This document shows positions 1 to 64,000 of a stretch of DNA of 64,000 bases, piece after piece; position 1 is the first letter of the stretch; every line of letters starts with the position of its first letter. Where the stretch lies: assembly GCA_938048455.1 (NCBI GenBank), contig CALIUY010000012.1, positions 62,001-126,000 of the forward strand, given 5' to 3'. The notes under the pieces were generated by a model, which was given only the letters and a program-made list of their open reading frames with translations, was not told the origin of the DNA and searched no databases. This stretch comes from an uncultured Desulfobacterales bacterium (lineage in GTDB: Bacteria; Desulfobacterota; Desulfobacteria; Desulfobacterales; SpSt-501). Position numbers and translations under genes: made by a program.

Positions 1-367
1 TCCCCCGGGCCGCGGGCACCGGCGGCGCAGCCGGAGCGCCCTCCGTGCCGAGGCGCGCGGCGACGGTGTTGCGCACGAGCGCTTCGAGCGCGGTCGGGTC
101 GAGCTCTCCCGGAAGGCGCTCACGCAGTTTCCTGCAGACTTCGCCTACGAGCTCTTCCGCTTCCGCCGGCAGGGAGGCAGGATGGGGCAGAGGCGCGGCG
201 GGCGCCGCGACCGCGGAGCCCTCCTCGAGGAGGTCGACCCCCAGTTCGCGCGCTCGGTCCCAAGCGCCCGGGGTCACGATGGATTGAGCGGGGCGGAAGC
301 TGAGCGTCCGGCTTCCCCGGCGTGCGGCCTCCTCAATGTCCGCGACGGAGATGACCTCTTTGCCCAT
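1..367 (-). CDS. EutQ-like N-terminal domain protein (3' end cut by window edge)
   Basis: About 122 codons are visible, reading leftward from an ATG at 367-365; the C-terminus lies outside the window. The protein begins MGKEVISVADIEEAA and contains RPAQSIVTPGAWDRAREL. This pattern, a short beta strand followed by an I(V/I)TP-x5-A helix, resembles the N-terminus of ethanolamine-utilisation proteins such as EutQ and EutT and of other bacterial microcompartment accessory proteins. After about residue 45 comes a low-complexity Ala/Pro linker, then a helical stretch (EELVGEVCRKLRERL), then another Ala/Pro-rich segment. The linker suggests a modular protein whose main domain is still to come. The family is inferred from resemblance, and the function cannot be assigned without the missing part. 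Confidence 0.6.
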   Translation of the reverse strand, partial: MGKEVISVADIEEAARRGSRTLSFRPAQSIVTPGAWDRARELGVDLLEEGSAVAAPAAPLPHPASLPAEAEELVGEVCRKLRERLPGELDPTALEALVRNTVAARLGTEGAPAAPPVPAARG

Positions 368-695
368 GAACGTCCTCCCGGGATCGCGGGCCTTGAAGCC
401 GGGCGAATGCCGCCCCGGCGCCGTGTGGAACCGCGCTGTCGCAAACCGGCGTCACGGCTGCCCCGGCCCTCGAGGCTGTTTTAGCAACTATCGCGCCAAA
501 CGAGGCCTTTATCCGTAATCGGCGCGTACCGCTTCCGTTGCGAATCCCATGCGCCGGGCGGCATGAATTTCGCGGGCGACCTGCGCGGCAGTCAGCCAGG
601 TTCCGGTGTTTTTCAGAAGCCATGGTTTCCAATGAAGTTGCAAAAATGCAGCTTTTCTTTCGGGGGGCGTTGTTTTTCGATCCAATTGCTTATTG

Positions 696-722
696 ACCAA
701 TTTATAACGGATTTCAATTGGT
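696..722. promoter_or_regulatory. Inverted repeat, possible operator
   Basis: ACCAATT (696-702) and AATTGGT (716-722) form perfect 7-bp arms around a 13-bp AT-rich spacer. CCAATTG at 682-688 repeats part of the left arm. Dyads of this size between divergent genes are often binding sites for dimeric regulators; that role is inference. Confidence 0.35.
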
Positions 723-815
723 TTTGTTTTTTTCCTTGGACAAACGATTTCGCCTTGCCCTAGCACATGATGCATATTTGCACTTAACCCGTGTCGCCTG
801 GAATCGAGGAAAAAT

Positions 816-843
816 TTGATATTCAGGTAGTTACTGGTATATG
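816..843 (+). promoter_or_regulatory. Possible sigma70 promoter
   Basis: TTGATA (816-821) and TATATG (838-843) are separated by 16 bp. It points toward the amidohydrolase at 1163, which would give a leader of about 310 nt. The surrounding DNA is AT-rich, so a chance match is possible. Confidence 0.3.
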
Positions 844-1162
844 CTGCGTTATTGCAACAAGCAAGATGGATGAAACAGTTCTGTATCGTCGATCTCGCCG
901 CGTGTTCCCCGCGACGCAAGCCGGACCGAGGCGGGTTGAGTTTGCGGCAGATCGGCGGATCGAGCGCGTCAACCTCACAGAGGTTGCTTCGCTTCCGCCG
1001 CAGGAGAGAAGCGGTTCAAAAATTCCTTGGCGGGCGGATGTTGCCGCTGCCGCCGCCGGATCTTTGCCGGGGAAATCTTTTGCGAGATATGGCATCCTGT
1101 TTGCTTCTTTGCTACGAGGGGGTGGGAATTTGCGCCTTCGATCCTGAAGAGGGGAGCCCGTG

Positions 1163-2086
1163 ATGAAAGTCATCGATTTCCGATTCCGGCCGAACACCGC
1201 CGAAGTGCTCACCGGCATCCAGAACAGCAAGATGTTCAAGGGGCTCTGCGAAACGATCGATTTTTCGAAGATGAAGCCCCAAACGGTCCCCGAGGTCGTG
1301 GCGGATTTGGACCGCTACAACGTCGAGTGGGCGGTCATCACGGGAAGGGACTGCGAAACCACCTACGGCGCACGCTCCAACAACGACAGCGTGATCGAGT
1401 TCGTCCGCCAGTTTCCCAACAAGTTCATCGGCTTTATCGGTCTTGACCCGCACAAGGGCATGCGCGCCATCCACGAGCTCAAGGCCTCGGTTACGGAGCT
1501 GGGGATGCGTGGGGCGGCGGTCGACCCCTATCTCGCCCAGATCTACGCCAACGACGCGAAATACTATCCCATTTACGCCAAGTGCTGTGAACTCGACGTT
1601 CCGATCATCTTTACGACCGGTCCGGCGACCCTCGTGCCCAACGCGATCATCGACCATGTGGCCCCGCGCTATATCGATTTCGTGGCCCGCGACTTCCCGG
1701 AACTCAAGATCGTGATCAGCCACGGCGGCTACCCCTGGGTCAACGAGGCCATCACCGTCGCCCAGCGCAACCGCAACGTCTTCATCGACCTCTCCGAGTA
1801 CGAATTCTCCCCCATGGCCGAAGCCTACGTCGAGGCGGCCAACACCATGATCGGCGACAAGATCCTCTTTGCGAGCGCCCACCCCTTCGTCGATTTTCGG
1901 GAAGCGCTGCAGAAGTACGAGAAGCTGCCCTTCAAGCCCGAAGTGAAGCAGAAGATTATGTACGACAACGCCGCAAAACTGCTGGGGCTGAAGCCGGCGG
2001 CTCCCCTGCAGGGAGCGCAGCCGGAACGGATGCAGGATTTGGTCGGCGAAATCGTCCGTGAGGTCATGGCCCGCCTGGGCCGTTGA
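1163..2086 (+). CDS. Amidohydrolase_2 family protein with degenerate metal site
   Basis: 307 aa. ATG 1163 is preferred over an adjoining GTG at 1160 because AGAGGGGAG lies 7 nt upstream. The TIM-barrel pattern of COG2159/PF04909 is clear: an N-terminal strand VIDFR, a central ISHGGYPW (His187) and the C-terminal helix MYDNAAKLLGL. Members that act as hydrolases or decarboxylases normally open with HxH and have an Asp in a SDYP-like motif. Here the start reads DFRFRP, with Arg in place of both His, and the late motif reads FASAHPF, with Ala239 in place of the Asp. Only His187 remains of the usual ligands. It may use an altered centre or may not be a metal enzyme. Substrate unknown. It stands alone on the plus strand. 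Confidence 0.75.
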   Translation: MKVIDFRFRPNTAEVLTGIQNSKMFKGLCETIDFSKMKPQTVPEVVADLDRYNVEWAVITGRDCETTYGARSNNDSVIEFVRQFPNKFIGFIGLDPHKGMRAIHELKASVTELGMRGAAVDPYLAQIYANDAKYYPIYAKCCELDVPIIFTTGPATLVPNAIIDHVAPRYIDFVARDFPELKIVISHGGYPWVNEAITVAQRNRNVFIDLSEYEFSPMAEAYVEAANTMIGDKILFASAHPFVDFREALQKYEKLPFKPEVKQKIMYDNAAKLLGLKPAAPLQGAQPERMQDLVGEIVREVMARLGR

Positions 2087-2286
2087 GCGCCGCCGCTTTC
2101 CCACCGCCCCGCCTCGGATCCCGCCTTGTCCGATCGGGAAAGCGCGCGGCGCTTCTTTTTTCCCGTTTCCCGGCGAAACGGGTCTCACAGGGGCTGCCTC
2201 GAGAGAAAACGGCACAGCGCTCCCGCTTGTGCGCAAAGACCGCAGCAGGCAAAAGCCTCCGAAGCCCTTCTTGAATGCCTGCCCCG

Positions 2287-2685
2287 TCAATCCGGGTCGG
2301 GAGTGACGTCCGGCTCGATGCGGTAGGCGTTGGCGATGCGGTTGGTGCCGTTGAAGACGTCCACCACGGCCACGATCTCGCCGATCGCCTCGTTGTCCAG
2401 GCCGAGACGCTTCAGCGCCGCCGTATGGGAATGGATGCAGTATTCGCAGTTGTTGGTGATCGAAACCGCGAGCGCGATGATCTCCTTGGTCCGCAGATCG
2501 AGCTTGCCGGGCTTCATCACCGTTTTGAGTTTGCTCCAGGTGGCTTCCAGGTGATCCGGAAATACGGCGAGCGCCTTCCAGAAGTTGGGTACGAACGAGA
2601 TGCCCTTGACCGCCCGGATGTCCTCGTACACTTCCCGGACCTTCCCTGTGGCTTCCGCTTCTTCCACCTTGCGCAGCAATCCCAT
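2287..2685 (-). CDS. Carboxymuconolactone decarboxylase / AhpD-like protein
   Basis: 132 aa. GGGAGG lies just upstream of ATG 2685; an upstream in-frame ATG at 2712 lacks a comparable site. The all-helical AhpD core is recognisable from NNCEYCIHSHTAAL, which carries the CxxC and following His used by AhpD-type alkylhydroperoxidases for thiol-based peroxide reduction. The preceding LDLRTKEIIALAVS segment is also typical of the family. The pair of Cys residues favours a peroxidase or disulfide reductase role over decarboxylase activity. It lies 31 nt upstream of the stop end of hyi on the same strand, so the two may be co-transcribed with hyi first. Physiological substrate unknown. Confidence 0.8.
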   Translation of the reverse strand: MGLLRKVEEAEATGKVREVYEDIRAVKGISFVPNFWKALAVFPDHLEATWSKLKTVMKPGKLDLRTKEIIALAVSITNNCEYCIHSHTAALKRLGLDNEAIGEIVAVVDVFNGTNRIANAYRIEPDVTPDPD

Positions 2686-2716
2686 TTTTCCTCCCTGGAA
2701 CCCTACGGGCAAGTTT

Positions 2717-3508
2717 TCAGGGGGCGCTCAAAGCCCCGAGCTCTCGCAGCCAGTTGAGGCTCGAGAGCGTGTCCCGCGAGGGAAGGTATTCACAGCCGAT
2801 CCATCCGCCGTAGCCCGCCGCATCGATTTCGCGGAAAAGATTTCCGAAATTGACCTCTCCGGTTCCCGGCTCGTGGCGACCGGGGGGATCGGCGATCTGG
2901 ATGTGGCCGATCCGGCCGAGGTGGGTGCGGAGGGTCCGAATGAGGTTCCCCTCCATGGTCTGCATGTGGTAGACGTCGTACAGCAGGAAGAGGTTAGGGT
3001 GCGCCACCTCTTCGATGAGGGCCACGGCCTCCGCGGTGCGCCGGAGGGAAAACCCCGGAACGTCCCGGTCGTTCAAGACCTCGACGAGAAGGCGGATCCC
3101 CTCCTGCTCCAGGCGCGCCGCGGCATGGCGCAGGTTGGCGACGAGCGTTTCGCGCACGCGCGCCGGGGGCACGCCGCTCGGCGGGATTCCCGCCAGGCAG
3201 TTGAGCCGCCTACAGCCCAGCGTGCGCGCGGTTGCGATCGCGGTTTCCAGCCCTGCGCGGAACTCTTCCTCCCGGCCCGGGATGCAGGCGATGCCGCGTT
3301 CGCCCGACTCCCAATCCCCCGGCGGGAGGTTGTGCAGGACCATCCGCAGGCCGTGTGCCGCGAGCGCTGCGGCCAGTTGCTCCGCGGGCCAGGCGTAGGG
3401 GAATTGACACTCGACCGCTCGGAAGCCGGCCGCGGCCGCCGCAGCGAAACGATCCGCAAAGTCGACCTCGGTGAACAGCAGACTCAGGTTGGCACAGAAG
3501 CGCGGCAT
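2717..3508 (-). CDS. hyi: Hydroxypyruvate isomerase family protein
   Basis: 263 aa, close to the usual 258-265. GGAGGG precedes ATG 3508. The xylose-isomerase-like TIM barrel shows the Hyi/OtnI hallmarks: EVLNDRDVPGF, YDVYHMQ, IGHIQIADPPGRHEPGTGE and IGCEYLPS. These include the acidic residues and His that bind the metal and the 2-oxo sugar acid. Known members interconvert hydroxypyruvate and tartronate semialdehyde, or isomerise related 2-oxo acids. That links the gene loosely to glyoxylate metabolism, for which the window also has a glycolate oxidase operon at 54-61 kb. It is divergent from aroC, with 168 bp between the starts. Exact substrate is inferred from family only. Confidence 0.82.
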   Translation of the reverse strand: MPRFCANLSLLFTEVDFADRFAAAAAAGFRAVECQFPYAWPAEQLAAALAAHGLRMVLHNLPPGDWESGERGIACIPGREEEFRAGLETAIATARTLGCRRLNCLAGIPPSGVPPARVRETLVANLRHAAARLEQEGIRLLVEVLNDRDVPGFSLRRTAEAVALIEEVAHPNLFLLYDVYHMQTMEGNLIRTLRTHLGRIGHIQIADPPGRHEPGTGEVNFGNLFREIDAAGYGGWIGCEYLPSRDTLSSLNWLRELGALSAP

Positions 3509-3676
3509 GCACCCTCCGGGAGCGGGATTTCGGCTCGAAGCCCGCAGATCGCGGGGCGATGATGTTTCTCTATTCCGCCGCGCCCCGTTTTGCAAACGGT
3601 CCCTCGAACGGCGGCCGGCGTCGCCCGGCGATCGCAGACGGCCGCAACGCCCCGGAGAGGGACGGGGAGGAGAAGG

Positions 3677-4756
3677 ATGTTCAGCACCTTCGGCACGCTC
3701 TTTCGGGTCACTACCTTCGGCGAATCGCACGGCCGGGCCGTGGGGGCCGTGGTGGACGGCTGCCCGCCGCGGCTTCCGCTGCGGGAAGAGGACATTCAGC
3801 CGCAGCTCGACCGCCGCCGTCCCGGCCAAAGCGCCATGGCCACCGAGCGGAACGAGGCCGACCGGGTCACGATTTTGAGCGGCATTGAAGACGGCCTGAC
3901 GCTGGGGACGCCGATCGCGCTCCACGTCGCCAACCGCGACACGCGGCCCCAGGATTATGCGGCGATGCAGGATATCCCGCGGCCGTCGCACGCCGATTTC
4001 ACCTATCGCGTGAAGTACGGCGTCCAGGCCGCAAGCGGCGGGGGGCGGGCGAGTGCCCGCGAGACCGTAGGCCGGGTCGCGGCCGGCGCTGTAGCCGAAA
4101 AGCTGCTGCGGGAGCGCTGGGGGATCGAGATCGTCGCCTGGGTGAGCGCGGTCGGGGAAGTCGAATGCTCCGCCGTCGATCCGGCGACGGTCACCCGAAC
4201 GGCGGTCGACCGCTTCGCCGTGCGTTGTCCGGAAGAGCAAGCCGCGCGGCGCATGGAGAGGGAAATCGGGCGGGTGCGCGCCGAGCAGGACTCGCTCGGC
4301 GGGGTGGTGAGTTGTGTCTGCCGTGGAGTTCCGGCGGGCCTGGGCGAGCCGGTGTTCGGCAAAGCCGAAGCGCTTCTCGGCCAGGCCATGCTTTCCCTTC
4401 CCGCGGTCAAAGGCTTCGAGATCGGCTCGGGTTTTGCGGGGGCGCGCATGCGCGGCAGCGCGCACAACGATCGTTTCGTATGGAAGGACGGCCGCCTGGG
4501 GACCCTCACCAACCGCAGCGGCGGCGTCCAGGGCGGGATCACCAACGGCGAGCCGATCCTCTTTCGCGTCGCCTTCAAGCCGCCGGCGACGATCGGCCGC
4601 CCGCAGCAGGGATGCGACTATGCGGGACGCCCGATCCTCCTCGAGGCCCACGGCCGTCATGACCCCTGCGTCGTGCCGCGCGCCGTCCCCATCGTCGAGA
4701 GCATGGCGGCCCTCGTGCTCGCCGATCTTGCCCTGATCCAGAGCGCGCGCGGTTGA
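3677..4756 (+). CDS. aroC: Chorismate synthase
   Basis: 359 aa, full length. Start ATG 3677 follows GGGGAGGAGAAGG. The N-terminal [18 protein letters not shown] is the chorismate synthase signature, and [33 protein letters not shown] and the late [19 protein letters not shown] are further conserved FMN and substrate-site blocks. The enzyme converts 5-enolpyruvylshikimate-3-phosphate to chorismate, using reduced FMN catalytically, in the cytoplasm. It is separate from the other aromatic genes of this window (shikimate kinase at 44.5 kb and AroF-PheA at 45.5 kb). No clear terminator follows, although a C-run and a G-run at 4759-4798 could pair. Confidence 0.97.
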
Positions 4757-4850
4757 CAACCCCCCGCAGCGGCCGGCGCCGTGAGGGTGGGGGGGCGTTT
4801 CTGCTAAATACGATTCAGAGCCTGACGACCGGAAATTTCCTGTTCGGCGA

Positions 4851-4879
4851 TTGATTTTCCGGCCGGCTCCAGATAAGAG
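4851..4879 (+). promoter_or_regulatory. Possible promoter of the first TRAP-TAXI operon
   Basis: TTGATT (4851-4856) and TAAGAG (4874-4879) are separated by exactly 17 bp. They lie 60 bp upstream of the TAXI receptor start, in the only non-coding gap before that operon. The -10 match is moderate. Confidence 0.35.
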
Positions 4880-4938
4880 CCTTCAATATACCTGAGGTTT
4901 TTTGCCCACACCGACATGGTCAGCGAAAGGAGGCGGCA

Positions 4939-5934
4939 ATGAAACGATGGGGGATCGTGGTGCTCGTTATCCTGCTTTCGACCTTCGGGCAGGCCGAGGC
5001 GCAGAACCCGAAGCTGGTCATCGCCACCGGCGGCATCGGCGGGGTCTACTACTACTACGGAACCCAGGTGAGCGAGATCGTCAACAAGGCCGGCTTCGCC
5101 GCGGCGACCGCGATGCAGACGGCGGCCTCCGTGGACAACATGATGCTCATTCGCGACAAGACCGAACCCGACAAGAACACCTGGTTTGTCGCCACGGTGC
5201 TGCCGGACACGGCCTATTTCACGACCACCGGCCGGCATGAAAAGTTCAAGGACAAACCCGTGAAGGCCTCCATCCTGTGGATGATGTACCCCAACTTCAT
5301 CCATCTCGTCACGACCGACAAGAGCGGCATCAAAAAACTCGCCGATCTCCAAGACAAGCGCGTTTCCACCGGCGCTCCGGGCTCGGGCACGGAATTTACG
5401 GCCCTGAACCTCGTTCGCGCCGCGGGCATGGATCCGGCCAAGTTCAAGAAGTGGGAAAAGCTCGGCGCGAAGGAGTCCGAGGAGGCGCTCGTCAACGGCA
5501 CGATCGACGCCTTTTTCTGGTCGGGGGGGCTGCCGACGGGGTCGCTGGTCGAGCTCACGAACACGCTCGGCCGCAAAGGGCTCAAGATGACCCTGGTTGC
5601 GCTGCCGGATGGCGACGCCGGAGTCGTGAAATTCAAGGAGGAGTTCAAGGGTCTGGCCGATTCGCTGCCCATCCCCAAGGAGATCTACGGCACGGAGGCC
5701 GACACGCCGACGCTCGCCTTCTGGAACATGTTCGTCGCCCCCGAAAGCCTTCCGGCGGATCTCGCCTACAAGCTGGTCAAGGCCGTCTTCGAGAACCTCG
5801 AGGCTCTGCGGGCCGCCGTCAAGGCCGCCCGGGACACCACTCCGGAGAGCACGGCCAAGTTTGTCGGCAAGAGCGCCATCCCCTTCCATCCCGGCGCCGT
5901 GCAATATTTCAAGGAAAAGGGGCTGGTGAAATAG
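4939..5934 (+). CDS. TRAP transporter solute receptor, TAXI family
   Basis: 331 aa with a Sec signal peptide: Lys-Arg, then a hydrophobic core, with likely cleavage after AEA near residue 22. GAAAGGAGG precedes the ATG. IATGGIGGVYYYYGTQVSEI is the TAXI N-terminal motif, and SIL-, VTTDKSGIKKLADLQDKRV and GAPGSGTEFTA follow the family order. Receptors of this type bind a carboxylate-type solute in the periplasm and hand it to the membrane permease. It is followed by DUF1850 and fused permease genes with minimal spacing, so this is a TRAP-TAXI operon. The solute is not predictable from sequence; glutamate and other organic acids are known for relatives. Confidence 0.92.
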   Translation: MKRWGIVVLVILLSTFGQAEAQNPKLVIATGGIGGVYYYYGTQVSEIVNKAGFAAATAMQTAASVDNMMLIRDKTEPDKNTWFVATVLPDTAYFTTTGRHEKFKDKPVKASILWMMYPNFIHLVTTDKSGIKKLADLQDKRVSTGAPGSGTEFTALNLVRAAGMDPAKFKKWEKLGAKESEEALVNGTIDAFFWSGGLPTGSLVELTNTLGRKGLKMTLVALPDGDAGVVKFKEEFKGLADSLPIPKEIYGTEADTPTLAFWNMFVAPESLPADLAYKLVKAVFENLEALRAAVKAARDTTPESTAKFVGKSAIPFHPGAVQYFKEKGLVK

Positions 5935-5943
5935 GCGCGGCCC

Positions 5944-6339
5944 GTGCGCCGGCGTTTTCTTGCCGCCGCGGCCGTCATGGCTCTGGGGCTGGCCGCGGCG
6001 GTCCGGCCGGCGGTCGTCGTCACCGAAGAGGCCGAGCGCCGGATTCTCCTCTGGCGGGGGCAGAGCGGGGAGATCCGCTTCGTCCATTCCGTGACCGAAA
6101 GACCCGTGGCCATCCGCTTTCGCGTCGGCCGCCGGTTCGAGGACTTTTCCGTGGCGGCCGATCCGCTGACGGAGAGCTATTATACCGCCGGCGTCCATCC
6201 CTGGAACGAGCGTGTGGCCCTGGAGAGGACGGAGGAGATCCGGCTCTGCTCCATGCGCGGCATCGATCTCCGCCTGGGATCCCATGAACTGCACCTCGCC
6301 GGCGGGTGCTTGGAAGTGAGGCTGCTGTGGACGCGGTGA
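5944..6339 (+). CDS. DUF1850 protein of TRAP-TAXI operon
   Basis: 131 aa, starting at GTG 5944, only 9 nt after the receptor stop. It has an N-terminal signal peptide or membrane anchor rich in Ala and Leu. The body carries the DUF1850 pattern: RFVHSVTERPV, then ESYYTAGVHPWNER, ending in a short beta-rich tail. A homologue with the same position is found in the second TRAP operon of this window. DUF1850 genes are regularly found between TAXI receptor and permease genes, and the HSV-x-P segment is the conserved core. Function is unknown; a periplasmic accessory role in transport is inferred. The stop overlaps possible starts of the permease. Confidence 0.8.
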   Translation: MRRRFLAAAAVMALGLAAAVRPAVVVTEEAERRILLWRGQSGEIRFVHSVTERPVAIRFRVGRRFEDFSVAADPLTESYYTAGVHPWNERVALERTEEIRLCSMRGIDLRLGSHELHLAGGCLEVRLLWTR

Positions 6340-8420
6340 TCCGGAAAATCCTTTACGGAACGGCGGTGCTGGGAACGCTCTACCACCTCTACCTCGTCCT
6401 TCACCCTTACCTTCCCCTTCCATGGCTGCGTTTTTCCATCTTCGACCTCACGCAGGTGCAGCGGGCGACGCACGTCTTTCTGGTCGCCTTTCTGGGCTAC
6501 CTGATGAACTGGCTCTGGGTGAAGAAGCGCGGCGCCGCCGGCAGCCTTCCGCTCGCGGCGCTGAGCAGCCTGCTCGTCGTCGAGTTTTTCAAGCTGGACC
6601 TCCCCGGCGGCCTCAAGGCGGCGGGGGCGCTCCTCTGGGCGGCGACGATGCTGCCCTGTCTCGTCCCCCGGCTGATGCGCCCATCGAACCTCGCCTGCGC
6701 CCTGCTCAGCTTTCTGCCGTTCGTTTACCTCGTCTCCGAATACGAGACCCTGATCTATCGCGCCATCCTTCCCGAGCCCTGGGATCTGCTCATGGGCCTG
6801 TGCGAGGTGCTCCTGGTCCTGGGAGTCATCTTCCGCCTGAGCGGGCCCATCATGCCGATCTTCGTGATGGTCTTCATCCTTTACAACCTCTACGGCGACA
6901 CGATCCCGGGCTATCTCTCCAACCCCGGTTTCAGCCTCGACATGCTTCTCGGCAAAATGTATTGCGAGACCGAGGCCGGCATCTTCGGCACGATCACCGG
7001 GGTTTCTCTCAAGTACCTCATCTACTTCACGACCCTCGGCGCCGTGATCTCGAAGATGGATTTCGGACGCATCATCGCCAACATCGCGCTGCTCTTCGTC
7101 GGCCGCAGCCCCGCCTCGCCGGGACGCACGAGCAGCATCATGGCCGTGCTGATGGGGATGTTCTCCGGCTCCGGGGCGGCCGACACCCAATTCGTGGCGA
7201 CCCTCACGCGCTCGCTCTACGACCGCGTGGGCTACGAGCGGCTGGTCGCGGCCGGCATCATCGCCACCGTAGGCTCGATCGCCTACATCACCCCGCCGGT
7301 CATGGGCTCGATCTCTTTCATCATGGTCGAGCTGCTGGCGATCCCCTACTCCTGGATCATCACCATGGCGATCGGTCCGATGCTCCTGTATCTGCTGGGG
7401 ATCGCCGTCTACAACGAGCTCTACGTGCGGCGCAGACGGCTCCAGCCCCTCGAGCTCGATACGGGACACGATTTCGGCTATTTCCGGCGCTATGCCTATG
7501 TTTTCGCGCCGATCGCGCTCATCATCGCGTTGATCTACCGGGGCTATTCGATCAACATCACCGTGAGCCTGGCGGCGCTTTTGTTCCTCATCTTCGCCTA
7601 CGCGGACCCCACCGTCCGTCCGCCGCTCAAGAGCATCCCCGATGCGCTGGCCGAGGGCATCCTGCACCTGTTGCCCATCGCGAGCGCGGTGATTGCGGCG
7701 AACATGATCATGTCCATGATGGTGCTGAGCGGGCTCGCCTCCAAGTTTTCCCTGGTGATGATGAAGATCAGCGGGAGCAGTCTGCTGCTCGCCACGGCCT
7801 TTACCGGCGTCTTCAGCCTGATCCTCGGCATGGGGGTGCCTCCGATCGCCACCTACGTCCTCACCTCCGCGCTCACTGCCCCGACCATCCAGCAGCTTGC
7901 GGTGGTGAACGGCATCCCCGAAGAGGCCGCGCTGCTCGCCACGCACATGTTCCTCTTCTATTACGCGGTGCTGGCCGAGGTGACCCCGCCGGTGGCGCTT
8001 TCGGCCTACGCCGCGGCGGCGGTCATGAACACCGACCCCGTGAAAACGGGGGTTTTTGCGGCCCGGGTCGCGGTCCCCAAGTACTTGGTGGGGATCATCT
8101 TCATTCTCACCCTGAACGGGACCGGCCTGCTCATCGTCCCCGCGCTCCAGGCGATGCCTCCCGGGGAGGCGATCCTCGCCATCGGCCAGCGCTACCTCGG
8201 AAGCGCTCTGGCGATCCTCCTCCTGAACACGGCGGTCGTCGGCTGGTTTTCACGCGATCTGTCCCTTATGGAGAGGCTGTTAGCCGGTGGGGGCTCGCTG
8301 TTGCTCTTCTACCCCTCGACCTCGACCGACGCGGCCGGCCTGCTCCTCGCGGCGGGGGTGATTCTCAAAGCCTGGATGGGCGCCCGGAGGCGGGTGGGCT
8401 CTCGGGCCGAGGCCGGCTGA
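6327..8420 (+). CDS. TRAP transporter fused permease (4TM/12TM, DctQM type)
   Basis: About 697 aa. GTG 6327 is preceded by GGAAGTGAGG; GTG 6336, which overlaps the DUF1850 stop as GTGA, is an equally possible start. About four hydrophobic helices (DctQ-like) are followed by a large DctM-like domain. Typical DctM blocks are GMFSGSGAADTQFVATLTRS, YITPPVMGS, LILGMGVPPIATYVL and EVTPPVALSAYAAAAV. The protein is the integral-membrane part that imports a solute with a sodium gradient, after delivery by the receptor encoded just upstream. Operon order is receptor, DUF1850, permease. Confidence 0.93.
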   Translation: MDAVIRKILYGTAVLGTLYHLYLVLHPYLPLPWLRFSIFDLTQVQRATHVFLVAFLGYLMNWLWVKKRGAAGSLPLAALSSLLVVEFFKLDLPGGLKAAGALLWAATMLPCLVPRLMRPSNLACALLSFLPFVYLVSEYETLIYRAILPEPWDLLMGLCEVLLVLGVIFRLSGPIMPIFVMVFILYNLYGDTIPGYLSNPGFSLDMLLGKMYCETEAGIFGTITGVSLKYLIYFTTLGAVISKMDFGRIIANIALLFVGRSPASPGRTSSIMAVLMGMFSGSGAADTQFVATLTRSLYDRVGYERLVAAGIIATVGSIAYITPPVMGSISFIMVELLAIPYSWIITMAIGPMLLYLLGIAVYNELYVRRRRLQPLELDTGHDFGYFRRYAYVFAPIALIIALIYRGYSINITVSLAALLFLIFAYADPTVRPPLKSIPDALAEGILHLLPIASAVIAANMIMSMMVLSGLASKFSLVMMKISGSSLLLATAFTGVFSLILGMGVPPIATYVLTSALTAPTIQQLAVVNGIPEEAALLATHMFLFYYAVLAEVTPPVALSAYAAAAVMNTDPVKTGVFAARVAVPKYLVGIIFILTLNGTGLLIVPALQAMPPGEAILAIGQRYLGSALAILLLNTAVVGWFSRDLSLMERLLAGGGSLLLFYPSTSTDAAGLLLAAGVILKAWMGARRRVGSRAEAG

Positions 8421-8541
8421 GAGGGGTGGTTGCATTGCCGCTCGAGGGGGGATAGAGTCCCCCTCCGGGAAAAGGCCGCCTTCCGGCAGTCGTTGCCGGG
8501 CCGCAACGGCCGCAAGCAGATCGACGGCGAGGATCGAGCCG

Positions 8542-8808
8542 ATGGTCAAGTACAACCTGAAAACGCTGATCGCCGAGAAAAAACGCCGCGAAAACCGCAA
8601 TATCACCTACCGCGAGATCTCCAGCCGGACCGGGATCTCCAAGGTCACGCTCTCGAAGATCGCGCGCAAGCCGGGCTACAACACCGCCGTCAGCATCGTC
8701 GAGAAGCTCTGCTTGTACTTCAAGTGCAGCCCCAATGACCTGATCACCATCGTCCCCGATCTCGCCGAAGAACACCGGCAGGAAATCGAGAAAGCCCGGC
8801 AGGACTGA
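8542..8808 (+). CDS. Small Xre/Cro-type HTH regulator
   Basis: 88 aa. A single helix-turn-helix domain fills most of the protein: NITYREISSRTGISKVTLSK is the HTH, followed by a helix with SIVEKLCLYFKCSPNDLITI, the typical end of the Cro/CI (YozG-like) fold. The C-terminal tail is charged. It stands alone between the TRAP operon and uppP, 120 nt after one and 111 nt before the other, on the same strand. Targets are unknown. A GC-rich hairpin (GAGGGGG...TCCCCCTC, about 8444-8465) precedes it but lacks a T-run. Confidence 0.85.
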   Translation: MVKYNLKTLIAEKKRRENRNITYREISSRTGISKVTLSKIARKPGYNTAVSIVEKLCLYFKCSPNDLITIVPDLAEEHRQEIEKARQD

Positions 8809-8919
8809 GGTCCGGAAGTCTCGGGGTGCGGCCGTCCGGAAGGCGGGCCCGCGGCGCCTCAACGGCTGAAGCTGCGGCGGGAGGCCCGCCTCTCTTGCGA
8901 CGAGTCAAGGAAAAGGATC

Positions 8920-9738
8920 GTGCAGGAGCTCAGGGTTCTCGCCAAGGCGGCCCTCCTGGGGATCGTCGAGGGGGTTACCGAATTCATCCCCGTCTCCTCG
9001 ACGGGGCACCTTATCCTCACGCGGGATCTTCTCGGATTCGAGGGCCCCAAGGAAAACGCCTTCATCGTCATCATCCAGTTCGGGGCCATTTTGGCCGTCC
9101 TCTGGCTCTACCGGGGAAAGTTTCTTCACGTGCTCCAAAACCTCGGGCGCGACGCGGGGGCCCGTCGACTGCTGTTCAATCTGGGGTTGGGAACCTTGCC
9201 GGCCGTGGTGATCGGGCTGCCCACGGAGCGGTGGATCGAGGCTCATCTTTTCCGTCCGATTCCGGTGGCGCTGGCCTTCGCGGCGGGAGGGGCGGCGATC
9301 CTCTGGGTGGAGGCGCGCCGGCGCAAGCCGGCGGTGCCCGGCGTGGACGAAATCCCGCTCGGCACGGCTCTCGGCGTGGGCCTTTTCCAGGTGCTCGCGA
9401 TCGTCTTCCCCGGCATTTCGCGCTCGGGGGCGACGATCGTCGGCGGGCTTCTCCTCGGCCTGTCACGCACCGCCGCCGCCGAATTCTCCTTCTTTCTCGC
9501 GATTCCCGCTCTTCTCGGGGCCTCGATCGTCAAGTACCGCAACGTGGAGCACCTGCTCACGCTCCAGGATCTGCCTTTTTTCGCCGTGGGCTTTTTCGTC
9601 TCCTTTCTTTCGGCGATGATCGTGATCCGCGGCTTTCTCGCCTACGTTTCCCGCCGAAGCTTCGCCCCCTTCGCCTGGTACCGTATCGCTTTCGGGGCGC
9701 TGCTGCTTTTTTACTATTGGGGCGAGGGCACGTTCTGA
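8920..9738 (+). CDS. uppP: Undecaprenyl-diphosphatase (BacA/UppP)
   Basis: 272 aa, normal length. GTG start with AAGGAAAAGG upstream. It is a polytopic membrane protein with both signature motifs: EGVTEFIPVSSTGHL near the N-terminus and FPGISRSGATIVGG in the middle, which supply the catalytic Glu, Ser and Arg. It dephosphorylates undecaprenyl diphosphate at the outer face of the inner membrane, recycling the lipid carrier for peptidoglycan and other envelope polymers, and gives low-level bacitracin resistance in known cases. The 3' end overlaps the end of the convergent hydrolase gene by 25 nt. Confidence 0.96.
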   Translation: MQELRVLAKAALLGIVEGVTEFIPVSSTGHLILTRDLLGFEGPKENAFIVIIQFGAILAVLWLYRGKFLHVLQNLGRDAGARRLLFNLGLGTLPAVVIGLPTERWIEAHLFRPIPVALAFAAGGAAILWVEARRRKPAVPGVDEIPLGTALGVGLFQVLAIVFPGISRSGATIVGGLLLGLSRTAAAEFSFFLAIPALLGASIVKYRNVEHLLTLQDLPFFAVGFFVSFLSAMIVIRGFLAYVSRRSFAPFAWYRIAFGALLLFYYWGEGTF

Positions 9739-10688
9739 GGTCGAGTCGGCGGGACACTCCGCGCCCCGGATCCGCTTCCCTCCAGCCAGTCGCCGAGCAT
9801 CCGGCTGTAGCGCTCGGGTTCGCTCAGAAAGGGAAAATGGCCGCCCTGCGGAAAGACGCACACGGCGGCCGCGGGGTAGGCCCGGCGCAGCGCCTCGCGG
9901 AGCGGGGCGTCGACGAGGGGGTCGTTTGCGGACTCGGCCACCAGGCAGGCAATGGCGGCGTGGGCGAGATCGGGGGGAGCGAAGGCCCGGCTCAGGCAGG
10001 AAAGCCGCGCCAGCACGTGCGCCTTGCGGATCGCACCGCAGGTCTGCTCGACGAGGTAGGCCTCCACGAGGGCCGCCCCCGGGCCGGCGGCCGGCGAAAG
10101 CAGGCGCCGGGCGTTACGGCGCATGCCGGCCAGAATCGCCCATTCCGGCACCCACGGGAGCAACCGCCGCCCGCGCCGCGCCAGAGCCGCGATCCGTGAG
10201 TCCGGCGGGAAGCTGTTTCCGAGAACCAAGCTCCGCACGCGCTCGGGGGCACGCGAAGCGAGGAACTGGGCGAGAACCCCGCCCATCGAGCTTCCCACGA
10301 AGTGGGCGCGCGCGATGCCTTCGCCGTCGAGCAGGGCGAGGATCCCGGCACCGAGCGCCTCCCAGCTGCCGAGCGGGGGGTAGCTCGGGGCAAGACAGCG
10401 AAAGCGCCCGCTCAGCGCCTCCATCGGCAGAAACCAGGCGTCCGCGGAAGCCCCCAGTCCGTGAAGGAAAACCAGGGCTTCGTCGCCCGCGCCGACCTCG
10501 GCGAATTCCCAGAGCGTTCCGGAAACGATCCGGTGCTTCAGGTTTCGGCGCCGAAAGGCGGTAAGGCGCGTGGCAACAGTCTCGGGCACCGCCGAGTACA
10601 AAGCGCGGAACGAGGGACGGGGGAGGGGGAAGGCGTAGATCCCCAACAGCATCAGGGCTAAGGCGGCGGCGCAGGCGACGGCGGACAT
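9714..10688 (-). CDS. Alpha/beta hydrolase with N-terminal membrane anchor
   Basis: 324 aa from ATG 10688, chosen because it begins a hydrophobic N-terminal segment (MSAVACAAALALMLLGIYAF) that looks like a signal anchor or signal peptide. The alpha/beta-hydrolase core is clear: oxyanion loop VFLHGLGAS, nucleophile elbow FVGSSMGGVLAQ (Ser), acid near ESANDPLVD and His in FPQGGHFPFLSEPE. The remaining sequence matches the esterase/lipase/haloperoxidase-like branch only broadly, so the substrate cannot be named. It is convergent with uppP, with a 25-nt overlap, and divergent from the large pseudokinase gene. Confidence 0.82.
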   Translation of the reverse strand: MSAVACAAALALMLLGIYAFPLPRPSFRALYSAVPETVATRLTAFRRRNLKHRIVSGTLWEFAEVGAGDEALVFLHGLGASADAWFLPMEALSGRFRCLAPSYPPLGSWEALGAGILALLDGEGIARAHFVGSSMGGVLAQFLASRAPERVRSLVLGNSFPPDSRIAALARRGRRLLPWVPEWAILAGMRRNARRLLSPAAGPGAALVEAYLVEQTCGAIRKAHVLARLSCLSRAFAPPDLAHAAIACLVAESANDPLVDAPLREALRRAYPAAAVCVFPQGGHFPFLSEPERYSRMLGDWLEGSGSGARSVPPTRPQNVPSPQ

Positions 10689-10875
10689 CCGTGCTTGCCT
10701 TTCTCGGAAAGAAAACGGGGATCCCTTCGAATTATGGGCGGTTCCGCCGGCCTCCGTCAACCGCTCCGCCGCTTTCCTTCGCCGAACGCTGGCCAAGGGG
10801 GTGCAGCTGTGATAAAGGAAAACCGGGAAGAAAGCCTTTTCCCCTTTGCCTTCCCCGGCCGCGGGAGGCCTCCGC

Positions 10876-13800
10876 ATGAAACGTTGCCCCCGATGCGACC
10901 AGCCCGTCGCCGAGGCGATCGCCGCCTGCCCCGCCTGCGGCCAGGATCTCCGCCCCCGGCGCGAATTCATCGATGACTACCGCATCGTCGATGTGCTGCA
11001 CGAGGGCTACGCGAGCCTGTTGTGCCGTGCGCTTCGCGAACGCACCTCCGAGCCGGTGATGATCCGGCTGTTCACGCCGCAATCCGGCGTGAACGAAGAA
11101 ATCGCCTCCCGGCTGCAGCGCGAGATCGAAAAACTGCAGAGCCTGCCGGCTGCGGGGCTCGTGCGCCACCACGCCATCCGCCGCTCGTCGGACGGACTCT
11201 GGTACCGGATCAGCGAGTGGGTCGACGCCGAAAGCTGGGGCACGCTGCTCGCCTCGGGAAGGCTCCAGGACCTGGGAACGCTTCTCGACCTCTTTGTCCA
11301 GACGGCCGAGACGCTCGCCACCCTCCATGCCCACGGGCACTTCATCCCCCACCTGATTTTGAACGATCTCCTGGCCGTCTCGCTTCCCGACGGCCGCTTG
11401 GAGGTCCGGATCGACTACAAGCTTTCACGCTTCATCGACCCGCGCCTCGACCGCCCCGCGCCCATGCTCCGCCGGCTGCTCGAGCGTCACCCCGACATCC
11501 GGGGCGGCCGGCCGCTCGATTTCCGCAGCGACATCTGGTCGCTTGGCAAGATCTTCGTCGAACTGCTCGCCGGGGATCTCGAGGTCGAAAACCCCGAGGC
11601 GAAGGTCGACGAACTGGAGATGCCCCACGATCTGGCCGTGTTGCTGCGGGTGATGCTGGCCGAAGACCCGGATCTCCGGCCCCAGTCCATGGCCGAGATC
11701 GCCGCCTCCCTGCGACGGATCCGCGAGGGTCTCGGCCGCGTCCCCGTCGCGGCGCCCTCGTCTGTGCCGCGGCGGGGACGCCGTCGCCGGATCGTGGCCG
11801 CCGCGGCGCTTCTGCTGGTTGTCGCGGCTGCAGCCTGGTTCGCTCTGCGCGAGCTCGGGCGCGATACCGAGGCCGTACTCGAAGGATACGCGAATCGCTA
11901 CGCGCGTTCGGTCGGCTTCGTCCTTGTGGATTACTGGATCGAGTCGCAAGGCGAGAGGCTCTTCCGCAACGTCTCCGAGGGGACCGCCTTTCTCGTGGAT
12001 GCTGCGGGCTATCTGCTCACCAGCCGCCACGTGGTCTGCCCCTGGCTCGAAGACCCGCGCTTCGATGCCGTGGTGCGCTACGCCCGCGACCGGGGGATCG
12101 AGATCCGACTGGGGTACCGCCTTTACCTTTGGTTCGAGGGGGAGCGGGCGTTCAACCTCGCCGGCCGCCTGATCGAGAACCCGGATCTGTCGGACATCTA
12201 TTTTCTCGAGAACGCTTACTCGGTCGACGGTCCCCGGCGGATCGAGATCGCCGGAGTCGGCCGCCCGCCGCTGCGCACGCGCCAGCTGCTGCGCTCCCCC
12301 CTAAAGGACGATTTCGCCGTCATCCGCGTCGATCCCCTGCCGCCGGGGCTGCAGCCCCTGCCGCTCGACCCGGAGCTCGATCCCCGAAAGCTTCCCAAGC
12401 TGAAGCGCGTCATCGCCCTGGGCTTTCCGCTGGGCAGCCGCACCCAGGTCGATACCGTGAATGCGAGCGTGGTCCGCGGCAACGTGCGACGAGCCTTCGA
12501 GACCATGTTCCAGATCGACGCCTCGCTCCACGGCGGCAACAGCGGCGGACCGGTCATCGACGAGCACGGTCGGGTCATCGGGATCGTCTCCGCCGTGGCC
12601 GTCGATTTCACCCAAGGGCTCGTTCCCATGGTGACCCCGGTCTGGGACATCGGGCTGATCCTGCCGATCCCGCAGGCCGTACGCTTGCTGCTCGATCTCA
12701 AGGCCGGAGGGGTCAAGTGGAACGGAGTGCCCGATTTCGCCATCGAGGCGAGCGTGGCGGAGATCCGCGGCGCGGCCGAGGCGGGACGCTGGGTCGAGGC
12801 CCGGGCGCTCGCCGACGAAAAACTCGGCCGCAGCCTGCAGCCGGAGCTGGTCGCCGCCTCCGGCGTGCTGCACCTGGCGACCGGAAATTTCCGCGGGGCG
12901 CGCGAGCGTTTCCGGCAGGCGCTTTCGCTCGACCCCGAAGACGACGCGGCGCGCTGGATGCTGGTGCTGCTCGACCGCCTGGCGGGTTGGCGCGAAGCCG
13001 AGGCCGAACGCCGCCGCCTCGAAGGCGCGGATTGGAAGAGCCCGGCCGAGTTCCAGGGCTATCTGGTGCGCGTACTCAAGGGAGGCGAAGACCTGCCGGC
13101 CGCCCTGGAGGGCTGGACGACGGCCGGGGAAAAGGCCTGGCTCTATTTTCTCGCGGGGATTCTCGAGCTCGAGCGCGCTCGCCCCGCGACCGCCGAGGAT
13201 CATCTGGAGACGGCGTTGAAGGCGGTCGAGCTGGAAAGCTGGGAGCGGTTCCTCATTCGGGCCAAGCTCGAAGAGGTGCGCAAACTCCGTCGCCGCGGGT
13301 TCACCGCCGATGCGGAGCGCACCGCCCACCGGCGCCGCACCGAGCGGTTCGAAGAGGAGCTCTCCCGCCTGGAGGCGGAGAAGAAACGACGCCGCCCGGA
13401 GCTTGCCTCGATGCGCGCCCGGCTGGCCTACAGCGGACTGCCGCATGACGAGAAGCGCACCCTCCTTGCCGCGCTCTACGCCGCCGAGCCCGAGAACCGG
13501 CAAGCGCTCGGCGCGCTGGCCTTCGCGGCGGCGGCCGCGGAGGCTTTCGAGGAGGCGCTCACGCACGGCCGCGCTTTTCTGGAAAGCGGAGTGCGCGAAA
13601 ACGCCCTGCGGATGAGCTTGGGGCTGCTGGAGGCGGGGATCCTGCGCCGCCTGGGACGCGAGGAAGAGGCGCGCACCCGGCTTGCCGGCTTTCTGGAACG
13701 CACGCGGGATCCTTTCTTTGATGCCGTGGCCGAGACGTTGCTCGGGCGGAAGCCCGAGGAGGCGCTGCGTGCCCAGGCGGGGGATGTCCCCGAGCAGGTG

Positions 13801-13962
13801 CTCGTCGCCTTTACGGCGGCCGGCTTTTGGGCCGAGGGCGCCGGGGATCGAAAAGCCGCCGGGCGTTTCTACCGCGATGCGATCGGCTCTTTCCTCGACA
13901 CTTGGGTCGAGTACGACTTCGCGCTGGAGCGCATCCGCCGGTTCAGGCGCGCGGAGGATTGA
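10876..13962 (+). CDS. Zinc ribbon - pseudokinase - TM - HtrA-like protease - TPR fusion
   Basis: 1,028 aa; ATG 10876 follows GGGAGG. Residues 3-22 hold a CxxC...CxxC zinc ribbon (CPRCD, CPACG). Residues about 34-290 follow the Ser/Thr kinase fold (alpha-C Glu in EIEKLQSL, DIWSLGKIFVELLAG near 218-232), but the VAIK Lys is Arg64, the HRD region reads HFIPHL with no Asp at the usual place, and DFG is D180-Y-K. This looks like a pseudokinase. A membrane segment spans about 306-324. Residues about 345-600 are a trypsin/HtrA-like protease with an apparent triad: His385 (LTSRHVV), Asp478 or Asp479 (KDDFAVIRVD) and Ser556 (HGGNSGGP). From about 620 to the end are helical TPR-like repeats rich in Ala, Glu and Arg. 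The protease would be outside the inner membrane and the kinase-like part inside, so it may transmit a signal across the membrane. The role is inference. Confidence 0.85.
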   Translation: MKRCPRCDQPVAEAIAACPACGQDLRPRREFIDDYRIVDVLHEGYASLLCRALRERTSEPVMIRLFTPQSGVNEEIASRLQREIEKLQSLPAAGLVRHHAIRRSSDGLWYRISEWVDAESWGTLLASGRLQDLGTLLDLFVQTAETLATLHAHGHFIPHLILNDLLAVSLPDGRLEVRIDYKLSRFIDPRLDRPAPMLRRLLERHPDIRGGRPLDFRSDIWSLGKIFVELLAGDLEVENPEAKVDELEMPHDLAVLLRVMLAEDPDLRPQSMAEIAASLRRIREGLGRVPVAAPSSVPRRGRRRRIVAAAALLLVVAAAAWFALRELGRDTEAVLEGYANRYARSVGFVLVDYWIESQGERLFRNVSEGTAFLVDAAGYLLTSRHVVCPWLEDPRFDAVVRYARDRGIEIRLGYRLYLWFEGERAFNLAGRLIENPDLSDIYFLENAYSVDGPRRIEIAGVGRPPLRTRQLLRSPLKDDFAVIRVDPLPPGLQPLPLDPELDPRKLPKLKRVIALGFPLGSRTQVDTVNASVVRGNVRRAFETMFQIDASLHGGNSGGPVIDEHGRVIGIVSAVAVDFTQGLVPMVTPVWDIGLILPIPQAVRLLLDLKAGGVKWNGVPDFAIEASVAEIRGAAEAGRWVEARALADEKLGRSLQPELVAASGVLHLATGNFRGARERFRQALSLDPEDDAARWMLVLLDRLAGWREAEAERRRLEGADWKSPAEFQGYLVRVLKGGEDLPAALEGWTTAGEKAWLYFLAGILELERARPATAEDHLETALKAVELESWERFLIRAKLEEVRKLRRRGFTADAERTAHRRRTERFEEELSRLEAEKKRRRPELASMRARLAYSGLPHDEKRTLLAALYAAEPENRQALGALAFAAAAAEAFEEALTHGRAFLESGVRENALRMSLGLLEAGILRRLGREEEARTRLAGFLERTRDPFFDAVAETLLGRKPEEALRAQAGDVPEQVLVAFTAAGFWAEGAGDRKAAGRFYRDAIGSFLDTWVEYDFALERIRRFRRAED

Positions 13963-14047
13963 AGCCCCCGGCGGAAAAAGGGCGTGTCCGGATTCCACGT
14001 CGGGATGTTTCAACGACGCGCGCGGCATTTCGGTCAAGGAGCGGAGG

Positions 14048-14395
14048 ATGAAAAAAGTGGTCTTGGTCGCCTTCAACGGCGAGCCGATGTGTTTTGTGCA
14101 TGTGCTCTTGAACGCGCTGGACATGAAGGCGAGAGGATTCGAGGTGCGGCTCGTGATCGAAGGGGCGGCCACGCGCCTGATCGGAGAGCTCGACCTCCCG
14201 GAGCGGCCCTTCTCCGGGCTCTATCGTCGGGTGCGGGAGCAGTCGCTGGTCGATTGCGTCTGCCAGGCCTGCGCGACGAAGACCGGGTCACTGGAAGAGG
14301 CCCGGCGTCAGGGCCTGCCGCTCTGCGCCGAGATGGACGGCCACCCCAGTTTGGGGCGATACCTGGAAGCAGACTGGGAGGTGATCTCCTTCTGA
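14048..14395 (+). CDS. DsrE/DsrF-like small protein
   Basis: 115 aa; GGAGCGGAGG precedes ATG 14048. The alpha/beta pattern KKVVLVAFNGEPMCFVHVLL...FEVRLVIEGAA matches the DsrE-like sulfur-relay superfamily. It carries a Cys-rich segment VDCVCQACATKTG, where DsrE relatives often have a functional Cys. DsrE-type proteins pass persulfide sulfur between partners, or have unknown roles when alone, as here. No sulfur-oxidation or sulfite-reductase genes are adjacent. The gene lies 85 nt after the large fusion gene on the same strand and could be co-transcribed with it. Confidence 0.65.
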   Translation: MKKVVLVAFNGEPMCFVHVLLNALDMKARGFEVRLVIEGAATRLIGELDLPERPFSGLYRRVREQSLVDCVCQACATKTGSLEEARRQGLPLCAEMDGHPSLGRYLEADWEVISF

Positions 14396-14416
14396 GGCCC
14401 GCGCCCTCGTTTTTTC

Positions 14417-14445
14417 TTGACGTGAAGGTTTTTCATCACTACATT
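14417..14445 (+). promoter_or_regulatory. Sigma70-type promoter of the cold-shock leader
   Basis: TTGACG (14417-14422) and TACATT (14440-14445) are 17 bp apart in an AT-rich gap just after the DsrE-like gene. Transcription would start near 14452, giving a leader of about 150 nt before the cold-shock gene. Confidence 0.6.
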
Positions 14446-14454
14446 ATCCCCATT

Positions 14455-14473
14455 CTGCTCTTGCAAAGAGCAG
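14455..14473 (+). promoter_or_regulatory. Leader stem-loop
   Basis: CTGCTCTT (14455-14462) pairs perfectly with AAGAGCAG (14466-14473) across a GCA loop. It would lie at the very 5' end of the RNA started by the promoter at 14417, where such a hairpin could stabilise the transcript or fold differently with temperature. Confidence 0.55.
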
Positions 14474-14489
14474 GATTCGAAAAGGTTGG

Positions 14490-14561
14490 ATGAAAACATT
14501 TTGCAGCGTGGGGAAAGCCGCCACTCTTCAAAGTGTGGCGGCTTTTTTGCTGTCGTCGTAA
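14490..14561 (+). CDS. Possible leader ORF across the cold-shock terminator
   Basis: This 23-codon frame runs from ATG 14490 to TAA 14559-14561, with AAAAGG a few bases upstream. It begins MKTFCSVGKAA and ends in a hydrophobic stretch. It spans the whole terminator hairpin at 14515-14548, so a ribosome translating it would melt that hairpin. There is no homology evidence that the peptide is made, and the frame could be chance. Confidence 0.3.
   Translation: MKTFCSVGKAATLQSVAAFLLSS
14515..14548 (+). terminator. Intrinsic terminator in the cold-shock leader
   Basis: AAGCCGCCAC (14515-14524) pairs perfectly with GTGGCGGCTT (14535-14544), followed directly by a T-run to 14548. It lies between the promoter at 14417 and the cold-shock ribosome binding site at 14585. 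It could therefore end a small RNA of about 100 nt or act as an attenuator for the gene. Confidence 0.8.
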
Positions 14562-14600
14562 TCCGCCTTTGAAAATTCTGAAGAAAGGAGGATGGCGACG

Positions 14601-14801
14601 ATGATGCAAGGTAAAGTGAAGTGGTTCAACGAGCGCAAAGGCTTCGGTTTCATCGAGGCCGAAGACGGAAACGACGTGTTCGTCCATTTCAGTGCCATCG
14701 AAGGCAGCGGTTTCCGAACGCTCCAGGATGGCCAGCCTGTCCGCTTTGACGTGCAGAGCGGCCCCAAGGGCCTCTCCGCGGTCAATGTCCAGGCGGTGTA
14801 A
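14601..14801 (+). CDS. cspA: Cold-shock protein (CspA family)
   Basis: 66 aa. ATG 14601 is chosen because AAGGAGG (14585-14591) lies 9 nt upstream; an in-frame ATG at 14592 abuts that site directly. The cold-shock domain is complete: [16 protein letters not shown] holds RNP1 and DVFVHFSAI holds RNP2, with the usual C-terminal strand [10 protein letters not shown]. It is a single-stranded nucleic-acid-binding chaperone that melts RNA structure, in the cytoplasm. Its leader has a promoter, a 5' stem-loop and a strong terminator, so expression is probably controlled after initiation. The next gene encodes an RRM protein, so two RNA-binding proteins are adjacent. Confidence 0.95.
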
Positions 14802-14815
14802 TCTCTCTTACGTTT

Positions 14816-14843
14816 GCGGCGCCTTCCTGCGGGAAGGCGCCGC
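14816..14843 (+). terminator. Terminator-like hairpin after cspA
   Basis: GCGGCGCCTTCC (14816-14827) pairs perfectly over 12 bp with GGAAGGCGCCGC (14832-14843) across a 4-base loop. No T-run follows, so it may protect the 3' end of the cspA transcript or act as a weak terminator before the RRM gene. Confidence 0.55.
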
Positions 14844-14931
14844 ATCCTCGAATCCACCTCCGTTTTTCCCCGATCTTCCCGGGGGTCCGGCCCACGCTCG
14901 CCGTCGGACTCCGACCCAGAAAGGCATCCGC

Positions 14932-15273
14932 ATGAACAAACGGCTCTACATCGGCAATCTGGCGGCGGAAATCACCGCCAACGATCTCACGCACAATTTT
15001 TCCACCGTCGGCACCGTGGTCTCGGCGGTGATCATCAAGGAACGTTATTCCAACCAGAGCAAGGGCTTCGGCTTCGTCGAGATGGGAAGCGAAGAGGAAG
15101 CGCGCCAGGCGATCGAAACCTTCAACGGCGGGGAGCTTCAGGGAAGGAAAATCATCGTCAGCGAGGCGCGCGAGCCGCGCCGCGACGGCGAAAACGGCCG
15201 TCCCGGCGGCTTCGGCCGCGGCCCGCAAGGCGGCGGGGGACGGGGCGGCTTCGGCCGCGGGGGGCGCTTCTGA
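14932..15273 (+). CDS. RRM-type RNA-binding protein
   Basis: 113 aa; AGAAAGG lies 9 nt before ATG 14932. One RNA-recognition motif fills residues about 4-80: RNP2 is LYIGNL (5-10) and RNP1 is KGFGFVEM (44-51), both with the aromatic residues that stack on RNA. A Gly/Arg-rich tail follows (residues about 85-113, with repeats of GFGRG type). This single-RRM plus glycine tail layout is that of bacterial and cyanobacterial Rbp proteins, some of which respond to cold. It lies just after cspA, in keeping with a stress-related RNA role. Targets unknown. Confidence 0.93.
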   Translation: MNKRLYIGNLAAEITANDLTHNFSTVGTVVSAVIIKERYSNQSKGFGFVEMGSEEEARQAIETFNGGELQGRKIIVSEAREPRRDGENGRPGGFGRGPQGGGGRGGFGRGGRF

Positions 15274-15274
15274 A

Positions 15275-15799
15275 TTATTTTCGGAGCAGCCGGCGGATCT
15301 CGGGGACGGAGAGGTTGCTGGCGACCACCCGCCATTCCCCCTCCGGAGTGCATAACCCGCGCAGACGGCCGCTTCTCAACCACTCGCGGACCCCTCGGAC
15401 GGTGAGATAGGTCATGGCGGCGAACTCCTCCACGGAGTAATTCGCTTCCCCCGCCGGGGACGCTTCCTGGGGCGGCACGCCTTCGGCGGAAACCTCGGAA
15501 AAAGCCTCCTCCGCGGGCGCCGCTGCGGCTTTGGCCGTCGGGCTGGAGCGGGTGCCGGCTTCCGCTGTCGTCCTCCCGCCGGTTCGGCGCACGGGGCCTC
15601 GACCCTTTTCTTTTTTCCCTTTGCCCGCCAGCTCGCGTACGGCCCCCGCGTCGAGCTGGGAAGCGGGGATTTTCCAGGATTTTCCCTCCTTGCGGGCACG
15701 CAGTTTTCCTTCACGGATCAGACGCGTGACGACCGTGGCGGGGATTCCGGCCGCTCGCGAGAACTCCGCCGTGGTCATGCTTTCCCTTTGTCTGGCCAT
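15275..15799 (-). CDS. Protein with two MerR/excisionase-like HTH domains
   Basis: 174 aa, with ATG 15799 preferred and ATG 15778 possible. Residues about 8-50 (MTTAEFSRAAGIPATVVTRL...SWKIPASQLD) form a winged-helix domain of the HTH_17/excisionase kind. A low-complexity Ala/Pro/Gly linker spans about 55-118. A second copy follows at 119-170 (YSVEEFAAMTYLTVRGVREWL...EWRVVASNLSVPEI). Each domain ends with the tryptophan-containing wing. Two DNA-binding heads on a flexible linker could bridge two sites. It is convergent with the RRM gene, with one base between the stops. No mobile-element genes are nearby, so a true excisionase role is unlikely. Confidence 0.72.
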   Translation of the reverse strand: MARQRESMTTAEFSRAAGIPATVVTRLIREGKLRARKEGKSWKIPASQLDAGAVRELAGKGKKEKGRGPVRRTGGRTTAEAGTRSSPTAKAAAAPAEEAFSEVSAEGVPPQEASPAGEANYSVEEFAAMTYLTVRGVREWLRSGRLRGLCTPEGEWRVVASNLSVPEIRRLLRK

Positions 15800-16091
15800 G
15801 GGTGCGTCCTCTCTTGCCGGGTTTCTGAGGTTTGAAACACCGATTCGGATTTCTCGATCGGTTTAGCCGACTTTTTCCTCGGCGTAAACCCTCGGGTTTT
15901 CTCGTCTTCCCCCAAGGCCCGACGGCTTAGAAGAGGAGCGCCGCTCCCCCTCTTTCTCCCTCGCTTTGCGCAGATCGGCTTTCTGTGAAAAAATAGCCCC
16001 GCCGAAGAGGACCGGCCTCTTTTCGCGCGGGGAAATGGATTCCGGGGGGTCACACCGGGGATCGCCGCGAGAAGATCCGGGCGAGGGCCAC

Positions 16092-17819
16092 ATGATCGGC
16101 AATTCCGAAATCGCGGCCGTCTTCGAGGAGATCGCCGATCTTCTCGAACTGCAGGATGAAAACCCGTTCAAGATCCGCGCGTACCGAAGGGCGGCGCAGG
16201 TTTTGCGGGGGCTGGGCACGGAGGCGGCCGACCTGCTGGCCGCCGGCCAGGACCTCCGGCAGCTTCCCGGGATCGGAAAGGAGCTCGCGGCCAAGATCGC
16301 CGACCTCGTCCGAACCGGAACGACGCCCACCCTGGAGCGGCTGCGGACAAGCCTTCCGACCGCGTTGCGGGAGATGCTGCGGCTTCCGGGGCTCGGCCCG
16401 AAACGGGTGCGGGCGCTCTATGGGGAGCTCGGCCTGGCGACGCGGGAGGAGCTGCTTCAGGCCGCCGCGCAAGGGCGCATTCGAACGCTTCCCGGCTTCG
16501 GCGAAAACCTTGAGCGGCAGATTCTCGAGGCGCTCACTCAAGCTTCCGCCGGGCCGGGGCGCACACCGCTCGGGGAGGCCCGGCCGCAGGTGGAGGCGCT
16601 GCTCAGCTTTCTGCGCGACCAGCCCGGTGTCCGGCGGGCCGAGGCCGCCGGCAGCTACCGACGCCGGCGCGAGACGGTCGGCGACATCGATCTTGTGGCG
16701 GACGCCGGCGCGGGGAGCCCGGTGATCGAGCGGTTCGTCTCCTGGGGGGAAGTGCGCGAAGTGCGCTCCCGCGGGGAGACCAAGGCCGGCGTCGTTCTCC
16801 GCTGCGGCCTCCCGGTCGACCTGCGGCGGGTCGAGGCCTCAAGTTTCGGGGCGGCGCTGCAGTATTTCACCGGAAGCCAGGCGCACAACATCGCGCTGCG
16901 CCGGATCGCCAGACGTCGCGGTCTCAAGGTCAACGAATACGGGGTCTTTCGAGGCGGGGCGCGGATCGCCGGTCGGACCGAGGCCTCGGTCTACCGGGCT
17001 CTGGGGCTCGCCTTCATCCCTCCCGAGCTGCGGGAAGACCGAGGCGAGATCGAGGCCGCGCGGGAAGGCAGACTGCCCGCTCTCGTGAGCGCCGCCGACC
17101 TGCGCGGGGACCTTCACGCGCACACCGCGGCGACCGACGGAACGGCATCCCTCGAGGAGATGGCCGAGGCGGCCAGGCGGCGCGGCTTCGAGTACCTGGC
17201 GATCACCGACCATTCCCGCCGTTTACGCGTTGCGCGCGGCCTGGACGAGCGCCGGCTTCTCGAGCAGATCGAGGCGATCGATCGTCTGAACGAGCGCTGG
17301 AAGGACTTCGTCCTGCTCAAAGGGATCGAGGTCGAGATCCTCGAGGACGGCGGCCTCGATCTGCCCGACGAGGTGCTCGGCCGGCTCGATCTCGTGATCG
17401 GCGCCGTCCACGGCGGCTTCCGCCTGAGCCGCGAACGCCAGACGGCCCGCATCCTGCGGGCCATGGATGGGCGTTGTTTCACAATGCTCGCCCACCCGAC
17501 GGGAAGATTGCTTCCCGGCCGGGAGCCCTACGCCCTTGATCTCGCCGCCGTGATCGCCAAGGCGGCCGAACGCGGCTGCTTTCTCGAGTTGAACGCTCAC
17601 CCGCGTCGCCTCGATCTGACGGACACCGCCTGCCGTGAGGCCCGCGCCGCGGGCGTCCGGATCGCCGTGAACAGCGACGCTCATGCGCCGGCGGAATTCG
17701 AGCATCTCGAATACGGGATCGGGCAGGCGCGTCGAGGATGGCTCGAAAAGAAGGACGTGCTGAACGCGCTGCCGCTGGCCGAGCTGCGGCCGCTTCTGCG
17801 ACGGACGATCGCCGCATGA
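16092..17819 (+). CDS. polX: DNA polymerase/3'-5' exonuclease PolX
   Basis: 575 aa, full length for the bacterial X-family polymerase. Start ATG 16092 matches the conserved N-terminus NSEIAAVFEEIADLLELQDEN. Helix-hairpin-helix regions (LPGIGKELAAKI, LPGLGPKRVRALYGELG) are followed by the nucleotidyltransferase palm with GDIDLVADA. From about residue 338 there is a PHP domain: DLHAHTAATDG, AITDHSRRLRVARGLDE and LNAHPRRLDL supply metal-binding His and Asp. The enzyme fills short gaps in DNA repair, and the PHP domain provides 3'-5' exonuclease activity. It stands alone, convergent with the Nudix cluster. Confidence 0.96.
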   Translation: MIGNSEIAAVFEEIADLLELQDENPFKIRAYRRAAQVLRGLGTEAADLLAAGQDLRQLPGIGKELAAKIADLVRTGTTPTLERLRTSLPTALREMLRLPGLGPKRVRALYGELGLATREELLQAAAQGRIRTLPGFGENLERQILEALTQASAGPGRTPLGEARPQVEALLSFLRDQPGVRRAEAAGSYRRRRETVGDIDLVADAGAGSPVIERFVSWGEVREVRSRGETKAGVVLRCGLPVDLRRVEASSFGAALQYFTGSQAHNIALRRIARRRGLKVNEYGVFRGGARIAGRTEASVYRALGLAFIPPELREDRGEIEAAREGRLPALVSAADLRGDLHAHTAATDGTASLEEMAEAARRRGFEYLAITDHSRRLRVARGLDERRLLEQIEAIDRLNERWKDFVLLKGIEVEILEDGGLDLPDEVLGRLDLVIGAVHGGFRLSRERQTARILRAMDGRCFTMLAHPTGRLLPGREPYALDLAAVIAKAAERGCFLELNAHPRRLDLTDTACREARAAGVRIAVNSDAHAPAEFEHLEYGIGQARRGWLEKKDVLNALPLAELRPLLRRTIAA

Positions 17820-17843
17820 AGCCCCGGCGGGGGAGGCGCGGGC

Positions 17844-18326
17844 TCAGCGTTTTTCCCGGGTCCGGATTTCGCCGATCCGCCGCTGGAGTTCCTCGTAGCG
17901 CCGGGCGTCGAAGAGGCGGATCTCCTGGGCGTGGTGGCGGTAGAGTTGCAGGCAGCGCGCGGCGTCGACGGCGTTGCGGTGGAGGATTCCCTGCTCGACG
18001 CAGCGCAGGCTTTCGCGGAGCGATTTTTCGTAGAGCTGGCGCCTCAATTCTTCGTAGAGCCGCGCATCGAAGGTGTCGGCCTCGATGGCCGTGAGTTTCC
18101 AGACGTTGAGCGCGACGCGCCCGTTGGCGAAGCCCTCTTCCTGGATCGCCTTCTTGGCGAGCGAAAGGTTGACCGAGGCCTCCCGCTCGAGCTGCTTCTG
18201 ACGCGCGGTTTCCGCCGCCGGCGCCGAAGCGGGGGGAGGCTTCTCCTGGGACGCTCCGGGCGGCGCCGGGCTCAGCGCAACGGCGAGGGCTGCGGCCAGC
18301 AGAAACACCGGGCGCCGGCGGCTCAC
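17844..18326 (-). CDS. Secreted helical protein of unknown function with internal repeat
   Basis: 160 aa from GTG 18326, which overlaps the mutT stop as GTGA and so suggests translational coupling. A signal peptide is clear (basic start, Leu/Ala core, likely cleavage after GAS near residue 25), followed by a short Pro/Ala linker. The mature part is helical. TFDARLYEELRRQLYEK and LFDARRYEELQRRIGEI are two copies of one motif about 50 residues apart, separated by a segment with Cys residues (LRCVEQGILH, ARCLQLYRHH). No family is recognised. It is the last gene of a three-gene set with two Nudix hydrolases. Confidence 0.7.
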   Translation of the reverse strand: MSRRRPVFLLAAALAVALSPAPPGASQEKPPPASAPAAETARQKQLEREASVNLSLAKKAIQEEGFANGRVALNVWKLTAIEADTFDARLYEELRRQLYEKSLRESLRCVEQGILHRNAVDAARCLQLYRHHAQEIRLFDARRYEELQRRIGEIRTREKR

Positions 18327-18706
18327 GATTGCCTCCGCAGCCGGGCCGCAAGCTCCCGGTCGGCCGGGCAAAGATCCTCCCGGCCGAGATCCGCGATCGG
18401 CACCCAGCGCAGCTCCGCGTGATCCAGGCAGCGCGGGGCGCCGGTAACGGCGCGGATGCGGTAGGCGAGCAGGCGGATCGGGGGGCTGTGCCCGGCATCG
18501 AGGCTTTCCCCGAAAAACACGCCCACCTGCGCTTCGATGCCCAGCTCCTCGCGCAGCTCGCGCGCCAACCCCTCGGGCGGCGTTTCCCCGGGCCGGAGCT
18601 TTCCCCCCGGAAACTCCCAGCGGCCGGCATGAGAACGGCCGGGTTTGCGACGGGCGATCAACACGCGGCCGTTTTCACACCAAATGGCGGCGGTTACGTC
18701 GATCAT
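18323..18706 (-). CDS. mutT: MutT-type Nudix hydrolase
   Basis: 127 aa. The start overlaps the stop of the upstream Nudix gene as ATGA. The N-terminus VTAAIWCENGRVLIARRK and the complete Nudix box GGKLRPGETPPEGLARELRE followed by ELGIE match 8-oxo-dGTP diphosphatases of the MutT type. WEFPGGK precedes the box as in MutT. It would hydrolyse oxidised nucleoside triphosphates to monophosphates and so limit mutation. The C-terminal HAELRWVPIADL segment is also typical. Relatives such as CTP pyrophosphohydrolases share these features, so the exact nucleotide is inferred. Confidence 0.88.
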   Translation of the reverse strand: MIDVTAAIWCENGRVLIARRKPGRSHAGRWEFPGGKLRPGETPPEGLARELREELGIEAQVGVFFGESLDAGHSPPIRLLAYRIRAVTGAPRCLDHAELRWVPIADLGREDLCPADRELAARLRRQS

Positions 18707-19119
18707 GAACCGAGCCTCCCGCGAACCCAGCGGATAACGGGTTCAAGCCGCGGGGGAAGGAGAGCCGCGAGCTCGTCGGGATCGACCCAGCGAAACTCGT
18801 GATGCTCGGGCTTCCCCAGTGCGGGGTTGACGGCAAGTTCCACTTGCGTCGTGTCGGTTTCGGCGAGATAATAGCGCGCGATCTTCGTGCCCCGACGGTA
18901 AGGCGGCGTTTCCACGAATGCCCCGCCCCAAGGGAAAGAAAGCCGTTCGATTCCCGTTTCCTCGCGGGTTTCGCGCCGGGCCGCGGCCAGGGGATCTTCC
19001 CCCGGCCGGATCTCGCCCTTCGGAAAGTCCCAGAGGCGGAAGGCGCGCAGCAGCAGCACGCGCCAGGCGGCATCCTGCCGCCGTACGACGACGATGCCTG
19101 CGGATCGGACCCTGGTCAT
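18703..19119 (-). CDS. Nudix hydrolase, dinucleoside-polyphosphatase-like
   Basis: 138 aa from ATG 19119, with GGGAG just upstream; ATG 19143 is a possible longer start. SAGIVVVRRQDAAWRVLLLR and WDFPKGEIRPGED are typical of the diadenosine polyphosphate hydrolase branch, and the box (GEIRPGEDPLAAARRETREE then TGI) has all catalytic Glu residues. The C-terminal HHEFRWVDPDEL fits too. It would cleave Ap4A-like dinucleotides or related signalling nucleotides. First gene of a tightly overlapping set with mutT and the secreted protein. Confidence 0.87.
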   Translation of the reverse strand: MTRVRSAGIVVVRRQDAAWRVLLLRAFRLWDFPKGEIRPGEDPLAAARRETREETGIERLSFPWGGAFVETPPYRRGTKIARYYLAETDTTQVELAVNPALGKPEHHEFRWVDPDELAALLPPRLEPVIRWVRGRLGS

Positions 19120-19141
19120 TCTCCCGTGAACGTCAACCCGC

Positions 19142-19147
19142 ATTATA
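19142..19147 (-). promoter_or_regulatory. TATAAT hexamer upstream of the Nudix genes
   Basis: A perfect -10 hexamer on the minus strand lies 23 bp upstream of ATG 19119, between the divergent Nudix and acetyltransferase genes. No good -35 is visible at the expected distance, so the assignment is tentative. Confidence 0.3.
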
Positions 19148-19194
19148 CGCCATCGCCGGCCGAACCAAAACCCCGAAAAGGTTGCTGTCGGGGT

Positions 19195-19737
19195 TTGGCC
19201 CCGGTTTCGCCGGCCTTCCCGGAGGCGCCTGCCGCGGCGTTCCGCTTCCGCGAAGTCGTCTGTGAGGCGGACCGGGATCGGGTGCGCGAGATCGTCTCTT
19301 CGACGGGGTTTTTCCACGCCGCCGAGATCGACATCGCCGTCGAGCTGGTCGCCGAACGGCTCTCGCGGGGGACCGCAAGCGGATATGACTTCGTTTTCGT
19401 GGAAGAGGAGGGCCGCGTGAGCGGCTACAGCTGCTTCGGCCCGATTCCCGGGACGCAGGCGAGCTTCGATCTTTATTGGATCGCGGTCCATCGGGACCGG
19501 CAGGGCGCCGGCCGGGGGCGCATTCTGCTCGCACGCACCGAGGAGCGCATCCGGCGGGCGGGCGGGCGGCGGCTTTACGCCGAAACTTCGGGTCGGCCGC
19601 AGTATCGGCCGACCCGCCGCTTTTACCGTCATGCCGGCTTCCGGCGCGAGGCTCGCCTGCGGGATTTCTACGGTCCGGGCGACGACAAGCTGATCTTCGT
19701 CAAGGAGCTTTCCCCTCCTTCTCCTTTGCCGCCGTGA
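19195..19737 (+). CDS. GNAT family N-acetyltransferase
   Basis: About 180 aa. No ATG fits the start; TTG 19195, behind a G-run, is the best in-frame candidate and is uncertain. The GNAT core is visible: FDLYWIAVHRDRQGAGRGR carries the V-x-x-x-x-Q-G-x-G-x-G acetyl-CoA pyrophosphate loop, followed by LLARTEERIRRAGGRRLYAE and the C-terminal FYRHAGFRREARLRDFY. It transfers an acetyl group from acetyl-CoA to an unknown amine. The 3' end overlaps the end of the convergent flavin oxidoreductase gene by 38 nt. Confidence 0.83.
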   Translation: MAPVSPAFPEAPAAAFRFREVVCEADRDRVREIVSSTGFFHAAEIDIAVELVAERLSRGTASGYDFVFVEEEGRVSGYSCFGPIPGTQASFDLYWIAVHRDRQGAGRGRILLARTEERIRRAGGRRLYAETSGRPQYRPTRRFYRHAGFRREARLRDFYGPGDDKLIFVKELSPPSPLPP

Positions 19738-20815
19738 CGCAATAGAGACCTTCGCCGCTTCGCGCCGGTCCGTAACAGAGGTTGTCCGAGGTGCAGGCCG
19801 CCGGCCGGAGATCGCCCGACTGCCAGCGCTTCACGAGGTCGGGCTCGCGGATGAAGGGGCGGCTCATGGCGATGAAATCGCAGACGTTGTCGGCGAGAAG
19901 TCGCTCGGCCGTGGCCAGCGAGCGGATCCCGCCCACGAGCAGAAGCGGTACGCCGACCTTCCGGCGGATGCATTCGGCCTCCGGCCGGTTGTAGGCTTCC
20001 TCTTCCGGACGGGCGATCCCCTTGCGGGCGGACCCGTAGCGCGCATGCCGGGTCATGCCGCTGGAGACCTCGATCCCGTCGATGCCGGCCGCTTCGAGCC
20101 GGGCGGCGGATTGCGCGGCCTCCTCCGCCTCGAGGCCGCCTGCGGCGAAATCCCTGCCGTTCAACTTGACCAGGACGGGGTAATCGTCGCCCACCTGCCG
20201 CCGGATGGCGGCGACGATCTCGCCGTGGATCCGCAAGCGGTTTTCCAGGGTCCCGCCGTAGGCGTCCGGGCGGCGGTTGAAGAGCGGGGAGAGAAATTGG
20301 TTCAAGAGGTATCCGTGGGCGGCGTGGATCTGCACGCCGTCGAAGCCCGCCTCCCGCGCGCGGCCGGCCGCCCGGGCGAACGCCTCGACGAGGCCGGGGA
20401 TGTCCTCCTTTTCGATTTCCCGGCGTTCGACGTCGTCCAGGCGGACCGCGGCGGAGACGGCGAGCGGGGGCACGCCGGTGAGCGCGGGGTCGGCGAAATA
20501 TCCGGCGTGGGCGAGTTGCAGCAGCATCGCCGCGCCGTGCGCATGTGCCGCTTCCGCCAGACGCCGAAGCCCCGGGATCAGCCGGTCTTCGTAGACTCCG
20601 ATCTGGCCCGGCCCGGCCTGGCCCTCGGGGCGGACGTAAGCGTGGCTGGAAATGATCAGCCCCACGCCGCCGCGGGCGAGCGCGGCGATCGTTTCTTCCA
20701 GCCGTGCCGTGACCTCACCCCGCGGTGTCGCCATGGCTTCCCAGGTGGCGGAGCGGACGAAACGGTTGCGCAGAAGCATTCCTTTCAAGGCGGCGGGTTG
20801 AAAAAGGGGGCTCAT
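19700..20815 (-). CDS. NADH:flavin oxidoreductase, Old Yellow Enzyme family
   Basis: 371 aa, one TIM-barrel domain. The start LFQPAALKGMLLRNRFVRSA is the OYE signature. GFDGVQIHAAHGYLLNQFLS carries the His pair that binds the substrate oxygen, followed by NRRPDAYGG and ENRLRI. VGGIRSLATAERLLAD and FIAMSRPFIREPDL bind FMN phosphate. The C-terminal Cys-rich tail (ACTSDNLCYGPARSG) recalls the iron-sulfur region of longer 2,4-dienoyl-CoA reductases but is not followed by a second flavin domain. It probably reduces activated C=C bonds of unknown compounds. A 65-residue ORF lies 22 nt upstream on the same strand. Confidence 0.92.
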   Translation of the reverse strand: MSPLFQPAALKGMLLRNRFVRSATWEAMATPRGEVTARLEETIAALARGGVGLIISSHAYVRPEGQAGPGQIGVYEDRLIPGLRRLAEAAHAHGAAMLLQLAHAGYFADPALTGVPPLAVSAAVRLDDVERREIEKEDIPGLVEAFARAAGRAREAGFDGVQIHAAHGYLLNQFLSPLFNRRPDAYGGTLENRLRIHGEIVAAIRRQVGDDYPVLVKLNGRDFAAGGLEAEEAAQSAARLEAAGIDGIEVSSGMTRHARYGSARKGIARPEEEAYNRPEAECIRRKVGVPLLLVGGIRSLATAERLLADNVCDFIAMSRPFIREPDLVKRWQSGDLRPAACTSDNLCYGPARSGEGLYCVTAAKEKEGKAP

Positions 20816-20837
20816 GGGATCCTCCGCGAAAACGGGA

Positions 20838-21035
20838 TCAGGGAATCAGCCGGCATTCGACGACCCTGCGCCACTGGGCAAGCAGCATCGCCCGGTGGGA
20901 GCGGATCCAGTCCTCGCCGTTCCATTCGAGCAGCTCGCCCAGGCGGGTGCAGAGAGCGGCGATTTCGCGCTCGTTTCCCGGGATCTCGTGCGTTCCCAGG
21001 AGCTCGGCTGCCGCCTCGAAGGAGAGCTTCGGCAT
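20838..21035 (-). CDS. Small hypothetical protein
   Basis: 65 aa from ATG 21035. It has an ordinary soluble-protein composition with amphipathic helices (EREIAALCTRLGELLEW, WIRSHRAMLLAQWRRVVE) and ends 22 nt before the flavin oxidoreductase start, so the two may be co-transcribed. The ribosome binding site is weak (GGGAAGA). No family is recognised. Confidence 0.55.
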   Translation of the reverse strand: MPKLSFEAAAELLGTHEIPGNEREIAALCTRLGELLEWNGEDWIRSHRAMLLAQWRRVVECRLIP

Positions 21036-21267
21036 GGAAATCTTCCCGACCGGCGGGAGCGTTGCGCGCTCTGTTGCGGGGGCTCTCGCCGGCCCGAGGG
21101 GGAGGGCCGGTCGGGACCGTCCGCCAACCCACCTCTACAAGGGGATGGCGCCGCGGTCAACCGTGGCCGCCTGGTGCGGCGGCGCGCGGTTTGCCAGGCG
21201 GCGCAAAGCGGGTTATAGCCGGATCGCAGAAGACGCCACCGATTCGATCCGGAAAGGAAAACGGCTG

Positions 21268-22092
21268 ATGAATCCCTTCGTCATCGACACCGACGCCTGC
21301 ATCCGCGACGGCCTGTGCGTGCAGGAATGTCCGGCGCGCATTTTGCGCCTGGAAGAGGGCGACCCCGTTCCCGTACCGCGGGCCGATTTCGCCGTCGGGT
21401 GCATCTCCTGCGGCCATTGCGTCGCCGTCTGCCCGACGGGGGCCTTCCGGCTGACCAGGCTGGAGGCCGCGGAGTTTTCCCCGATCCGGCAGGAGCTCCT
21501 GCCGGGCCCGGAGCAGGCCGAGCAGTTTCTCCGCCGCCGCCGCTCGATCCGCAGCTTCGAGGCGCTTCCCATCGAGCGCGCCCTTCTCCGCCGCCTGATC
21601 GAAGCGGCCTGCTGGGCGCCCTCGGCCAAGAACGCCCAGCCCTGGCACTGGACGGTGGTCGAAGACCCCGCGGCGACCCGCCGCTTGGCCGCGCTCACCG
21701 TCGAATACATGCGCGCTTTCATCCAGGAGAAGCCCAAGCTCGCGGCACTGCTGTCCTTCACGCGGGTCGTGGCCGACTGGGAGGAGGGCTGCGACCGCGT
21801 GTTGCGCGGGGCTCCCCACGTGATCGTGGCCCATGTCGACCGCAACTGGGGATTCGCCGTCGAGGACACGGCACTCGCGCTCGCCTACCTCGAGCTCTAT
21901 GCTCCCGTGCTGGGCCTCGGGACCTGCTGGGCGGGCTATTTCTCCATGGCGGCAAACGCCCATCCGCCGCTCTTTGAGGCGTTGGCCATCCCTGCGAAGC
22001 ACAAGGTCTGCGGCGCGGTCATGGTGGGCCGGCCGCGATTCTCCTACCGCCTGCTTGCGCCGCGGCGGCCGCCGCGGATCGACTGGCGCTGA
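21268..22092 (+). CDS. Ferredoxin-nitroreductase fusion
   Basis: 274 aa from ATG 21268, with GGAAAGG upstream. Residues about 5-58 are a 2[4Fe-4S] ferredoxin domain: CIRDGLCVQECP and CISCGHCVAVCP. From about 78 the nitroreductase fold follows: RRRRSIRSFEALPIE is the FMN-binding Arg-rich start, then CWAPSAKNAQPWHWTVVED, and DTALALAYLELYAPVLGLGT. The joined ferredoxin suggests reduced ferredoxin, not NAD(P)H, may drive the flavin. Proteins of this layout are common in anaerobes; their substrates are mostly unknown. It ends 4 nt before the stop of the convergent BKACE gene. Confidence 0.9.
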   Translation: MNPFVIDTDACIRDGLCVQECPARILRLEEGDPVPVPRADFAVGCISCGHCVAVCPTGAFRLTRLEAAEFSPIRQELLPGPEQAEQFLRRRRSIRSFEALPIERALLRRLIEAACWAPSAKNAQPWHWTVVEDPAATRRLAALTVEYMRAFIQEKPKLAALLSFTRVVADWEEGCDRVLRGAPHVIVAHVDRNWGFAVEDTALALAYLELYAPVLGLGTCWAGYFSMAANAHPPLFEALAIPAKHKVCGAVMVGRPRFSYRLLAPRRPPRIDWR

Positions 22093-22096
22093 TCCG

Positions 22097-22954
22097 TCAA
22101 GAACCCGCAGGGATGCGCTCGAGGATCCTGTCGCGGTTTGCCGGATCGAGCCTGAGAATCCGTCGGGCTTCTTCCGGGCTGGCGATACCGCGCCCCATTT
22201 CCTCGGCGATGCGCACGATTTTTTCCACCAGTGCCGGATTGGAGGCGGGCGAACCGTCCGGGAGCCGCAGGTTGTCCTCCAGACCTACACGCACGTGCCC
22301 GCCCATGGCGACGGCGGCGGTGGACAACGGGAGTTCGGCCTTGCCGATGCCGGCCACCGACCAGGTCGATCCCGGAGGCAGGCTTTCCGCCAGAAAGACC
22401 AGGTTGCGCACTGATCCCGGCATGGAACCCGGCGCTCCCAGCACGAAATCGAAGTGAAGCGGCGGGGTGAGGTACCCTTTGGCCTGGAGGTAGAGAGCAT
22501 TGGCGATCATGCCGGCCTCAAAGACTTCGATTTCGGGCTTGACGCCGGTATCCCGGAACACGGCGGCCAGAAATTCAAGGAAGGCGGGCGGGTTTTCGTA
22601 AACAATGCCTGGGAGGTTGTTTGAGCCCGTGGTGAACGACGCCATTTCGGGCAACAGGCGGACCGGGGCGGCTCGGGCCTCCCAATCCTTTCCCGCTCGA
22701 GCCCCCGTCGACAGTTGGAGGATGACCTCCGGGGCCTTTTCTTTGATCCGGCGGACGATCGCCTGATACACGTGGGGATCCAGGGTGGGTTTTCCTTGTG
22801 CGTCTCGGGCGTGAACGTGAAACAGGCTCGCTCCGGCGTCGCGGCAGCGTGCGACATCGGTGGCGATCTCTTCCGGCGTCAGAGGCAAATGAGGGTTCAT
22901 CTCCCGGGTGGGGACATTGCCCGTGAGGGCGACGGTGATAATCAGCTTTTCCAT
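22097..22954 (-). CDS. BKACE family beta-keto acid cleavage enzyme (DUF849)
   Basis: 285 aa, usual length. The start EKLIITVALTGNVPTREMNP is the family hallmark. Metal ligands are visible in SLFHVHARDAQGKPT and GGHVRVGLEDNL, and EIEVFEAGM supplies a conserved Glu. BKACE enzymes, first known as 3-keto-5-aminohexanoate cleavage enzyme, use Zn and acetyl-CoA to convert a beta-keto acid to acetoacetate and an acyl-CoA. Which beta-keto acid is used here cannot be read from the sequence. It lies 44 nt after a class III aminotransferase, which could supply a keto acid, and downstream of a TRAP transporter, so it is probably the last step of an uptake-and-cleavage pathway. Confidence 0.92.
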   Translation of the reverse strand: MEKLIITVALTGNVPTREMNPHLPLTPEEIATDVARCRDAGASLFHVHARDAQGKPTLDPHVYQAIVRRIKEKAPEVILQLSTGARAGKDWEARAAPVRLLPEMASFTTGSNNLPGIVYENPPAFLEFLAAVFRDTGVKPEIEVFEAGMIANALYLQAKGYLTPPLHFDFVLGAPGSMPGSVRNLVFLAESLPPGSTWSVAGIGKAELPLSTAAVAMGGHVRVGLEDNLRLPDGSPASNPALVEKIVRIAEEMGRGIASPEEARRILRLDPANRDRILERIPAGS

Positions 22955-22998
22955 CGTTCCTTGTCCTTTCCCGGACGGCCTTTTTTCGCGGCGGGCTC

Positions 22999-24348
22999 TC
23001 AGGCCGCGTCGATTTCGGCGGCGACTTCGGCGATCGAAGCGTCGAGAATTTCTACCATGCGGTCGATCTCTTCCTCGGTGATGATCAGGGGAGGGGCAAG
23101 TAACAAGTGATCACCCCGGATCCCGTCGGCCCCGCCCCCGCCGGGGTAGGTGATGAGCCCCTTTTCGAAAGCTCGTCCACCGATCTTCTGGTTCATCTTG
23201 AGGCGGGGATCGAAAGGCTCCCGCGTTCGGCGATTCCGGACAAACTCGATCCCCGCCATGAGCCCCAGTCCGCGGATGTCGCCGACGATCGGGTGCCGCT
23301 CGAGGAGTCGCAGCCGTTCCAACAGATATCCCCCGCGGACGGCTGCACGCCTCACCAAGTCATGAGCCCGGACGTAGTCGATGACCGCTGAGGCGACGGC
23401 GCAAGAAAGGGGATTCTGGCTGTAGGTGTGGCCGTGGACGAAGACGCCGGATCCGTCACGGATGGTGTCATGGATTTCGGCCTTAGATACCACGCAATAG
23501 ATGGGGCTGTAGCCGCTCGCCAGCCCCTTGCTGCCGACGATCATATCCGGCGCCACGCCCCAGTGGTCGATCGCGAAGTTGCGGCCGGTTCGGCCGAAGC
23601 CGGTCATCACCTCGTCGACGATCAACAGCACGTCGTAACGATCGCAGATTTCGCGGATGCGCTGAAAGTAACCGTCACGGGGGACCACGGCTCCCGCCGT
23701 GGCCCCGACGACGGGTTCGGCGATGAATGCCGAGACCGACTCGGGCCCTTCGTAGAGGATCGCCGTCTCGAGGTCCTCGGCGCATTCGATGTGGCAGTCG
23801 TCGGGCTCCCGGCCGAAGGGACAGCGGTAGCAGTAGGCGGGGGCGATGTGGGGTGTGTGCGGCATGAGGGGAAGGTAAAGTCGCCTGCGCCCTGTGTGCC
23901 CGCTCAAGGCGAGTGCGCCCAGCGTGTTGCCGTGATAGCTGGCCCACCGGGAGATAACCTTGTATTTTTCCGGTTTGCCGCGTTCGACCTGGTACTGGCG
24001 GGCCATTTTGACCGCCGTCTCCACTGCCTCGGAACCGCCGGACAGGAAGTAGACGCGCTCAAGGCCCGGCGGGCAGAGTTCGACGATCTTGCGCGCCAGC
24101 TCCTTCGCCGCCTCGCTGGTGAATTGTGAGCCATGCGCGAAAGCGATACGCGCGGCCTGGCACTGCATGGCCTGCAGGATTTCCCGTACGCCGTGTCCGA
24201 TCGAGACGACGACCGCCCCACCCGAGCCGTCGATATAGGCCCGCCCCTCCTGGTCGTAGATCAGAATCCCCTCCGCGCGCACCGCCGTCGGGTACTTCTT
24301 GCGGGGACTGCGATAAAAGACTCGATCCTCTTGAGGTGCATGTGACAT
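22999..24348 (-). CDS. Class III PLP-dependent aminotransferase
   Basis: 449 aa. ATG 24348 is chosen because AAGGAGG lies 8 nt upstream; a start at 24381 would overlap the permease gene. The fold-type I pattern is complete: DGSGGAVVVSIGHG, FLSGGSEAVETAVKMARQY, AFIAEPVVGATAGAV, LLIVDEVMTGFGRTG and GSKGLASGY with the PLP Lys. RYCP-like YCYRCPFGREPDDCHIEC is an added Cys-rich insert seen in some omega-amino-acid aminotransferases. It probably moves the terminal or beta amino group of an imported amino acid to pyruvate or 2-oxoglutarate, yielding the keto or semialdehyde product for the BKACE enzyme next door. Substrate is inference. Confidence 0.9.
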   Translation of the reverse strand: MSHAPQEDRVFYRSPRKKYPTAVRAEGILIYDQEGRAYIDGSGGAVVVSIGHGVREILQAMQCQAARIAFAHGSQFTSEAAKELARKIVELCPPGLERVYFLSGGSEAVETAVKMARQYQVERGKPEKYKVISRWASYHGNTLGALALSGHTGRRRLYLPLMPHTPHIAPAYCYRCPFGREPDDCHIECAEDLETAILYEGPESVSAFIAEPVVGATAGAVVPRDGYFQRIREICDRYDVLLIVDEVMTGFGRTGRNFAIDHWGVAPDMIVGSKGLASGYSPIYCVVSKAEIHDTIRDGSGVFVHGHTYSQNPLSCAVASAVIDYVRAHDLVRRAAVRGGYLLERLRLLERHPIVGDIRGLGLMAGIEFVRNRRTREPFDPRLKMNQKIGGRAFEKGLITYPGGGGADGIRGDHLLLAPPLIITEEEIDRMVEILDASIAEVAAEIDAA

Positions 24349-24377
24349 TTCATTTGCCTCCTTGGTGGAGATTCTCT

Positions 24378-26426
24378 TCACAAGTTCCGGGGGCCTTTAG
24401 AGGCGGAAGAGGTGGGCGGGGTTATCCTTCCGGACACCGGTGCGCGCCTTTGGCGGAACCACAGGGCGGTGAATACCAAGATCCCCGCCGCGTCGGTCCA
24501 CAGCCCCGGCTGGATCAGCAGAAAGGCGACCGAATAGAGAGCAATTGTCTCGGGCCAGGTGCATCGTGACTGTAAGCAGCGCTGTACGGCCGCTGCCAAA
24601 CAGGTCACCCCGAGCACGGCGGAGAATAGGGCGAGCAGGATGCGGTGCAGATTCCCCAGAAAAAGCAGCTCGCGGGCGAAAATGAACATGAAGGGGATAA
24701 TGAATCCGGCGATGCCCAGCTGGAAGGCGGACAAACCCGTTTTCCAGGGATCGGAACCGGCAATTCCCGCTCCGGCGTAGGCAGCGAGGGCGACCGGCGG
24801 GGTGATGTCGGCACGCGTTCCGAAGTATAAAATGAAGAGGTGGGCGGCGATTGCCTCCACCCCCATTTGGACAAGGGCTGGCGCCACAAGGGAGGAGATG
24901 ATGACGTACTGCGCCGTGGTCGGAACCCCCATGCCGAGAAAAAGGCAGGCGATCATGGTGAAAGGCAACGCCAAAGCGAGATGGCCCATGGAAGCGTCGA
25001 TCACCAGGGAGGAAAACTTGATACCCAGCCCCGTCATGGTGATCGAGCCGATGATGATACCGGCTGCGGCACAGGCGGCGGCGACTTCCACAGCGCCGAC
25101 GGCCCCTTCAACCACCCCTTCCATCAACCGTCGCAAGAGAACTCGGAGCGATTCCCGCCGCAGCGCACACATCAGGAGAGACGAAACGATCGTGGCCAGA
25201 ATAGCCCAGAACACGGCTCGTTCGGGAGAATAATCCTGCATCAAGAAGGCGACCAGCAGAACGATCGAAAAGACATGGTGCCAACCCCGGGACAGGGTCC
25301 CGCGAATGCTCGGCAAATCCTTGCGGGGCAGGCCTCTCAGCCCTAGCGAGACGGCCCGGAAGTGGACCTGCATGAAAGTTGAAAAGAAAGCGAGTATCGC
25401 CGGAATCACGGCCGCTACGCAAACGCGGTAGTAGGGAATCCCTAAGAACTCGGCCATAATGAAGGCCGCAGCTCCCATGATGGGAGGCATGATCTGCCCC
25501 ATAGTGGAAGAGGAGGCCTCAACCCCGGCGGCGAAATGGGCGGGGTAGCCGGTGCGGATCATCAGCGGGATGGTGAAGGAGCCGGTGGTCACCGTGTTGG
25601 CGACAGAACTTCCAGAAATCATGCCAAAAAATGTGCTTGAGACCACGGCCGCCTTGGCCGGGCCGCCGCGAGTCCAGCCGGTCAGAGCGAAAGCGATGTC
25701 GGTAAAAAATTGACCTGCGCCCGTTTTCCGCAACAGGGCGCCATATAGGATGAACAGCAGAATGAAGTTGGCCGAAACCCCCAAAGGCACCCCGAAGATC
25801 CCGTCGGTAGACAGGGAAAGATAGGTGCTGAGCCGCTTTAGGGAGTAGCCCCGGTGGCTGATGCCTTCGGGCAGATAAGGGCCGAAAAGCGAATAGGCGA
25901 GGAAAACCATGGCGATCAGCGGCACAGCGGGTCCGGTGGAGCGGCGTGCGGCCTCCAGGACGATGAGGACGAGTGCTGTGCCGAGGATCACGTCTTGAGG
26001 GGCGTAAGCGCCGGCCCTTTTCATGATGGTGGAAGACTGGAAAAATATCCAGAGGCAGATCCCGCAGGAAAAAGCCAGCAAAAGGGCATCGGGCAGCGAG
26101 ATCCGTTTGCGGGGCGAGCGTTTCCTCGAAAAAGGGTAAAGAAGAAAAAGAAGGGCCGAAAGGAACATCCAGTGCAAGGCGCGATGGTCGAGAGCGAAAA
26201 ACGGGTGCCCGTAGGCGTAGACCAGGTGATAGCCAGAGGTCAGTATTGCAACGGCTTGAACCAGCAGGCCGATTTTGCCGTTATAGTGGCGCTTGCGCTC
26301 GAAGCGTTCAAGCACCCTCTGCGCGGCAGCGGGGTGTTGCGTCAACCCGGATTTCGCATCGGGATCGGACCCCGAATCCAACTGGGCTAAGGCTCGTATG
26401 TCGCGGCTTTTCCGATGCGGATCCAT
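24378..26426 (-). CDS. TRAP transporter fused permease, second set
   Basis: 682 aa from ATG 26426, which lies inside the end of the DUF1850 gene (40-nt overlap). A charged N-terminal region precedes a DctQ-like part of about four helices, then a DctM-like domain. SSTFFGMISGSSVANTVTTG, GQIMPPIMGAAAFIMAEFLG, LFLGMGVPTTAQYVI and DITPPVALAAYAGAGIAGSD are the conserved loops. It is a paralogue of the permease at 6327-8420 with only moderate similarity. It would carry out sodium-driven import with the receptor at 26945-27913. The DNA is visibly less GC-rich than in most of the window. Confidence 0.93.
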   Translation of the reverse strand: MDPHRKSRDIRALAQLDSGSDPDAKSGLTQHPAAAQRVLERFERKRHYNGKIGLLVQAVAILTSGYHLVYAYGHPFFALDHRALHWMFLSALLFLLYPFSRKRSPRKRISLPDALLLAFSCGICLWIFFQSSTIMKRAGAYAPQDVILGTALVLIVLEAARRSTGPAVPLIAMVFLAYSLFGPYLPEGISHRGYSLKRLSTYLSLSTDGIFGVPLGVSANFILLFILYGALLRKTGAGQFFTDIAFALTGWTRGGPAKAAVVSSTFFGMISGSSVANTVTTGSFTIPLMIRTGYPAHFAAGVEASSSTMGQIMPPIMGAAAFIMAEFLGIPYYRVCVAAVIPAILAFFSTFMQVHFRAVSLGLRGLPRKDLPSIRGTLSRGWHHVFSIVLLVAFLMQDYSPERAVFWAILATIVSSLLMCALRRESLRVLLRRLMEGVVEGAVGAVEVAAACAAAGIIIGSITMTGLGIKFSSLVIDASMGHLALALPFTMIACLFLGMGVPTTAQYVIISSLVAPALVQMGVEAIAAHLFILYFGTRADITPPVALAAYAGAGIAGSDPWKTGLSAFQLGIAGFIIPFMFIFARELLFLGNLHRILLALFSAVLGVTCLAAAVQRCLQSRCTWPETIALYSVAFLLIQPGLWTDAAGILVFTALWFRQRRAPVSGRITPPTSSASKGPRNL

Positions 26427-26893
26427 AACGCGTCGCTTCCCTGGGCTATCGCCAGCAGCGAAATCTCTCGGTCGCGGATCCGGAGACAGTGCTCCGCTGT
26501 CAGGCCTGTGCGTAGCGCGATCACCGGAAACGGCCGCCGCAGGCGAATTCTCGTCCCCTCCGACGAGAAGGAAACATCCGCAGAGGGGTGAAATTCGAGG
26601 CCTGCTCCGTACCAGTGGAACCGCTCCTCTAAAAGGAGAAAGCCCCCCTCGGCGGAGACTTCGAAAAGATCGTAGACGGGCGTGTGATCGGAGGAATGGC
26701 GGAAATATATTTCGAAGCGGTCTCCCGCTGAAACCGAAGTGTGCCACAGAATCCGGCCGTCGTCGCGACGGAGGATCTCCAGCCGCAAATCTCCGAGGTG
26801 GTCTTCTGCATGAAGGCGGGCAAGGCCGAACACCGGCCCTCCAGCTGCTGCCACCAGCAGAACGGCGGCCTGGATTGCTTGTGTCACGATCAT
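26387..26893 (-). CDS. DUF1850 protein of second TRAP-TAXI set
   Basis: 168 aa with an N-terminal signal-like segment (MIVTQAIQAAVLLVAAAGG). The body shows the DUF1850 features: FEIYFRHSSDHTPVYDLFEV, with the conserved H-S followed by a Pro, and a later YGAGLEFHPS. It is the equivalent of the protein at 5944-6339 and sits in the same place, between receptor and permease. Probably periplasmic or membrane-anchored; function unknown. Confidence 0.8.
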   Translation of the reverse strand: MIVTQAIQAAVLLVAAAGGPVFGLARLHAEDHLGDLRLEILRRDDGRILWHTSVSAGDRFEIYFRHSSDHTPVYDLFEVSAEGGFLLLEERFHWYGAGLEFHPSADVSFSSEGTRIRLRRPFPVIALRTGLTAEHCLRIRDREISLLAIAQGSDALWIRIGKAATYEP

Positions 26894-26944
26894 GCCGGAC
26901 CTCCGGCCCGCCCCGGCCGCCGCCGGCCGAGGCGGGCGGGGGAA

Positions 26945-27913
26945 TTATTTCAAGGCGCCGACTTCACGAAAGTATTTCTTTGCACCGGGATGCAGGGGGA
27001 GCGGGCTGTTCACCGCATTGGCCGGCGTCAGCTGAGCCGCGATCGGGTGAATGTTGATTAGCGCGTACTGGCCTTCCCGGACATTGCTGAAGATCGCCTT
27101 AACCACCTTGTAGGCGATGTCCTCGGGCATCTTGGCATGGGCGATCAGCAGGTTGGAATCTCCGAGGCAGAGCACATCGGTGTCGACCTTGGGGTAGGTC
27201 CCTTTGGGGATGGTGATCTGGACATAGTAGGGGTATTTTTTGACCAGCCGGTCGGCAAGGTCCTTTTCAAGGGCGATGAGCACGATGTCCCTTGTCGCCG
27301 CGAGGTCCATCACGGCCGCTCCGGGATAGGCGAAATTGAAAAACACCGCGTCCACGACGCCGTCCTTCAGGGCCTGCACGGATTCTGACTGGGAGAGGTT
27401 CGCGATGGTGAGATCTTTTTTGAGATCGAAGCCGGCCTCTTCGAGAATGGCCGCGGCCATGATGGCGCAGCCGCTTCCGGGCACATCGATCGAGACTTTC
27501 TTGCCTCTGAGGTCGGCAATGGAGCGGATGCCGCTTTTTGTTGTCGTCACAATGTGCTCCGGGGCGGGATACATTTGGAACAGGGCCGTGATGTCCAGTT
27601 TTTTCTCAAAAGGCGACTGCCCCGTGAGGGCCTTGTAGGCCACACTGCCCATCACCATGCCCATGTCGGAATTTCCTCCGCCCACGAGCCGCGAGTTTTC
27701 CACCGAGGCCCCCGTGGATTCCGAAGCGCAACGGAGTTCGGGCACGGTTTTTTCAATCACGACGGCCATGCCGCCGCCGAGCGGGTAATAGACACCGCCC
27801 GGGCTGCCGGAGGCAAGGGTGAGAAACGTGCGAGTTTCGGCATCGGCTGGCGACCGCAGCGCAGACCCCGCCGCCAGAAGAACCAGAATGATGAAAACGA
27901 GGCGTTTGCTCAT
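26945..27913 (-). CDS. TAXI family TRAP solute receptor, second set
   Basis: 322 aa; AAGGAGGGATGTC precedes ATG 27913. The signal peptide ends near ADA, residue 26. LTLASGSPGGVYYPLGGGMA is the TAXI N-terminal motif, followed by ESTGASVENSRLVGGGNSDM, IVTTTKSGIRSIADLRGKKV and DVPGSGCAIMAAAIL. It is the periplasmic binding protein for the fused permease two genes downstream. Differences from the first receptor in the ligand-binding blocks suggest a different solute. First structural gene of the apparent catabolic cluster that runs leftward to 22097. Confidence 0.92.
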   Translation of the reverse strand: MSKRLVFIILVLLAAGSALRSPADAETRTFLTLASGSPGGVYYPLGGGMAVVIEKTVPELRCASESTGASVENSRLVGGGNSDMGMVMGSVAYKALTGQSPFEKKLDITALFQMYPAPEHIVTTTKSGIRSIADLRGKKVSIDVPGSGCAIMAAAILEEAGFDLKKDLTIANLSQSESVQALKDGVVDAVFFNFAYPGAAVMDLAATRDIVLIALEKDLADRLVKKYPYYVQITIPKGTYPKVDTDVLCLGDSNLLIAHAKMPEDIAYKVVKAIFSNVREGQYALINIHPIAAQLTPANAVNSPLPLHPGAKKYFREVGALK

Positions 27914-27987
27914 GACATCCCTCCTTGTGGATCGTCTGTGGGAGGATGGCAGCATTCACAGGATCCCCGTATGGCGAAAAAGCGGCT

Positions 27988-27998
27988 TCACCTCCTTT
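27988..27998 (-). promoter_or_regulatory. Shine-Dalgarno-like sequence without an obvious gene
   Basis: AAAGGAGGTGA is a perfect match to the anti-SD complement, in the gap between the RpiR and TAXI genes. No ATG follows within 15 nt; GTG inside the site opens only an 11-codon frame. It may be fortuitous or mark a short leader peptide. Confidence 0.25.
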
Positions 27999-28033
27999 CT
28001 CCGGTGAATTTCCCTCGGCTTTTTCTCCGTCCG

Positions 28034-28882
28034 TTAGGGCTCCCAGTAGACTTGTCGCTCACGCCAACAAGCTTCTAAAGAATTCAGTCGTTCGAGAGTG
28101 GTCGCGCGATTTTTCAGGCCAAGGGAGGTGACCACGGCGTTGATGAGGCTCAGCGCCGCAGTGAAGGATTCCACGAAGGAATCCATCCGGCAGGAAGCCG
28201 TCAGAATGAAATCGGCATGACGGGCAAGCGGAGAGATTGGGCTGTCGGTGATGGCCAAGGTGCAGCGGCCGCGGCTCCTACAGTATTCGAGCGCCTGCAC
28301 AGTCTCGCGCGTGTAACGGGGAAAGCCAATGCCCACAAGGGCGTCGGTCTTTCGGAGTCGGTAAAGCCGATCCCAGAAGGTGCCAATTCCGGGGCGTAGC
28401 AAAAGAACTTCCCGCTGCAGGAACTCGAGCGCGACGGCCAGAAAGACAGCGAGCGAATGGGCGCTCCTCAAGCCGATGATCACGATGCGACCGGCACGAT
28501 CAAGGGCCTCCACGAAACGGCGGAATTCCCGTGGGTCATTGCGGTGCAAGGTTTCGTTCAGGTTGTCGATGTCGCCGGAGAGGATGGCGCGCAACACTTC
28601 GCCGTCTTCGTCGGGGATTTCGGATTTTTTTAACCGGGCGCTGGTGGTGAGCTTTTCGCGGAACAAATTGCGCAGCTCGTGTTGAAAGTCGGGGAAGCCC
28701 TCGAAACCGAGCGATTTCGCCGCCCGGACGACGGAGGCGGCGCTGACGCGGGCGCGTGCGGCGATTTCAGGAACGGTGAGAAATACCGCCTCATCCTCGT
28801 GCGCAAGAACATAGTCGATCACCTTGCGTTGGGACGGGGTGAGTGCAGCGGCACGATTTTGCAAAAGGAGGTCAAACGGCAT
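28034..28882 (-). CDS. RpiR family transcriptional regulator
   Basis: 282 aa. An N-terminal HTH (residues about 1-80) contains LTPSQRKVIDYVLAHEDEAVFLT and ARARVSAASVVRAAKSLGFEGF, the RpiR signature. Residues about 125-260 form a SIS domain (GRIVIIGLRSAHSLAVFLA, DALVGIGFPRYTRETVQAL, ITDSPISPLARHAD), which in this family senses a phosphorylated sugar or other metabolite. It lies upstream of, and on the same strand as, the TAXI-permease-aminotransferase-BKACE genes, so it probably controls them. A good promoter with direct repeats near its start suggests self-regulation. The effector is unlikely to be a sugar given the neighbours, but this is unknown. Confidence 0.93.
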   Translation of the reverse strand: MPFDLLLQNRAAALTPSQRKVIDYVLAHEDEAVFLTVPEIAARARVSAASVVRAAKSLGFEGFPDFQHELRNLFREKLTTSARLKKSEIPDEDGEVLRAILSGDIDNLNETLHRNDPREFRRFVEALDRAGRIVIIGLRSAHSLAVFLAVALEFLQREVLLLRPGIGTFWDRLYRLRKTDALVGIGFPRYTRETVQALEYCRSRGRCTLAITDSPISPLARHADFILTASCRMDSFVESFTAALSLINAVVTSLGLKNRATTLERLNSLEACWRERQVYWEP

Positions 28883-28899
28883 TTTGAAAAAAACGATTC

Positions 28900-28916
28900 A
28901 TTTGTTTTTAATTTGT
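28900..28916 (-). promoter_or_regulatory. Direct repeats at the rpiR start, possible operator
   Basis: On the plus strand ATTTGT occurs at 28900-28905 and 28911-28916, exactly 11 bp apart, one helical turn. The repeats overlap the predicted start point of the minus-strand promoter, a usual place for an autoregulator. Confidence 0.35.
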
Positions 28917-28921
28917 AATTT

Positions 28922-28950
28922 TTTTTACAGCCCATAGGCCCCGATGTCAA
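28922..28950 (-). promoter_or_regulatory. Sigma70 promoter of rpiR-type regulator
   Basis: On the minus strand a perfect TTGACA (28950-28945) is followed after 17 bp by TAAAAA (28927-28922). The start point would be near 28915, about 33 nt upstream of the regulator's ATG. Confidence 0.6.
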
Positions 28951-29094
28951 GCGTGATCTTCGGAGAGTTCAAGAGAAGCCTCCGCCCTCTCCCGTTTGGA
29001 TACGCCTCTGGTTTCCCGGCCGAGGCTTTGATATGAGGACTTATCCCGCGTGTCGGGGCAGAAACTTTTTCTTGTCCGCAAGGGAGGGGGAAAG

Positions 29095-29553
29095 ATGAAC
29101 AAGAACGCGTGGACCGCGATCTGCTCCGCCGTCGTCATGATCTGGGCGGCGGGCGACGTTCGGGCGCAGTTCGCCAAGGTGGAGGATGCGATCAAGTACC
29201 GGCAGTCGGTGATGTCCGTCCTGGGGACGCATTTCACGCGCCTGGGGGCCATGGTGCGGGGAGAGACACCCTTCGTGCGCGAGGCGTTCGAGGAAAACGC
29301 CTCGCTGGTGGCGACCCTGCTCAAGCTTCCCTGGGAGGCTTTCCAGGTGGCCGGAAGCGACAAGGCAAGCGCGCTTCGCCCCGAGGCGCTCTCGCAGAAG
29401 GAAGATTTCCTGAAGCTCGCGCGCGCGAATCAGGACGAGGTCGCCAAGTTGCTCGCGGCGGCGAAGGCGGGTGAGCTGAGCGGGATCCGGAGCGCTTTCG
29501 GCGCCGCCGGCGCCAGCTGCAAGGCCTGCCACGACAGCTACCGCCGGAAGTAA
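29095..29553 (+). CDS. Cytochrome c' (class II c-type cytochrome)
   Basis: 152 aa; AGGGAGGGGGAAAG precedes ATG 29095. The signal peptide ends after VRA near residue 24. The mature part is a four-helix bundle (AIKYRQSVMSVLGTHFTRLG, SALRPEALSQKEDFLKLA) with the haem site CKACHDSYRRK at the very C-terminus, the hallmark of cytochromes c'. Periplasmic; family members bind NO or CO, or act as electron carriers. A diheme b-type cytochrome gene lies convergently 17 nt away, a pairing often seen. Confidence 0.94.
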   Translation: MNKNAWTAICSAVVMIWAAGDVRAQFAKVEDAIKYRQSVMSVLGTHFTRLGAMVRGETPFVREAFEENASLVATLLKLPWEAFQVAGSDKASALRPEALSQKEDFLKLARANQDEVAKLLAAAKAGELSGIRSAFGAAGASCKACHDSYRRK

Positions 29554-29569
29554 GCGCTTCGCCTCCGGG

Positions 29570-30253
29570 CTAACGGACGAGCAGCCAGACCGCCCCGAAA
29601 GAGGCGAGCGCAACCAGCAACGCAAGCAAGCGGGAGGCGCGGCGGATGGGGGGCGGAGCAGCGCCGCGCCAGCGTTTTTTCCCCGTGATCATGGGGAGAA
29701 TCAGATTTTCGCGCTTGTAGAACAGGTAAAAAAAGACCGCCGCGATGTGCACTCCCCCCGTTGCCGCCAGCAACCAGCGGTTGAACAGATGGATCTTCGT
29801 CAGCCGGTCGCTGGCGGCCTTGCTGACCCACGCGTAGAGCGGACCGGTGACGAAGATGTCGTCGTTGGCGAAGAGGCCGGTGACGGCCTGGACGAAAAGA
29901 AGCGCCAGCATCGCAAGCACCGACCAGCCCCCGAGCGGGTTGTGGCCGGGATGCGGCGTGGTGGAGCGCACGAAAAGGGTGCGCACGTAGCGCAGCACGG
30001 CGCGCGGGCCGCGGACGAAGGAAACAAAGCGCGACGGCGTGCTTCCCAGAAAGCCCCAGACGAGGCGGAAGAGGAGGAGCGCCAGGATCGCCTCCCCCGC
30101 GCGCAGATGCGTGACCATCCAATTGCCCCCGAGATCGCCCGCGACGTAAGCCAGGGCCACCAGGCAAACGAGGATCCAATGGAAGAGCCGCGTGGGAAGG
30201 TCCCAGATGAACACCGACCGCGGCCGCGGGGGGTGGCTTTTGCGCCTTGCCAT
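29570..30253 (-). CDS. Cytochrome b561 family membrane protein
   Basis: 227 aa, four main membrane helices plus a C-terminal helix. The start WDLPTRLFHWILVCLVALAY, then HLRAGEAILALLLFRLVWGF and KIHLFNRWLLAATGGVHIAA, gives the His residues that hold two b haems in the b561/hydrogenase-cytochrome-b family. It probably passes electrons between quinone and periplasmic cytochromes, plausibly the cytochrome c' encoded next door. Divergent from the methyltransferase gene, with about 120 bp between. Confidence 0.9.
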   Translation of the reverse strand: MARRKSHPPRPRSVFIWDLPTRLFHWILVCLVALAYVAGDLGGNWMVTHLRAGEAILALLLFRLVWGFLGSTPSRFVSFVRGPRAVLRYVRTLFVRSTTPHPGHNPLGGWSVLAMLALLFVQAVTGLFANDDIFVTGPLYAWVSKAASDRLTKIHLFNRWLLAATGGVHIAAVFFYLFYKRENLILPMITGKKRWRGAAPPPIRRASRLLALLVALASFGAVWLLVR

Positions 30254-30375
30254 GGAAATCCTCCTTGCCCGGGTCCCACCGCCGTCAGGCCCGCGGAAGC
30301 CGGCGTAACGCCTGATCTGTAACTTCTTCTCGATCCCGGGGCAAGTCCCGGGCCGAGGAAGCCGCCGGAGGGAAA

Positions 30376-31191
30376 ATGCCCGCCCCCCTTTTCGCCGGGA
30401 GAAGCCGACAGTACCCCCTGATCGAGGCCGCCATCGGCGTGGTGGCGAAGCGGCCGCAAAAGACGCTTTCCCCGGAGGCCGTGGCGCGCGAGCTCGGATG
30501 GACCGCCGCGCGGCTGCGCGAGGCGGTCGAACGCTGGAGCGGAGTCGACGCCGAGCGGTTCTTCTCCCTGCTGACCCCCGGTGGACTCGAGGGGCGGCGG
30601 ATCACGCGCCTCAGCCGGGCGCGGCCTCCGGGCCGGCCCGCCGTGCAGCTCGAAGTGATCGAAACGGTTCCGCCGCAGGAGCCCTTGCGCTGCGGGTTTC
30701 ACGCCACGCCCTTCGGCGGCTGTCTTCTGGGACTGCTGGGGGAGCGAATCGGCTGGCTTTCCTTTCGTGAGGGGAAGGACCTTGCGCGCGCCCGGCGGGA
30801 GCTGTCCGAATTCTGGCGGGGGGCTGCCGTGCGGGAGGACCGAAAAACGACGGCGCGCTGGATTTCCGTGATTTTCGATGATCCCTTCGGGAAGGCCGTT
30901 CCGGAGATTCCCGTCGCCGTGCGCGGCACCTCCTTTCAGATTGCGGTGTGGAGGGCGCTTCTCGCCGTTGCTCCGGGTGCGGTTTCGACCTACGGTGCGC
31001 TCGCGCGGGCGGCGGGCCGGCCCCGCGCGGCCCGCGCCGCGGGATCCGCGGTCGGGGCGAACCCCGTCTCTTTCCTCATTCCCTGCCACCGCATCCTGCC
31101 GCAGGGGGGAGGCTTCGGGAACTACGGCGGCGGGGTCTTGCGCAAGCGCGCGCTTCTCGCCTGGGAGGCGGCGCATTTTCCGGCGCCCTGA
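30376..31191 (+). CDS. ogt: Methylated-DNA-protein-cysteine methyltransferase with HTH
   Basis: 271 aa. Residues about 12-95 look like the AraC-type HTH region of Ada (IEAAIGVVAKRPQKTLSPEA). From about residue 185 the MGMT domain follows: RGTSFQIAVWRALLAVAPG, STYGALARAAGRPRAARA, VGANPVSFLIPCHRI with acceptor Cys237, and NYGGGVLRKRALLAWE. It repairs O6-methylguanine by suicidal alkyl transfer. It lacks the N-terminal zinc Cys domain of full Ada, so methyl-phosphotriester sensing is not expected. Start is ATG 30376. Confidence 0.93.
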   Translation: MPAPLFAGRSRQYPLIEAAIGVVAKRPQKTLSPEAVARELGWTAARLREAVERWSGVDAERFFSLLTPGGLEGRRITRLSRARPPGRPAVQLEVIETVPPQEPLRCGFHATPFGGCLLGLLGERIGWLSFREGKDLARARRELSEFWRGAAVREDRKTTARWISVIFDDPFGKAVPEIPVAVRGTSFQIAVWRALLAVAPGAVSTYGALARAAGRPRAARAAGSAVGANPVSFLIPCHRILPQGGGFGNYGGGVLRKRALLAWEAAHFPAP

Positions 31192-31209
31192 AGGAGCGCT
31201 TCCCCGCCT

Positions 31210-32304
31210 TCAGCCAAGCCTGCCCAGCTCCTCCTCCAGGATGTCGACCGCCGCATCGACGAGCCCCCGGTCCGCCTGGGTTCCCATGTGGCCCAGGCGG
31301 AAGACCTTGCCCGTGAGCGGCCCGTAGCTCCCCCCCACGACGAGGCCCCGCCGGCGCAAGCGCCGGTCCCAGTCCGGCCAGGCGATCTTCTCCGGCACGC
31401 GTACGGCGGTCACGGTGGGGGAGGGGACGGCGTCGGCGGCGGGAAAGAGCGCAAAACCCGCGCGCCGCAGCCGTCCGCGGCAGTGGGCGGCGACCGCGGC
31501 ATGACGCGCGAAGCAGGCCTCGAGTCCTTCCTCGAGCACGGCTTGCGCGGCTGCGTTCAGGCCGGCCGTGGCCTGCCAGCAGGGCGTGTAGGGAAAGAAG
31601 CGGCGCGCGAGCGCATCCCGGAAGGGAAGCAGCGCATCGTAGCCCGCATACTTCACCCGGGCGATCACCTCCCAGGCGGCTTCGCTCACCGAGAGGAAGC
31701 AGGTGTCGGGCAGGGCGGCGAGACATTTCTGGGATCCGCCCAGGCAGAGGTCGATGTGCCAGGCGTCGGGCAGAACCGGGGCGCCGGCGACGCTCGAGAC
31801 GGCGTCGACGTACAGAAGGGGAACCCCCGTTTCGCGCTTGAGCCGCCCGAGGTCGGCCAGGGGGTTGAGGGTTCCGGAGGGAGTCTCGCAGTGCACGACG
31901 GTGATCATCTTGGGGCGGAACGCGGCGATCGCCTGTTCGACGGCGGCAAGATCTCCCAGCGTGCGGTCATAATCCAGCCCCACCGTGCGGACGTCGGCGC
32001 CCACGGCGGCGGCCATCTCCGCAATCCCGTAACCGTAGACGCCGGTTGCGATCGCCAGGACCCGATCCCCGGGGGCCAGCGCACTTTTGAGCGCCGCCCA
32101 GAGCGCCATCATCCCCTCGCCCTGCAGAACGACGACCGGGGCGCGGGTCTGCAGGATGCGCTGCAGGCGGGCGGTTGTTTCCGCGTAGAGGGCGAAGAAT
32201 TCCTCTTCGAGGTCGGCCGAGCCGAAATCCCGGCCGTAAGCCGCGAGCACCTCCGGCCGCGCGCGGACCGGGCCGGGAACCAGGGGCAGCGGATAGGTTT
32301 CCAT
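31210..32304 (-). CDS. Class V aminotransferase, alanine-glyoxylate type
   Basis: 364 aa. Fold-type I class V features: LVPGPVRARPEVLAA start, VLQGEGMMALWAALKSALAPG, VVHCETPSGTLNPLADL, LYVDAVSSVAG and GGSQKCLAALPDT with the PLP Lys. The family holds alanine-glyoxylate, serine-glyoxylate and phosphonopyruvate-related aminotransferases; the sequence does not decide among them. A second gene of this family is at 59934-61124 in the glycolate operon. It ends 11 nt before the next gene's coding end and seems to follow the HD-GYP/HDOD genes on the same strand. Confidence 0.88.
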   Translation of the reverse strand: METYPLPLVPGPVRARPEVLAAYGRDFGSADLEEEFFALYAETTARLQRILQTRAPVVVLQGEGMMALWAALKSALAPGDRVLAIATGVYGYGIAEMAAAVGADVRTVGLDYDRTLGDLAAVEQAIAAFRPKMITVVHCETPSGTLNPLADLGRLKRETGVPLLYVDAVSSVAGAPVLPDAWHIDLCLGGSQKCLAALPDTCFLSVSEAAWEVIARVKYAGYDALLPFRDALARRFFPYTPCWQATAGLNAAAQAVLEEGLEACFARHAAVAAHCRGRLRRAGFALFPAADAVPSPTVTAVRVPEKIAWPDWDRRLRRRGLVVGGSYGPLTGKVFRLGHMGTQADRGLVDAAVDILEEELGRLG

Positions 32305-32315
32305 CGAGCCTCCCT

Positions 32316-33776
32316 TCAGAAAAGATGGGCGACGTCCCGGACGATGTCCTTCACCCGCGCCTCGATTTTTTCGAGCACCTCGGAGGATATCCCGAGGTGC
32401 CGGGCCGAGGCAATGGCGGCGGGTTCTTCGGCCTCAGGCTCGAAGAAGCTCAGACCCATGCGGCGCGTGAGTCGGTTGGCGAGGTGCACGGCGAGGATCG
32501 CCGGGTGGGTGTCGGCGGTGAGCTCGTCCTTCTCATGAAGCGAGATCACCCGCGAGAACTCTTCGCCGAAGCCCCAGCGCTTGATCAGCATCACCCCGAC
32601 ACTCTGGTGGGCGTCCTGGATGGCGGTGAGCACCGTCTCCGGACTGACCGTCGGACTCTCCGGCAGCTCGGCGAAGGCCCGCAGCAAAATGACCTTGCCC
32701 ACATCGTGGGTGAGGCCCATCAGGAAAACGCCCTCGGGGTCCTCGAGGAGCAGGCTCTGGGAAACGAGCTTCGCCGCGTAAGCGCAGGCGAGGGCGTGCA
32801 CCCACATTTTGTCCATGAGGACGCGGTGCTGAGGGTGCCGGGCCTCGTAAAGGCTCTTGTTGGCGATGGCGACCACGATGCTCAGCGTCTCCTTGAACCC
32901 CAGGCGCGGAATGGCCGCCTGCACGCTCTTCACCTCGCCGTAGCCTTTGTAGACCGGGCTGCGGGCGACGGCGATCAGCCGCAACGACAGCACCGGATCC
33001 TTCTCGAGGACATCGGCCAGGTCCTTGACCGAGGAGTCCTGGCGCCGGATCACGTTGCGCAGTTCGAAGACCACCTGCGGCATCGCCGGGGGGACGAGCT
33101 TGCCCGAGCTGAACTTTTGGAGGATGCCCGAAAAGCTCTGCCGGATGAAGGAAGCCTCCTTGCGGGCAAGGAAGTCTCCTGCGGCGATCCCGCCGGAGTC
33201 GAGAAAGGCGATGAAGGGCTCGACGAGCCGCGGGTCGAGTTCGCTGCCCCCGAGTTCGCGCAGACGATCGATCGCCGCCTTCGGCTCCAGCGCCCCGGGC
33301 CCCGCCGTGAGCCGGTCCCAGCGGTCCACGAGACGCAGGATGCGGGCCTCCAGGGGAATCGCCTCGCCCGCCTTGCCGTCGGGGTAGCCCCGGCCGTCGA
33401 AATGCTCGTGGTGGTGGCGCACGGCGGAAAGCAGCGGCGCGAAGCCGTGGAACTTGGAGAGCGCCTGGACCGCGGCCACGGGGTGGCGCCGCTCGCGGGT
33501 CTCCTGTTCGTCGCCGGGCGTCGCGCTCTCCTCCGGGGGCGAGCCGATGTGGCCCACATCGTGCAGAAGGCCGGCGAGGTAGAGCCGGTGGGGCGCCGTG
33601 CCCGCAAGCAAGCCGGCTCCTTCCGCGAAGTGGGCGGCGAGATTGGCGACCCGCTCGCTGTGCTCCCGGCGCCGCGGGCTGGCCTCGCCCAGCAAGCCCA
33701 CGATCACCTGGGCGATTTCGTTCAGCTGCTGCACGGCTTCCTCGGAGTCGAGGGCGGTCGGGGCGCGAAGCGGCAT
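32316..33776 (-). CDS. HD-GYP plus HDOD domain signalling protein
   Basis: 486 aa. N-terminal half: LAGLLHDVGHIG and HHHEHFDGRGYPDG, the catalytic HD and GYP motifs of cyclic-di-GMP phosphodiesterases. C-terminal half, about residue 230 onward: MPQVVFELRNVI, VLEKDPVLSLRLIAVA, AIPRLGFKETLSIVVA and LTHDVGKVILL, which is an HDOD domain. The gene is 54 nt from a paralogue of exactly the same length on the same strand, so the pair arose by tandem duplication. This copy keeps the canonical GYP motif. It may degrade c-di-GMP and use HDOD to couple the signal to partner proteins; targets unknown. Confidence 0.88.
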   Translation of the reverse strand: MPLRAPTALDSEEAVQQLNEIAQVIVGLLGEASPRRREHSERVANLAAHFAEGAGLLAGTAPHRLYLAGLLHDVGHIGSPPEESATPGDEQETRERRHPVAAVQALSKFHGFAPLLSAVRHHHEHFDGRGYPDGKAGEAIPLEARILRLVDRWDRLTAGPGALEPKAAIDRLRELGGSELDPRLVEPFIAFLDSGGIAAGDFLARKEASFIRQSFSGILQKFSSGKLVPPAMPQVVFELRNVIRRQDSSVKDLADVLEKDPVLSLRLIAVARSPVYKGYGEVKSVQAAIPRLGFKETLSIVVAIANKSLYEARHPQHRVLMDKMWVHALACAYAAKLVSQSLLLEDPEGVFLMGLTHDVGKVILLRAFAELPESPTVSPETVLTAIQDAHQSVGVMLIKRWGFGEEFSRVISLHEKDELTADTHPAILAVHLANRLTRRMGLSFFEPEAEEPAAIASARHLGISSEVLEKIEARVKDIVRDVAHLF

Positions 33777-33830
33777 GTTTCCTCCGGAGCGGCGTCAGGC
33801 GATGGAAGATCGCTTTGGGCTGGCCAAGGA

Positions 33831-35291
33831 TTACAAGAAAGGAGACAACTCCTTCAACAGCGTACGGGTTTCCTCCCCCAGGCGGCGGCACGGCTCGGGG
33901 CCGATGCCGAGCAGCCGGGCGGAGCCGATCTCCTCGGGGTTCAGGGCTTCGCCTTCGAGCAGGCTGTAGCCGATCGTGCGGGTGAGGAAGTTCGCCAGGT
34001 TGACGACGAGCGCCTCCCGGGAGACGGCGGCGTCGAAGTCGTTTTTTTCGTGCAGCGAAACCGCGCGCAGAAACGGCTCGTCGAATCCCCAGCGTTTGAG
34101 CAGAAGCTGGCTCACCCCCAAATGCGCCTCCTGGACGGCGGTGAGAACGAGCTTCAGGTCGACGGTCTTCACGGCCTCTTCCTCGGAGAAGGCCCGCAGG
34201 AGAAAAGTTTTGCCGATATCGTGGGTGAGGCCGAGGAGGAAGAGGACGTCGGGATCCGGCAGGTTCAGGAGCCGGGCGATGCCTTTGGCGGCCCAGGCCG
34301 TGGCGAGCGCGTGCCCCCAGAGTTTTTCCATAAGGCTGCGGTAGTGGGGGCTTGCGGTTTCGTAGAGGCTCTTGTGGGCGATGGCCACGACGAGGTTCAT
34401 GGTTTCCTTCAGCCCCAGCCGCGGGATCGCCTGCCGCACGGAGCGGATGTCTTTCATGCCCCGGTAGGCCGGGCTGTTGGCGATCGAAACCAGCCGCAGG
34501 GCGATGACCGGCTCCTTTTCGATCGCCGCCGCGAGGTCGTCGGCCGTGGGGTTGGGCCGAGCGATGATCCGCTCGAGCTCCTGGACGATCTGCGGCATCA
34601 CCGGCAGCGCGATCCGGCCCGCCGCAAACTTCTGGAGAATGCGCGCGAAGACCTCCTTCAGGTTGACGCTTTCGGTTTTGCGGCCGCGGATGTATTCTTC
34701 CGGGGTCCCCGGGGCGGACTCGATGTACTGGGCGAAGCTGTCGACCAGGCTGCCGTCGAAGCGTTTCCCGGAGAGTTCGATGATCCGCTCGAGGGCCGCC
34801 TGAGGCGCAAGGCCCTGGCGCGGAAAGGGCGGGGAGGTCAGGCCGTCGAAGCAGTCGAAGAGGGCGATCAGACGGGCACCGAGCGGAATCTCCTCGCCTT
34901 TTCTCCCGTCGGGGACCCCGCTTCCGTCCCAATGCTCGTGGTGGTGGCGGATGAAAGGCAGCGCCCGCGAGAGGGCGCCCATGGAGGAGAGTAGTTTTTC
35001 GGCGAGCAGCGGGTGCTGCCTCAACGCACCGCGGTCGGCCGTTTCCTCGGCGGCTTCGAGCAGTTCGGGGGGGCCGAAGATCAGACCGAAGTCATGGAGC
35101 AGCGCGGCGTAATAGAGGTTGTCGATCTCCTTGGCCGGCATCAGCTGGAAGCGGCTGCAGAACTGGGCGACGCCGTTGGCCACCCGCTCGCAGTGCTGCC
35201 GCAGCGACCAGTTCTTCTCCTCGACCACCGCAAGCAGGGTATCGACGCATTCCAGCACGAGGTCGCGGGCATCGCCAGCCGTGCGGGCCAT
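33831..35291 (-). CDS. HD-GYP-like plus HDOD protein, degenerate paralogue
   Basis: 486 aa, the same order of domains as the neighbour. The N-terminal half has AALLHDFGLIFG and HHHEHWDGSGVPDG, where the GYP triad is GVP. This suggests weakened or lost phosphodiesterase activity, or a binding-only role. The C-terminal HDOD region is well kept (MPQIVQELERII, AIEKEPVIALRLVSIANSP, AIPRLGLKETMNLVVA, LTHDIGKTFLL). It is transcribed first, away from the sucA promoter on the other strand, and probably forms an operon with the gene at 32316 and perhaps the aminotransferase. Confidence 0.86.
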   Translation of the reverse strand: MARTAGDARDLVLECVDTLLAVVEEKNWSLRQHCERVANGVAQFCSRFQLMPAKEIDNLYYAALLHDFGLIFGPPELLEAAEETADRGALRQHPLLAEKLLSSMGALSRALPFIRHHHEHWDGSGVPDGRKGEEIPLGARLIALFDCFDGLTSPPFPRQGLAPQAALERIIELSGKRFDGSLVDSFAQYIESAPGTPEEYIRGRKTESVNLKEVFARILQKFAAGRIALPVMPQIVQELERIIARPNPTADDLAAAIEKEPVIALRLVSIANSPAYRGMKDIRSVRQAIPRLGLKETMNLVVAIAHKSLYETASPHYRSLMEKLWGHALATAWAAKGIARLLNLPDPDVLFLLGLTHDIGKTFLLRAFSEEEAVKTVDLKLVLTAVQEAHLGVSQLLLKRWGFDEPFLRAVSLHEKNDFDAAVSREALVVNLANFLTRTIGYSLLEGEALNPEEIGSARLLGIGPEPCRRLGEETRTLLKELSPFL

Positions 35292-35388
35292 GGTCCGGTC
35301 ACCTCGGGGGGGCGGGAGTTCGGGGCGTCATCAAGTTCATCGTACTACGGAACCTGCAGGGATGCAAAAATTTGTGACCTTTCCCGGT

Positions 35389-35418
35389 TTGACTCCCTGC
35401 ACACTTTTCTTTTATGAT
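35389..35418 (+). promoter_or_regulatory. Promoter of the sucA-sucB-lpdA operon
   Basis: TTGACT (35389-35394) and TATGAT (35413-35418) are separated by 18 bp. The start point would be near 35425, about 147 nt upstream of sucA. No other promoter-like pair is as good in this divergent gap. Confidence 0.65.
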
Positions 35419-35571
35419 CGCAACCCAACCAAACGAAGAAATCCGGAGCGGGCGGCGGTTTTTCGGGCATCCTGCCTTCCGGGCGGCGAAATCCTGCTTT
35501 TCCCTTCGAGAGCACCCCGCTTTCCGGCCGGGTGCGGGGCGACCTTTTTCCGCGAAGGAACCATCCGGGCC

Positions 35572-38295
35572 ATGGCCTCATCGCTCGTCACCCTGAACTT
35601 CGACTACATCGAGGAGGAGTACCGCCGCTGGAAGTCCGATCCGGCGGCCGTTCCTCCCGACTGGCGATTTTTCTTCGAAGGCTTCGAGCTGGCCCAATCC
35701 GGGGGGGCGATCTCCCTCGCGGATGCGGGGGCGGCGCTGAAGCAGGGCCGGGTTCAGGAGCTGATCCATCGTTACCGCACCCTCGGGCACCTGCTCGCCT
35801 GTCTTGACCCGCTGGAAGCCTGTCCGACGGAGCACCCCCTGCTCGGCCTGGAGGCGGTGGGCCTGCTTCCCGAGGATCTCGAGCGGACGTTTCTCGTCCC
35901 GGACGGTCCGGAAAACGTGCGCGCCCCCCTGCGGGATATTCTCCGCGGCTTCCGCGAGACCTACTGCCGCGCGGTGGGTGTCGAGTTCATGCATCTGCCG
36001 GATCCCGAGGAGAAGCGCTGGCTGATCGAGCGCATGGAGCCGGTGCGCAACGCCCCGCGCTTCGACTCCGCCCTGCGGCGCCGCATTCTGGAGAAGCTGG
36101 TGGCGAGCACGGTCTTCGAGCAGTTTCTGAACACGAAATACGTAGGGGTCACGCGCTTTTCCCTCGAGGGGGGCGATGTGCTCATCCCCGCGCTCGACGC
36201 TCTCTTCGAACGGGGGGCCGAGCTCGGCTGCCGCGAGGTCATCCTGGGCATGGCCCATCGCGGCCGCCTCAACGTCCAGGCGAACCTCTTGGGCAAACCC
36301 TTCGCCGACATTTTCGGCGAGTTCGAAAACTGCTACGACCCCGGGATGCTCGTCGGTGCGGGCGACGTGAAGTATCACCACGGCTACCAGGGAGAGATCT
36401 TGACCGCCTCGGGCCGTCCCCTGCGCGTCGTGCTGCTCAACAACCCCAGTCATCTCGAAGCCGTCGACCCCGTGGTCGAGGGTCTGGCGCGGGCGAGGCA
36501 GGAAAGGATCGGCGAAGGGGGGACCGCCGCCGTGCTCCCCGTTCTCCTCCACGGGGATGCGGCCTTCGCCGGCCAGGGGGTCGTGGCCGAGACGCTGAAC
36601 CTCTCGCGGCTTGCCGGCTATACGACGGGCGGAACCGTACACGTGGTCCTCAACAACCAGATCGGCTACACGACCCCGCCCGAGCATGCCCGTTCCTCGC
36701 GCTACGCGACCGACGTCGCCAAGATGCTCGCCGTGCCCATCTTTCATGTCCACGGCGAAAACCCCGAGGCCGCCGTGCACGTGATGCGGCTTGCGACCGA
36801 CTACCGCTGGAGCTTCGGCAAGGACGTGGTCGTGGACCTCGTCTGTTACCGACGCTGGGGCCACAACGAGGGGGACGAGCCCTACTTCACGCAGCCGCTG
36901 CTCTACGAGCGCATCCGCAACCGGCCCCCGCTCGACCGGCTTTACGCCCAGGTCCTGGTCGAGGCGGCCGTCGTCGATCCCGGGGAGCCCGCGCGCATCG
37001 CCGAGGCGTTGCGCACCCGCCTCGAGGAGGACTGGCAGGCCGTCCACGGCAGCGTGTGCACCTTCCCCGAGCCGCGGTTCTACGAGTTCTGGGAAGCGTA
37101 CAGCGGGACCTACTCGCCGGTCACGCTCAAGACCGGGGTCGACGCCGCAACGCTTGGGCGCCTCGCCGGCCAACTCAACCGTCCCCCCGAGGGCTTCCGC
37201 CTGCACCCGAAGCTCGAAAAGATCCTCGAGCGACGCCAGACCGCCGTCGCCTCCGGGGAGGGGATCGACTGGGCGAACGCCGAAGCCCTCGCCCTGGCGA
37301 GCCTTCTCGTCGAGGGGCACCCCGTGCGCTTGAGCGGGCAGGACAGCGGGCGGGGCACCTTCAGCCAGCGGCACGCGGTCTGGGTCGAGCGGGTGACGGG
37401 GGAACGCTTTGTGCCGCTGAACGCTCTGGGCGGCGGGCAGGCGCCCTTCTCCGTCTTCGACAGCCCGCTCTCCGAGGCCGCCGTGCTCGCCTTCGAGTAC
37501 GGCTACTCGCTCGGCCGTCCCGAAGGCCTGACCCTCTGGGAGGCGCAGTTCGGGGATTTCGTGAACAACGCCCAGTCCGTGATCGACCTCTTCATCGCCA
37601 GCGGTCAGGCCAAGTGGCAGCGGCTGAGCGGCCTCACCCTGCTTCTGCCTCACGGACTCGAAGGGCTCGGCCCCGAGCACTCGAGCGCGCGGCCGGAGCG
37701 CTTTCTCGAGCTTTGTGCCGAGGAGAATCTCATCCTCTGCCAGCCGACCACCCCCGCGCAGTATTTCCACCTGCTTCGCCGGCAGGTGAAGGCCGATTTC
37801 CGCAAACCCCTGGTCGTCCTCACCCCGAAGAGCCTGCTGCGTCACCCGGAGGCCGTCTCGCGCCTCGAAGAGCTGGCCGCCGGCTCTTTCCGCGGGGTGC
37901 TCGAGGACGCCGAGGCCGACCCAGGGGCCGAAGCCCTCATTTTTTGCAGCGGCAAAATCTACTACGAGCTCCTCGCCCGGCGGCGGGAGGAGAACCGGAA
38001 GGATCTGGCGTTCATCCGCCTCGAGCAGCTCTACCCCTTTCCGCAAAATCCGCTGCGGCTTGCGCTTACCCGCTTCCGACAGGCGCGACGCTGGCTGTGG
38101 GTCCAAGACGAGCCCGAAAACATGGGGGCCTGGAGCTTCCTGCGTCCCCGGCTCGAGGCTTTTCTGGGGAAGCCCTTGACCTATGTCGGCCGCAAGGCTT
38201 CCTCCACGCCGGCCACGGGCTTTCCCCACGTTTTCCGGCGCGAGCAGGCCGAGATCATCGAGCGGGTCTTCGCGGCAGGCGATTCCGGCCGCTGA
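35572..38295 (+). CDS. sucA: 2-oxoglutarate dehydrogenase E1 component
   Basis: 907 aa, near normal length. ATG 35572 has GAAGGAA about 12 nt upstream, and the N-terminal [20 protein letters not shown] is the conserved E2-binding helix. Key blocks: [46 protein letters not shown] with the thiamine-diphosphate motif, WGHNEGDEP, and [17 protein letters not shown]. It decarboxylates 2-oxoglutarate and transfers the succinyl group to the lipoyl arm of E2. The set sucA-sucB-lpdA is a single transcription unit with spacings of 28 and 3 nt, so a full oxidative TCA step is encoded. Confidence 0.97.
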
Positions 38296-38323
38296 AGTCC
38301 GGTCGGCGGGAGGTTGGCGTTCC

Positions 38324-39604
38324 ATGGCGATCGAGATCCGCGTCCCCAGTGTCGGCGAGTCGGTCACCGAGGCGCTGTTGGCGCAGTGGCTTAAGCGCGA
38401 CGGCGATCTCGTCCGCAAGGACGAAGTACTTCTCGTTCTCGAAACCGACAAGGTCACCCTCGAGGTCACCGCCCAGGCGACCGGCAGGCTCTCCATCCGC
38501 GTGGCCCAGGGATTGACCGTAAAAATCGGGCAGGTGGTAGGGATGCTCGAGGAGGTGGAGGGGCAGGCGGCCGGGAGGGTGGAAGCCCCGCGGGCGGCCG
38601 CACCCCCGGCGGATGCGGAAAGTGTTGCGGCGAAAAAGGCGGAGCCGGCCGCGGAGGAAGCCTTGCCGGCGAAGCTCTCCGCGGCCGCTTCTCCGTCCGC
38701 GGCCGTCCCGGGGGATCTTCCCCCTTCCGTGCGCCGGCTGGTCGCCGAGCGGGGAATCGATGTGCGCGAAATCCCCGGCACGGGCCCCGGCGGCCGCGTG
38801 ACCAAGGGCGATGTGCTGCTTTACCTCGAGAGCCGCTCCGCACCCGCCGCCGCTCCTGCGCCCGACACGGCGGCGGTCTGCCCCCCCTGCTCGGCCCCGC
38901 TCACGGAGGAAAAGACCCGCAAGCCCATGAGCCCCATTCGGCGGCGCATCGCCGAGCGTCTGCTTCAGGCACGGCAGACCACGGCGATGCTCACCACCTT
39001 CAACGACATCGACATGGGCGCCGTTCTCGACCTGCGCCGGCGCTACAAGGAAGCCTTCGAGAAGAAGCACGGGGTTTCCCTCGGGCTCATGTCCTTTTTC
39101 GTCAAGGCGAGCGTCGAGGCGCTGAAAGCCGTGCCCGAGATCAACGCCTACATCGACGGCGGCGACATCGTTTACCCGCACTATTACCATATCGGCGTCG
39201 CCGTAGGCGCCGAGCGCGGGCTGGTCGTTCCCGTGATCCGCCATGCCGACCGCCTGAGCTTCGCCGAGATCGAGCAGGCCGTGCGCGGGTTCGTGGAGCG
39301 CATCCGGGAAAACCGCCTCACCCTCGCCGAGCTCGAGGGGGGGACCTTCACCATCACCAACGGGGGAGTCTTCGGCTCGCTGTTGAGCACCCCGATTCTC
39401 AACACCCCCCAGAGCGGCATCCTCGGCATGCACCGCATCGACAAGCGGCCCGTCGTGGTCGACGACCAGATCGTCATCCGGCCGATGATGTACGTCGCGC
39501 TCTCCTACGACCACCGCATCGTCGACGGCCGCGAGGCGGTCACCTTCCTTCGGCACATCAAGGAGTGTATCGAGAATCCCGAGCGGATCCTGATGGAGAT
39601 TTGA
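38324..39604 (+). CDS. sucB: Dihydrolipoyllysine-residue succinyltransferase (E2)
   Basis: 426 aa; GGGAGG is 10 nt upstream of ATG 38324. One lipoyl domain (residues about 1-78) carries ETDKVTLEV with lipoyl Lys43. After an Ala/Pro linker comes the E3/E1-binding domain ([20 protein letters not shown], then GRVTKGDVL). The catalytic domain has [40 protein letters not shown] and the active-site [14 protein letters not shown]. It is the core of the 2-oxoglutarate dehydrogenase complex, and the NxPxSxxL-like features of the E2o type fit its position next to sucA. Confidence 0.97.
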
Positions 39605-39607
39605 ACC

Positions 39608-40996
39608 ATGGCGGAAGGCTACGATCTCGTGGTGATCGGGGGCGGGCCCGGCGGGTACACCGCGGCGGCGCACGCGGCGGGGCTGGGGCTGAAGACCGTC
39701 CTGATCGAGCGGCGCGAGCGTCTGGGGGGGGTGTGCCTCAACGAGGGTTGCATCCCGAGCAAAGCGCTGCTCGATTCGAGCGAACACTTCGCGATCGCCC
39801 GAGGGCGCCTTGCCGAGCACGGGGTGCGGATCTCCGGCGTGGAGCTCGATCTCGGGCGCATGCTCGCGCGCAAGGAGGAAGTCGTCCGCGATCTTACCGC
39901 CCACGTCCGGCGCTTGCTTGAGACCCGCCGCGTCGAGATTCTCCGGGGCACGGCCCGGCTTGCCGGGCCGCGGCAGGTGGAGGTGGATTCCGGCGGGGAA
40001 ACGCGCCGCCTGGAGGCGCAAACTGTTCTTCTCGCCACGGGCAGCGAGCCCGCCGCGCTTCCGGGTGCCGCTTTTGACGGGAAGTTCATCGTCTCTTCGA
40101 CCGAGGCGCTTTCCTTCGACACCGTACCGCGCCGTCTCGGCGTGATCGGCGGGGGCTATATCGGCCTTGAGCTCGGTTCGATCTGGCTGCGGCTGGGCGC
40201 GCAGGTGACGGTAATCGAGATGCTCCCGGCGATCGTCCCGGCGATGGACGGCCAGATCGGACGCCGGCTGCTGCGCGTGCTCAAGGCTCAGGGGTTCGAG
40301 TTCCGTCTGGAAACCCGGGTGCTCGCCGCCGCGGTCGAGGACGGGCAGGTGCGGGTCGAGGTCGAATCCGGAAACAAGCGTGAGGTGCTCGCCTTCGACA
40401 AGCTCCTCGTCAGCGTCGGCCGCCGGCCCCTGACCGCCGGCCTGGGCCTCGAGAACATGGGGATCCGGCCCGACCCCCGGACCGGCTCGATCCCGGTCGA
40501 CGAAGCCTGGCGCACCGCCGCCCCCGGTCTTTTCGCCATCGGCGATCTCGTCGCCGGGCCCATGCTCGCTCACAAGGCCGCGGCCGAGGGAGCGGCCTTC
40601 GCCCGGCGGATCGCCGGCCGCTTCGGCGAAGTGAACTACGACGCGATTCCCGGCATCGTCTACACCGCCCCCGAGGCCGGGGGGGTGGGCCTGACCGAGG
40701 AGCAGGCCAAGGTCCGCGGGATCCCCTATGTGACCGGGGTCGTCCCCCTCACCGGAAACGGACGCGCCCGCTGCGCCGGCGAGACCGAGGGGTTGGTCAA
40801 GGTGATCGGCCACCGGAAGACCGACCGCCTGCTGGGCGCCCATATCTTGGGACCCCGGGCGGCGGAGATGGTCGCCGAGGCCGCCCTCGCCATCGAAATG
40901 GGAGCCAGCCTCGAGGACATCGCCCGCACCGTCCACGGTCATCCCACCTATGCCGAAGCGATGATGGAAGCGGCCCAAGCCGCACGCCGCGATTGA
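39608..40996 (+). CDS. lpdA: Dihydrolipoyl dehydrogenase (E3)
   Basis: 462 aa, starting 3 nt after sucB stops. The FAD dinucleotide fold VVIGGGPGGYTAAAHAAGLG, the redox disulfide GGVCLNEGCIPSKALL, NAD-binding GVIGGGYIGLELGSIWLRLG, and the C-terminal active-site HGHPTYAEAMMEAA with catalytic His are all present. It reoxidises the dihydrolipoyl arm of the 2-oxoglutarate dehydrogenase complex, and possibly of other lipoyl enzymes. Third gene of the operon. Confidence 0.97.
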   Translation: MAEGYDLVVIGGGPGGYTAAAHAAGLGLKTVLIERRERLGGVCLNEGCIPSKALLDSSEHFAIARGRLAEHGVRISGVELDLGRMLARKEEVVRDLTAHVRRLLETRRVEILRGTARLAGPRQVEVDSGGETRRLEAQTVLLATGSEPAALPGAAFDGKFIVSSTEALSFDTVPRRLGVIGGGYIGLELGSIWLRLGAQVTVIEMLPAIVPAMDGQIGRRLLRVLKAQGFEFRLETRVLAAAVEDGQVRVEVESGNKREVLAFDKLLVSVGRRPLTAGLGLENMGIRPDPRTGSIPVDEAWRTAAPGLFAIGDLVAGPMLAHKAAAEGAAFARRIAGRFGEVNYDAIPGIVYTAPEAGGVGLTEEQAKVRGIPYVTGVVPLTGNGRARCAGETEGLVKVIGHRKTDRLLGAHILGPRAAEMVAEAALAIEMGASLEDIARTVHGHPTYAEAMMEAAQAARRD

Positions 40997-41040
40997 AGCC
41001 GGCGGTTCGGGCGGCGATTCCTCGGAAAGGAGCCTCCCCG

Positions 41041-42000
41041 ATGCGCGAAATTTCGGCCCCACGGTTGCAGCCCCTGCGCTTCATCGACGAGCAGGTCGCC
41101 GCCATCCGCGAGGCGGTGGGCGGGGATACGGCGATCAACGCCCTCTCGGGCGGGGTCGACTCCTCGGTGGTGACGATGCTCGGCCACCGTGCCCTGGGAA
41201 GGCGCCTGAAGACCGTCTTCATCGACAACGGCCTGATGCGCGCCGGCGAGCCCCGGCGCGTCACGGGGTTGTTCCGCAGGCTCGGGGTTCCCGTCGCCCT
41301 GGTCGACGCCCGGCGCGAGTTCTTCGCCGCCCTGCGCGGGGTCACCGACCCCGAAGAAAAACGCGAGGCCGTGACGCGCACCTTCTACCGCGACGTCTTC
41401 GGCCGGCTCGTGAAAGAGAGCGGGGCGCGGGTTCTTCTCCAGGGGACGATCCTCACCGACATCGAGGAGACCGTCGCCGGGATCAAACGCCAGCACAACG
41501 TTTTCGAGCAGCTCGGGATCGACCCGCAGCAGGCCTTCGGCTATCGCATCGTCGAGCCGCTGGCCGCTTTGCGCAAGGACGGCGTGCGCAAGGTGGCCCG
41601 CGCCCTGGGGTTGCCGCCGGAAATTCACGGTCGCATGCCCTTTCCGGGCCCGGCGCTCGCCGCGCGGGTGATCGGGGAGGCGACCCCTGCGCGCATCGAG
41701 ACCGTGCGGCGGGCGACCGCCGTCGTGGAGGAGATGCTCGCAGGACGCCGGGCCTTCCAGTATTTCGCCGTGTTGCATGAAGACCGCGTCACGGGGCTGC
41801 GCCGCGGCCGGCGCGAATTCGGTCAGCAGATCGAGATCCGCTGCTGGGACAGCAAGGATGCGCGCACCGCCACCCCGATGCGGCTTCCCTGGGCGACGCT
41901 CGAGGCTCTCGCCGAAGCCCTCCTGCACCGCGTTCCCGGGGTGGTGAGCGTTACCTACCATCTCGCCCCCAAGCCGCCTTCCACCATCGAAGCGGTTTAA
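41041..42000 (+). CDS. GMP-synthetase-like ATP pyrophosphatase without GATase domain
   Basis: 319 aa from ATG 41041, with GGAAAGGAG upstream. The N-type ATP-PPase P-loop NALSGGVDSSVVTMLG and the GuaA dimerisation features (FIDNGLMR, GRMPFPGPALAARVIGEAT, GLRRGRREFGQQIEIRCWDS, GVVSVTYHLAPKPPSTIE) place it in the GuaA family. The usual bacterial GuaA, over 500 aa, has an N-terminal glutamine amidotransferase; here there is none, as in the archaeal B subunit. Several conserved loops deviate: GTILTDIEETVAGIKRQHNV in place of the usual GTLYPDVIES type. It may be an ammonia-dependent GMP synthetase, a subunit with a distant partner, or a divergent thiolation-type enzyme. It follows lpdA by 44 nt. 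Confidence 0.78.
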   Translation: MREISAPRLQPLRFIDEQVAAIREAVGGDTAINALSGGVDSSVVTMLGHRALGRRLKTVFIDNGLMRAGEPRRVTGLFRRLGVPVALVDARREFFAALRGVTDPEEKREAVTRTFYRDVFGRLVKESGARVLLQGTILTDIEETVAGIKRQHNVFEQLGIDPQQAFGYRIVEPLAALRKDGVRKVARALGLPPEIHGRMPFPGPALAARVIGEATPARIETVRRATAVVEEMLAGRRAFQYFAVLHEDRVTGLRRGRREFGQQIEIRCWDSKDARTATPMRLPWATLEALAEALLHRVPGVVSVTYHLAPKPPSTIEAV

Positions 42001-42342
42001 GCGTCACGGCCTTCGCTTCGCGGTGAGGGATCGTCATCGAAAAAACGCCGTTCATGAATTGAAGACTTGATAAAACAAATAGATATTTTTTTCACCCAAA
42101 CTTTTCGCTTGCCATAGAAAAAATTCTCTTATAAAAGCTGAACGCCCATTCAGCGAAAGCCCTTGCGGGCTTCATCCCCGCCGGCATTCTGAAGCGATGC
42201 AGGGCGTATCCGGAAACCCGAAATCAAAAGAAAAGATCGGTTGAGGTTCCCTGAGAAAAGCGATTCGCCTGTTCCCCCCCGAGTCATGCCGCAGGGGGAA
42301 GATTCGCTTGGCGGTTCAACCCAAACATGCAGGAGGGAGACG
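42001..42342. other. Non-coding gap before the FadL-like gene
   Basis: 342 bp. The part from about 42050 to 42135 is very AT-rich against a GC-rich background. It holds a promoter-like pair at 42109-42135 and, in the leader, a small hairpin AAGCCC (42157-42162)/GGGCTT (42167-42172). No coding frame is credible. Expression of the outer-membrane protein is probably controlled here. Confidence 0.6.
42109..42135 (+). promoter_or_regulatory. Possible promoter of the FadL-like gene
   Basis: TTGCCA (42109-42114) and TATAAA (42130-42135) each match consensus at five of six positions, but the 15-bp spacer is short. The leader to the ATG at 42343 would be about 200 nt. Confidence 0.4.
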
Positions 42343-43644
42343 ATGCGCAAGGCAGGGATGGCAATGGGGGTCTTCTTGCTCCTGGCGGGGCTCGTTGCGA
42401 CGACCTACGCCGGGGGGATCATCAACAAGCAAAACTGGAGCGCCGAATACATCCGCACGCTGAACCGCAACGCAGCGACCGACATGGCGGACGCCGCGGC
42501 CTTCAATCCCGCGGGCACGGTGCTGATGAAGGACGGGCTCTACCTCAAGGCCGACGGCATCTACCTCATGAAAGACTACACGAACCGGCTTCCTTCCTCG
42601 CCGGCCATTCTCAACCTGGGGACCCTCGAGTCCGAGGAGGCCTCCATCATCCCGGGGCTCTTCGCGGTCTATAAGAAAGATCGCTGGGCGGGATTTTTCG
42701 CGGTCACCATTCCCGGCGGCGGCGGCTATGTGCGCTATGACGACGGAAACGCCCGCACCGCCATGCTGAGTCTTCCCGGAGCCCTGGGAGGGCTGGGAAC
42801 CTATCTCGGGGGGCCCGCCGGCAACCCGACCAATATCGACCAGTTCATCGAGGCCGACAGCTATTACGTCGGCTACAGCCTCGGGGCTTCCTTCCGCCTC
42901 ATCGACACCCTCTCGATCGGCGGCGGTATCCGCTTCGTGGACGCCAGCCAAACCTTCAAGGGCAAAGCCCAGGGCGCGTTGAACAGCGTCAAGGTCAAGA
43001 TCGAGCGTACCGACGAAGCCTTCAATTATTTCCTGGGTCTCAACTGGATGCCCATCCCGGATCTGACCTTCGCCGCCACCTACATGTCGAACACGCCGTT
43101 GAACTTCAAGGCCGACACCAAGGACAACTCCCCCGGCCAGGCGGTCTCCCGCGGGGTCGGATGGACGGACGGAACCCATGAGCGCGAGGATCTTCCCGGC
43201 TACTTGTCGCTGGGGCTCTCCTACTTCATCATTCCGGGGAAGCTGAGGATCGAGCCCAACCTGAACTACTATCTCGAAAAGCAGGCGAAACTCGAAGGGG
43301 CGCGCTTCCAGAACTCCATGCCGGGAAACAGCATGGACTACGGGGTGACCCTCGAGTACATCCTGAACCCGCAGTGGCGCTTCAGCGTGGGGTATCTGCG
43401 GACCGACATCCAGGGGATGGAATCCTACGACCTGCTGCCCGAGGCCCCGGAGCTGGATGCGAACACGATCGCCGCCGGCGTGGTCTGGAGTCCGACCGAG
43501 CGCTTGAGCCTCTCCCTGGGGGGCTTGAAGGTCTGGTACGAATCCGAGAAGGTCGACCGCTCCTCCTCCCGCGCGCCGGCGGGCGCAACCCTCGACAAGG
43601 ACGTCTGGGGTCTGGCGATCGGCCTGCAGTACCGCTTCTTCTGA
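42343..43644 (+). CDS. OmpP1/FadL family outer-membrane transport protein
   Basis: 433 aa; AGGAGGGAGACG precedes ATG 42343. The signal peptide ends after TYA near residue 23. The N-terminal NRNAATDMADAAAFNPAGTVL resembles the FadL hatch segment, where an NPA motif lies in the pore. The rest is alternating beta strands, ending in YRFF with a terminal Phe as needed for outer-membrane insertion. Members take up long-chain fatty acids or other hydrophobic compounds such as aromatics. Substrate here is unknown. It is transcribed alone and is convergent with the plsC group. Confidence 0.9.
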   Translation: MRKAGMAMGVFLLLAGLVATTYAGGIINKQNWSAEYIRTLNRNAATDMADAAAFNPAGTVLMKDGLYLKADGIYLMKDYTNRLPSSPAILNLGTLESEEASIIPGLFAVYKKDRWAGFFAVTIPGGGGYVRYDDGNARTAMLSLPGALGGLGTYLGGPAGNPTNIDQFIEADSYYVGYSLGASFRLIDTLSIGGGIRFVDASQTFKGKAQGALNSVKVKIERTDEAFNYFLGLNWMPIPDLTFAATYMSNTPLNFKADTKDNSPGQAVSRGVGWTDGTHEREDLPGYLSLGLSYFIIPGKLRIEPNLNYYLEKQAKLEGARFQNSMPGNSMDYGVTLEYILNPQWRFSVGYLRTDIQGMESYDLLPEAPELDANTIAAGVVWSPTERLSLSLGGLKVWYESEKVDRSSSRAPAGATLDKDVWGLAIGLQYRFF

Positions 43645-43696
43645 TCGGTCTCCACGACGCCGGAGAGGACGCAGGGGGCGGCAGTCGCCGCCCCCT

Positions 43697-44479
43697 TCAG
43701 TCCCGCCAGCCCGCCATCTCCGCTCCGATGAAGGAGACGATGCGGGCATGCTCTTCTTTGCCGGCGCCGGCGACGGAGATCGGCTCTCCGAAACGGATGT
43801 GTACGGTCTTCTGCGGAGCGACCGCTCCGAAGTCCTTCAGCCGCTTTCCCAGCCCCCAGGCGTCGGTTTTGAGAGCGATCGGAACCGCAGGCACGGCGCA
43901 ACGCCCCGCCAGTTTCACCCCCAGGCTGTTGAATTGCCGCGGCTCGAAGCCGATCGCACGGGTCGTCTGCGGAAAAATCACGACCGATACCCCGTTCTCG
44001 AGCCGTTTGCGGCCCTCTTCGAGCACGATTTTGAGGTCCTCACGCGCGTTTTCGCGGCCGACGACGATCGGATCGCGCGAACGCATCACGTGGCCGAACC
44101 AGGGGTAGGTCACGAGGTTCTCCTTGATCACGAAGGTGAGCGGCCGGTGCGGGACGATCAGACAGGGAAGCACAAAGGTCTCGAGGATGCTCATGTGGTT
44201 GGCGATGAAGACGGCGGGCGAGTCAAGCCGCCGCACGAAGTCCAACCCCTCGATCACGAAGCGCCCCCCCACGGCCTCGAGCGCCTGCACGGTGGCGCGG
44301 CTGCTTTCGATCCAGCGGGTGTCGTCGTAGAGCCCCCGGCGGGCGAGCGCCGATGCCCGCCGCACGATGCCCGCGATCCGCAGGTAGAAACAGAAGGTCG
44401 GAAATTTCCGCGCGATCGGCCGGCCGGGCTTCGGCGGGGTGCGGTAGGCGTCGTTTTCCGTCAGCGGAGCACCGGGCAT
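43697..44479 (-). CDS. plsC: 1-acyl-glycerol-3-phosphate acyltransferase-like protein
   Basis: 260 aa. Motif I is NHMSILET, which differs from the usual NHx4D in having Glu in place of Asp. Motif III is VVIFPQTTR in place of FPEGTRS, with Gln in place of Glu. Motif IV is CAVPAVPIAL. This is a recognisable branch of PlsC-like enzymes with moderate deviation. It probably acylates a lysophospholipid at the inner face of the membrane. It overlaps the end of the shikimate kinase gene by 19 nt and is the last gene of the minus-strand aromatic group. Confidence 0.85.
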   Translation of the reverse strand: MPGAPLTENDAYRTPPKPGRPIARKFPTFCFYLRIAGIVRRASALARRGLYDDTRWIESSRATVQALEAVGGRFVIEGLDFVRRLDSPAVFIANHMSILETFVLPCLIVPHRPLTFVIKENLVTYPWFGHVMRSRDPIVVGRENAREDLKIVLEEGRKRLENGVSVVIFPQTTRAIGFEPRQFNSLGVKLAGRCAVPAVPIALKTDAWGLGKRLKDFGAVAPQKTVHIRFGEPISVAGAGKEEHARIVSFIGAEMAGWRD

Positions 44480-45030
44480 GAGGCGTCCCCCGGCGGACAG
44501 CCGTTCTGGAGATAGCCGCGCGCCACGGGCAGAAGGTCCCGGGCCGCCTCGGCCAAGGATTTTCCGGCGGTGTCATAGACGAAATCGGCCGCCCGCCGGT
44601 AGATCTCTTGGGATCGCTCCCAGACGGCGCGGAGCTCTTCCTCGAGGCTCGCCGCACGGGTGAGCGCGGGGCGCCGCTCGCTTTGCAGGCGCCGGGCGAG
44701 TTCCTCGACGGGCGCGGTGAGCAGCACGAAAAAGCCGGTTCCCCGCAGCAGGTCGCGGTTCCAGGCGTAACGGACGGTTCCGCCCCCCAAGGCGATCAGC
44801 GACTTTTCGCGGCGGGCGAGCCGCTTGCAGGTGTCGTACTCGAGTTCCCGGAAGGCGAGCCAACCCTGTTCGGCGATCAGGCGGGCATGCGGGTAGCCGA
44901 GGAGGCGGTCGATTTCGAGGTCGAGATCGAGAAAAGGAACCTCCAGCTCGGAGGCGAGCATCCGGCCGAGGGCGGTTTTTCCCGTGCCGCGCATGCCGCA
45001 GAGGTAGAGGTTGGCGGAGGTCGCACTCAT
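44461..45030 (-). CDS. aroK: Shikimate kinase
   Basis: 189 aa. Walker A GMRGTGKTALGRMLASEL, then FLDLDLEID with the shikimate-binding Asp, FRELEYDTC with a conserved substrate Arg, and GGGTVRYAWNRDLL. RRPALTRA forms the lid region with its Arg. It phosphorylates shikimate with ATP and so feeds EPSP synthase and, later, AroC (3677-4756). It is clustered with aroF-pheA on the same strand, with a cupin gene between them. Confidence 0.92.
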   Translation of the reverse strand: MSATSANLYLCGMRGTGKTALGRMLASELEVPFLDLDLEIDRLLGYPHARLIAEQGWLAFRELEYDTCKRLARREKSLIALGGGTVRYAWNRDLLRGTGFFVLLTAPVEELARRLQSERRPALTRAASLEEELRAVWERSQEIYRRAADFVYDTAGKSLAEAARDLLPVARGYLQNGCPPGDASCPVLR

Positions 45031-45052
45031 GGCTGCCGGAGCCTGCCCGGGC

Positions 45053-45463
45053 TCAGAGGGATTCCCTCTCGTAGACGTTGCAGATGCAGCACAAAAACGA
45101 GGCCGGTTCGGTTGCGCTCAGATTCCGCATTCCGTGGGGCTCCAAACTCGGGACGACGACCGTGTCGCCGGCCTCGGCGATCAGGGTCATCGTCGGCTGA
45201 TCGGTTTGCGGGTCGAAGCGCCGGCATTCGAAACGGCCGCTCAGGATGTACATGCTCTGGATGTAAAAATGGTTGTGGATGGGGATCTCCCCGCCGGGCT
45301 GGGCCGTGAAGAGGCGCAGGCCGTATTCGGGGTAGCCCGTCCCGTCATCGCCGAAGCGGGAGAGCCAGCGCACGCGGATTCCCCTAACGGGGTAAGGCTT
45401 GCCCTTGTAGGGGAAGCTGGTGATCGGCGTGTCTTCGACTTCCTGCCAGCGAACCCGTTCCAT
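45053..45463 (-). CDS. Cupin domain protein
   Basis: 136 aa. The single-domain cupin is seen from PGGEIPIHNHFYIQSMYILSG (two His of motif 1 and strand) and AGDTVVVPSLEPHGMRNL (motif 2 His). Metal-binding residues appear complete. The C-terminus has an unusual CCIC cluster (FLCCICNVYE). Function cannot be derived from the fold. It lies between aroF-pheA and aroK, 71 and 22 nt away respectively, so an association with aromatic biosynthesis is possible. Confidence 0.8.
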   Translation of the reverse strand: MERVRWQEVEDTPITSFPYKGKPYPVRGIRVRWLSRFGDDGTGYPEYGLRLFTAQPGGEIPIHNHFYIQSMYILSGRFECRRFDPQTDQPTMTLIAEAGDTVVVPSLEPHGMRNLSATEPASFLCCICNVYERESL

Positions 45464-45534
45464 GCCTTTCGTCTCCCGCCGTGCGCCTTTTTCCGGCCCA
45501 TCCCGTTTTCTCTAAAGCGGACGGCCGTTTTCTG

Positions 45535-47421
45535 TCAACCGTTTCCGTAGCAGCCGAGCAGCTTGAAGAACTCGCTTTTTTCCTCGATCGCCCGACGGAC
45601 CGCGTCCATCTCCGGAGCTTCCAGGTCGGCTTCGACGTCGATGTAGAAAAGGTAACGCCAGGGTTCCCCCGGGATCGGCCGCGATTCGAGCTTGATCATG
45701 TTGACCCGGTTTGCGGCGAAGACCTCCAGAATGGAAAAAAGGGCCCCGGGCTCGTTTCGCGCCGAGCAGAGCAGCGAGGACTTGGTCGCTTTCCGCGGCT
45801 CGATCGGCTCCCGGCCGACCACGACGAAGCGGGTGAAGTTTCGCGGGTTGTCCTCGATGCCCGGGACGAGAACGGTGAGCCCGTAGTGCTCGGCGGCGCT
45901 CTGGTTGGCGATCGCCGCGAGCGCCGGGTTCTCTTCATCGCGCACGCGCTCGGCAGCCGCGGCGGTGTCGCTCACGGCCACCTGCTCCCAGTCGAATTGG
46001 GAGAGAAAGCGGCGGCATTGCTCGAAGCCCTGGGGATGGGAGAGCACCCGCCGGATCCCCTCCAGCTCGGCCCCCGGCCGAGCAAGCAGGTTCTGGGTGA
46101 TGCGGATCGTCAGCTCGCCCAGGATCCTCAAGTCGTATTCCCGCAGGAGATCGTAGCTTTCGTGGATGCTCCCGGAGAGCGAGTTCTCGATCGGGATCAC
46201 CCCGTAGTCGATGCGGCCTTCCCGGATCGCCGCGAATATCGAGCGGAAGGTGGGCAGCGATACGGCCTCCACGGCATCGGCGAAGTACTGTTGACAGGCC
46301 TTGTGGCTGAAGCTTCCGATGCGGCCCATGAAGCCCGCGCGCGGCTTGGCGTTTCCGGCCTCCTGTGCGCGACGGCCGATGGTGCGGACGCGGTCCATGT
46401 GGCTGAAGTCGAGGCGTTTTCCGATCACCGGGGCGATCACATAGAGGTCGCGCATGAGCTGGCGGAACTGGGCGGGGTAGAGGCTCTGGGCGCCGTCGGA
46501 AAGGGCCCGCGGCGGGTCGTGGTGCACTTCGACCATGATTCCGTCGGCTCCGGCGGCCACCGCGGCGCGCGCCATAGGGCTCACCTTCTCGCGCATTCCG
46601 GTCGCGTGGCTCGGGTCGATGACGATGGGCAAATGGGTGAGTTTCTTGATCACCGGGATCGCCGAGAGATCGAGCGTGTTCCGCGTGTAGGGCTCGAAGG
46701 TCCGGATCCCCCGCTCGCAGAGAATCACCTGTCCGTCGCCTTCGGAGAGGATGTATTCGGCGGACATGAGCCATTCCTCGATCGTGCCGGCGAGTCCGCG
46801 CTTGAGCAGGACGGGCTTGCCCATGCGGCCGGCGCATTTGAGGAGCTCGAAGTTTTGCATGTTGCGGGCGCCGATCTGGACGACATCCACGTATTTGAAG
46901 ATCAAATCCGCCTGCGAGGGCGAGGTCATCTCGGTCACGACCGGAAGTCCCAGCGTCTCGCGCACCTCGGCCAGGATCTTGAGGCCGTCCTCTTCGAGTC
47001 CCTGAAACGAGTAGGGCGAGGTCCGCGGCTTGAAGGCTCCGCCGCGGAAGAGGGTCGCCCCGGCCTGTTTGACCTCCCGGGCGATCGTGAGCGCCTGCTC
47101 GAGGCTCTCGACGGCGCAGGGGCCGGCGATCACGCAGAGGTTCTCCCCGCCGACCAGAACGTCGCGCACGCGGACGAGGGTGTCCTGGGGGTGCATCTGG
47201 CGGCCGACGAGCTTGTAGGGCGTGGTCACGCGGACGACGCGTGCGACCCCCGGCAGCCGTCCGATCTCTTCCTCGCTCATCCCGGCCTTGCCCAGGATCC
47301 CGATCCGCTGCGTGCCCTCGACGGCGGGAAGTTCCCGGCAGTCGCAGCGCTGGGCCTTGAGCCGGCGGATGAGCTGGGTCCTTCCTTCCGGCGTCAGTTC
47401 CTTTTCCAACTCGAGTATCAT
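45535..47421 (-). CDS. aroF-pheA: Fused DAHP synthase - prephenate dehydratase - ACT
   Basis: 628 aa from ATG 47421, with GGAGGAGG upstream. Residues 1-75: N-terminal ferredoxin-like regulatory region of class I-beta DAHP synthases. Residues about 90-345: DAHP synthase barrel (IAGPCAVES, KPRTSPYSFQG, IVIDPSHATG, MVEVHHDP). Residues about 360-540: prephenate dehydratase (GFMGRIGSFSHKACQQYF, VIPIENSLSGSIHESYDLL, RNFTRF). Residues about 545-628: ACT domain with GALFSILEVFA and LESRP, the GAL and ESRP Phe-binding motifs. One chain would thus carry the first step of the shikimate pathway and a late phenylalanine step, with Phe feedback possible on both through the ACT domain. No stop or frameshift divides the domains. 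An attenuator-like leader lies upstream. Confidence 0.95.
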   Translation of the reverse strand: MILELEKELTPEGRTQLIRRLKAQRCDCRELPAVEGTQRIGILGKAGMSEEEIGRLPGVARVVRVTTPYKLVGRQMHPQDTLVRVRDVLVGGENLCVIAGPCAVESLEQALTIAREVKQAGATLFRGGAFKPRTSPYSFQGLEEDGLKILAEVRETLGLPVVTEMTSPSQADLIFKYVDVVQIGARNMQNFELLKCAGRMGKPVLLKRGLAGTIEEWLMSAEYILSEGDGQVILCERGIRTFEPYTRNTLDLSAIPVIKKLTHLPIVIDPSHATGMREKVSPMARAAVAAGADGIMVEVHHDPPRALSDGAQSLYPAQFRQLMRDLYVIAPVIGKRLDFSHMDRVRTIGRRAQEAGNAKPRAGFMGRIGSFSHKACQQYFADAVEAVSLPTFRSIFAAIREGRIDYGVIPIENSLSGSIHESYDLLREYDLRILGELTIRITQNLLARPGAELEGIRRVLSHPQGFEQCRRFLSQFDWEQVAVSDTAAAAERVRDEENPALAAIANQSAAEHYGLTVLVPGIEDNPRNFTRFVVVGREPIEPRKATKSSLLCSARNEPGALFSILEVFAANRVNMIKLESRPIPGEPWRYLFYIDVEADLEAPEMDAVRRAIEEKSEFFKLLGCYGNG

Positions 47422-47460
47422 GGCGGAATCCTCCTCCGGCGGGCGCCGCGGGCGGGTCGA

Positions 47461-47496
47461 AAAAAGAAAAGAGCTCCGAGAGCGGTCTCGGAGCTC
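47461..47496 (-). terminator. Attenuator terminator before aroF-pheA
   Basis: On the minus strand GAGCTCCGAGA (47496-47486) pairs perfectly over 11 bp with TCTCGGAGCTC (47481-47471) across a 4-base loop, followed by TTTTCTTTTT to 47461. It lies only 40 nt upstream of the start codon, so it is placed to stop leader transcription, not to end an upstream gene. Confidence 0.85.
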
Positions 47497-47563
47497 CACC
47501 TCCAGGCTCCGGATAGACCGCCGCCGGTCCATCCGGGCCCCCCAAAAAAAACGATCGTTTCCT

Positions 47564-47620
47564 TCAGGATCCCGGATGGACGATTCCAAAGCACCAAAAG
47601 CCGAGGAACCGTCCGTCCAC
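47564..47620 (-). CDS. Phenylalanine leader peptide
   Basis: 18 codons from GTG 47620 to TGA 47564: MDGRFLGFWCFGIVHPGS. Three of 18 residues are Phe and one is Trp, with two Phe codons and the Trp codon within four codons. AAGG lies about 10 nt upstream. The last codons overlap pairing segment 1 of the leader, so a ribosome slowed at the Phe codons would hide that segment. The content and position fit a control peptide for aroF-pheA. Confidence 0.6.
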   Translation of the reverse strand: MDGRFLGFWCFGIVHPGS

Positions 47621-47764
47621 GAAAAGCGCCTTGTTGGCCGAATTTGAACTCCGCCTACCACGCCCCCGGCTCCGCTGTCAAGAACGGCCTCGACTTCTTC
47701 CTTTACAATCCCGCCGGGGTCATTACCTTGGGATCAAAAATCCGCCGTTCAGGAGCAAGCACGG

Positions 47765-50221
47765 ATGACCCGTCCCCAAGCCTTTCGTATGGCGCCCGAG
47801 TCCGAGGAGTCCTCCGCGGCCAGCGCCTCGGTTGCGCTCCCGGAGGAGTTGCCGATTCTGCCGCTGCGGAACACGGTCGCCTTTCCGTTTACGATCATCC
47901 CCCTTTCGATCGGCATCCCCCGTTCGCTCAAACTGATTGAAGAGGCCCGCCAGGGTGAGCGGTTGATCGGGTTGGTGGCGATGAAGGAGCCGCGGATCGA
48001 GGAGCCGATGCCCGGGCAGGTGCACGAGGTGGGGACGATCGCCCGCATCGAACGCGTCGCCCAGAACGCCGAGGGGCACCTCAGCGTGATTGTCCAGTGT
48101 CTGGAGCGCTTCCGCATCCAATTCTGGACCGCCCAGCAGCCTTACCTCAAGGCGCGCATCGCCGTGGCCCCCGACCGCGTGGAGGAGGATCTGGAGACCG
48201 ACGCCCTGCAGCGCAGCCTGCTCGACCTCGCGCGCGAGGTCGTGGCCCTCTCGCCGAACTACCCCAAGGAGGCCGCCGATTTCCTCGCCCAGGTGAAGAA
48301 CCCGCGCTACCTCGCCTATCTGGTCGCCAACTACGCGGGGCTTGAGTTGGAAAAGGCCCAAGAGGTGCTCGCGGCCGACGATTTGAAAGAGAAGCTGCGA
48401 TTGCTGGTCGCCCACCTCGCCCGGGAGAAGGAGCTCCTTTCGCTCGGCCAGAAGATTCAGAGCGACGCCCGGGAGGAGATGGAAAAGGCCCAGCGCGACT
48501 ATTTCCTGCGCCAGCAGCTCAAGGCCATTCAGAAGGAGCTGGGGGAAGCCGACGACTCCCGGGCCGAGGCCGACGAGTACGCCGAAAAGATCGCCGCCGC
48601 CGAGCTGCCCGAGGAGGCGCGCAAAGAGGCCGAACGCGAACTCAAGCGCCTGCGCGGCATGTCCCCCCACTCGCCGGAGACCTCGATGATCCGCACCTAT
48701 CTCGACTGGATCCTCGAGCTGCCCTGGAAAAAGCTGAGCGAAGACCGCACCGACATCGGCCATGCGCGGCGCGTCCTCGACGAGGATCACTACGGGCTGC
48801 AGGAGATCAAGGAGCGCATCCTCGAGGTGCTCGCGGTCCGCAGGCTCCGCGCCGAGCGGAGCCTGGGCGCGGCCGGCGGGGAAGCGGCGGAGGACGGCGA
48901 GGCGAGGGGGGCGATCCTGTGCTTCGTCGGGCCGCCGGGGGTGGGCAAGACGAGCCTGGGCAAGAGCATCGCCCGCGCGCTCGGCCGCAGCTTCACGCGC
49001 ATGAGCCTGGGCGGGGTGCGCGACGAGGCGGAGATCCGCGGGCACCGCCGCACCTACATCGGTGCCATGCCCGGCCGCATCCTCCAGGCCATCCGGCGCG
49101 CCGGCACCCGCAACCCGGTGTTCATGCTCGACGAGGTGGACAAGATCGGCCAGGACTGGCGGGGCGATCCGGCGAGCGCGCTGCTCGAGGTCCTCGACCC
49201 GGCTCAGAACCGCGCCTTCCGGGATCATTACCTGGATGTCGATTTCGACCTGAGCGAGGTGATCTTCATCACCACCGCCAACCAGCTCGAAACCGTCCCC
49301 GCGCCCTTGCGCGACCGCATGGAGATCCTCGCCCTCGACGGCTACACCGAGGCCGAAAAGCTCGAGATCGCACGCCGGCATCTCATCCCGCGGCAGCTCA
49401 AGGCGAACGGCCTGCGGGAGGAAGAGATCACCTTCACCGACGACGCGGTGCGGAAAATCGTGCGCGACTACACGCGCGAGGCCGGGGTGCGCTCCCTCGA
49501 ACGGGCGATCGGAGCGGTCTGCCGCAAGAGCGCGGTGCGGATCGTCGAGCAGCAGTGGAGCCATGTACTCGTGACCCCCGAGCTCGTGCGCGAGGTGCTG
49601 CGCAAGGAGGCCTTCGAGTCCGAGCGCTCCGAGCCGATCGAGATCCCGGGGATCGCCACGGGTCTCGCCGTCACCTCCTTCGGCGGTGACATCCTCTTCA
49701 TCGAAGCGACGCGCATGAAAGGCAAGGGGACCCTGACCCTGACCGGCCACCTGGGGGAGGTGATGCGCGAAAGCGCCCAGATCGCCCACAGCTACGTGCG
49801 CTCCAAAGCCGAGACGCTGGGCGTCGATCCGGCGGTCTTTGAAACGAGCGACGTCCACTTGCACGTTCCTGCGGGGGCCATCCCCAAGGACGGCCCCTCG
49901 GCCGGGGTCGCCATGGTGCTGGCGATGGCGAGCCTCTTCAGCGGCCGGACCGTGCGGGGCGATGTCGGCATGACCGGCGAGGTGACGCTGCGCGGCCGTG
50001 TGCTGCCGGTGGGAGGGATCAAGATGAAGCTGCTCGCCGCCCACCGCGCGGGCTTGTCCACGGTGATCCTGCCGCGGCGAAACGAGAAAGACCTCGAGGA
50101 GGTCCCCCGCGAGGTGCTTGACGCCCTCCGGCTCGTCCTCGTCGAACGCATCGAGGAGGCGCTTCCCGTCGCTCTGGGGATCGAAGACCTCCGTCAGGCC
50201 GTCCTCCCCCTGGTCGGCTGA
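47765..50221 (+). CDS. lon: ATP-dependent protease Lon
   Basis: 818 aa, full length; AGGAG lies 9 nt before ATG 47765. N-terminal substrate-binding domain (LPILPLRNTVAFPFTIIPL), AAA+ module with Walker A GPPGVGKTSLGKS (residue about 389) and Walker B VFMLDEVDKI, and the protease domain with PKDGPSAG holding catalytic Ser712 and GRVLPVGGIKMKLLAAHRAG supplying the Lys. It degrades misfolded and regulatory proteins in the cytoplasm. It is divergent from the aroF-pheA leader; no sigma32-type promoter is evident. An alpha/beta hydrolase gene follows after 6 nt. Confidence 0.97.
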   Translation: MTRPQAFRMAPESEESSAASASVALPEELPILPLRNTVAFPFTIIPLSIGIPRSLKLIEEARQGERLIGLVAMKEPRIEEPMPGQVHEVGTIARIERVAQNAEGHLSVIVQCLERFRIQFWTAQQPYLKARIAVAPDRVEEDLETDALQRSLLDLAREVVALSPNYPKEAADFLAQVKNPRYLAYLVANYAGLELEKAQEVLAADDLKEKLRLLVAHLAREKELLSLGQKIQSDAREEMEKAQRDYFLRQQLKAIQKELGEADDSRAEADEYAEKIAAAELPEEARKEAERELKRLRGMSPHSPETSMIRTYLDWILELPWKKLSEDRTDIGHARRVLDEDHYGLQEIKERILEVLAVRRLRAERSLGAAGGEAAEDGEARGAILCFVGPPGVGKTSLGKSIARALGRSFTRMSLGGVRDEAEIRGHRRTYIGAMPGRILQAIRRAGTRNPVFMLDEVDKIGQDWRGDPASALLEVLDPAQNRAFRDHYLDVDFDLSEVIFITTANQLETVPAPLRDRMEILALDGYTEAEKLEIARRHLIPRQLKANGLREEEITFTDDAVRKIVRDYTREAGVRSLERAIGAVCRKSAVRIVEQQWSHVLVTPELVREVLRKEAFESERSEPIEIPGIATGLAVTSFGGDILFIEATRMKGKGTLTLTGHLGEVMRESAQIAHSYVRSKAETLGVDPAVFETSDVHLHVPAGAIPKDGPSAGVAMVLAMASLFSGRTVRGDVGMTGEVTLRGRVLPVGGIKMKLLAAHRAGLSTVILPRRNEKDLEEVPREVLDALRLVLVERIEEALPVALGIEDLRQAVLPLVG

Positions 50222-50227
50222 AGGGCC

Positions 50228-51109
50228 ATGGGCGCAGCGCCGGCTCCGGGAAGGTGGTTTTATCCGGAGGGCGGGGCGCTGCGGGGCGCGGCGCTTGTCC
50301 TGCACGGGCTGAACCTCGACCCGGAGCGGATGCGGCCGTTGATCGCGCTGTTGCATGCGGCGGGAATCGCGGCCTTTCTCCTGGAGCTTTACGGCCACGG
50401 GGGAAATTTCGCGGCCCGGTCCGGATCGGATGCCCGCCGGGACCGGCTGGCCGCTCTCCAATCCTGCCGACATGCGCTCTGGGCCGAGGAGGCGATCGCC
50501 GGATTCCGCGAAGTGCGCCGCGTCGCCGCGGCGGCCTCCGGCGAGGCGGTTTTCGTCGGCTTCTCCTACGGCGCGCTTCTGGGTTGCGATCTTCTCGTCT
50601 CCCGCCCCGAGGTCGCCTTCGCCCGCATGGTGTTGCTGGCGCCCGCGCTCCGCCTGCGTCCCTGGGACCGGGCGATCCGGCTGCTCTCCCCTTTCCCGGG
50701 GCTGGTCCTGCCCACGCCCGCCCCCGCAGGGTATGCGGCGAATCCGGGGACCCCGGTCGCCGCGTACAACGCCCTTTTCGCAACCCTGAAGCATTTCGAA
50801 GCCCATCTCGGACCGCGGCTGAACATCCCGACGCTGGTTTTCGTGGACCCGGGCGACGAGCTGATCTCCTTCGAGGGGCTTAAAGGCCTGGTCTCCGAGC
50901 AGCGGCTCGACCGCTGGCGGATCCATCCCCTGCGCGTGAGTCGGCCGGTGCTCGCCGGTGCCTACCGCCACCTGATTCTAGACGAAGAGAGCGCGGGCCG
51001 GCGGGCCTGGGCGGAGCTCCGGCACACCCTGCTCGCTTTCCTCGGGGAGGCCGAAGTCAATCTCGGGGTGCCATTTTCTTCTCGCCAAAACCCCGATTCG
51101 GGAGTATAA
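50228..51109 (+). CDS. Alpha/beta hydrolase
   Basis: 293 aa, starting 6 nt after lon, so probably co-transcribed. The fold is recognisable from LVLHGLNLDPERM, the nucleophile elbow FVGFSYGALLG (Ser), the acid in FVDPGDELIS and a His in AYRHLILDE. A YGHGG loop and other oxyanion parts are present. It resembles monoacylglycerol lipase/esterase-type enzymes broadly, but the substrate is unknown. No signal peptide is apparent, so it is probably cytoplasmic. Confidence 0.78.
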   Translation: MGAAPAPGRWFYPEGGALRGAALVLHGLNLDPERMRPLIALLHAAGIAAFLLELYGHGGNFAARSGSDARRDRLAALQSCRHALWAEEAIAGFREVRRVAAAASGEAVFVGFSYGALLGCDLLVSRPEVAFARMVLLAPALRLRPWDRAIRLLSPFPGLVLPTPAPAGYAANPGTPVAAYNALFATLKHFEAHLGPRLNIPTLVFVDPGDELISFEGLKGLVSEQRLDRWRIHPLRVSRPVLAGAYRHLILDEESAGRRAWAELRHTLLAFLGEAEVNLGVPFSSRQNPDSGV

Positions 51110-51217
51110 ACCGCCCCAAGCGCGCCTCAGGAAGGTCCTTTCCGCCTCGGGATTCGTGGAAGAGAGAACGCCGCCGAAAGGCGGGCGGCTGAACCGCAAC
51201 AGGAAGGAGGGATCCCC

Positions 51218-52573
51218 ATGCTGAGAAGCCTTGCCTCGTTTTTCACCCATTTGATGCGCAACTACCTTCCGGACGCCTATCTGTTCGCCATTCTGCTGAC
51301 CTTCCTCTCCGCCATCCTCGCCCTGATCTTCACCGATGCCGGCTTCCTGAAGGTCATCACCACCTGGGGGGATGGGATTTACGGCATCATCGCCTTCGCC
51401 ATGCAGATGGTGCTGATCCTGATCACCGGCCATGCGCTGGCGCTCACGCCTGCGGTGAACAGCGTGCTTGTCGCCATCGCCGGGATCGGCTCCACGCCGG
51501 TGCGGGCGGGGATGATCGTCGCCTTCGTCGGCGGGATCTGCTCCTGGATCAACTGGGGCTTCGGGCTGATCGTGAGCGGGCTGCTCGCCCTCGAGATCGC
51601 CCGCCGCAACCGCGAGGTCGACTTTCCCTACCTGATCGCCGCCGGCTACTCCGGCTTCGTCGTCTGGCACATGGGTCTTTCGGGTTCGATCCCGCTGGTG
51701 TGCGCCACGGCCAAGCACGCCCAGAACTTCATCGAGAAGGCGACCGGGGCCGTGGTCCCGGTCTCCCAGAGCATCTTCACCGCCTTCAACCTCGTGCCGC
51801 TGATCCTGATCGTCCTGACCATGCCGCTCCTCTACGCCTTCATCCACCCCCGGCGCGAAGAGGTGAAGCTCATCCCCCCCGAAAAGCTCAAGGAGGTGGA
51901 GAGCGCGACGGTGCGGGTGCCGCGGCCGGAGAATCCGACCATCGCCCAGCGCATCGACCACAGCGTCATCATCAACCTCATCTTCGGGATTCTGGGCCTG
52001 ATCTACCTCTACCGCCATTTCAGCGCCAAGGGCTTCGATCTCAACCTGAACATCGTGATTTTCATCTTTTTCATTTGCGGGGTGCTGCTCCACGGCAAGC
52101 CCGTGAACTACATTAACGCCATCTCGATCGCGATCCGCGGCGCGGGGGGGATCGCCCTGCAATTCCCGCTCTACGGCGGCATCCAAGGGATCATGGTCGG
52201 GACCGGACTCGCCAAGGTCATCGCCGGCTGGTTCGTCGCCGTCTCCACGGCCGGAACGTTTTACATGCTCCAATTCTGGGCCGCCGGGATCATCAACCTG
52301 TTCGTGCCCTCCGGCGGCGGGCAATGGGCCGTGCAGGGTCCGATCACCATCGAGGCGGCGAAGACCATGGGAATCGACATGGTGCGTTCGGCCATGTCCG
52401 TCGCCTGGGGCGATCAGTGGACCAACATGATCCAGCCCTTCTGGGCGCTGCCGTTGCTCGGTCTGGCGGGGCTTTCGGCCCGGGACGTCATGGGCTACAC
52501 CACCATGGCGCTCCTGTGGAGCGGACTGATCATGACCGTCTGCGCCCTGCTCATGGGATACGGGATCCTGTAA
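51218..52573 (+). CDS. atoE: Short-chain fatty acid transporter, AtoE family
   Basis: 451 aa with about ten membrane helices; AGGAAGGAGGGATCCCC precedes ATG 51218. FFTHLMRNYLPDAYLFAILL, WGDGIYGIIAFAMQMVLILI, TGHALALTPAVNSVL and CSWINWGFGLIVSGLLALEI follow E. coli AtoE closely, and the C-terminal FVPSGGGQWAVQGPI is a conserved family loop. It would take up short-chain fatty acids or acetoacetate. BKACE (22097-22954) releases acetoacetate, but the genes are 28 kb apart and a link is speculative. Confidence 0.93.
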   Translation: MLRSLASFFTHLMRNYLPDAYLFAILLTFLSAILALIFTDAGFLKVITTWGDGIYGIIAFAMQMVLILITGHALALTPAVNSVLVAIAGIGSTPVRAGMIVAFVGGICSWINWGFGLIVSGLLALEIARRNREVDFPYLIAAGYSGFVVWHMGLSGSIPLVCATAKHAQNFIEKATGAVVPVSQSIFTAFNLVPLILIVLTMPLLYAFIHPRREEVKLIPPEKLKEVESATVRVPRPENPTIAQRIDHSVIINLIFGILGLIYLYRHFSAKGFDLNLNIVIFIFFICGVLLHGKPVNYINAISIAIRGAGGIALQFPLYGGIQGIMVGTGLAKVIAGWFVAVSTAGTFYMLQFWAAGIINLFVPSGGGQWAVQGPITIEAAKTMGIDMVRSAMSVAWGDQWTNMIQPFWALPLLGLAGLSARDVMGYTTMALLWSGLIMTVCALLMGYGIL

Positions 52574-52600
52574 ACGGATTTCCGGAAAAAGAAGAAGGAC

Positions 52601-52630
52601 TTGACGACGCAGGGAAAGCCGCACTAAAGA
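52601..52630 (+). promoter_or_regulatory. Promoter of the symporter leader
   Basis: TTGACG (52601-52606) and TAAAGA (52625-52630) are separated by 18 bp in the gap between atoE and the sodium:solute symporter. Transcription would begin near 52637. Confidence 0.5.
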
Positions 52631-52639
52631 AAGGCCCGC

Positions 52640-52656
52640 GCCGGAGGCACTCCGGC
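52640..52656 (+). promoter_or_regulatory. Leader stem-loop before the symporter
   Basis: GCCGGAG (52640-52646) pairs perfectly with CTCCGGC (52650-52656) around GCA. Three further base pairs extend it past one bulged base. It would lie at the 5' end of the leader RNA, in the same position as the first hairpin of the cold-shock leader. Confidence 0.5.
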
Positions 52657-52689
52657 CGCGTTCTTCGTCAACAGGGTCATGTCAGGCGA

Positions 52690-52725
52690 ACGCCATCCCG
52701 ACCCGGGTCGGGATGGCGTTTTTTT
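52690..52725 (+). terminator. Intrinsic terminator before the symporter gene
   Basis: ACGCCATCCCGACCC (52690-52704) and GGGTCGGGATGGCGT (52705-52719) are a perfect 15-bp inverted repeat with no spacer, followed by T residues to 52725. It could end atoE transcripts, end a small RNA of about 90 nt from the promoter at 52601, or act as an attenuator for the symporter that starts 30 nt later. Confidence 0.85.
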
Positions 52726-52754
52726 GTCGGGTGCGGTTTTCGGGGAGGGCGGGC

Positions 52755-54479
52755 ATGGAGACGAAACTTCTCGTGTTGGGGGGCTATGCGCTCGCCGTGC
52801 TCGCGATCGGTTGGCTGGCGCGCACGCGCCTGGGGGCGACGCCGGCCTCCTATTTTCTCGCCGACCGCCGGTTGGGCGGATGGGTGCTGCTCGCCACCAT
52901 GGCGGCGACGAATTTCTCGGCCTTTACGGTCTTCGGGGTTTCGGGGGCGGGCTACCGCGACGGCTGGTCCTTTTTCCCGATCATGGGCTTCGGGACCGGC
53001 TTCATGGCCCTTTCGTTCTGGGTGATCGGCCGCCGCGCCTGGAGCATCGGCCGGGCGAAAGGACTGATCACCCCCGCCGAGCTCGTGGGGCACCTTTACG
53101 CCAGCCCGGCCCTTGCCATGCTCTTCAGCCTGGCGATGATCGTCTTCACCCTGCCCTACATTGCGCTCCAGCCGCTGGCGGCGGGTTACGCCCTCGAGGA
53201 ACTCCTCGGCATCCCGGCCTTCACCGGCGCGGGGATCGTCACCGCGCTTGTGGTCCTCTATACCCTGCGGGGGGGGCTGCGGGCCGTCGCCTGGACCGAT
53301 CTCTTTCAGGGGGTCCTCTTCTTCGGGCTGCTCGTTGCCGCCGTTTTCGTGGCCGCATCCCCTCACGGGGGCTTCGCCGCCGCCAGCCGGGAGGTCCTCG
53401 CGCGTCACCCCGAGCTCTTTGGCCGCCCCGGGGCCCAAGGCTTTTATCTGCCGGGGATCTGGTTCAGCTATCTCGCGCTCTGGTTTTTTTGCGACCCCAT
53501 GTTCCCCCAGCTCTTTCAGCGCTTCTTCGCCGCGCGCGATGAGCGGGCGATCGGCCGCATGATGGTCGCCTATCCCCTCCTCTGCACGGGGCTCTTCGCC
53601 GCTCCGGTGGCCGTGGGGGTCCTGGGACACCTCTCCTTCCCGGATCTCACCGGGAAGCAGGCGGACCGGATTCTGCCGCTGGTGCTTTCAGCGGCGGCGG
53701 GCGATCTCTTCGCCGCGCTCGTGGTCGCCGCCGGGCTCGCCGCCCTCATGTCCACCCTGGATTCGCAGCTGTTGACCTTGAGCTCGCTCTTCTCCCGCGA
53801 TCTGCTGCCGCGCCTGTGGCCGGGGAAAACGGGGGGGGCGCTTCCGGGCCGGCTCTTCGTCGTCGGCCTGGCGCTCGCCGGATGGGCCCTTTCCTGCAAG
53901 CCGCCGGCGACCATTCTGGAGATCGCCACCGCCTCCTTCACCGGTCTGGCCGTGCTGTTCCCGACGGTTTTCTTCGGCCTCTACGTTCGCCGGCCCTCCG
54001 CGGGCGCGGCGACGGCCTCGATCCTCACCGGGGAGGCGGCGCTGCTGGTGTTCCAGGCGCGCTGGCTCGACCCCGGTCCGGTGCTGCCGGTCGTCTGGGT
54101 GATGGCGCTCTCTTTCGCCGCCTACGGAGGGGTGTGGGCAATGAAAGGGCTTCGCCGCCGGCGGGCGGCGTGGGGAATTCCTCCTTGGCTCAGAACCCCT
54201 TGGGTGCCGGTGCAGCTGGCGATCTTCGTGCTCGCCCACGATTTTTGGGCCTGGGGCGAGGTCGGGCCGCTTGTGGGAGGGGTCCCGGCCTGGGCGGCGT
54301 ATTTCGCCGGGCTTTCGATGTTGCAGACGGCCGCCATGGGCGCCATGGTGCACGGCCGGAAAAAAGACGTCCCGACGCTTCAGGAAAGAAGCCCGGCTTG
54401 GCGCAGAATGTTTTCGATCGCCGCGCGCGCTTCGGGGCCCGAAGGAAGCAGCGGCGGCCGGGGCTCGCCGCCGAAATAA
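52755..54479 (+). CDS. Sodium:solute symporter family protein
   Basis: 574 aa from ATG 52755, with GGGGAGGG upstream. About 13 hydrophobic helices in the SSS pattern: LGGYALAVLAIGWLA, SYFLADRRLGGWVLLATMAA, TNFSAFTVFGVSGAGYRDGW, LYTLRGGLRAVAWTDLFQGV (the SSS signature) and GLAALMSTLDSQLLTLSSLF. It co-transports sodium and an unknown organic solute. Its last 100 nt overlap the end of the convergent DapA-like gene, so its C-terminal tail (about 33 residues, polar) is coded opposite that gene. A leader with a terminator lies upstream. Confidence 0.9.
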   Translation: METKLLVLGGYALAVLAIGWLARTRLGATPASYFLADRRLGGWVLLATMAATNFSAFTVFGVSGAGYRDGWSFFPIMGFGTGFMALSFWVIGRRAWSIGRAKGLITPAELVGHLYASPALAMLFSLAMIVFTLPYIALQPLAAGYALEELLGIPAFTGAGIVTALVVLYTLRGGLRAVAWTDLFQGVLFFGLLVAAVFVAASPHGGFAAASREVLARHPELFGRPGAQGFYLPGIWFSYLALWFFCDPMFPQLFQRFFAARDERAIGRMMVAYPLLCTGLFAAPVAVGVLGHLSFPDLTGKQADRILPLVLSAAAGDLFAALVVAAGLAALMSTLDSQLLTLSSLFSRDLLPRLWPGKTGGALPGRLFVVGLALAGWALSCKPPATILEIATASFTGLAVLFPTVFFGLYVRRPSAGAATASILTGEAALLVFQARWLDPGPVLPVVWVMALSFAAYGGVWAMKGLRRRRAAWGIPPWLRTPWVPVQLAIFVLAHDFWAWGEVGPLVGGVPAWAAYFAGLSMLQTAAMGAMVHGRKKDVPTLQERSPAWRRMFSIAARASGPEGSSGGRGSPPK

Positions 54480-55276
54480 CCCCGCAGGTCGAGGGCGGTC
54501 TTCAGCCCGGGGACCCCGTAGGTCGCCGTAACCGCGGTGTTCACGGGGAGCATCCGCAGCTGGAGCCGGCGCGCCTCCTCCCATTCGCCCCGGGCGGCGT
54601 GCCGGGCGATGGCGACGCAGGCCTCGGGGGCGACGTTCGCCAGGGCGACGATGCCGCCCGCAGCCCCCAGGCCGAGGGCGCCGAAGAGCGCCCCGGCCGT
54701 CCCCACGAGCACGGCGAAGTGTTTGCGGTCCACCCGGGCGATCAGCTCGCCGAGGGCCGCCACGTTGCCGTTGCTGTCTTTGATGCCGATGATCCGCGGG
54801 TGTTCGGCCAGGCGGGCGGCCAGGCGCACGCTGACGGAGAGATGCGTGAACTTGGTCACGTTGTAGACGAGGATCGGGATGTCGCTCGCGTCGGCGACCG
54901 CCGTGAAGTGGCGGAAGAGCGCCTCTTCGGTCATCTGCGGGCCGTAGTAGAAGGGAGTGACGACGAGGGCGGCGTGGGCGCCCAGCCGGGCGCAGGCGTT
55001 CGTCAACCGGATCGTCTGTGCCGTGGACTCGCAGCCGGTTCCGGCGATGACCGCCATGCCCGGGGCGGCGGCCTCGACGACGGTCCGCACCACGGCGAGC
55101 TTTTCCTCGTCGTCGAGAAAGACCGACTCACCGTTCGATCCGAAGGCGACGTAGCCCCGCAGCCCGGTGGCGTTCCAGCGCGCGATGTTCTGCGCGAGCC
55201 GCTCGAGGGCAAGCTTTCCGTTTTCGAAGGGGGTGGGAACGGGGGGAAAGATCCCCTGCAGATCGGCGGCGTTCAT
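54380..55276 (-). CDS. DapA family aldolase/lyase
   Basis: 298 aa, ATG 55276 overlapping the previous stop as ATGA, with GGGAGGG upstream. The (beta/alpha)8 aldolase features are FPPVPTPFENGKL, GSNGESVFLDDEEK, PFYYGPQMTEEALFRHF, LVYNVTKFTHL with the conserved Tyr and IIGIKDSNGN with the Schiff-base Lys. The family includes dihydrodipicolinate synthase, N-acetylneuraminate lyase and 4-hydroxy-2-oxoglutarate aldolase, the last of which yields pyruvate and glyoxylate. In an operon with glycolate oxidase and a glyoxylate-type aminotransferase, the last activity is attractive, but this is inference. Last gene of the five-gene operon. Confidence 0.88.
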   Translation of the reverse strand: MNAADLQGIFPPVPTPFENGKLALERLAQNIARWNATGLRGYVAFGSNGESVFLDDEEKLAVVRTVVEAAAPGMAVIAGTGCESTAQTIRLTNACARLGAHAALVVTPFYYGPQMTEEALFRHFTAVADASDIPILVYNVTKFTHLSVSVRLAARLAEHPRIIGIKDSNGNVAALGELIARVDRKHFAVLVGTAGALFGALGLGAAGGIVALANVAPEACVAIARHAARGEWEEARRLQLRMLPVNTAVTATYGVPGLKTALDLRGYFGGEPRPPLLPSGPEARAAIENILRQAGLLS

Positions 55277-56067
55277 GAGGCCCTCCCCCGATGCCCGTCT
55301 TCGTTTTCTGCGGCGACGGGGTTTCTCAGGCAGCCGATACCCTCGATTTCGACCTCGACCAGATCGCCCGGGCGGATCGCCCCCGTGGTCCCCGGGGTCC
55401 CGGTGAAGATCACGTCTCCCGGCAGCAGGGTGACCGCGCCACTGGCGTGGCTGACGATCGCGGCGGGGTCGAAGATCAGATCGCTTAGGCTCTGGGATTG
55501 CTGCACCGTGCCGTTGATCCGTGTCTGCAGGCGGCTTGTGCGCCAATCGAGGCCGACCGCGATCGCCGGCCCCAGCGGCGCAAAAGTGTCCGCCCCTTTG
55601 GCGCGCCACCACTGGAGGTCGCCCCGTTGCCATTCGCGCTCGCTCACGTCATTGCCGCAGGTATAGCCGAAGATGCACGCCTCGGCCTCCGCAGGCGTCA
55701 CCCCCTTGGCCCGGCGGCCGATGACCAGGACGAGCTCCCCCTCGCTGTGCACGGTTTTCGCGTCCGCCGGGATGCGGATCGCCTCTCCGGGGTCAAGCAG
55801 CGCCGAGACCGGTTTCCAGAAGAGCTCCGGCTTTTGCGGCATCGGTCGGTTGCCCACATGGCTGCGAAAATTCAAACCCACGGCGAGGATTTTCGTCGGC
55901 ACACAGGGAGAGAGCAGTTGCACTTCCTCCAGCCGCAACACCTCGCCGGTCTTGCCGCCGTCTTCGAAGACGTCGCCGTGGATGGGGTAGACGAGCCCCT
56001 CCTCCAGGATCGCGCACCCGATCCGTCCTTCGAAGCGATAGCGGACATACCGTCGAATCGTGGCCAT
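55273..56067 (-). CDS. Fumarylacetoacetate hydrolase family protein
   Basis: 264 aa; AAGGAGG precedes ATG 56067. The FAH fold is recognisable from KILAVGLNFRSHVGNRPMPQ, PELFWKPVSALL, VHSEGELVLVIGRRAKGV (metal Glu pair), GYTCGNDVSEREWQ and LLPGDVIFTGTPGTTG. Known members hydrolyse acylpyruvates or decarboxylate oxaloacetate, using Mg. Here it lies between glcF and the DapA-like gene (45-nt gap and 4-nt overlap), so it may work on a 2-oxo acid in the same pathway. Substrate unknown. Confidence 0.92.
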   Translation of the reverse strand: MATIRRYVRYRFEGRIGCAILEEGLVYPIHGDVFEDGGKTGEVLRLEEVQLLSPCVPTKILAVGLNFRSHVGNRPMPQKPELFWKPVSALLDPGEAIRIPADAKTVHSEGELVLVIGRRAKGVTPAEAEACIFGYTCGNDVSEREWQRGDLQWWRAKGADTFAPLGPAIAVGLDWRTSRLQTRINGTVQQSQSLSDLIFDPAAIVSHASGAVTLLPGDVIFTGTPGTTGAIRPGDLVEVEIEGIGCLRNPVAAENEDGHRGRAS

Positions 56068-56111
56068 GCTGTCCTCCTTTCGGAAACGGCCGAAGGCCGT
56101 GATTTCAAAAC

Positions 56112-57368
56112 TCAGCCCGACGACCCCGGCCGCGTGAGCTGCACGAGGTGCCGCACCTCGACCGCAAGCCCGGCACGCCGCACGCCGTGGGCGAGCTGGA
56201 TCATGCAGGCCGGGCAGGTCGTGACGAGCAAATCGGCGCCGGTGCGCTTGAGGTTTTCCATTTTGCGCTCGAGCACGCGCATCGCGAGATCGTAGTGAGA
56301 CAGCGCGTAGGACCCCGCCCCGCCGCAGCAGGCGTCGGCCTCGGGCAGCTCGACGAACTCGGCCCCGGGGATGCGGCCGAGGAGCTCCCGCGGCTCGCGC
56401 CGGACACCCAAGCCGCGTGCGGCGTGGCAGGGATCGTGGAAGGTGATCCGCCGTCCGCGCAGATCTTCGGCCGGCGTCGATCCCTCCGCATGCATCCAGG
56501 GGGCGAGATCGAGGATTTTCGCCGCGACACCTCGGGCCTGCCCGTGCCGGGGATCGGTCGGGGGAAACAGACGGGAGGCGCTTCGCAAAAAGGAGGCACA
56601 GCTTGAGCAGTCGGTGACGATCTCTTCGACGGAGGGATCGTTCAGCAGCGTGAGGTTTGCGGCGGCAAGCCTCCGCGCGGCGGCGAGATCGCCCGCGGAC
56701 CATGCCGGAAGGCCGCAGCAGTTGTTTTCGAGGACGAGAACCCGGCGCCGCCTTTCGCGCAGGAGCGCAAAGCTCGCGCGGCCGACCCCGGGGTGCAGCA
56801 GATCGACCCCGCAGCCGACGAAATAGGCGACCGTCCCCGTTCTTCCCGCGCCCGCGTAAACGCCGGGGGCGACCTCCTCGCGGAAAGCGCGCCGCGGAAG
56901 CGCGGGCAGAATCTCCTCGGCCCGGGCCAGATTGCGGCCGAAGGCCCGCAGAAGCCCCAACGCGGCGGCCAGCCGGCTCAGCCCGGTCCGTTTGCCGATC
57001 GCCGCCGCCCGCGCGGCGCGTTGCAGACGCCGCGGGTCGGGCAGCAGTCGGTCGAAGAGCAGCCGGTGGGCGGCCTTGCGCCCCACGCGCGTGAGGTAGG
57101 CCGATCGCGCCCGGATCAGAAGCTCCGCGGTGGGCACGGCCGGAAAACAGGCCGCCGTGCAAGCCCCGCAGAGCAGGCAGTCGAAGAGCGGACCCTCGAG
57201 ACCGGCATCCCAGGCGATCCGCTCCTCGATCAGGGCCCGCAGCAGGGCGATCCTTCCGCGGGCGACCCCCGCCTCGCTTCCAGTCGCCCGAAAGACGGGG
57301 CAGGCCGCTTGGCAGAAGCCGCAGCGGTTGCAACGGGCGATCTCGTCGTAATCGGCCTTGAGGTTCAC
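56112..57368 (-). CDS. glcF: Glycolate oxidase iron-sulfur subunit
   Basis: 418 aa from GTG 57368, overlapping the preceding stop as GTGA. Two 4Fe-4S motifs: CNRCGFCQAACP (residues about 13-24) and CLLCGACTAACFP. Two CCG domains with NNCCGLPAW, TDCSSCASF, DPCHAARGLG and ADACCGGAGSY bind further clusters. This is the GlcF layout; relatives are heterodisulfide-reductase-like electron-transfer subunits. It would accept electrons from the fused GlcD-GlcE protein encoded immediately upstream and pass them to the quinone pool. Confidence 0.93.
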   Translation of the reverse strand: MNLKADYDEIARCNRCGFCQAACPVFRATGSEAGVARGRIALLRALIEERIAWDAGLEGPLFDCLLCGACTAACFPAVPTAELLIRARSAYLTRVGRKAAHRLLFDRLLPDPRRLQRAARAAAIGKRTGLSRLAAALGLLRAFGRNLARAEEILPALPRRAFREEVAPGVYAGAGRTGTVAYFVGCGVDLLHPGVGRASFALLRERRRRVLVLENNCCGLPAWSAGDLAAARRLAAANLTLLNDPSVEEIVTDCSSCASFLRSASRLFPPTDPRHGQARGVAAKILDLAPWMHAEGSTPAEDLRGRRITFHDPCHAARGLGVRREPRELLGRIPGAEFVELPEADACCGGAGSYALSHYDLAMRVLERKMENLKRTGADLLVTTCPACMIQLAHGVRRAGLAVEVRHLVQLTRPGSSG

Positions 57369-59947
57369 GGGTCGCAAGCGGTCTGCGGCGGATGGGCGGC
57401 GAAGATGCCGCGGGGGTCGAAGGCGGCGCGGAGGCGCATAAAGAGGGGATCCTCCGCCATCTCCGGGAAGGCGCGGCCGTCGGGAGGCAAAAACGACGCG
57501 GGGGCTTTTTCGAGGAGGAGATGGCCGCCGCGGGCGGAAATCTCGCCGCGGAGTTTTCGCCAAACGCCGGGCTCCAGGGTTTCCAGCCCCGCCGCGATCC
57601 GTCCGCCGGCGAAGTCCACCCACAGGGGGGCCGTGGGGAATCCGTCGAGGACGCTGCGGGCGGCGGCGGAGGCCTGCTCCGGAGGGACGCCGATGCGCAA
57701 AAGACCGGGCCGGGCGGCGATCTCCTCGTAGAGTCGGGGAAAGGGACCGGCGAGCAGATCGTAGTCGGAGGCCGCGAACCTCACCAGCGCTTCCTCCCGC
57801 GCCCACCGGGCGGCCTCCTCGATTCCGCGGGCGACGGTTTCGGCGAGACCTTCGAAGCCGAGCCACAGACGAAAGCCCGCCTCCGGAGCATGGGCGGCGG
57901 CGGCGATCACGGCCTCGAGGGGCGCGGCGAGGACCCGCCCGGCCAGGCGGGAAAGCGCCGCGAGATCCCCATCGATCACCAGAGCGGCGCAGCGCTCGGG
58001 CCGCGTCGCCGTGCGGAAGGTGAGCCGCGTGATCAGGGCGAGGCTGCCGGCCGATCCGACCAGAAGCCGGGTCAGGTCGTAGCCGGCCACGTTTTTGACC
58101 ACCCGGCCGCCGGCCCGCAGCAATCGTCCCCGGCCGTCCACGAAGCCCAGACCGAGGAGCAGCTCCCGCGGCGAGCCGTAGGCGGTGCGCTCGGGGCCCG
58201 CCGCCGCCGTCGCGGCGATGCCGCCCAGGGTGCGCCGGCCGGGAAGGGGCGGCGGGCGGAGCGGAAGCCACTGGTTGCAGGCGGCGAGCGCCTCTTGGGC
58301 CCGGGAAAGGGAAAGCCCCGCCCCGGCCGTGAAGAATTGGTTTTCCGGGTCGAGCTCCACGACGGCCGTGAGAGCCTCCGTGGCGAGAACCGGCCGCTCG
58401 TCCGGTTCCTCCGCGCCGCGGATGCCCAGAGAGTCGGCTCCACGGATGCGGAGCCGTTCGCCGGCGGCGAAGGCCTGCCGCACGCGTCGGACGAGTGCCT
58501 CCTCCGCGGAAGAGAGGGCGTCCGCCGGGCGTTTCAATCCTGCAGCCTCCTGCGGCGGAGGAAAGAGCTTTCCGGGATTGAGACATCCCGCGGGGTCGAA
58601 AGCTCCTTTCAGGTCGCGCTGCAGGGCAAGCTCCTCCTCGGTGAAGACCAACCGCATCGCCTGGCGCTTTTCGAGGCCGATTCCGTGCTCCCCGGAGATC
58701 GTCCCTCCGAGTTCGACACAGGCTTGGAGGATCGCTTCCCCTGCGCGGTGCACGCGCTCGAGCTGATCGGGGCGGCGCGAATCGAAGAGCAAAAGCGGGT
58801 GCAAATTTCCGTCTCCGGCGTGAAACACGTTGCCGCAGAGGATGTCGTGAGCGCGGGCGATCTCTTCGACGCGGCGCAGGGCCTCGGGCAGGCGGGTGCG
58901 CGGCACGGTGCAGTCGTTGACGAGGTAATTGGGGGCGAGGCGGGCGACGGCGCCGAAAGCGCCGCGGCGGCCTTCCCACAGCCGGGCGCGTTCTTCCTCG
59001 TTTCGCGCTTCGCGGATCTCGCGGACGCCCCGGCGGCGGCAGATTTCGCGAATGCGGCCGGCCTGCCGATCGAGTCCGATCGCCGACCCCTCGATCTCGA
59101 TCAGCAACACCGCCGCGGCATCGCGAGGGAATCCGCAAGGGCGGCTTTCCTCGACCGCCCGCATGACCGGAGCGTCCATCATCTCGAGCGCTGCCGGAAC
59201 GATGCCCGCGGCGATGATTTCGGCCACCGTCTGGGCGGCGGCCTCGACCGAGTCATAGACGGCCAGCCAGGTGCGTACGGCCTCGGGCCGGGGAAGGATG
59301 CGCACGGTGATTTCGGTGACGACGGCGAGGGTGCCCTCGCTTCCGATCAGCAGCCCGCGCAGGTCGGGGCCGGGCGGGTCCGGCGCTACGCCGCCCAGGC
59401 GTCGAAGTTCCCCCTCGGCGGTGACGATCTCCAGCCCGAGCACATGATGAACCGTGACCCCGTATTTCACGCAGCGGGGGCCGCCCGAGTTTTCACCCAC
59501 GTTTCCGCCCAGGGTCGCGACCTTCTGGCTTGCGGGATCCGGGGCGTAGAAGAAGCCGCGCGGGGCGAGCGCCTGCTGCAGTTCCTGGTTGGTCACCCCC
59601 GGCTGGACCACGGCGCAGCGGTTGGGGATGGACACGGCAAGGATGCGGTTCAGGCGGGAGAGGCAGACGACGAGCCCGCCTTCCGAAAGGACCGTTCCCC
59701 CCGAGAGATTGGTCCCGAAGCCGCGGGGGACGAAGGGAACCTCGGCGCGAACGGCGGTGCGCACCACGGCGGCGGTCTGCCGGGCGTCGGCGGGGAAGAC
59801 GACCGCTGCCGGCGCGCCGCGGGAAAGCGAGCCGTCGTAGGCGTAAAGTTCGGAGAACGCCGCCGATTCGGCGACGAAGGGCGCGCCCACGATGCGACGC
59901 AGCTCGCGCAACAGAGGGCGGGGCAGGGGGCGCTCAGGCGGCCGCAT
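57365..59947 (-). CDS. glcD: Fused glycolate oxidase GlcD-GlcE
   Basis: 860 aa. Residues 1-463 are GlcD: FAD-binding PCMH domain (FVPRGFGTNLSGG, GGNVGENSGGPRCVKYG, LLIGSEGTLAVVTEITV), and catalytic C-terminal part with NVFHAGDGNLHPLL and TISGEHGIGLEK. A short linker leads to residues about 484-860, a GlcE-like FAD domain (GRRTLGGIAATAAAGP, KNVAGYDLTRLLVGSAGSLA). GlcD and GlcE are normally separate proteins; here they are one chain with no stop between. It would oxidise glycolate to glyoxylate, or D-lactate or another 2-hydroxy acid, since the family does not separate these safely. The start overlaps the aminotransferase end by 14 nt and the stop overlaps glcF. Confidence 0.92.
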   Translation of the reverse strand: MRPPERPLPRPLLRELRRIVGAPFVAESAAFSELYAYDGSLSRGAPAAVVFPADARQTAAVVRTAVRAEVPFVPRGFGTNLSGGTVLSEGGLVVCLSRLNRILAVSIPNRCAVVQPGVTNQELQQALAPRGFFYAPDPASQKVATLGGNVGENSGGPRCVKYGVTVHHVLGLEIVTAEGELRRLGGVAPDPPGPDLRGLLIGSEGTLAVVTEITVRILPRPEAVRTWLAVYDSVEAAAQTVAEIIAAGIVPAALEMMDAPVMRAVEESRPCGFPRDAAAVLLIEIEGSAIGLDRQAGRIREICRRRGVREIREARNEEERARLWEGRRGAFGAVARLAPNYLVNDCTVPRTRLPEALRRVEEIARAHDILCGNVFHAGDGNLHPLLLFDSRRPDQLERVHRAGEAILQACVELGGTISGEHGIGLEKRQAMRLVFTEEELALQRDLKGAFDPAGCLNPGKLFPPPQEAAGLKRPADALSSAEEALVRRVRQAFAAGERLRIRGADSLGIRGAEEPDERPVLATEALTAVVELDPENQFFTAGAGLSLSRAQEALAACNQWLPLRPPPLPGRRTLGGIAATAAAGPERTAYGSPRELLLGLGFVDGRGRLLRAGGRVVKNVAGYDLTRLLVGSAGSLALITRLTFRTATRPERCAALVIDGDLAALSRLAGRVLAAPLEAVIAAAAHAPEAGFRLWLGFEGLAETVARGIEEAARWAREEALVRFAASDYDLLAGPFPRLYEEIAARPGLLRIGVPPEQASAAARSVLDGFPTAPLWVDFAGGRIAAGLETLEPGVWRKLRGEISARGGHLLLEKAPASFLPPDGRAFPEMAEDPLFMRLRAAFDPRGIFAAHPPQTACDP

Positions 59948-61124
59948 ACACCGCTCGGGCGGCCTCGAGGGCGTCCCCGCGGAGGCGGAACCCCTCGGAG
60001 CGCAGGAGCACGGAGAGGGCCGAAAGCAGCAGCAGCACGTTCTTCGGCCGGCAGCTGTGGCCCATGAGGCCGATGCGCCAGATCTTGCCGGCCAGCGGGC
60101 CGAGCCCCGCCCCGATCTCGATGCCGTAGTCCTCGAGCAGCGCCCGCCGGATTTTCGCCTCCGCCACCCCTTCGGGGATGCGCACCGCGTTCAGCATAGG
60201 CAGCCGCTCGGCCTCGGGCACGAGCATCTCCAGGCCCATGGCCTCCAGGCCGGCGACCAGGGCGCGGTGGTTCAGCCGGTGGCGGGCGAAACGCGCCTCA
60301 AGCCCCTCTTCGGCGATGAGCCGCAGCGCCTCGCGCAGGGCCCAGATCATGTTGACCGGTGCCGTATGGTGGTACTTGCGCTCGTTTCCCCAGTAATCGC
60401 GCACCATCCCGAGGTCCAGGTACCAGCTGACGACCGGGTGACGGCGCGCTTCGAGCCGGGCGACGGCGGCGGGGCTGAAGGTGAGCGGGGCCAGCCCGGG
60501 CGGGCAGGAAAGGCATTTCTGGGTGCCGCTGTAGGCGGCGTCGATCCCCAGGCGGTCGACCGCGACCTCCATGCCGCCGAGCGAGGTCACGCAGTCCACG
60601 AGAAACAGGGCGCCGGCCTCGTGGGCGATCCGGGCGAGCTCCTCGAGCGGCGTGCAGGCGCCGGTCGAGGTTTCCGCATGGACCACGGCCACGATCCGGG
60701 GGGCGCGGCCGCGCAAGGCTTCGGCCACGGCGGCGGGGTCCACGGCGCGGCCCCAAGGGACATCGACCCGGAGGAGCCGTCCGCCGATCCGCTGGACGAT
60801 GTCGCCCATGCGCGTTCCGAAGACGCCGTTCACGGCGACGAGCACCTCGTCGCCGGGTTCCACCAGATTGACGAGGCAGGCTTCCATGCCGGCGCTGCCG
60901 GTCGCCGACACCGGGATCGTCAGCGCGTTCTGCGTCTGGAAGAGGTGGCGCAGCAGCCGCTGGGTCTCGTTCATGACGGCAAGAAACACCGGGTCCAGGT
61001 GGCCGATGCAGGGGGCGGCAAGCGCTTGCAGCACGCGGGCCGGAACGTTGCTGGGGCCGGGCCCCATCAGCAGGCGCTCTCCGGGATCGAGGTCAAGGAA
61101 CTCGCGGGGGTCAAGCGGCTTCAT
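59934..61124 (-). CDS. Alanine-glyoxylate-type class V aminotransferase
   Basis: 396 aa; GGAGG lies 10 nt before ATG 61124. MGPGPSNVPARVLQALAAP is the typical start, followed by SATGSAGMEACLVNLVEPGD, VVHAETSTGACTPLEELARI, LVDCVTSLGGMEVAVD and YSGTQKCLSCPPGL with the PLP Lys. Members convert glyoxylate to glycine with alanine or serine as donor. As the first gene of the operon, it provides a sink for the glyoxylate made by GlcDEF. A paralogue is at 31210-32304. Confidence 0.93.
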   Translation of the reverse strand: MKPLDPREFLDLDPGERLLMGPGPSNVPARVLQALAAPCIGHLDPVFLAVMNETQRLLRHLFQTQNALTIPVSATGSAGMEACLVNLVEPGDEVLVAVNGVFGTRMGDIVQRIGGRLLRVDVPWGRAVDPAAVAEALRGRAPRIVAVVHAETSTGACTPLEELARIAHEAGALFLVDCVTSLGGMEVAVDRLGIDAAYSGTQKCLSCPPGLAPLTFSPAAVARLEARRHPVVSWYLDLGMVRDYWGNERKYHHTAPVNMIWALREALRLIAEEGLEARFARHRLNHRALVAGLEAMGLEMLVPEAERLPMLNAVRIPEGVAEAKIRRALLEDYGIEIGAGLGPLAGKIWRIGLMGHSCRPKNVLLLLSALSVLLRSEGFRLRGDALEAARAVYAAA

Positions 61125-61187
61125 CTGGGTCCGCCTCCTTCCGGGGTCGAAATGCGGCGAGCGGGGGGACCCCGCCCGCGGGGTCAC

Positions 61188-61214
61188 CCTATAGAGAAGC
61201 CCCCGGGGAGTCAA
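61188..61214 (-). promoter_or_regulatory. Possible promoter of the glycolate operon
   Basis: On the minus strand TTGACT (61214-61209) is followed by TATAGG (61193-61188). The 15-bp spacer is short. It lies 64 bp upstream of ATG 61124, in the only gap before the five-gene operon. Confidence 0.35.
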
Positions 61215-61245
61215 TGCCCGTGCGGGGCCGGAGGGAGCCCGGTTT

Positions 61246-61274
61246 TTGACTTGAGAGCCGCAAAAGGATAGAGG
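61246..61274 (+). promoter_or_regulatory. Promoter of the MFS transporter gene
   Basis: TTGACT (61246-61251) and TAGAGG (61269-61274) are separated by exactly 17 bp. Transcription would begin near 61281, 40 nt upstream of ATG 61321. Confidence 0.5.
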
Positions 61275-61320
61275 GGTGCCGACCTCCCCGGTCGCGACGC
61301 TTTCGGGAAAGGGATCCTCA

Positions 61321-62517
61321 ATGCCTCGCGCCTGGCGGATCTTCGCGATCTGCGCCGTCCACTTTTTTCTCTCTCAGCTCTACCGCACGACCAATGCCGT
61401 GCTCTCCCCCTGGCTGATCGCCGACCTGGCGCTCGACACCGAGTCTCTGGGGCTTCTTTCGGCGGCGTTTTTTTACGCCTTCGCCCTGGCCCAGATTCCG
61501 CTCACCCTCTGGCTGGACCGGGTCGGCGCCAAACGGATGATGGCCGTAGGCGCACTGCTCGGGCTTGCCGGAGCGCTGCTTTTTTCCTTCTCCCGCGGCT
61601 TCACCGAAGGCCTGGCCGGCCGGCTGCTTCTCGGGGTCGGCATGGCCTGCAACCTGATGGGGCCGCTCAAGCTGCTCGCCGCCTGGTTTCCCCCCGCGGT
61701 CTTTGCGACCGTCTCCGGCTTGCTCTACGCCGCGGGCACCCTGGGCAACCTCGCCGCCGCGACGCCGTTGGTCTTGCTCGTCGAGGGACTCGGCTGGCGG
61801 GCGGCCCTGCAGACGGTCGCTCTCCTGCACCTGCTCGCCCTGTTTGCCTTCCTGCTCTGGGTACCCCCCGACCGGCGGGAGGCCGGGGCCGGGGAGGCGG
61901 GGGGAATGCGGCTTCTGGGACGCCTGTGGCGCAGCCGTGATTACTGGATCCTTTCGGGGAGCACCTTCGTGCGCTACGGCACCCATGCCGCGTTGCAGAC
62001 CCTGTGGGCGGGGCCCTTTCTGATGGAGGCCCTGGGGTTCCGGCCGCGGGAGGCGGGGCACATCCTGCTTGCCCTCAACGCCGGCGTCATCGCCGGCGCC
62101 CCCCTGTGGGGCGTTCTCGCCGACCGTGTGTTCGGCTCGCCCAAAGGGGTGGTCGCCTGCGGACTGCTGGGTTTGGCGGCCGCGGGAGCGGCCCTGCGGG
62201 TTTTGGAGCCCGGGGTTTGCGCCGCGGGGGCGGGGGGACTCTTCTTCGTCTACGGCCTCTTTTCCTCCGCCGGCTGGCAGGTCTACAGCCACGCGAAGAG
62301 GCTCTTTCCGCGGGAGATGACCGGAGCGGCGATGAGCGGCGTGAATTTCTTCACCATGCTCGGCCCGGCCGTCTTTCTGCAGGGTCTGGGTCTTTTCCTG
62401 CAAGGGGTTTTCCCGGAAGACCCGCGCGGCGTCGAGGCCTTCCGGGGGGCGCTGCTCCTGTGTGCGTTCTTGCAGGCGGCGATCGGAGGACTCTATCTCG
62501 CCACCCGCGCAAGGTGA
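61321..62517 (+). CDS. MFS transporter
   Basis: 398 aa with 12 predicted membrane helices; AAAGGGATCC precedes ATG 61321. LWLDRVGAKRMMAVGALLGL is the conserved helix 2-3 loop (DRxGxK/R type), and GRLLLGVGMACNLMGPLKLL follows as in the major facilitator family. A weaker second copy is at PLWGVLADRVFGSPKGVVAC. The family has members for many solutes, and no nearby gene points to one with confidence, although it is divergent from the glycolate operon and could carry a related organic acid. Confidence 0.9.
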   Translation: MPRAWRIFAICAVHFFLSQLYRTTNAVLSPWLIADLALDTESLGLLSAAFFYAFALAQIPLTLWLDRVGAKRMMAVGALLGLAGALLFSFSRGFTEGLAGRLLLGVGMACNLMGPLKLLAAWFPPAVFATVSGLLYAAGTLGNLAAATPLVLLVEGLGWRAALQTVALLHLLALFAFLLWVPPDRREAGAGEAGGMRLLGRLWRSRDYWILSGSTFVRYGTHAALQTLWAGPFLMEALGFRPREAGHILLALNAGVIAGAPLWGVLADRVFGSPKGVVACGLLGLAAAGAALRVLEPGVCAAGAGGLFFVYGLFSSAGWQVYSHAKRLFPREMTGAAMSGVNFFTMLGPAVFLQGLGLFLQGVFPEDPRGVEAFRGALLLCAFLQAAIGGLYLATRAR

Positions 62518-62529
62518 AGAACGGGGCGC

Positions 62530-63378
62530 TCAGGGACGGCAGAGGCGCCGCAAGCGCTCGATGCGCTCGAGGCCGGCCCCGAGGGGAAACCCGTCCTCGG
62601 TGCAGGAGGCGGCGCTGGTCCGGCCGTCCACGGCGCCCCGGTCCACGAGGTCCCGGAGGATCTCCCGCGGATCAAAGAGGCCGAAGAGGTCTTCCCCTGT
62701 CAGCAGCCCCATGCAGGCGATGATGCCGTAGGCCCCCCAGTTGCTCACCGCGGCGATCACAAGCTCACGGCAGCCGGTGACCGAAGGCCGGATCGGAAGC
62801 CCGGTCAGGGCCGCGAGCGCGTTTCCCATGCCGATCTCGTTGCCGCCGTCCCCGACGCCGACCGTGAAGCCTCCGAAGAGATCGAAGAAGAGGTCGAATT
62901 TGGCCAGCCGGTCGCTGATGTCCTCGCCGCGCATGTTGTAGTAGCGGCCGTCGGCGGCGACCCCCGGCCGTTCGATTGCGACCACCGCGCCGGGCCGCAG
63001 ATCCGCGAGCGCCCGCAGCACAAAGGGGCGGGTCTCCTCCCATCCGGCGATCGGGATCTCGAGGGTGCGGAAAGAGCCGTCGAGCACCCGGGAAATCGGC
63101 GGTGCGCAGCCGAACCAGGGCTTCCGCCCCAGGTGCTCGAGGACGCGGTAGAGAGCGATCGCCCCGAGCGGTCCGTCGGTCTCGAAGCTGCCCGCCACCG
63201 GAAAGCCGGTTCCGATCAGGATCGGGTCCCCTCCGGCGAGAATCCCGCGGGCGGCCCGCAGGCAGTAACCCGGCCGGAGCACGCGGCGGACGCGGTCCAT
63301 GCCGCGTGCGCCCCCCTCGAGAATCACCGCTTCGATCGCGTACGATTTCTGTTTCCGAACGGCTTCCGACTCCCTCAT
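62530..63378 (-). CDS. DUF4392 protein (D-glutamate cyclase-like)
   Basis: 282 aa from ATG 63378, with AAAGGACGGA upstream. ILIGTGFPVAGSFETDGPLG, FVLRALADLRPGAVVAIERP, NMRGEDISD and GGFTVGVGDGGNEIGMGNAL form the DUF4392/D-glutamate cyclase C-terminal pattern, known from the mitochondrial DGLUCY protein, which interconverts D-glutamate and 5-oxo-D-proline. Substrate is inferred from that distant relation. It is convergent with the MFS gene (12 nt between ends). Confidence 0.78.
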   Translation of the reverse strand: MRESEAVRKQKSYAIEAVILEGGARGMDRVRRVLRPGYCLRAARGILAGGDPILIGTGFPVAGSFETDGPLGAIALYRVLEHLGRKPWFGCAPPISRVLDGSFRTLEIPIAGWEETRPFVLRALADLRPGAVVAIERPGVAADGRYYNMRGEDISDRLAKFDLFFDLFGGFTVGVGDGGNEIGMGNALAALTGLPIRPSVTGCRELVIAAVSNWGAYGIIACMGLLTGEDLFGLFDPREILRDLVDRGAVDGRTSAASCTEDGFPLGAGLERIERLRRLCRP

Positions 63379-63530
63379 TCCGTCCTTTGACTCCACAGAA
63401 TTTTCTGGTAAACAGGCAGAGCGGAAAACGCCATGAACCCGGGGCCTCTCCCGTCGCGATCCGCCCGCGGCGCGGGGGGGGCGCCCCTGAACGAGGCAAG
63501 CGGCTTGACGGGGAAAGGAGACTCGGATCC

Positions 63531-64000
63531 ATGCGCAAGAAAGTCGGCTGGACGGTGGTGGCCGGGATCCTCGCGATCCTGGCGGGGGTGATGCAGGGCT
63601 TTTCCGCTTCGAAGGAGAACAGCTGCTTCGGCGAGGAGCGCTACACGTTGCGCGCCCCGGAAGGGGTCGAAAGCCGGCGCGGTCCGGTCGAGTTTCCCCA
63701 TCACGCGCATTTCGAATTCGCCTGTGTGCGCTGCCACCACACCTTCGACGGCACCGAGCCGCCCATGGGCTGCATGGTTTCCGGCTGTCATGATTCCACG
63801 GAGGCCCCGCCGCCGCTCGCCGGCAAAGCCGCGGCAACGGACATGACCTACTTCAAGAACGCCTATCACCAGACCTGCTGGCTCGGCTGCCACAAGGAGA
63901 TCAAGGCTTCCAACTTAAACCTTCAGCGCGCCGCCGCCGCAACCGGCGCCAAGCCGAAGCTGGCGAAAACCGGACCCACCACCTGCAACGGCTGCCACGG
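63531..64000 (+). CDS. Multihaem c3-type cytochrome (3' end cut by window edge)
   Basis: 156 codons are visible and the gene runs past the right edge. GGGAAAGGAG precedes ATG 63531. A signal peptide (basic start, VVAGILAILAGVM core) is followed by PVEFPHHAHFEFACVRCHHT, the class III start with its distal His residues. Four haem sites are seen: CVRCH, CMVSGCH (CX4CH spacing, typical of cytochrome c3 haems 2 and 4), CWLGCH and CNGCH. This is a periplasmic, probably low-potential tetrahaem electron carrier as found in sulfate-, sulfur- and iron-reducing bacteria. More haems or a partner subunit may follow outside the window. Confidence 0.9.
   Translation, partial: MRKKVGWTVVAGILAILAGVMQGFSASKENSCFGEERYTLRAPEGVESRRGPVEFPHHAHFEFACVRCHHTFDGTEPPMGCMVSGCHDSTEAPPPLAGKAAATDMTYFKNAYHQTCWLGCHKEIKASNLNLQRAAAATGAKPKLAKTGPTTCNGCH

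Follow-up and report, generated by a model that had tools for sequence, protein, structure and literature searches.

A predicted pseudokinase joined across a membrane helix to an HtrA-type protease and a TPR-like tail in Desulfobacterales

The window analysed here is a stretch of 64,000 nucleotides of DNA from an uncultured Desulfobacterales bacterium. On its + strand, on which all features described below lie, positions 10876..13962 encode a protein of 1028 residues plus stop, with an ATG start at 10876. Homologues share the start Met with the window protein in our alignment and there are full-length relatives; the start and length originally predicted for this open reading frame check out. 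One chain carries, in order, a zinc ribbon, a kinase fold, one membrane helix, an HtrA-type trypsin domain and a TPR tail.

We sampled 389 genomes of the order Desulfobacterales and detected matches to the family in 77, counting the window's own genome; 59 matches, in 57 genomes of the same sample, are full-length. Three further matches were found among 395 genomes sampled from the phylum. Conservation over the whole length in many genomes suggests that the arrangement is more than chance. The spread of the gene is patchy, one genome (G174) holds two divergent copies, and the clades of the tree mix taxonomic families. The two halves can part, since one genome has the kinase half only (L095) and another genome has an extra copy that lacks this half (L138). 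The same pseudokinase is joined once to a different C-terminal part (L137), and a protease-profile search of the 389 genomes revealed no other domain partner at E ≤ 1e-18, as judged by frame lengths.

Conservation was counted in an alignment of 48 rows, of which 41 are regions or loci that include flanking sequence. The alignment omits G031, whose frame is broken, G200 and G386, which each have two frames, and G154, which besides L138 was the only short copy opened and which a run of N truncates at the front. Fragments cut by contig ends were also omitted, as were additional full-length members. The tree and the entropy and charge analyses were also made without L095, L096 and L097, with L096 still counted at Asp479 and Ser556; L097 is a misaligned fragment row, out of register at His385 and Cys388, and its exclusion leaves 45 rows at His385.

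The N-terminal zinc ribbon (residues 1-25; 10876..10950) holds up as predicted: its four Cys (4, 7, 18 and 21) are each Cys in 46 of the 46 covering rows, although the Zn_ribbon_3 match (E 1.4e-4) is below the Pfam cut-off. Behind it, profile matches place a putative pseudokinase domain at residues 33-288 (10972..11739). Pkinase scored 26.5 bits with the whole protein, below the 31.7 cut-off, and 32.1 bits with the domain alone, and it was matched by 32 of 32 scanned family members at E ≤ 0.01. Searched against the PDB, the family's kinase profile found 700 distinct sequences at E ≤ 1e-3, the best being ULK3 (2.3e-14; positions 3-239 of 259). These matches, which span the whole domain, support the protein kinase fold of the original prediction.

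Read by eye, the ULK3 alignment pairs the VAIK Lys with Arg64 (11065..11067), the HRD Asp with His159, the Asn of the catalytic loop with Asp164 and the DFG motif with Asp180-Tyr181-Lys182. The VAIK Lys and HRD Asp had been predicted to be lost, the former to Arg64, and the homologues bear this out, since the two residues expected of an active Ser/Thr kinase are each present in 0 of 47 rows. Arg replaces the Lys in 47/47, and the position of the HRD Asp is His in 34 rows, Tyr in 11, Arg in 1 and Gly in 1. In the alignment the glycine loop is lost, the former catalytic loop reads IPHLILND (157-164; 11344..11367) in place of HRDxKxxN, and DYK (180-182; 11413..11421) replaces DFG. Position 180 is Asp in 36 rows and Asn in 11, and the DFG Gly is Lys (Lys182) in 47/47. 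Family motifs are VMIR or VTIR, IPH or MPY, and mostly DYK or NYK, with DHK and DFK once each among the 47 rows. The C-helix Glu is kept as Glu83 (11122..11124) in 47/47, as placed by reading the HMMER alignment. The window protein also keeps the DFG Asp, as Asp180, on which the original prediction was silent.

The eight canonical kinase positions, which include the retained Glu83, average 0.31 bits of entropy, whereas the domain as a whole averages 1.28; when eight kinase columns were drawn at random 100000 times, 75 draws were as low, a rough figure since the rows are related. This argues that the dead site is held and is not drifting. Across 12 pairs, dN/dS by simple counting (dS 0.1 to over 2) was 0.035-0.188 for the kinase and 0.043-0.159 for the protease; these low values indicate that both halves are under selection. 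Constraint on the kinase half is about equal to that on the protease.

An active-kinase ancestor did not emerge: kinase-half matches at E ≤ 1e-25, in 70 of 389 genomes, were the family, fragments or one other fusion (G211), and among the matches listed from these genomes none lay between 4e-43 and the 1e-25 limit. Kinases near the family in score (L016, L018) keep the Lys and the Asp, and at one locus (L015) an HtrA-like frame adjoins a kinase gene, yet the kinase motifs are kept. AlphaFold2, run with three sequences each, gave a mean pLDDT of 48.4 for the full chain and 46.6 for residues 1-299; neither kinase nor protease was modelled with confidence, and only the TPR tail was usable.

A single membrane helix is predicted at residues 306-324 (11791..11847), the most hydrophobic 19-residue stretch of the chain (hydropathy 2.65). 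In agreement with the earlier assignment, all 45 rows that span the region have a hydrophobic helix after the kinase. Lys and Arg are in excess on the kinase side in 41 of these rows, with the excess absent or reversed in 4. Positive charge before the helix fits a kinase inside and a protease outside, and the topology first proposed, with the kinase cytoplasmic and the protease periplasmic, is still the predicted one, the tail also being placed in the periplasm. Conservation along the chain is lowest in the linker and helix (entropy 2.50 bits).

The HtrA-type trypsin-like domain occupies residues 335-615 (11878..12720). Trypsin_2 matched it at 5.4e-20 with the entire model covered, and the protease profile matches HtrA, DegP, DegS, AlgW and relatives; the Do-family score is 46.4 bits against a cut-off of 416.2. 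Pfam showed no PDZ domain in the window protein (E ≤ 1) or in five relatives (E ≤ 0.1). Three residues of the predicted triad are invariant, namely His385 (12028..12030; 45/45 rows), Asp479 (12310..12312; 46/46) and Ser556 within GNSGGP (12541..12543; 46/46), whereas Asp478, offered as an alternative to Asp479, is Asp in only 32 of 46 rows. A family-specific stretch with a conserved LWFEG (about 393-470; 12052..12285) lies between the His and the Asp; in the alignment we counted 94 residues from the one to the other, where the best HtrA1 match has 36. To judge from its sequence, the protease is apparently catalytically competent. Because the kinase residues are replaced in every row and the triad is unchanged, we read the family as combining a pseudokinase common to the whole lineage with a protease whose triad is intact.

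The rest of the chain (616-1028; 12721..13959) is a predicted TPR-like helical solenoid, of which residues 834-1026 resemble NlpI. TPR Pfam matches in it are weak, and it is modelled as helical, with a pLDDT of at least 65 in 32 of the 41 ten-residue blocks after 620, in keeping with the long TPR-like tail predicted at the outset. In a structure search, the six best rows for the tail were two NlpI entries and four NlpI-sized chains of protease-adaptor complexes, three of these chains from entries whose titles name Prc with NlpI. All six have Z scores of 15.8-16.5 across 180-192 residues, and PEX5 comes next at 14.7; helical repeats score high generally, TPR folds are common, and fold likeness shows no function. 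Because the full-model search covered residues 620-1024, the lack of kinase and protease folds there means nothing.

The original prediction had proposed to look for partners in other genomes. No partner gene is widely conserved beside the gene in the 41 loci compared, where neighbours were called simply by taking the longest ORF and contig edges cut some loci short. The widest neighbour family occurs in 11 of these loci at scattered positions. A pair of convergent neighbours is shared by 10 loci, each of them among the 13 compared from family f35; in L095 we take them to be RarA-like and Der-like. One small family, encoded on the opposite strand at -1 or -2, recurs in L080, L096 and L102, which belong to three taxonomic families. 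Six of the eight scanned window neighbours have ordinary Pfam names (BacA, hydrolase, RRM, HTH, polymerase/PHP and FMN oxidoreductase) and two have none. With no widely conserved neighbour, the chain may itself contain all the working parts.

This architecture looks like a real but unstudied way of controlling proteolysis across a membrane. Our leading explanation, held tentatively and with somewhat less than even confidence, is a single-pass inner-membrane protease controlled from inside. It starts from the domain order, the loss of the kinase motifs, the kept triad, the positive-inside helix and the similar constraint on the two halves; from these we infer the location, the protease activity, a receptor role, a switch, the holding of substrates and substrates in the envelope. 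Zinc ribbon and pseudokinase would form a cytoplasmic receptor that transfers no phosphate. Its former active site, most of whose replacement residues are fixed across the family, would bind a ligand or a protein partner, and binding would alter the pairing or turning of chains across the single helix. This would switch the periplasmic HtrA-type protease, for which the TPR tail would hold substrates, as NlpI does for Prc, within the same chain. A finely tuned signal through the helix is not favoured, given that linker and helix are least conserved. The occurrence of the halves apart (L095, L138) and the 4 rows in which the charge excess is absent or reversed also weigh against this explanation. 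Architecture, pseudokinase status, predicted topology and intact protease triad stand from the original prediction, and its inside-out switch is plausible by analogy. The fuller version, a one-gene inside-out switch with the pseudokinase as receptor, the fixed site as its pocket and the TPR tail as adaptor, perhaps moved as a single gene, is possible but more doubtful.

The strongest alternative, which we consider somewhat less likely, is an anchor in place of a switch. As a scaffold, the pseudokinase would attach to a complex in the cytoplasm and so place an always-active periplasmic protease at a site of envelope assembly, with no signal crossing the membrane. A review of bacterial pseudokinases describes scaffolding and recruitment for a membrane protein of this kind, EssB/YukC (PMC12599244). 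The fast change of linker and helix would also suit an anchor, and the single joining to a different C-terminal part is what a portable module would show. However, conservation at the former active site exceeds the mean for the domain, and a surface used only for docking would not require this.

We regard as distinctly less likely a sensor working from the outside in, whose tail and protease would sense the state of the envelope and report a change to the pseudokinase, which would recruit a response. DegS-type proteases are envelope sensors, and membrane-anchored proteases of this type are among the profile matches; the kinase-only copy indicates that the cytoplasmic part can persist alone. 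But no response gene is widely conserved near the 41 loci, and the Pfam scans above found no PDZ-type sensor domain. Changed chemistry, of the kind seen in SelO or SidJ, is improbable. The kinase fold would then still be an enzyme at work in the cytoplasm, to which the protease is linked as a second one; fixed polar residues in the old site (Arg64, Glu83, Asp164 and Lys182) would fit, as would the new activities that the same review reports for other pseudokinases (PMC12599244). Against this, the glycine loop and the HRD Asp are lost and the DFG Asp is Asn in 11 of 47 rows, which makes metal-ATP binding doubtful in the Asn members. Slightly less probable still is a protein of defence or conflict whose gene moves on its own. 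The patchy spread, the divergent copies in G174, the mixed clades, weak PADLOC matches to PD-T4-6, mad6 and RT-protease models and the trypsin and kinase domains of conflict systems (PMC7159879) would fit it. However, matches this weak could come from any kinase or trypsin, no plasmid or phage match appeared at E ≤ 1e-10, viral contigs gave 3 short matches to the protease part only, the window neighbours mostly have ordinary names, and one locus is kept in 10 of the 13 f35 loci.

Bacterial pseudokinase families are conserved, with functions largely unknown (PMC12599244). Here a dead kinase is tied by a peptide chain to an enzyme of measurable output, so that what the kinase does can be asked by measuring protease activity in its presence and absence. 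The words trypsin, TPR, zinc and Desulf are absent from that review (PMC12599244). Among the literature matches listed, none describes such a system, and two domain surveys each lack the other domain's name; to that extent the original statement that no system of this order is described stands.

The HtrA/Do proteases (DegP, DegS, AlgW and HtrA; MarP) are likewise trypsin-type, with GNSGGP and an aligned His and Asp, and DegS has a single N-terminal anchor, as does the family protein. Unlike them, the family has no PDZ domain that we found, about 58 extra residues between His and Asp, a kinase ahead and a TPR tail behind. Prc and CtpA are of a protease type other than trypsin-like. NlpI is a TPR adaptor serving an envelope protease and LbcA a protein partner activating CtpA; as modelled, the tail here resembles NlpI, but those adaptors are separate and here the adaptor-like part is fused.

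In the review, EssB/YukC of type VII secretion resembles the family in being a membrane-spanning protein with a cytoplasmic pseudokinase, all three of its motifs degraded (PMC12599244); it has no protease and belongs to a secretion machine, whereas the family chain carries a protease. In the same text, ActPs3 (MviN) and GLW pseudokinases have a membrane region after the kinase, as here, and DLHK and CP1 pseudokinases have none. DYD pseudokinases share Arg for Lys, but they have a DYD motif and no C-helix Glu, whereas the family keeps Glu83 and has Lys as third motif residue, both in 47/47 rows. In GLW pseudokinases, GLW replaces HRD and Leu or Trp replaces the Lys, where the family has Ile/Met-Pro-His/Tyr and Arg. 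A Mycobacterium avium protein in a 2005 survey likewise joins a kinase, a membrane segment and a second enzyme in one chain, among mycobacteria in M. avium only; it is listed as a kinase and its partner is a peptidyl-prolyl isomerase, in place of the protease found here.

LapD and LapG are alike in kind only. Degenerate cytoplasmic enzyme domains of LapD control the periplasmic protease LapG, which LapD sequesters. That system consists of two proteins with c-di-GMP domains, whereas the family has one chain, a kinase fold and a serine protease, and the window protein gave no Pfam match to GGDEF-EAL or HAMP at E ≤ 1. If control from inside is the right reading, the family would provide a c-di-GMP-independent route for cytoplasmic control of envelope proteolysis.

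We examined the gene at window positions 10876-13962 (+), which encodes 1028 residues. Pfam assigns residues 369-570 to Trypsin_2 (5.4e-20); its Pkinase match to residues 40-260 scores 26.5 bits, below the 31.7 cut-off, a zinc ribbon at residues 1-25 is likewise below threshold, and TPR matches beyond residue 650 are weak. NCBIfam matches to the protein are all remote and below cut-offs, and are mostly to HtrA-type, kinase and TPR models. In a simple scan of the coding strand starting at 10600, no sigma-70-like site was found.

We aligned 48 family members, three of them partial and 45 full-length or nearly so. In all 47 rows that could be scored, the VAIK Lys position is Arg (Arg64 here), the catalytic-loop Asn is replaced by Asp, the DFG Gly is Lys, and the C-helix Glu is retained. 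The HRD Asp position holds His in 34 rows, Tyr in 11, and Arg and Gly in one each; the DFG Asp position is Asp in 36 and Asn in 11; and the glycine loop is absent, with mostly HEG in its place. The printed HMMER alignment to ULK3 is consistent with this mapping of motif positions. Judged from these motifs, the kinase is dead across all aligned rows. Elsewhere in the same genome, two kinases exceed the Pfam cut-off.

In the protease half, Asp479 and Ser556 are each present in 46 of 46 rows and His385 in 45 of 45, a count that leaves out one misaligned fragment; hence this putative enzyme looks alive. The best matches of the protease family profile are HtrA-type proteases, the top one at 1.2e-16 and DegP, DegS, AlgW and others after it. 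Pfam searches of the window protein and five relatives found no PDZ domain, the spacing from His to Asp is 94 residues versus 36 in the best HtrA-type match, and a conserved LWFEG stretch lies between these two triad residues. In a class-wide search of 389 genomes, the protease profile matched 75, every one from the same order. Matches with E<=1e-18 mostly lie in open frames of ~1030-1110 residues, and the shorter frames are mostly broken or begin or end at contig ends. Of two short copies inspected, the one in G154 breaks off where the assembly has a run of N. The other, an additional copy in genome G124 (L138:3829-6213, -) close to a frame that we read as a putative transposase, consists of helix, protease and TPR without the kinase.

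Among 58 relatives, seven other genomes encode full-length members with 44-83% identity; two further copies (G005 and G006) are cut by contig ends and one (G031) is broken. Across the order, a family profile built from ten rows matched 77 of 389 sampled genomes, our own included, and 38 of 201 in the better-quality subset, spanning 15 taxonomic families. Whole-model matches, tallied by hand, number 59 from 57 genomes. Across the phylum, 4 of 395 sampled genomes matched, one being our own. Since single-contig genomes carry full-length members (G059, G174, G187, G256, G327 and G352), the fusion is no assembly error. The most divergent full-length member (G325, L094:8525-11740, +; ~30% identity) retains Arg at the VAIK Lys and a complete triad. 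In the single contig of G071, a kinase part and a protease-TPR part lie ~0.8 Mb apart (L096 and L097), and L096 includes a run of N.

A tree of 44 rows mostly follows taxonomic family (18 changes, against a minimum of 15 and 28.8 when shuffled). Families f17, f29, f30 and f35 are split, and the two copies in G174 fall on different branches; this pattern would fit transfer or old duplication. Searches of plasmid and phage sequences gave no match to the family. Among 41 loci compared, no neighbouring gene is widely conserved across families, with the exception of one small neighbour family at three loci. Two convergent neighbours are common to 10 of 13 f35 loci compared, and at one usual f35 locus (G244, L095:8187-9071, +) a natural truncation at residue 294 leaves the kinase half alone. 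A second pseudokinase copy in G211 (L137:1268-3013, -), 60% identical to that of the window and with its zinc ribbon, continues into a different C-terminal module that replaces helix, protease and TPR. This module, to which Pfam gave no name, turned up in 8 of the 146 genomes searched (E<=1e-20 in 5; L149-L153, L157), in several chains behind what we read as pentapeptide-like repeats. In one chain it follows a part that we read as CBS-like, and a frame that we read as a putative tyrosine recombinase adjoins L137.

In the 45 rows spanning the region, the strongest hydrophobic stretch directly follows the kinase. Lys and Arg are more numerous before this helix than after it in 41 rows, equal in 3 and fewer in 1, and the zinc ribbon, in which four Cys are conserved, would also fit a cytoplasmic location. 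Mean column entropy is 1.28 bits in the kinase, 1.34 in the protease, 1.98 in the TPR part and 2.50 in linker plus helix. For the eight canonical kinase positions taken together the mean is 0.31 bits, a value as low as this arising in 75 of 100000 random draws. By a simple counting method, with dS from ~0.1 to over 2, dN/dS in 12 close pairs was 0.035-0.188 (kinase), 0.043-0.159 (protease) and 0.062-0.323 (TPR part). The dead kinase is therefore kept about as strictly as the protease. The main rival reading is that the pseudokinase is an anchor, with no signal crossing the membrane. We take the family to be transmembrane proteases bearing a pseudokinase receptor, which would switch the protease across the membrane.

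Among the literature matches listed, with subscription papers and preprints outside the search, none concerns a bacterial protein in which a trypsin-type protease is fused to a kinase or pseudokinase. A review of pseudokinases in bacteria, published in 2025 (PMC12599244), describes no family with these motifs in its sections 4 (part 1), 8, 10, 12 and 13, and the words trypsin, TPR, zinc and Desulf are absent from its available text. Likewise, 'trypsin' is missing from the available parts of a survey of kinase architectures (2005), as is 'kinase' from those of a survey devoted to serine proteases in prokaryotes (2008). In a predicted model of the full-length protein, the tail alone was usable (pLDDT >=65 in 32 of 41 ten-residue blocks past residue 620). 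NlpI is described, in the accessible portion of the source, as a TPR adaptor that aids Prc in degradation of the substrate MepS. The six best structural matches of the tail are two NlpI entries and four NlpI-sized chains of protease-adaptor complexes (Z 15.8-16.5, five covering residues 821-1028), with PEX5 next at 14.7.
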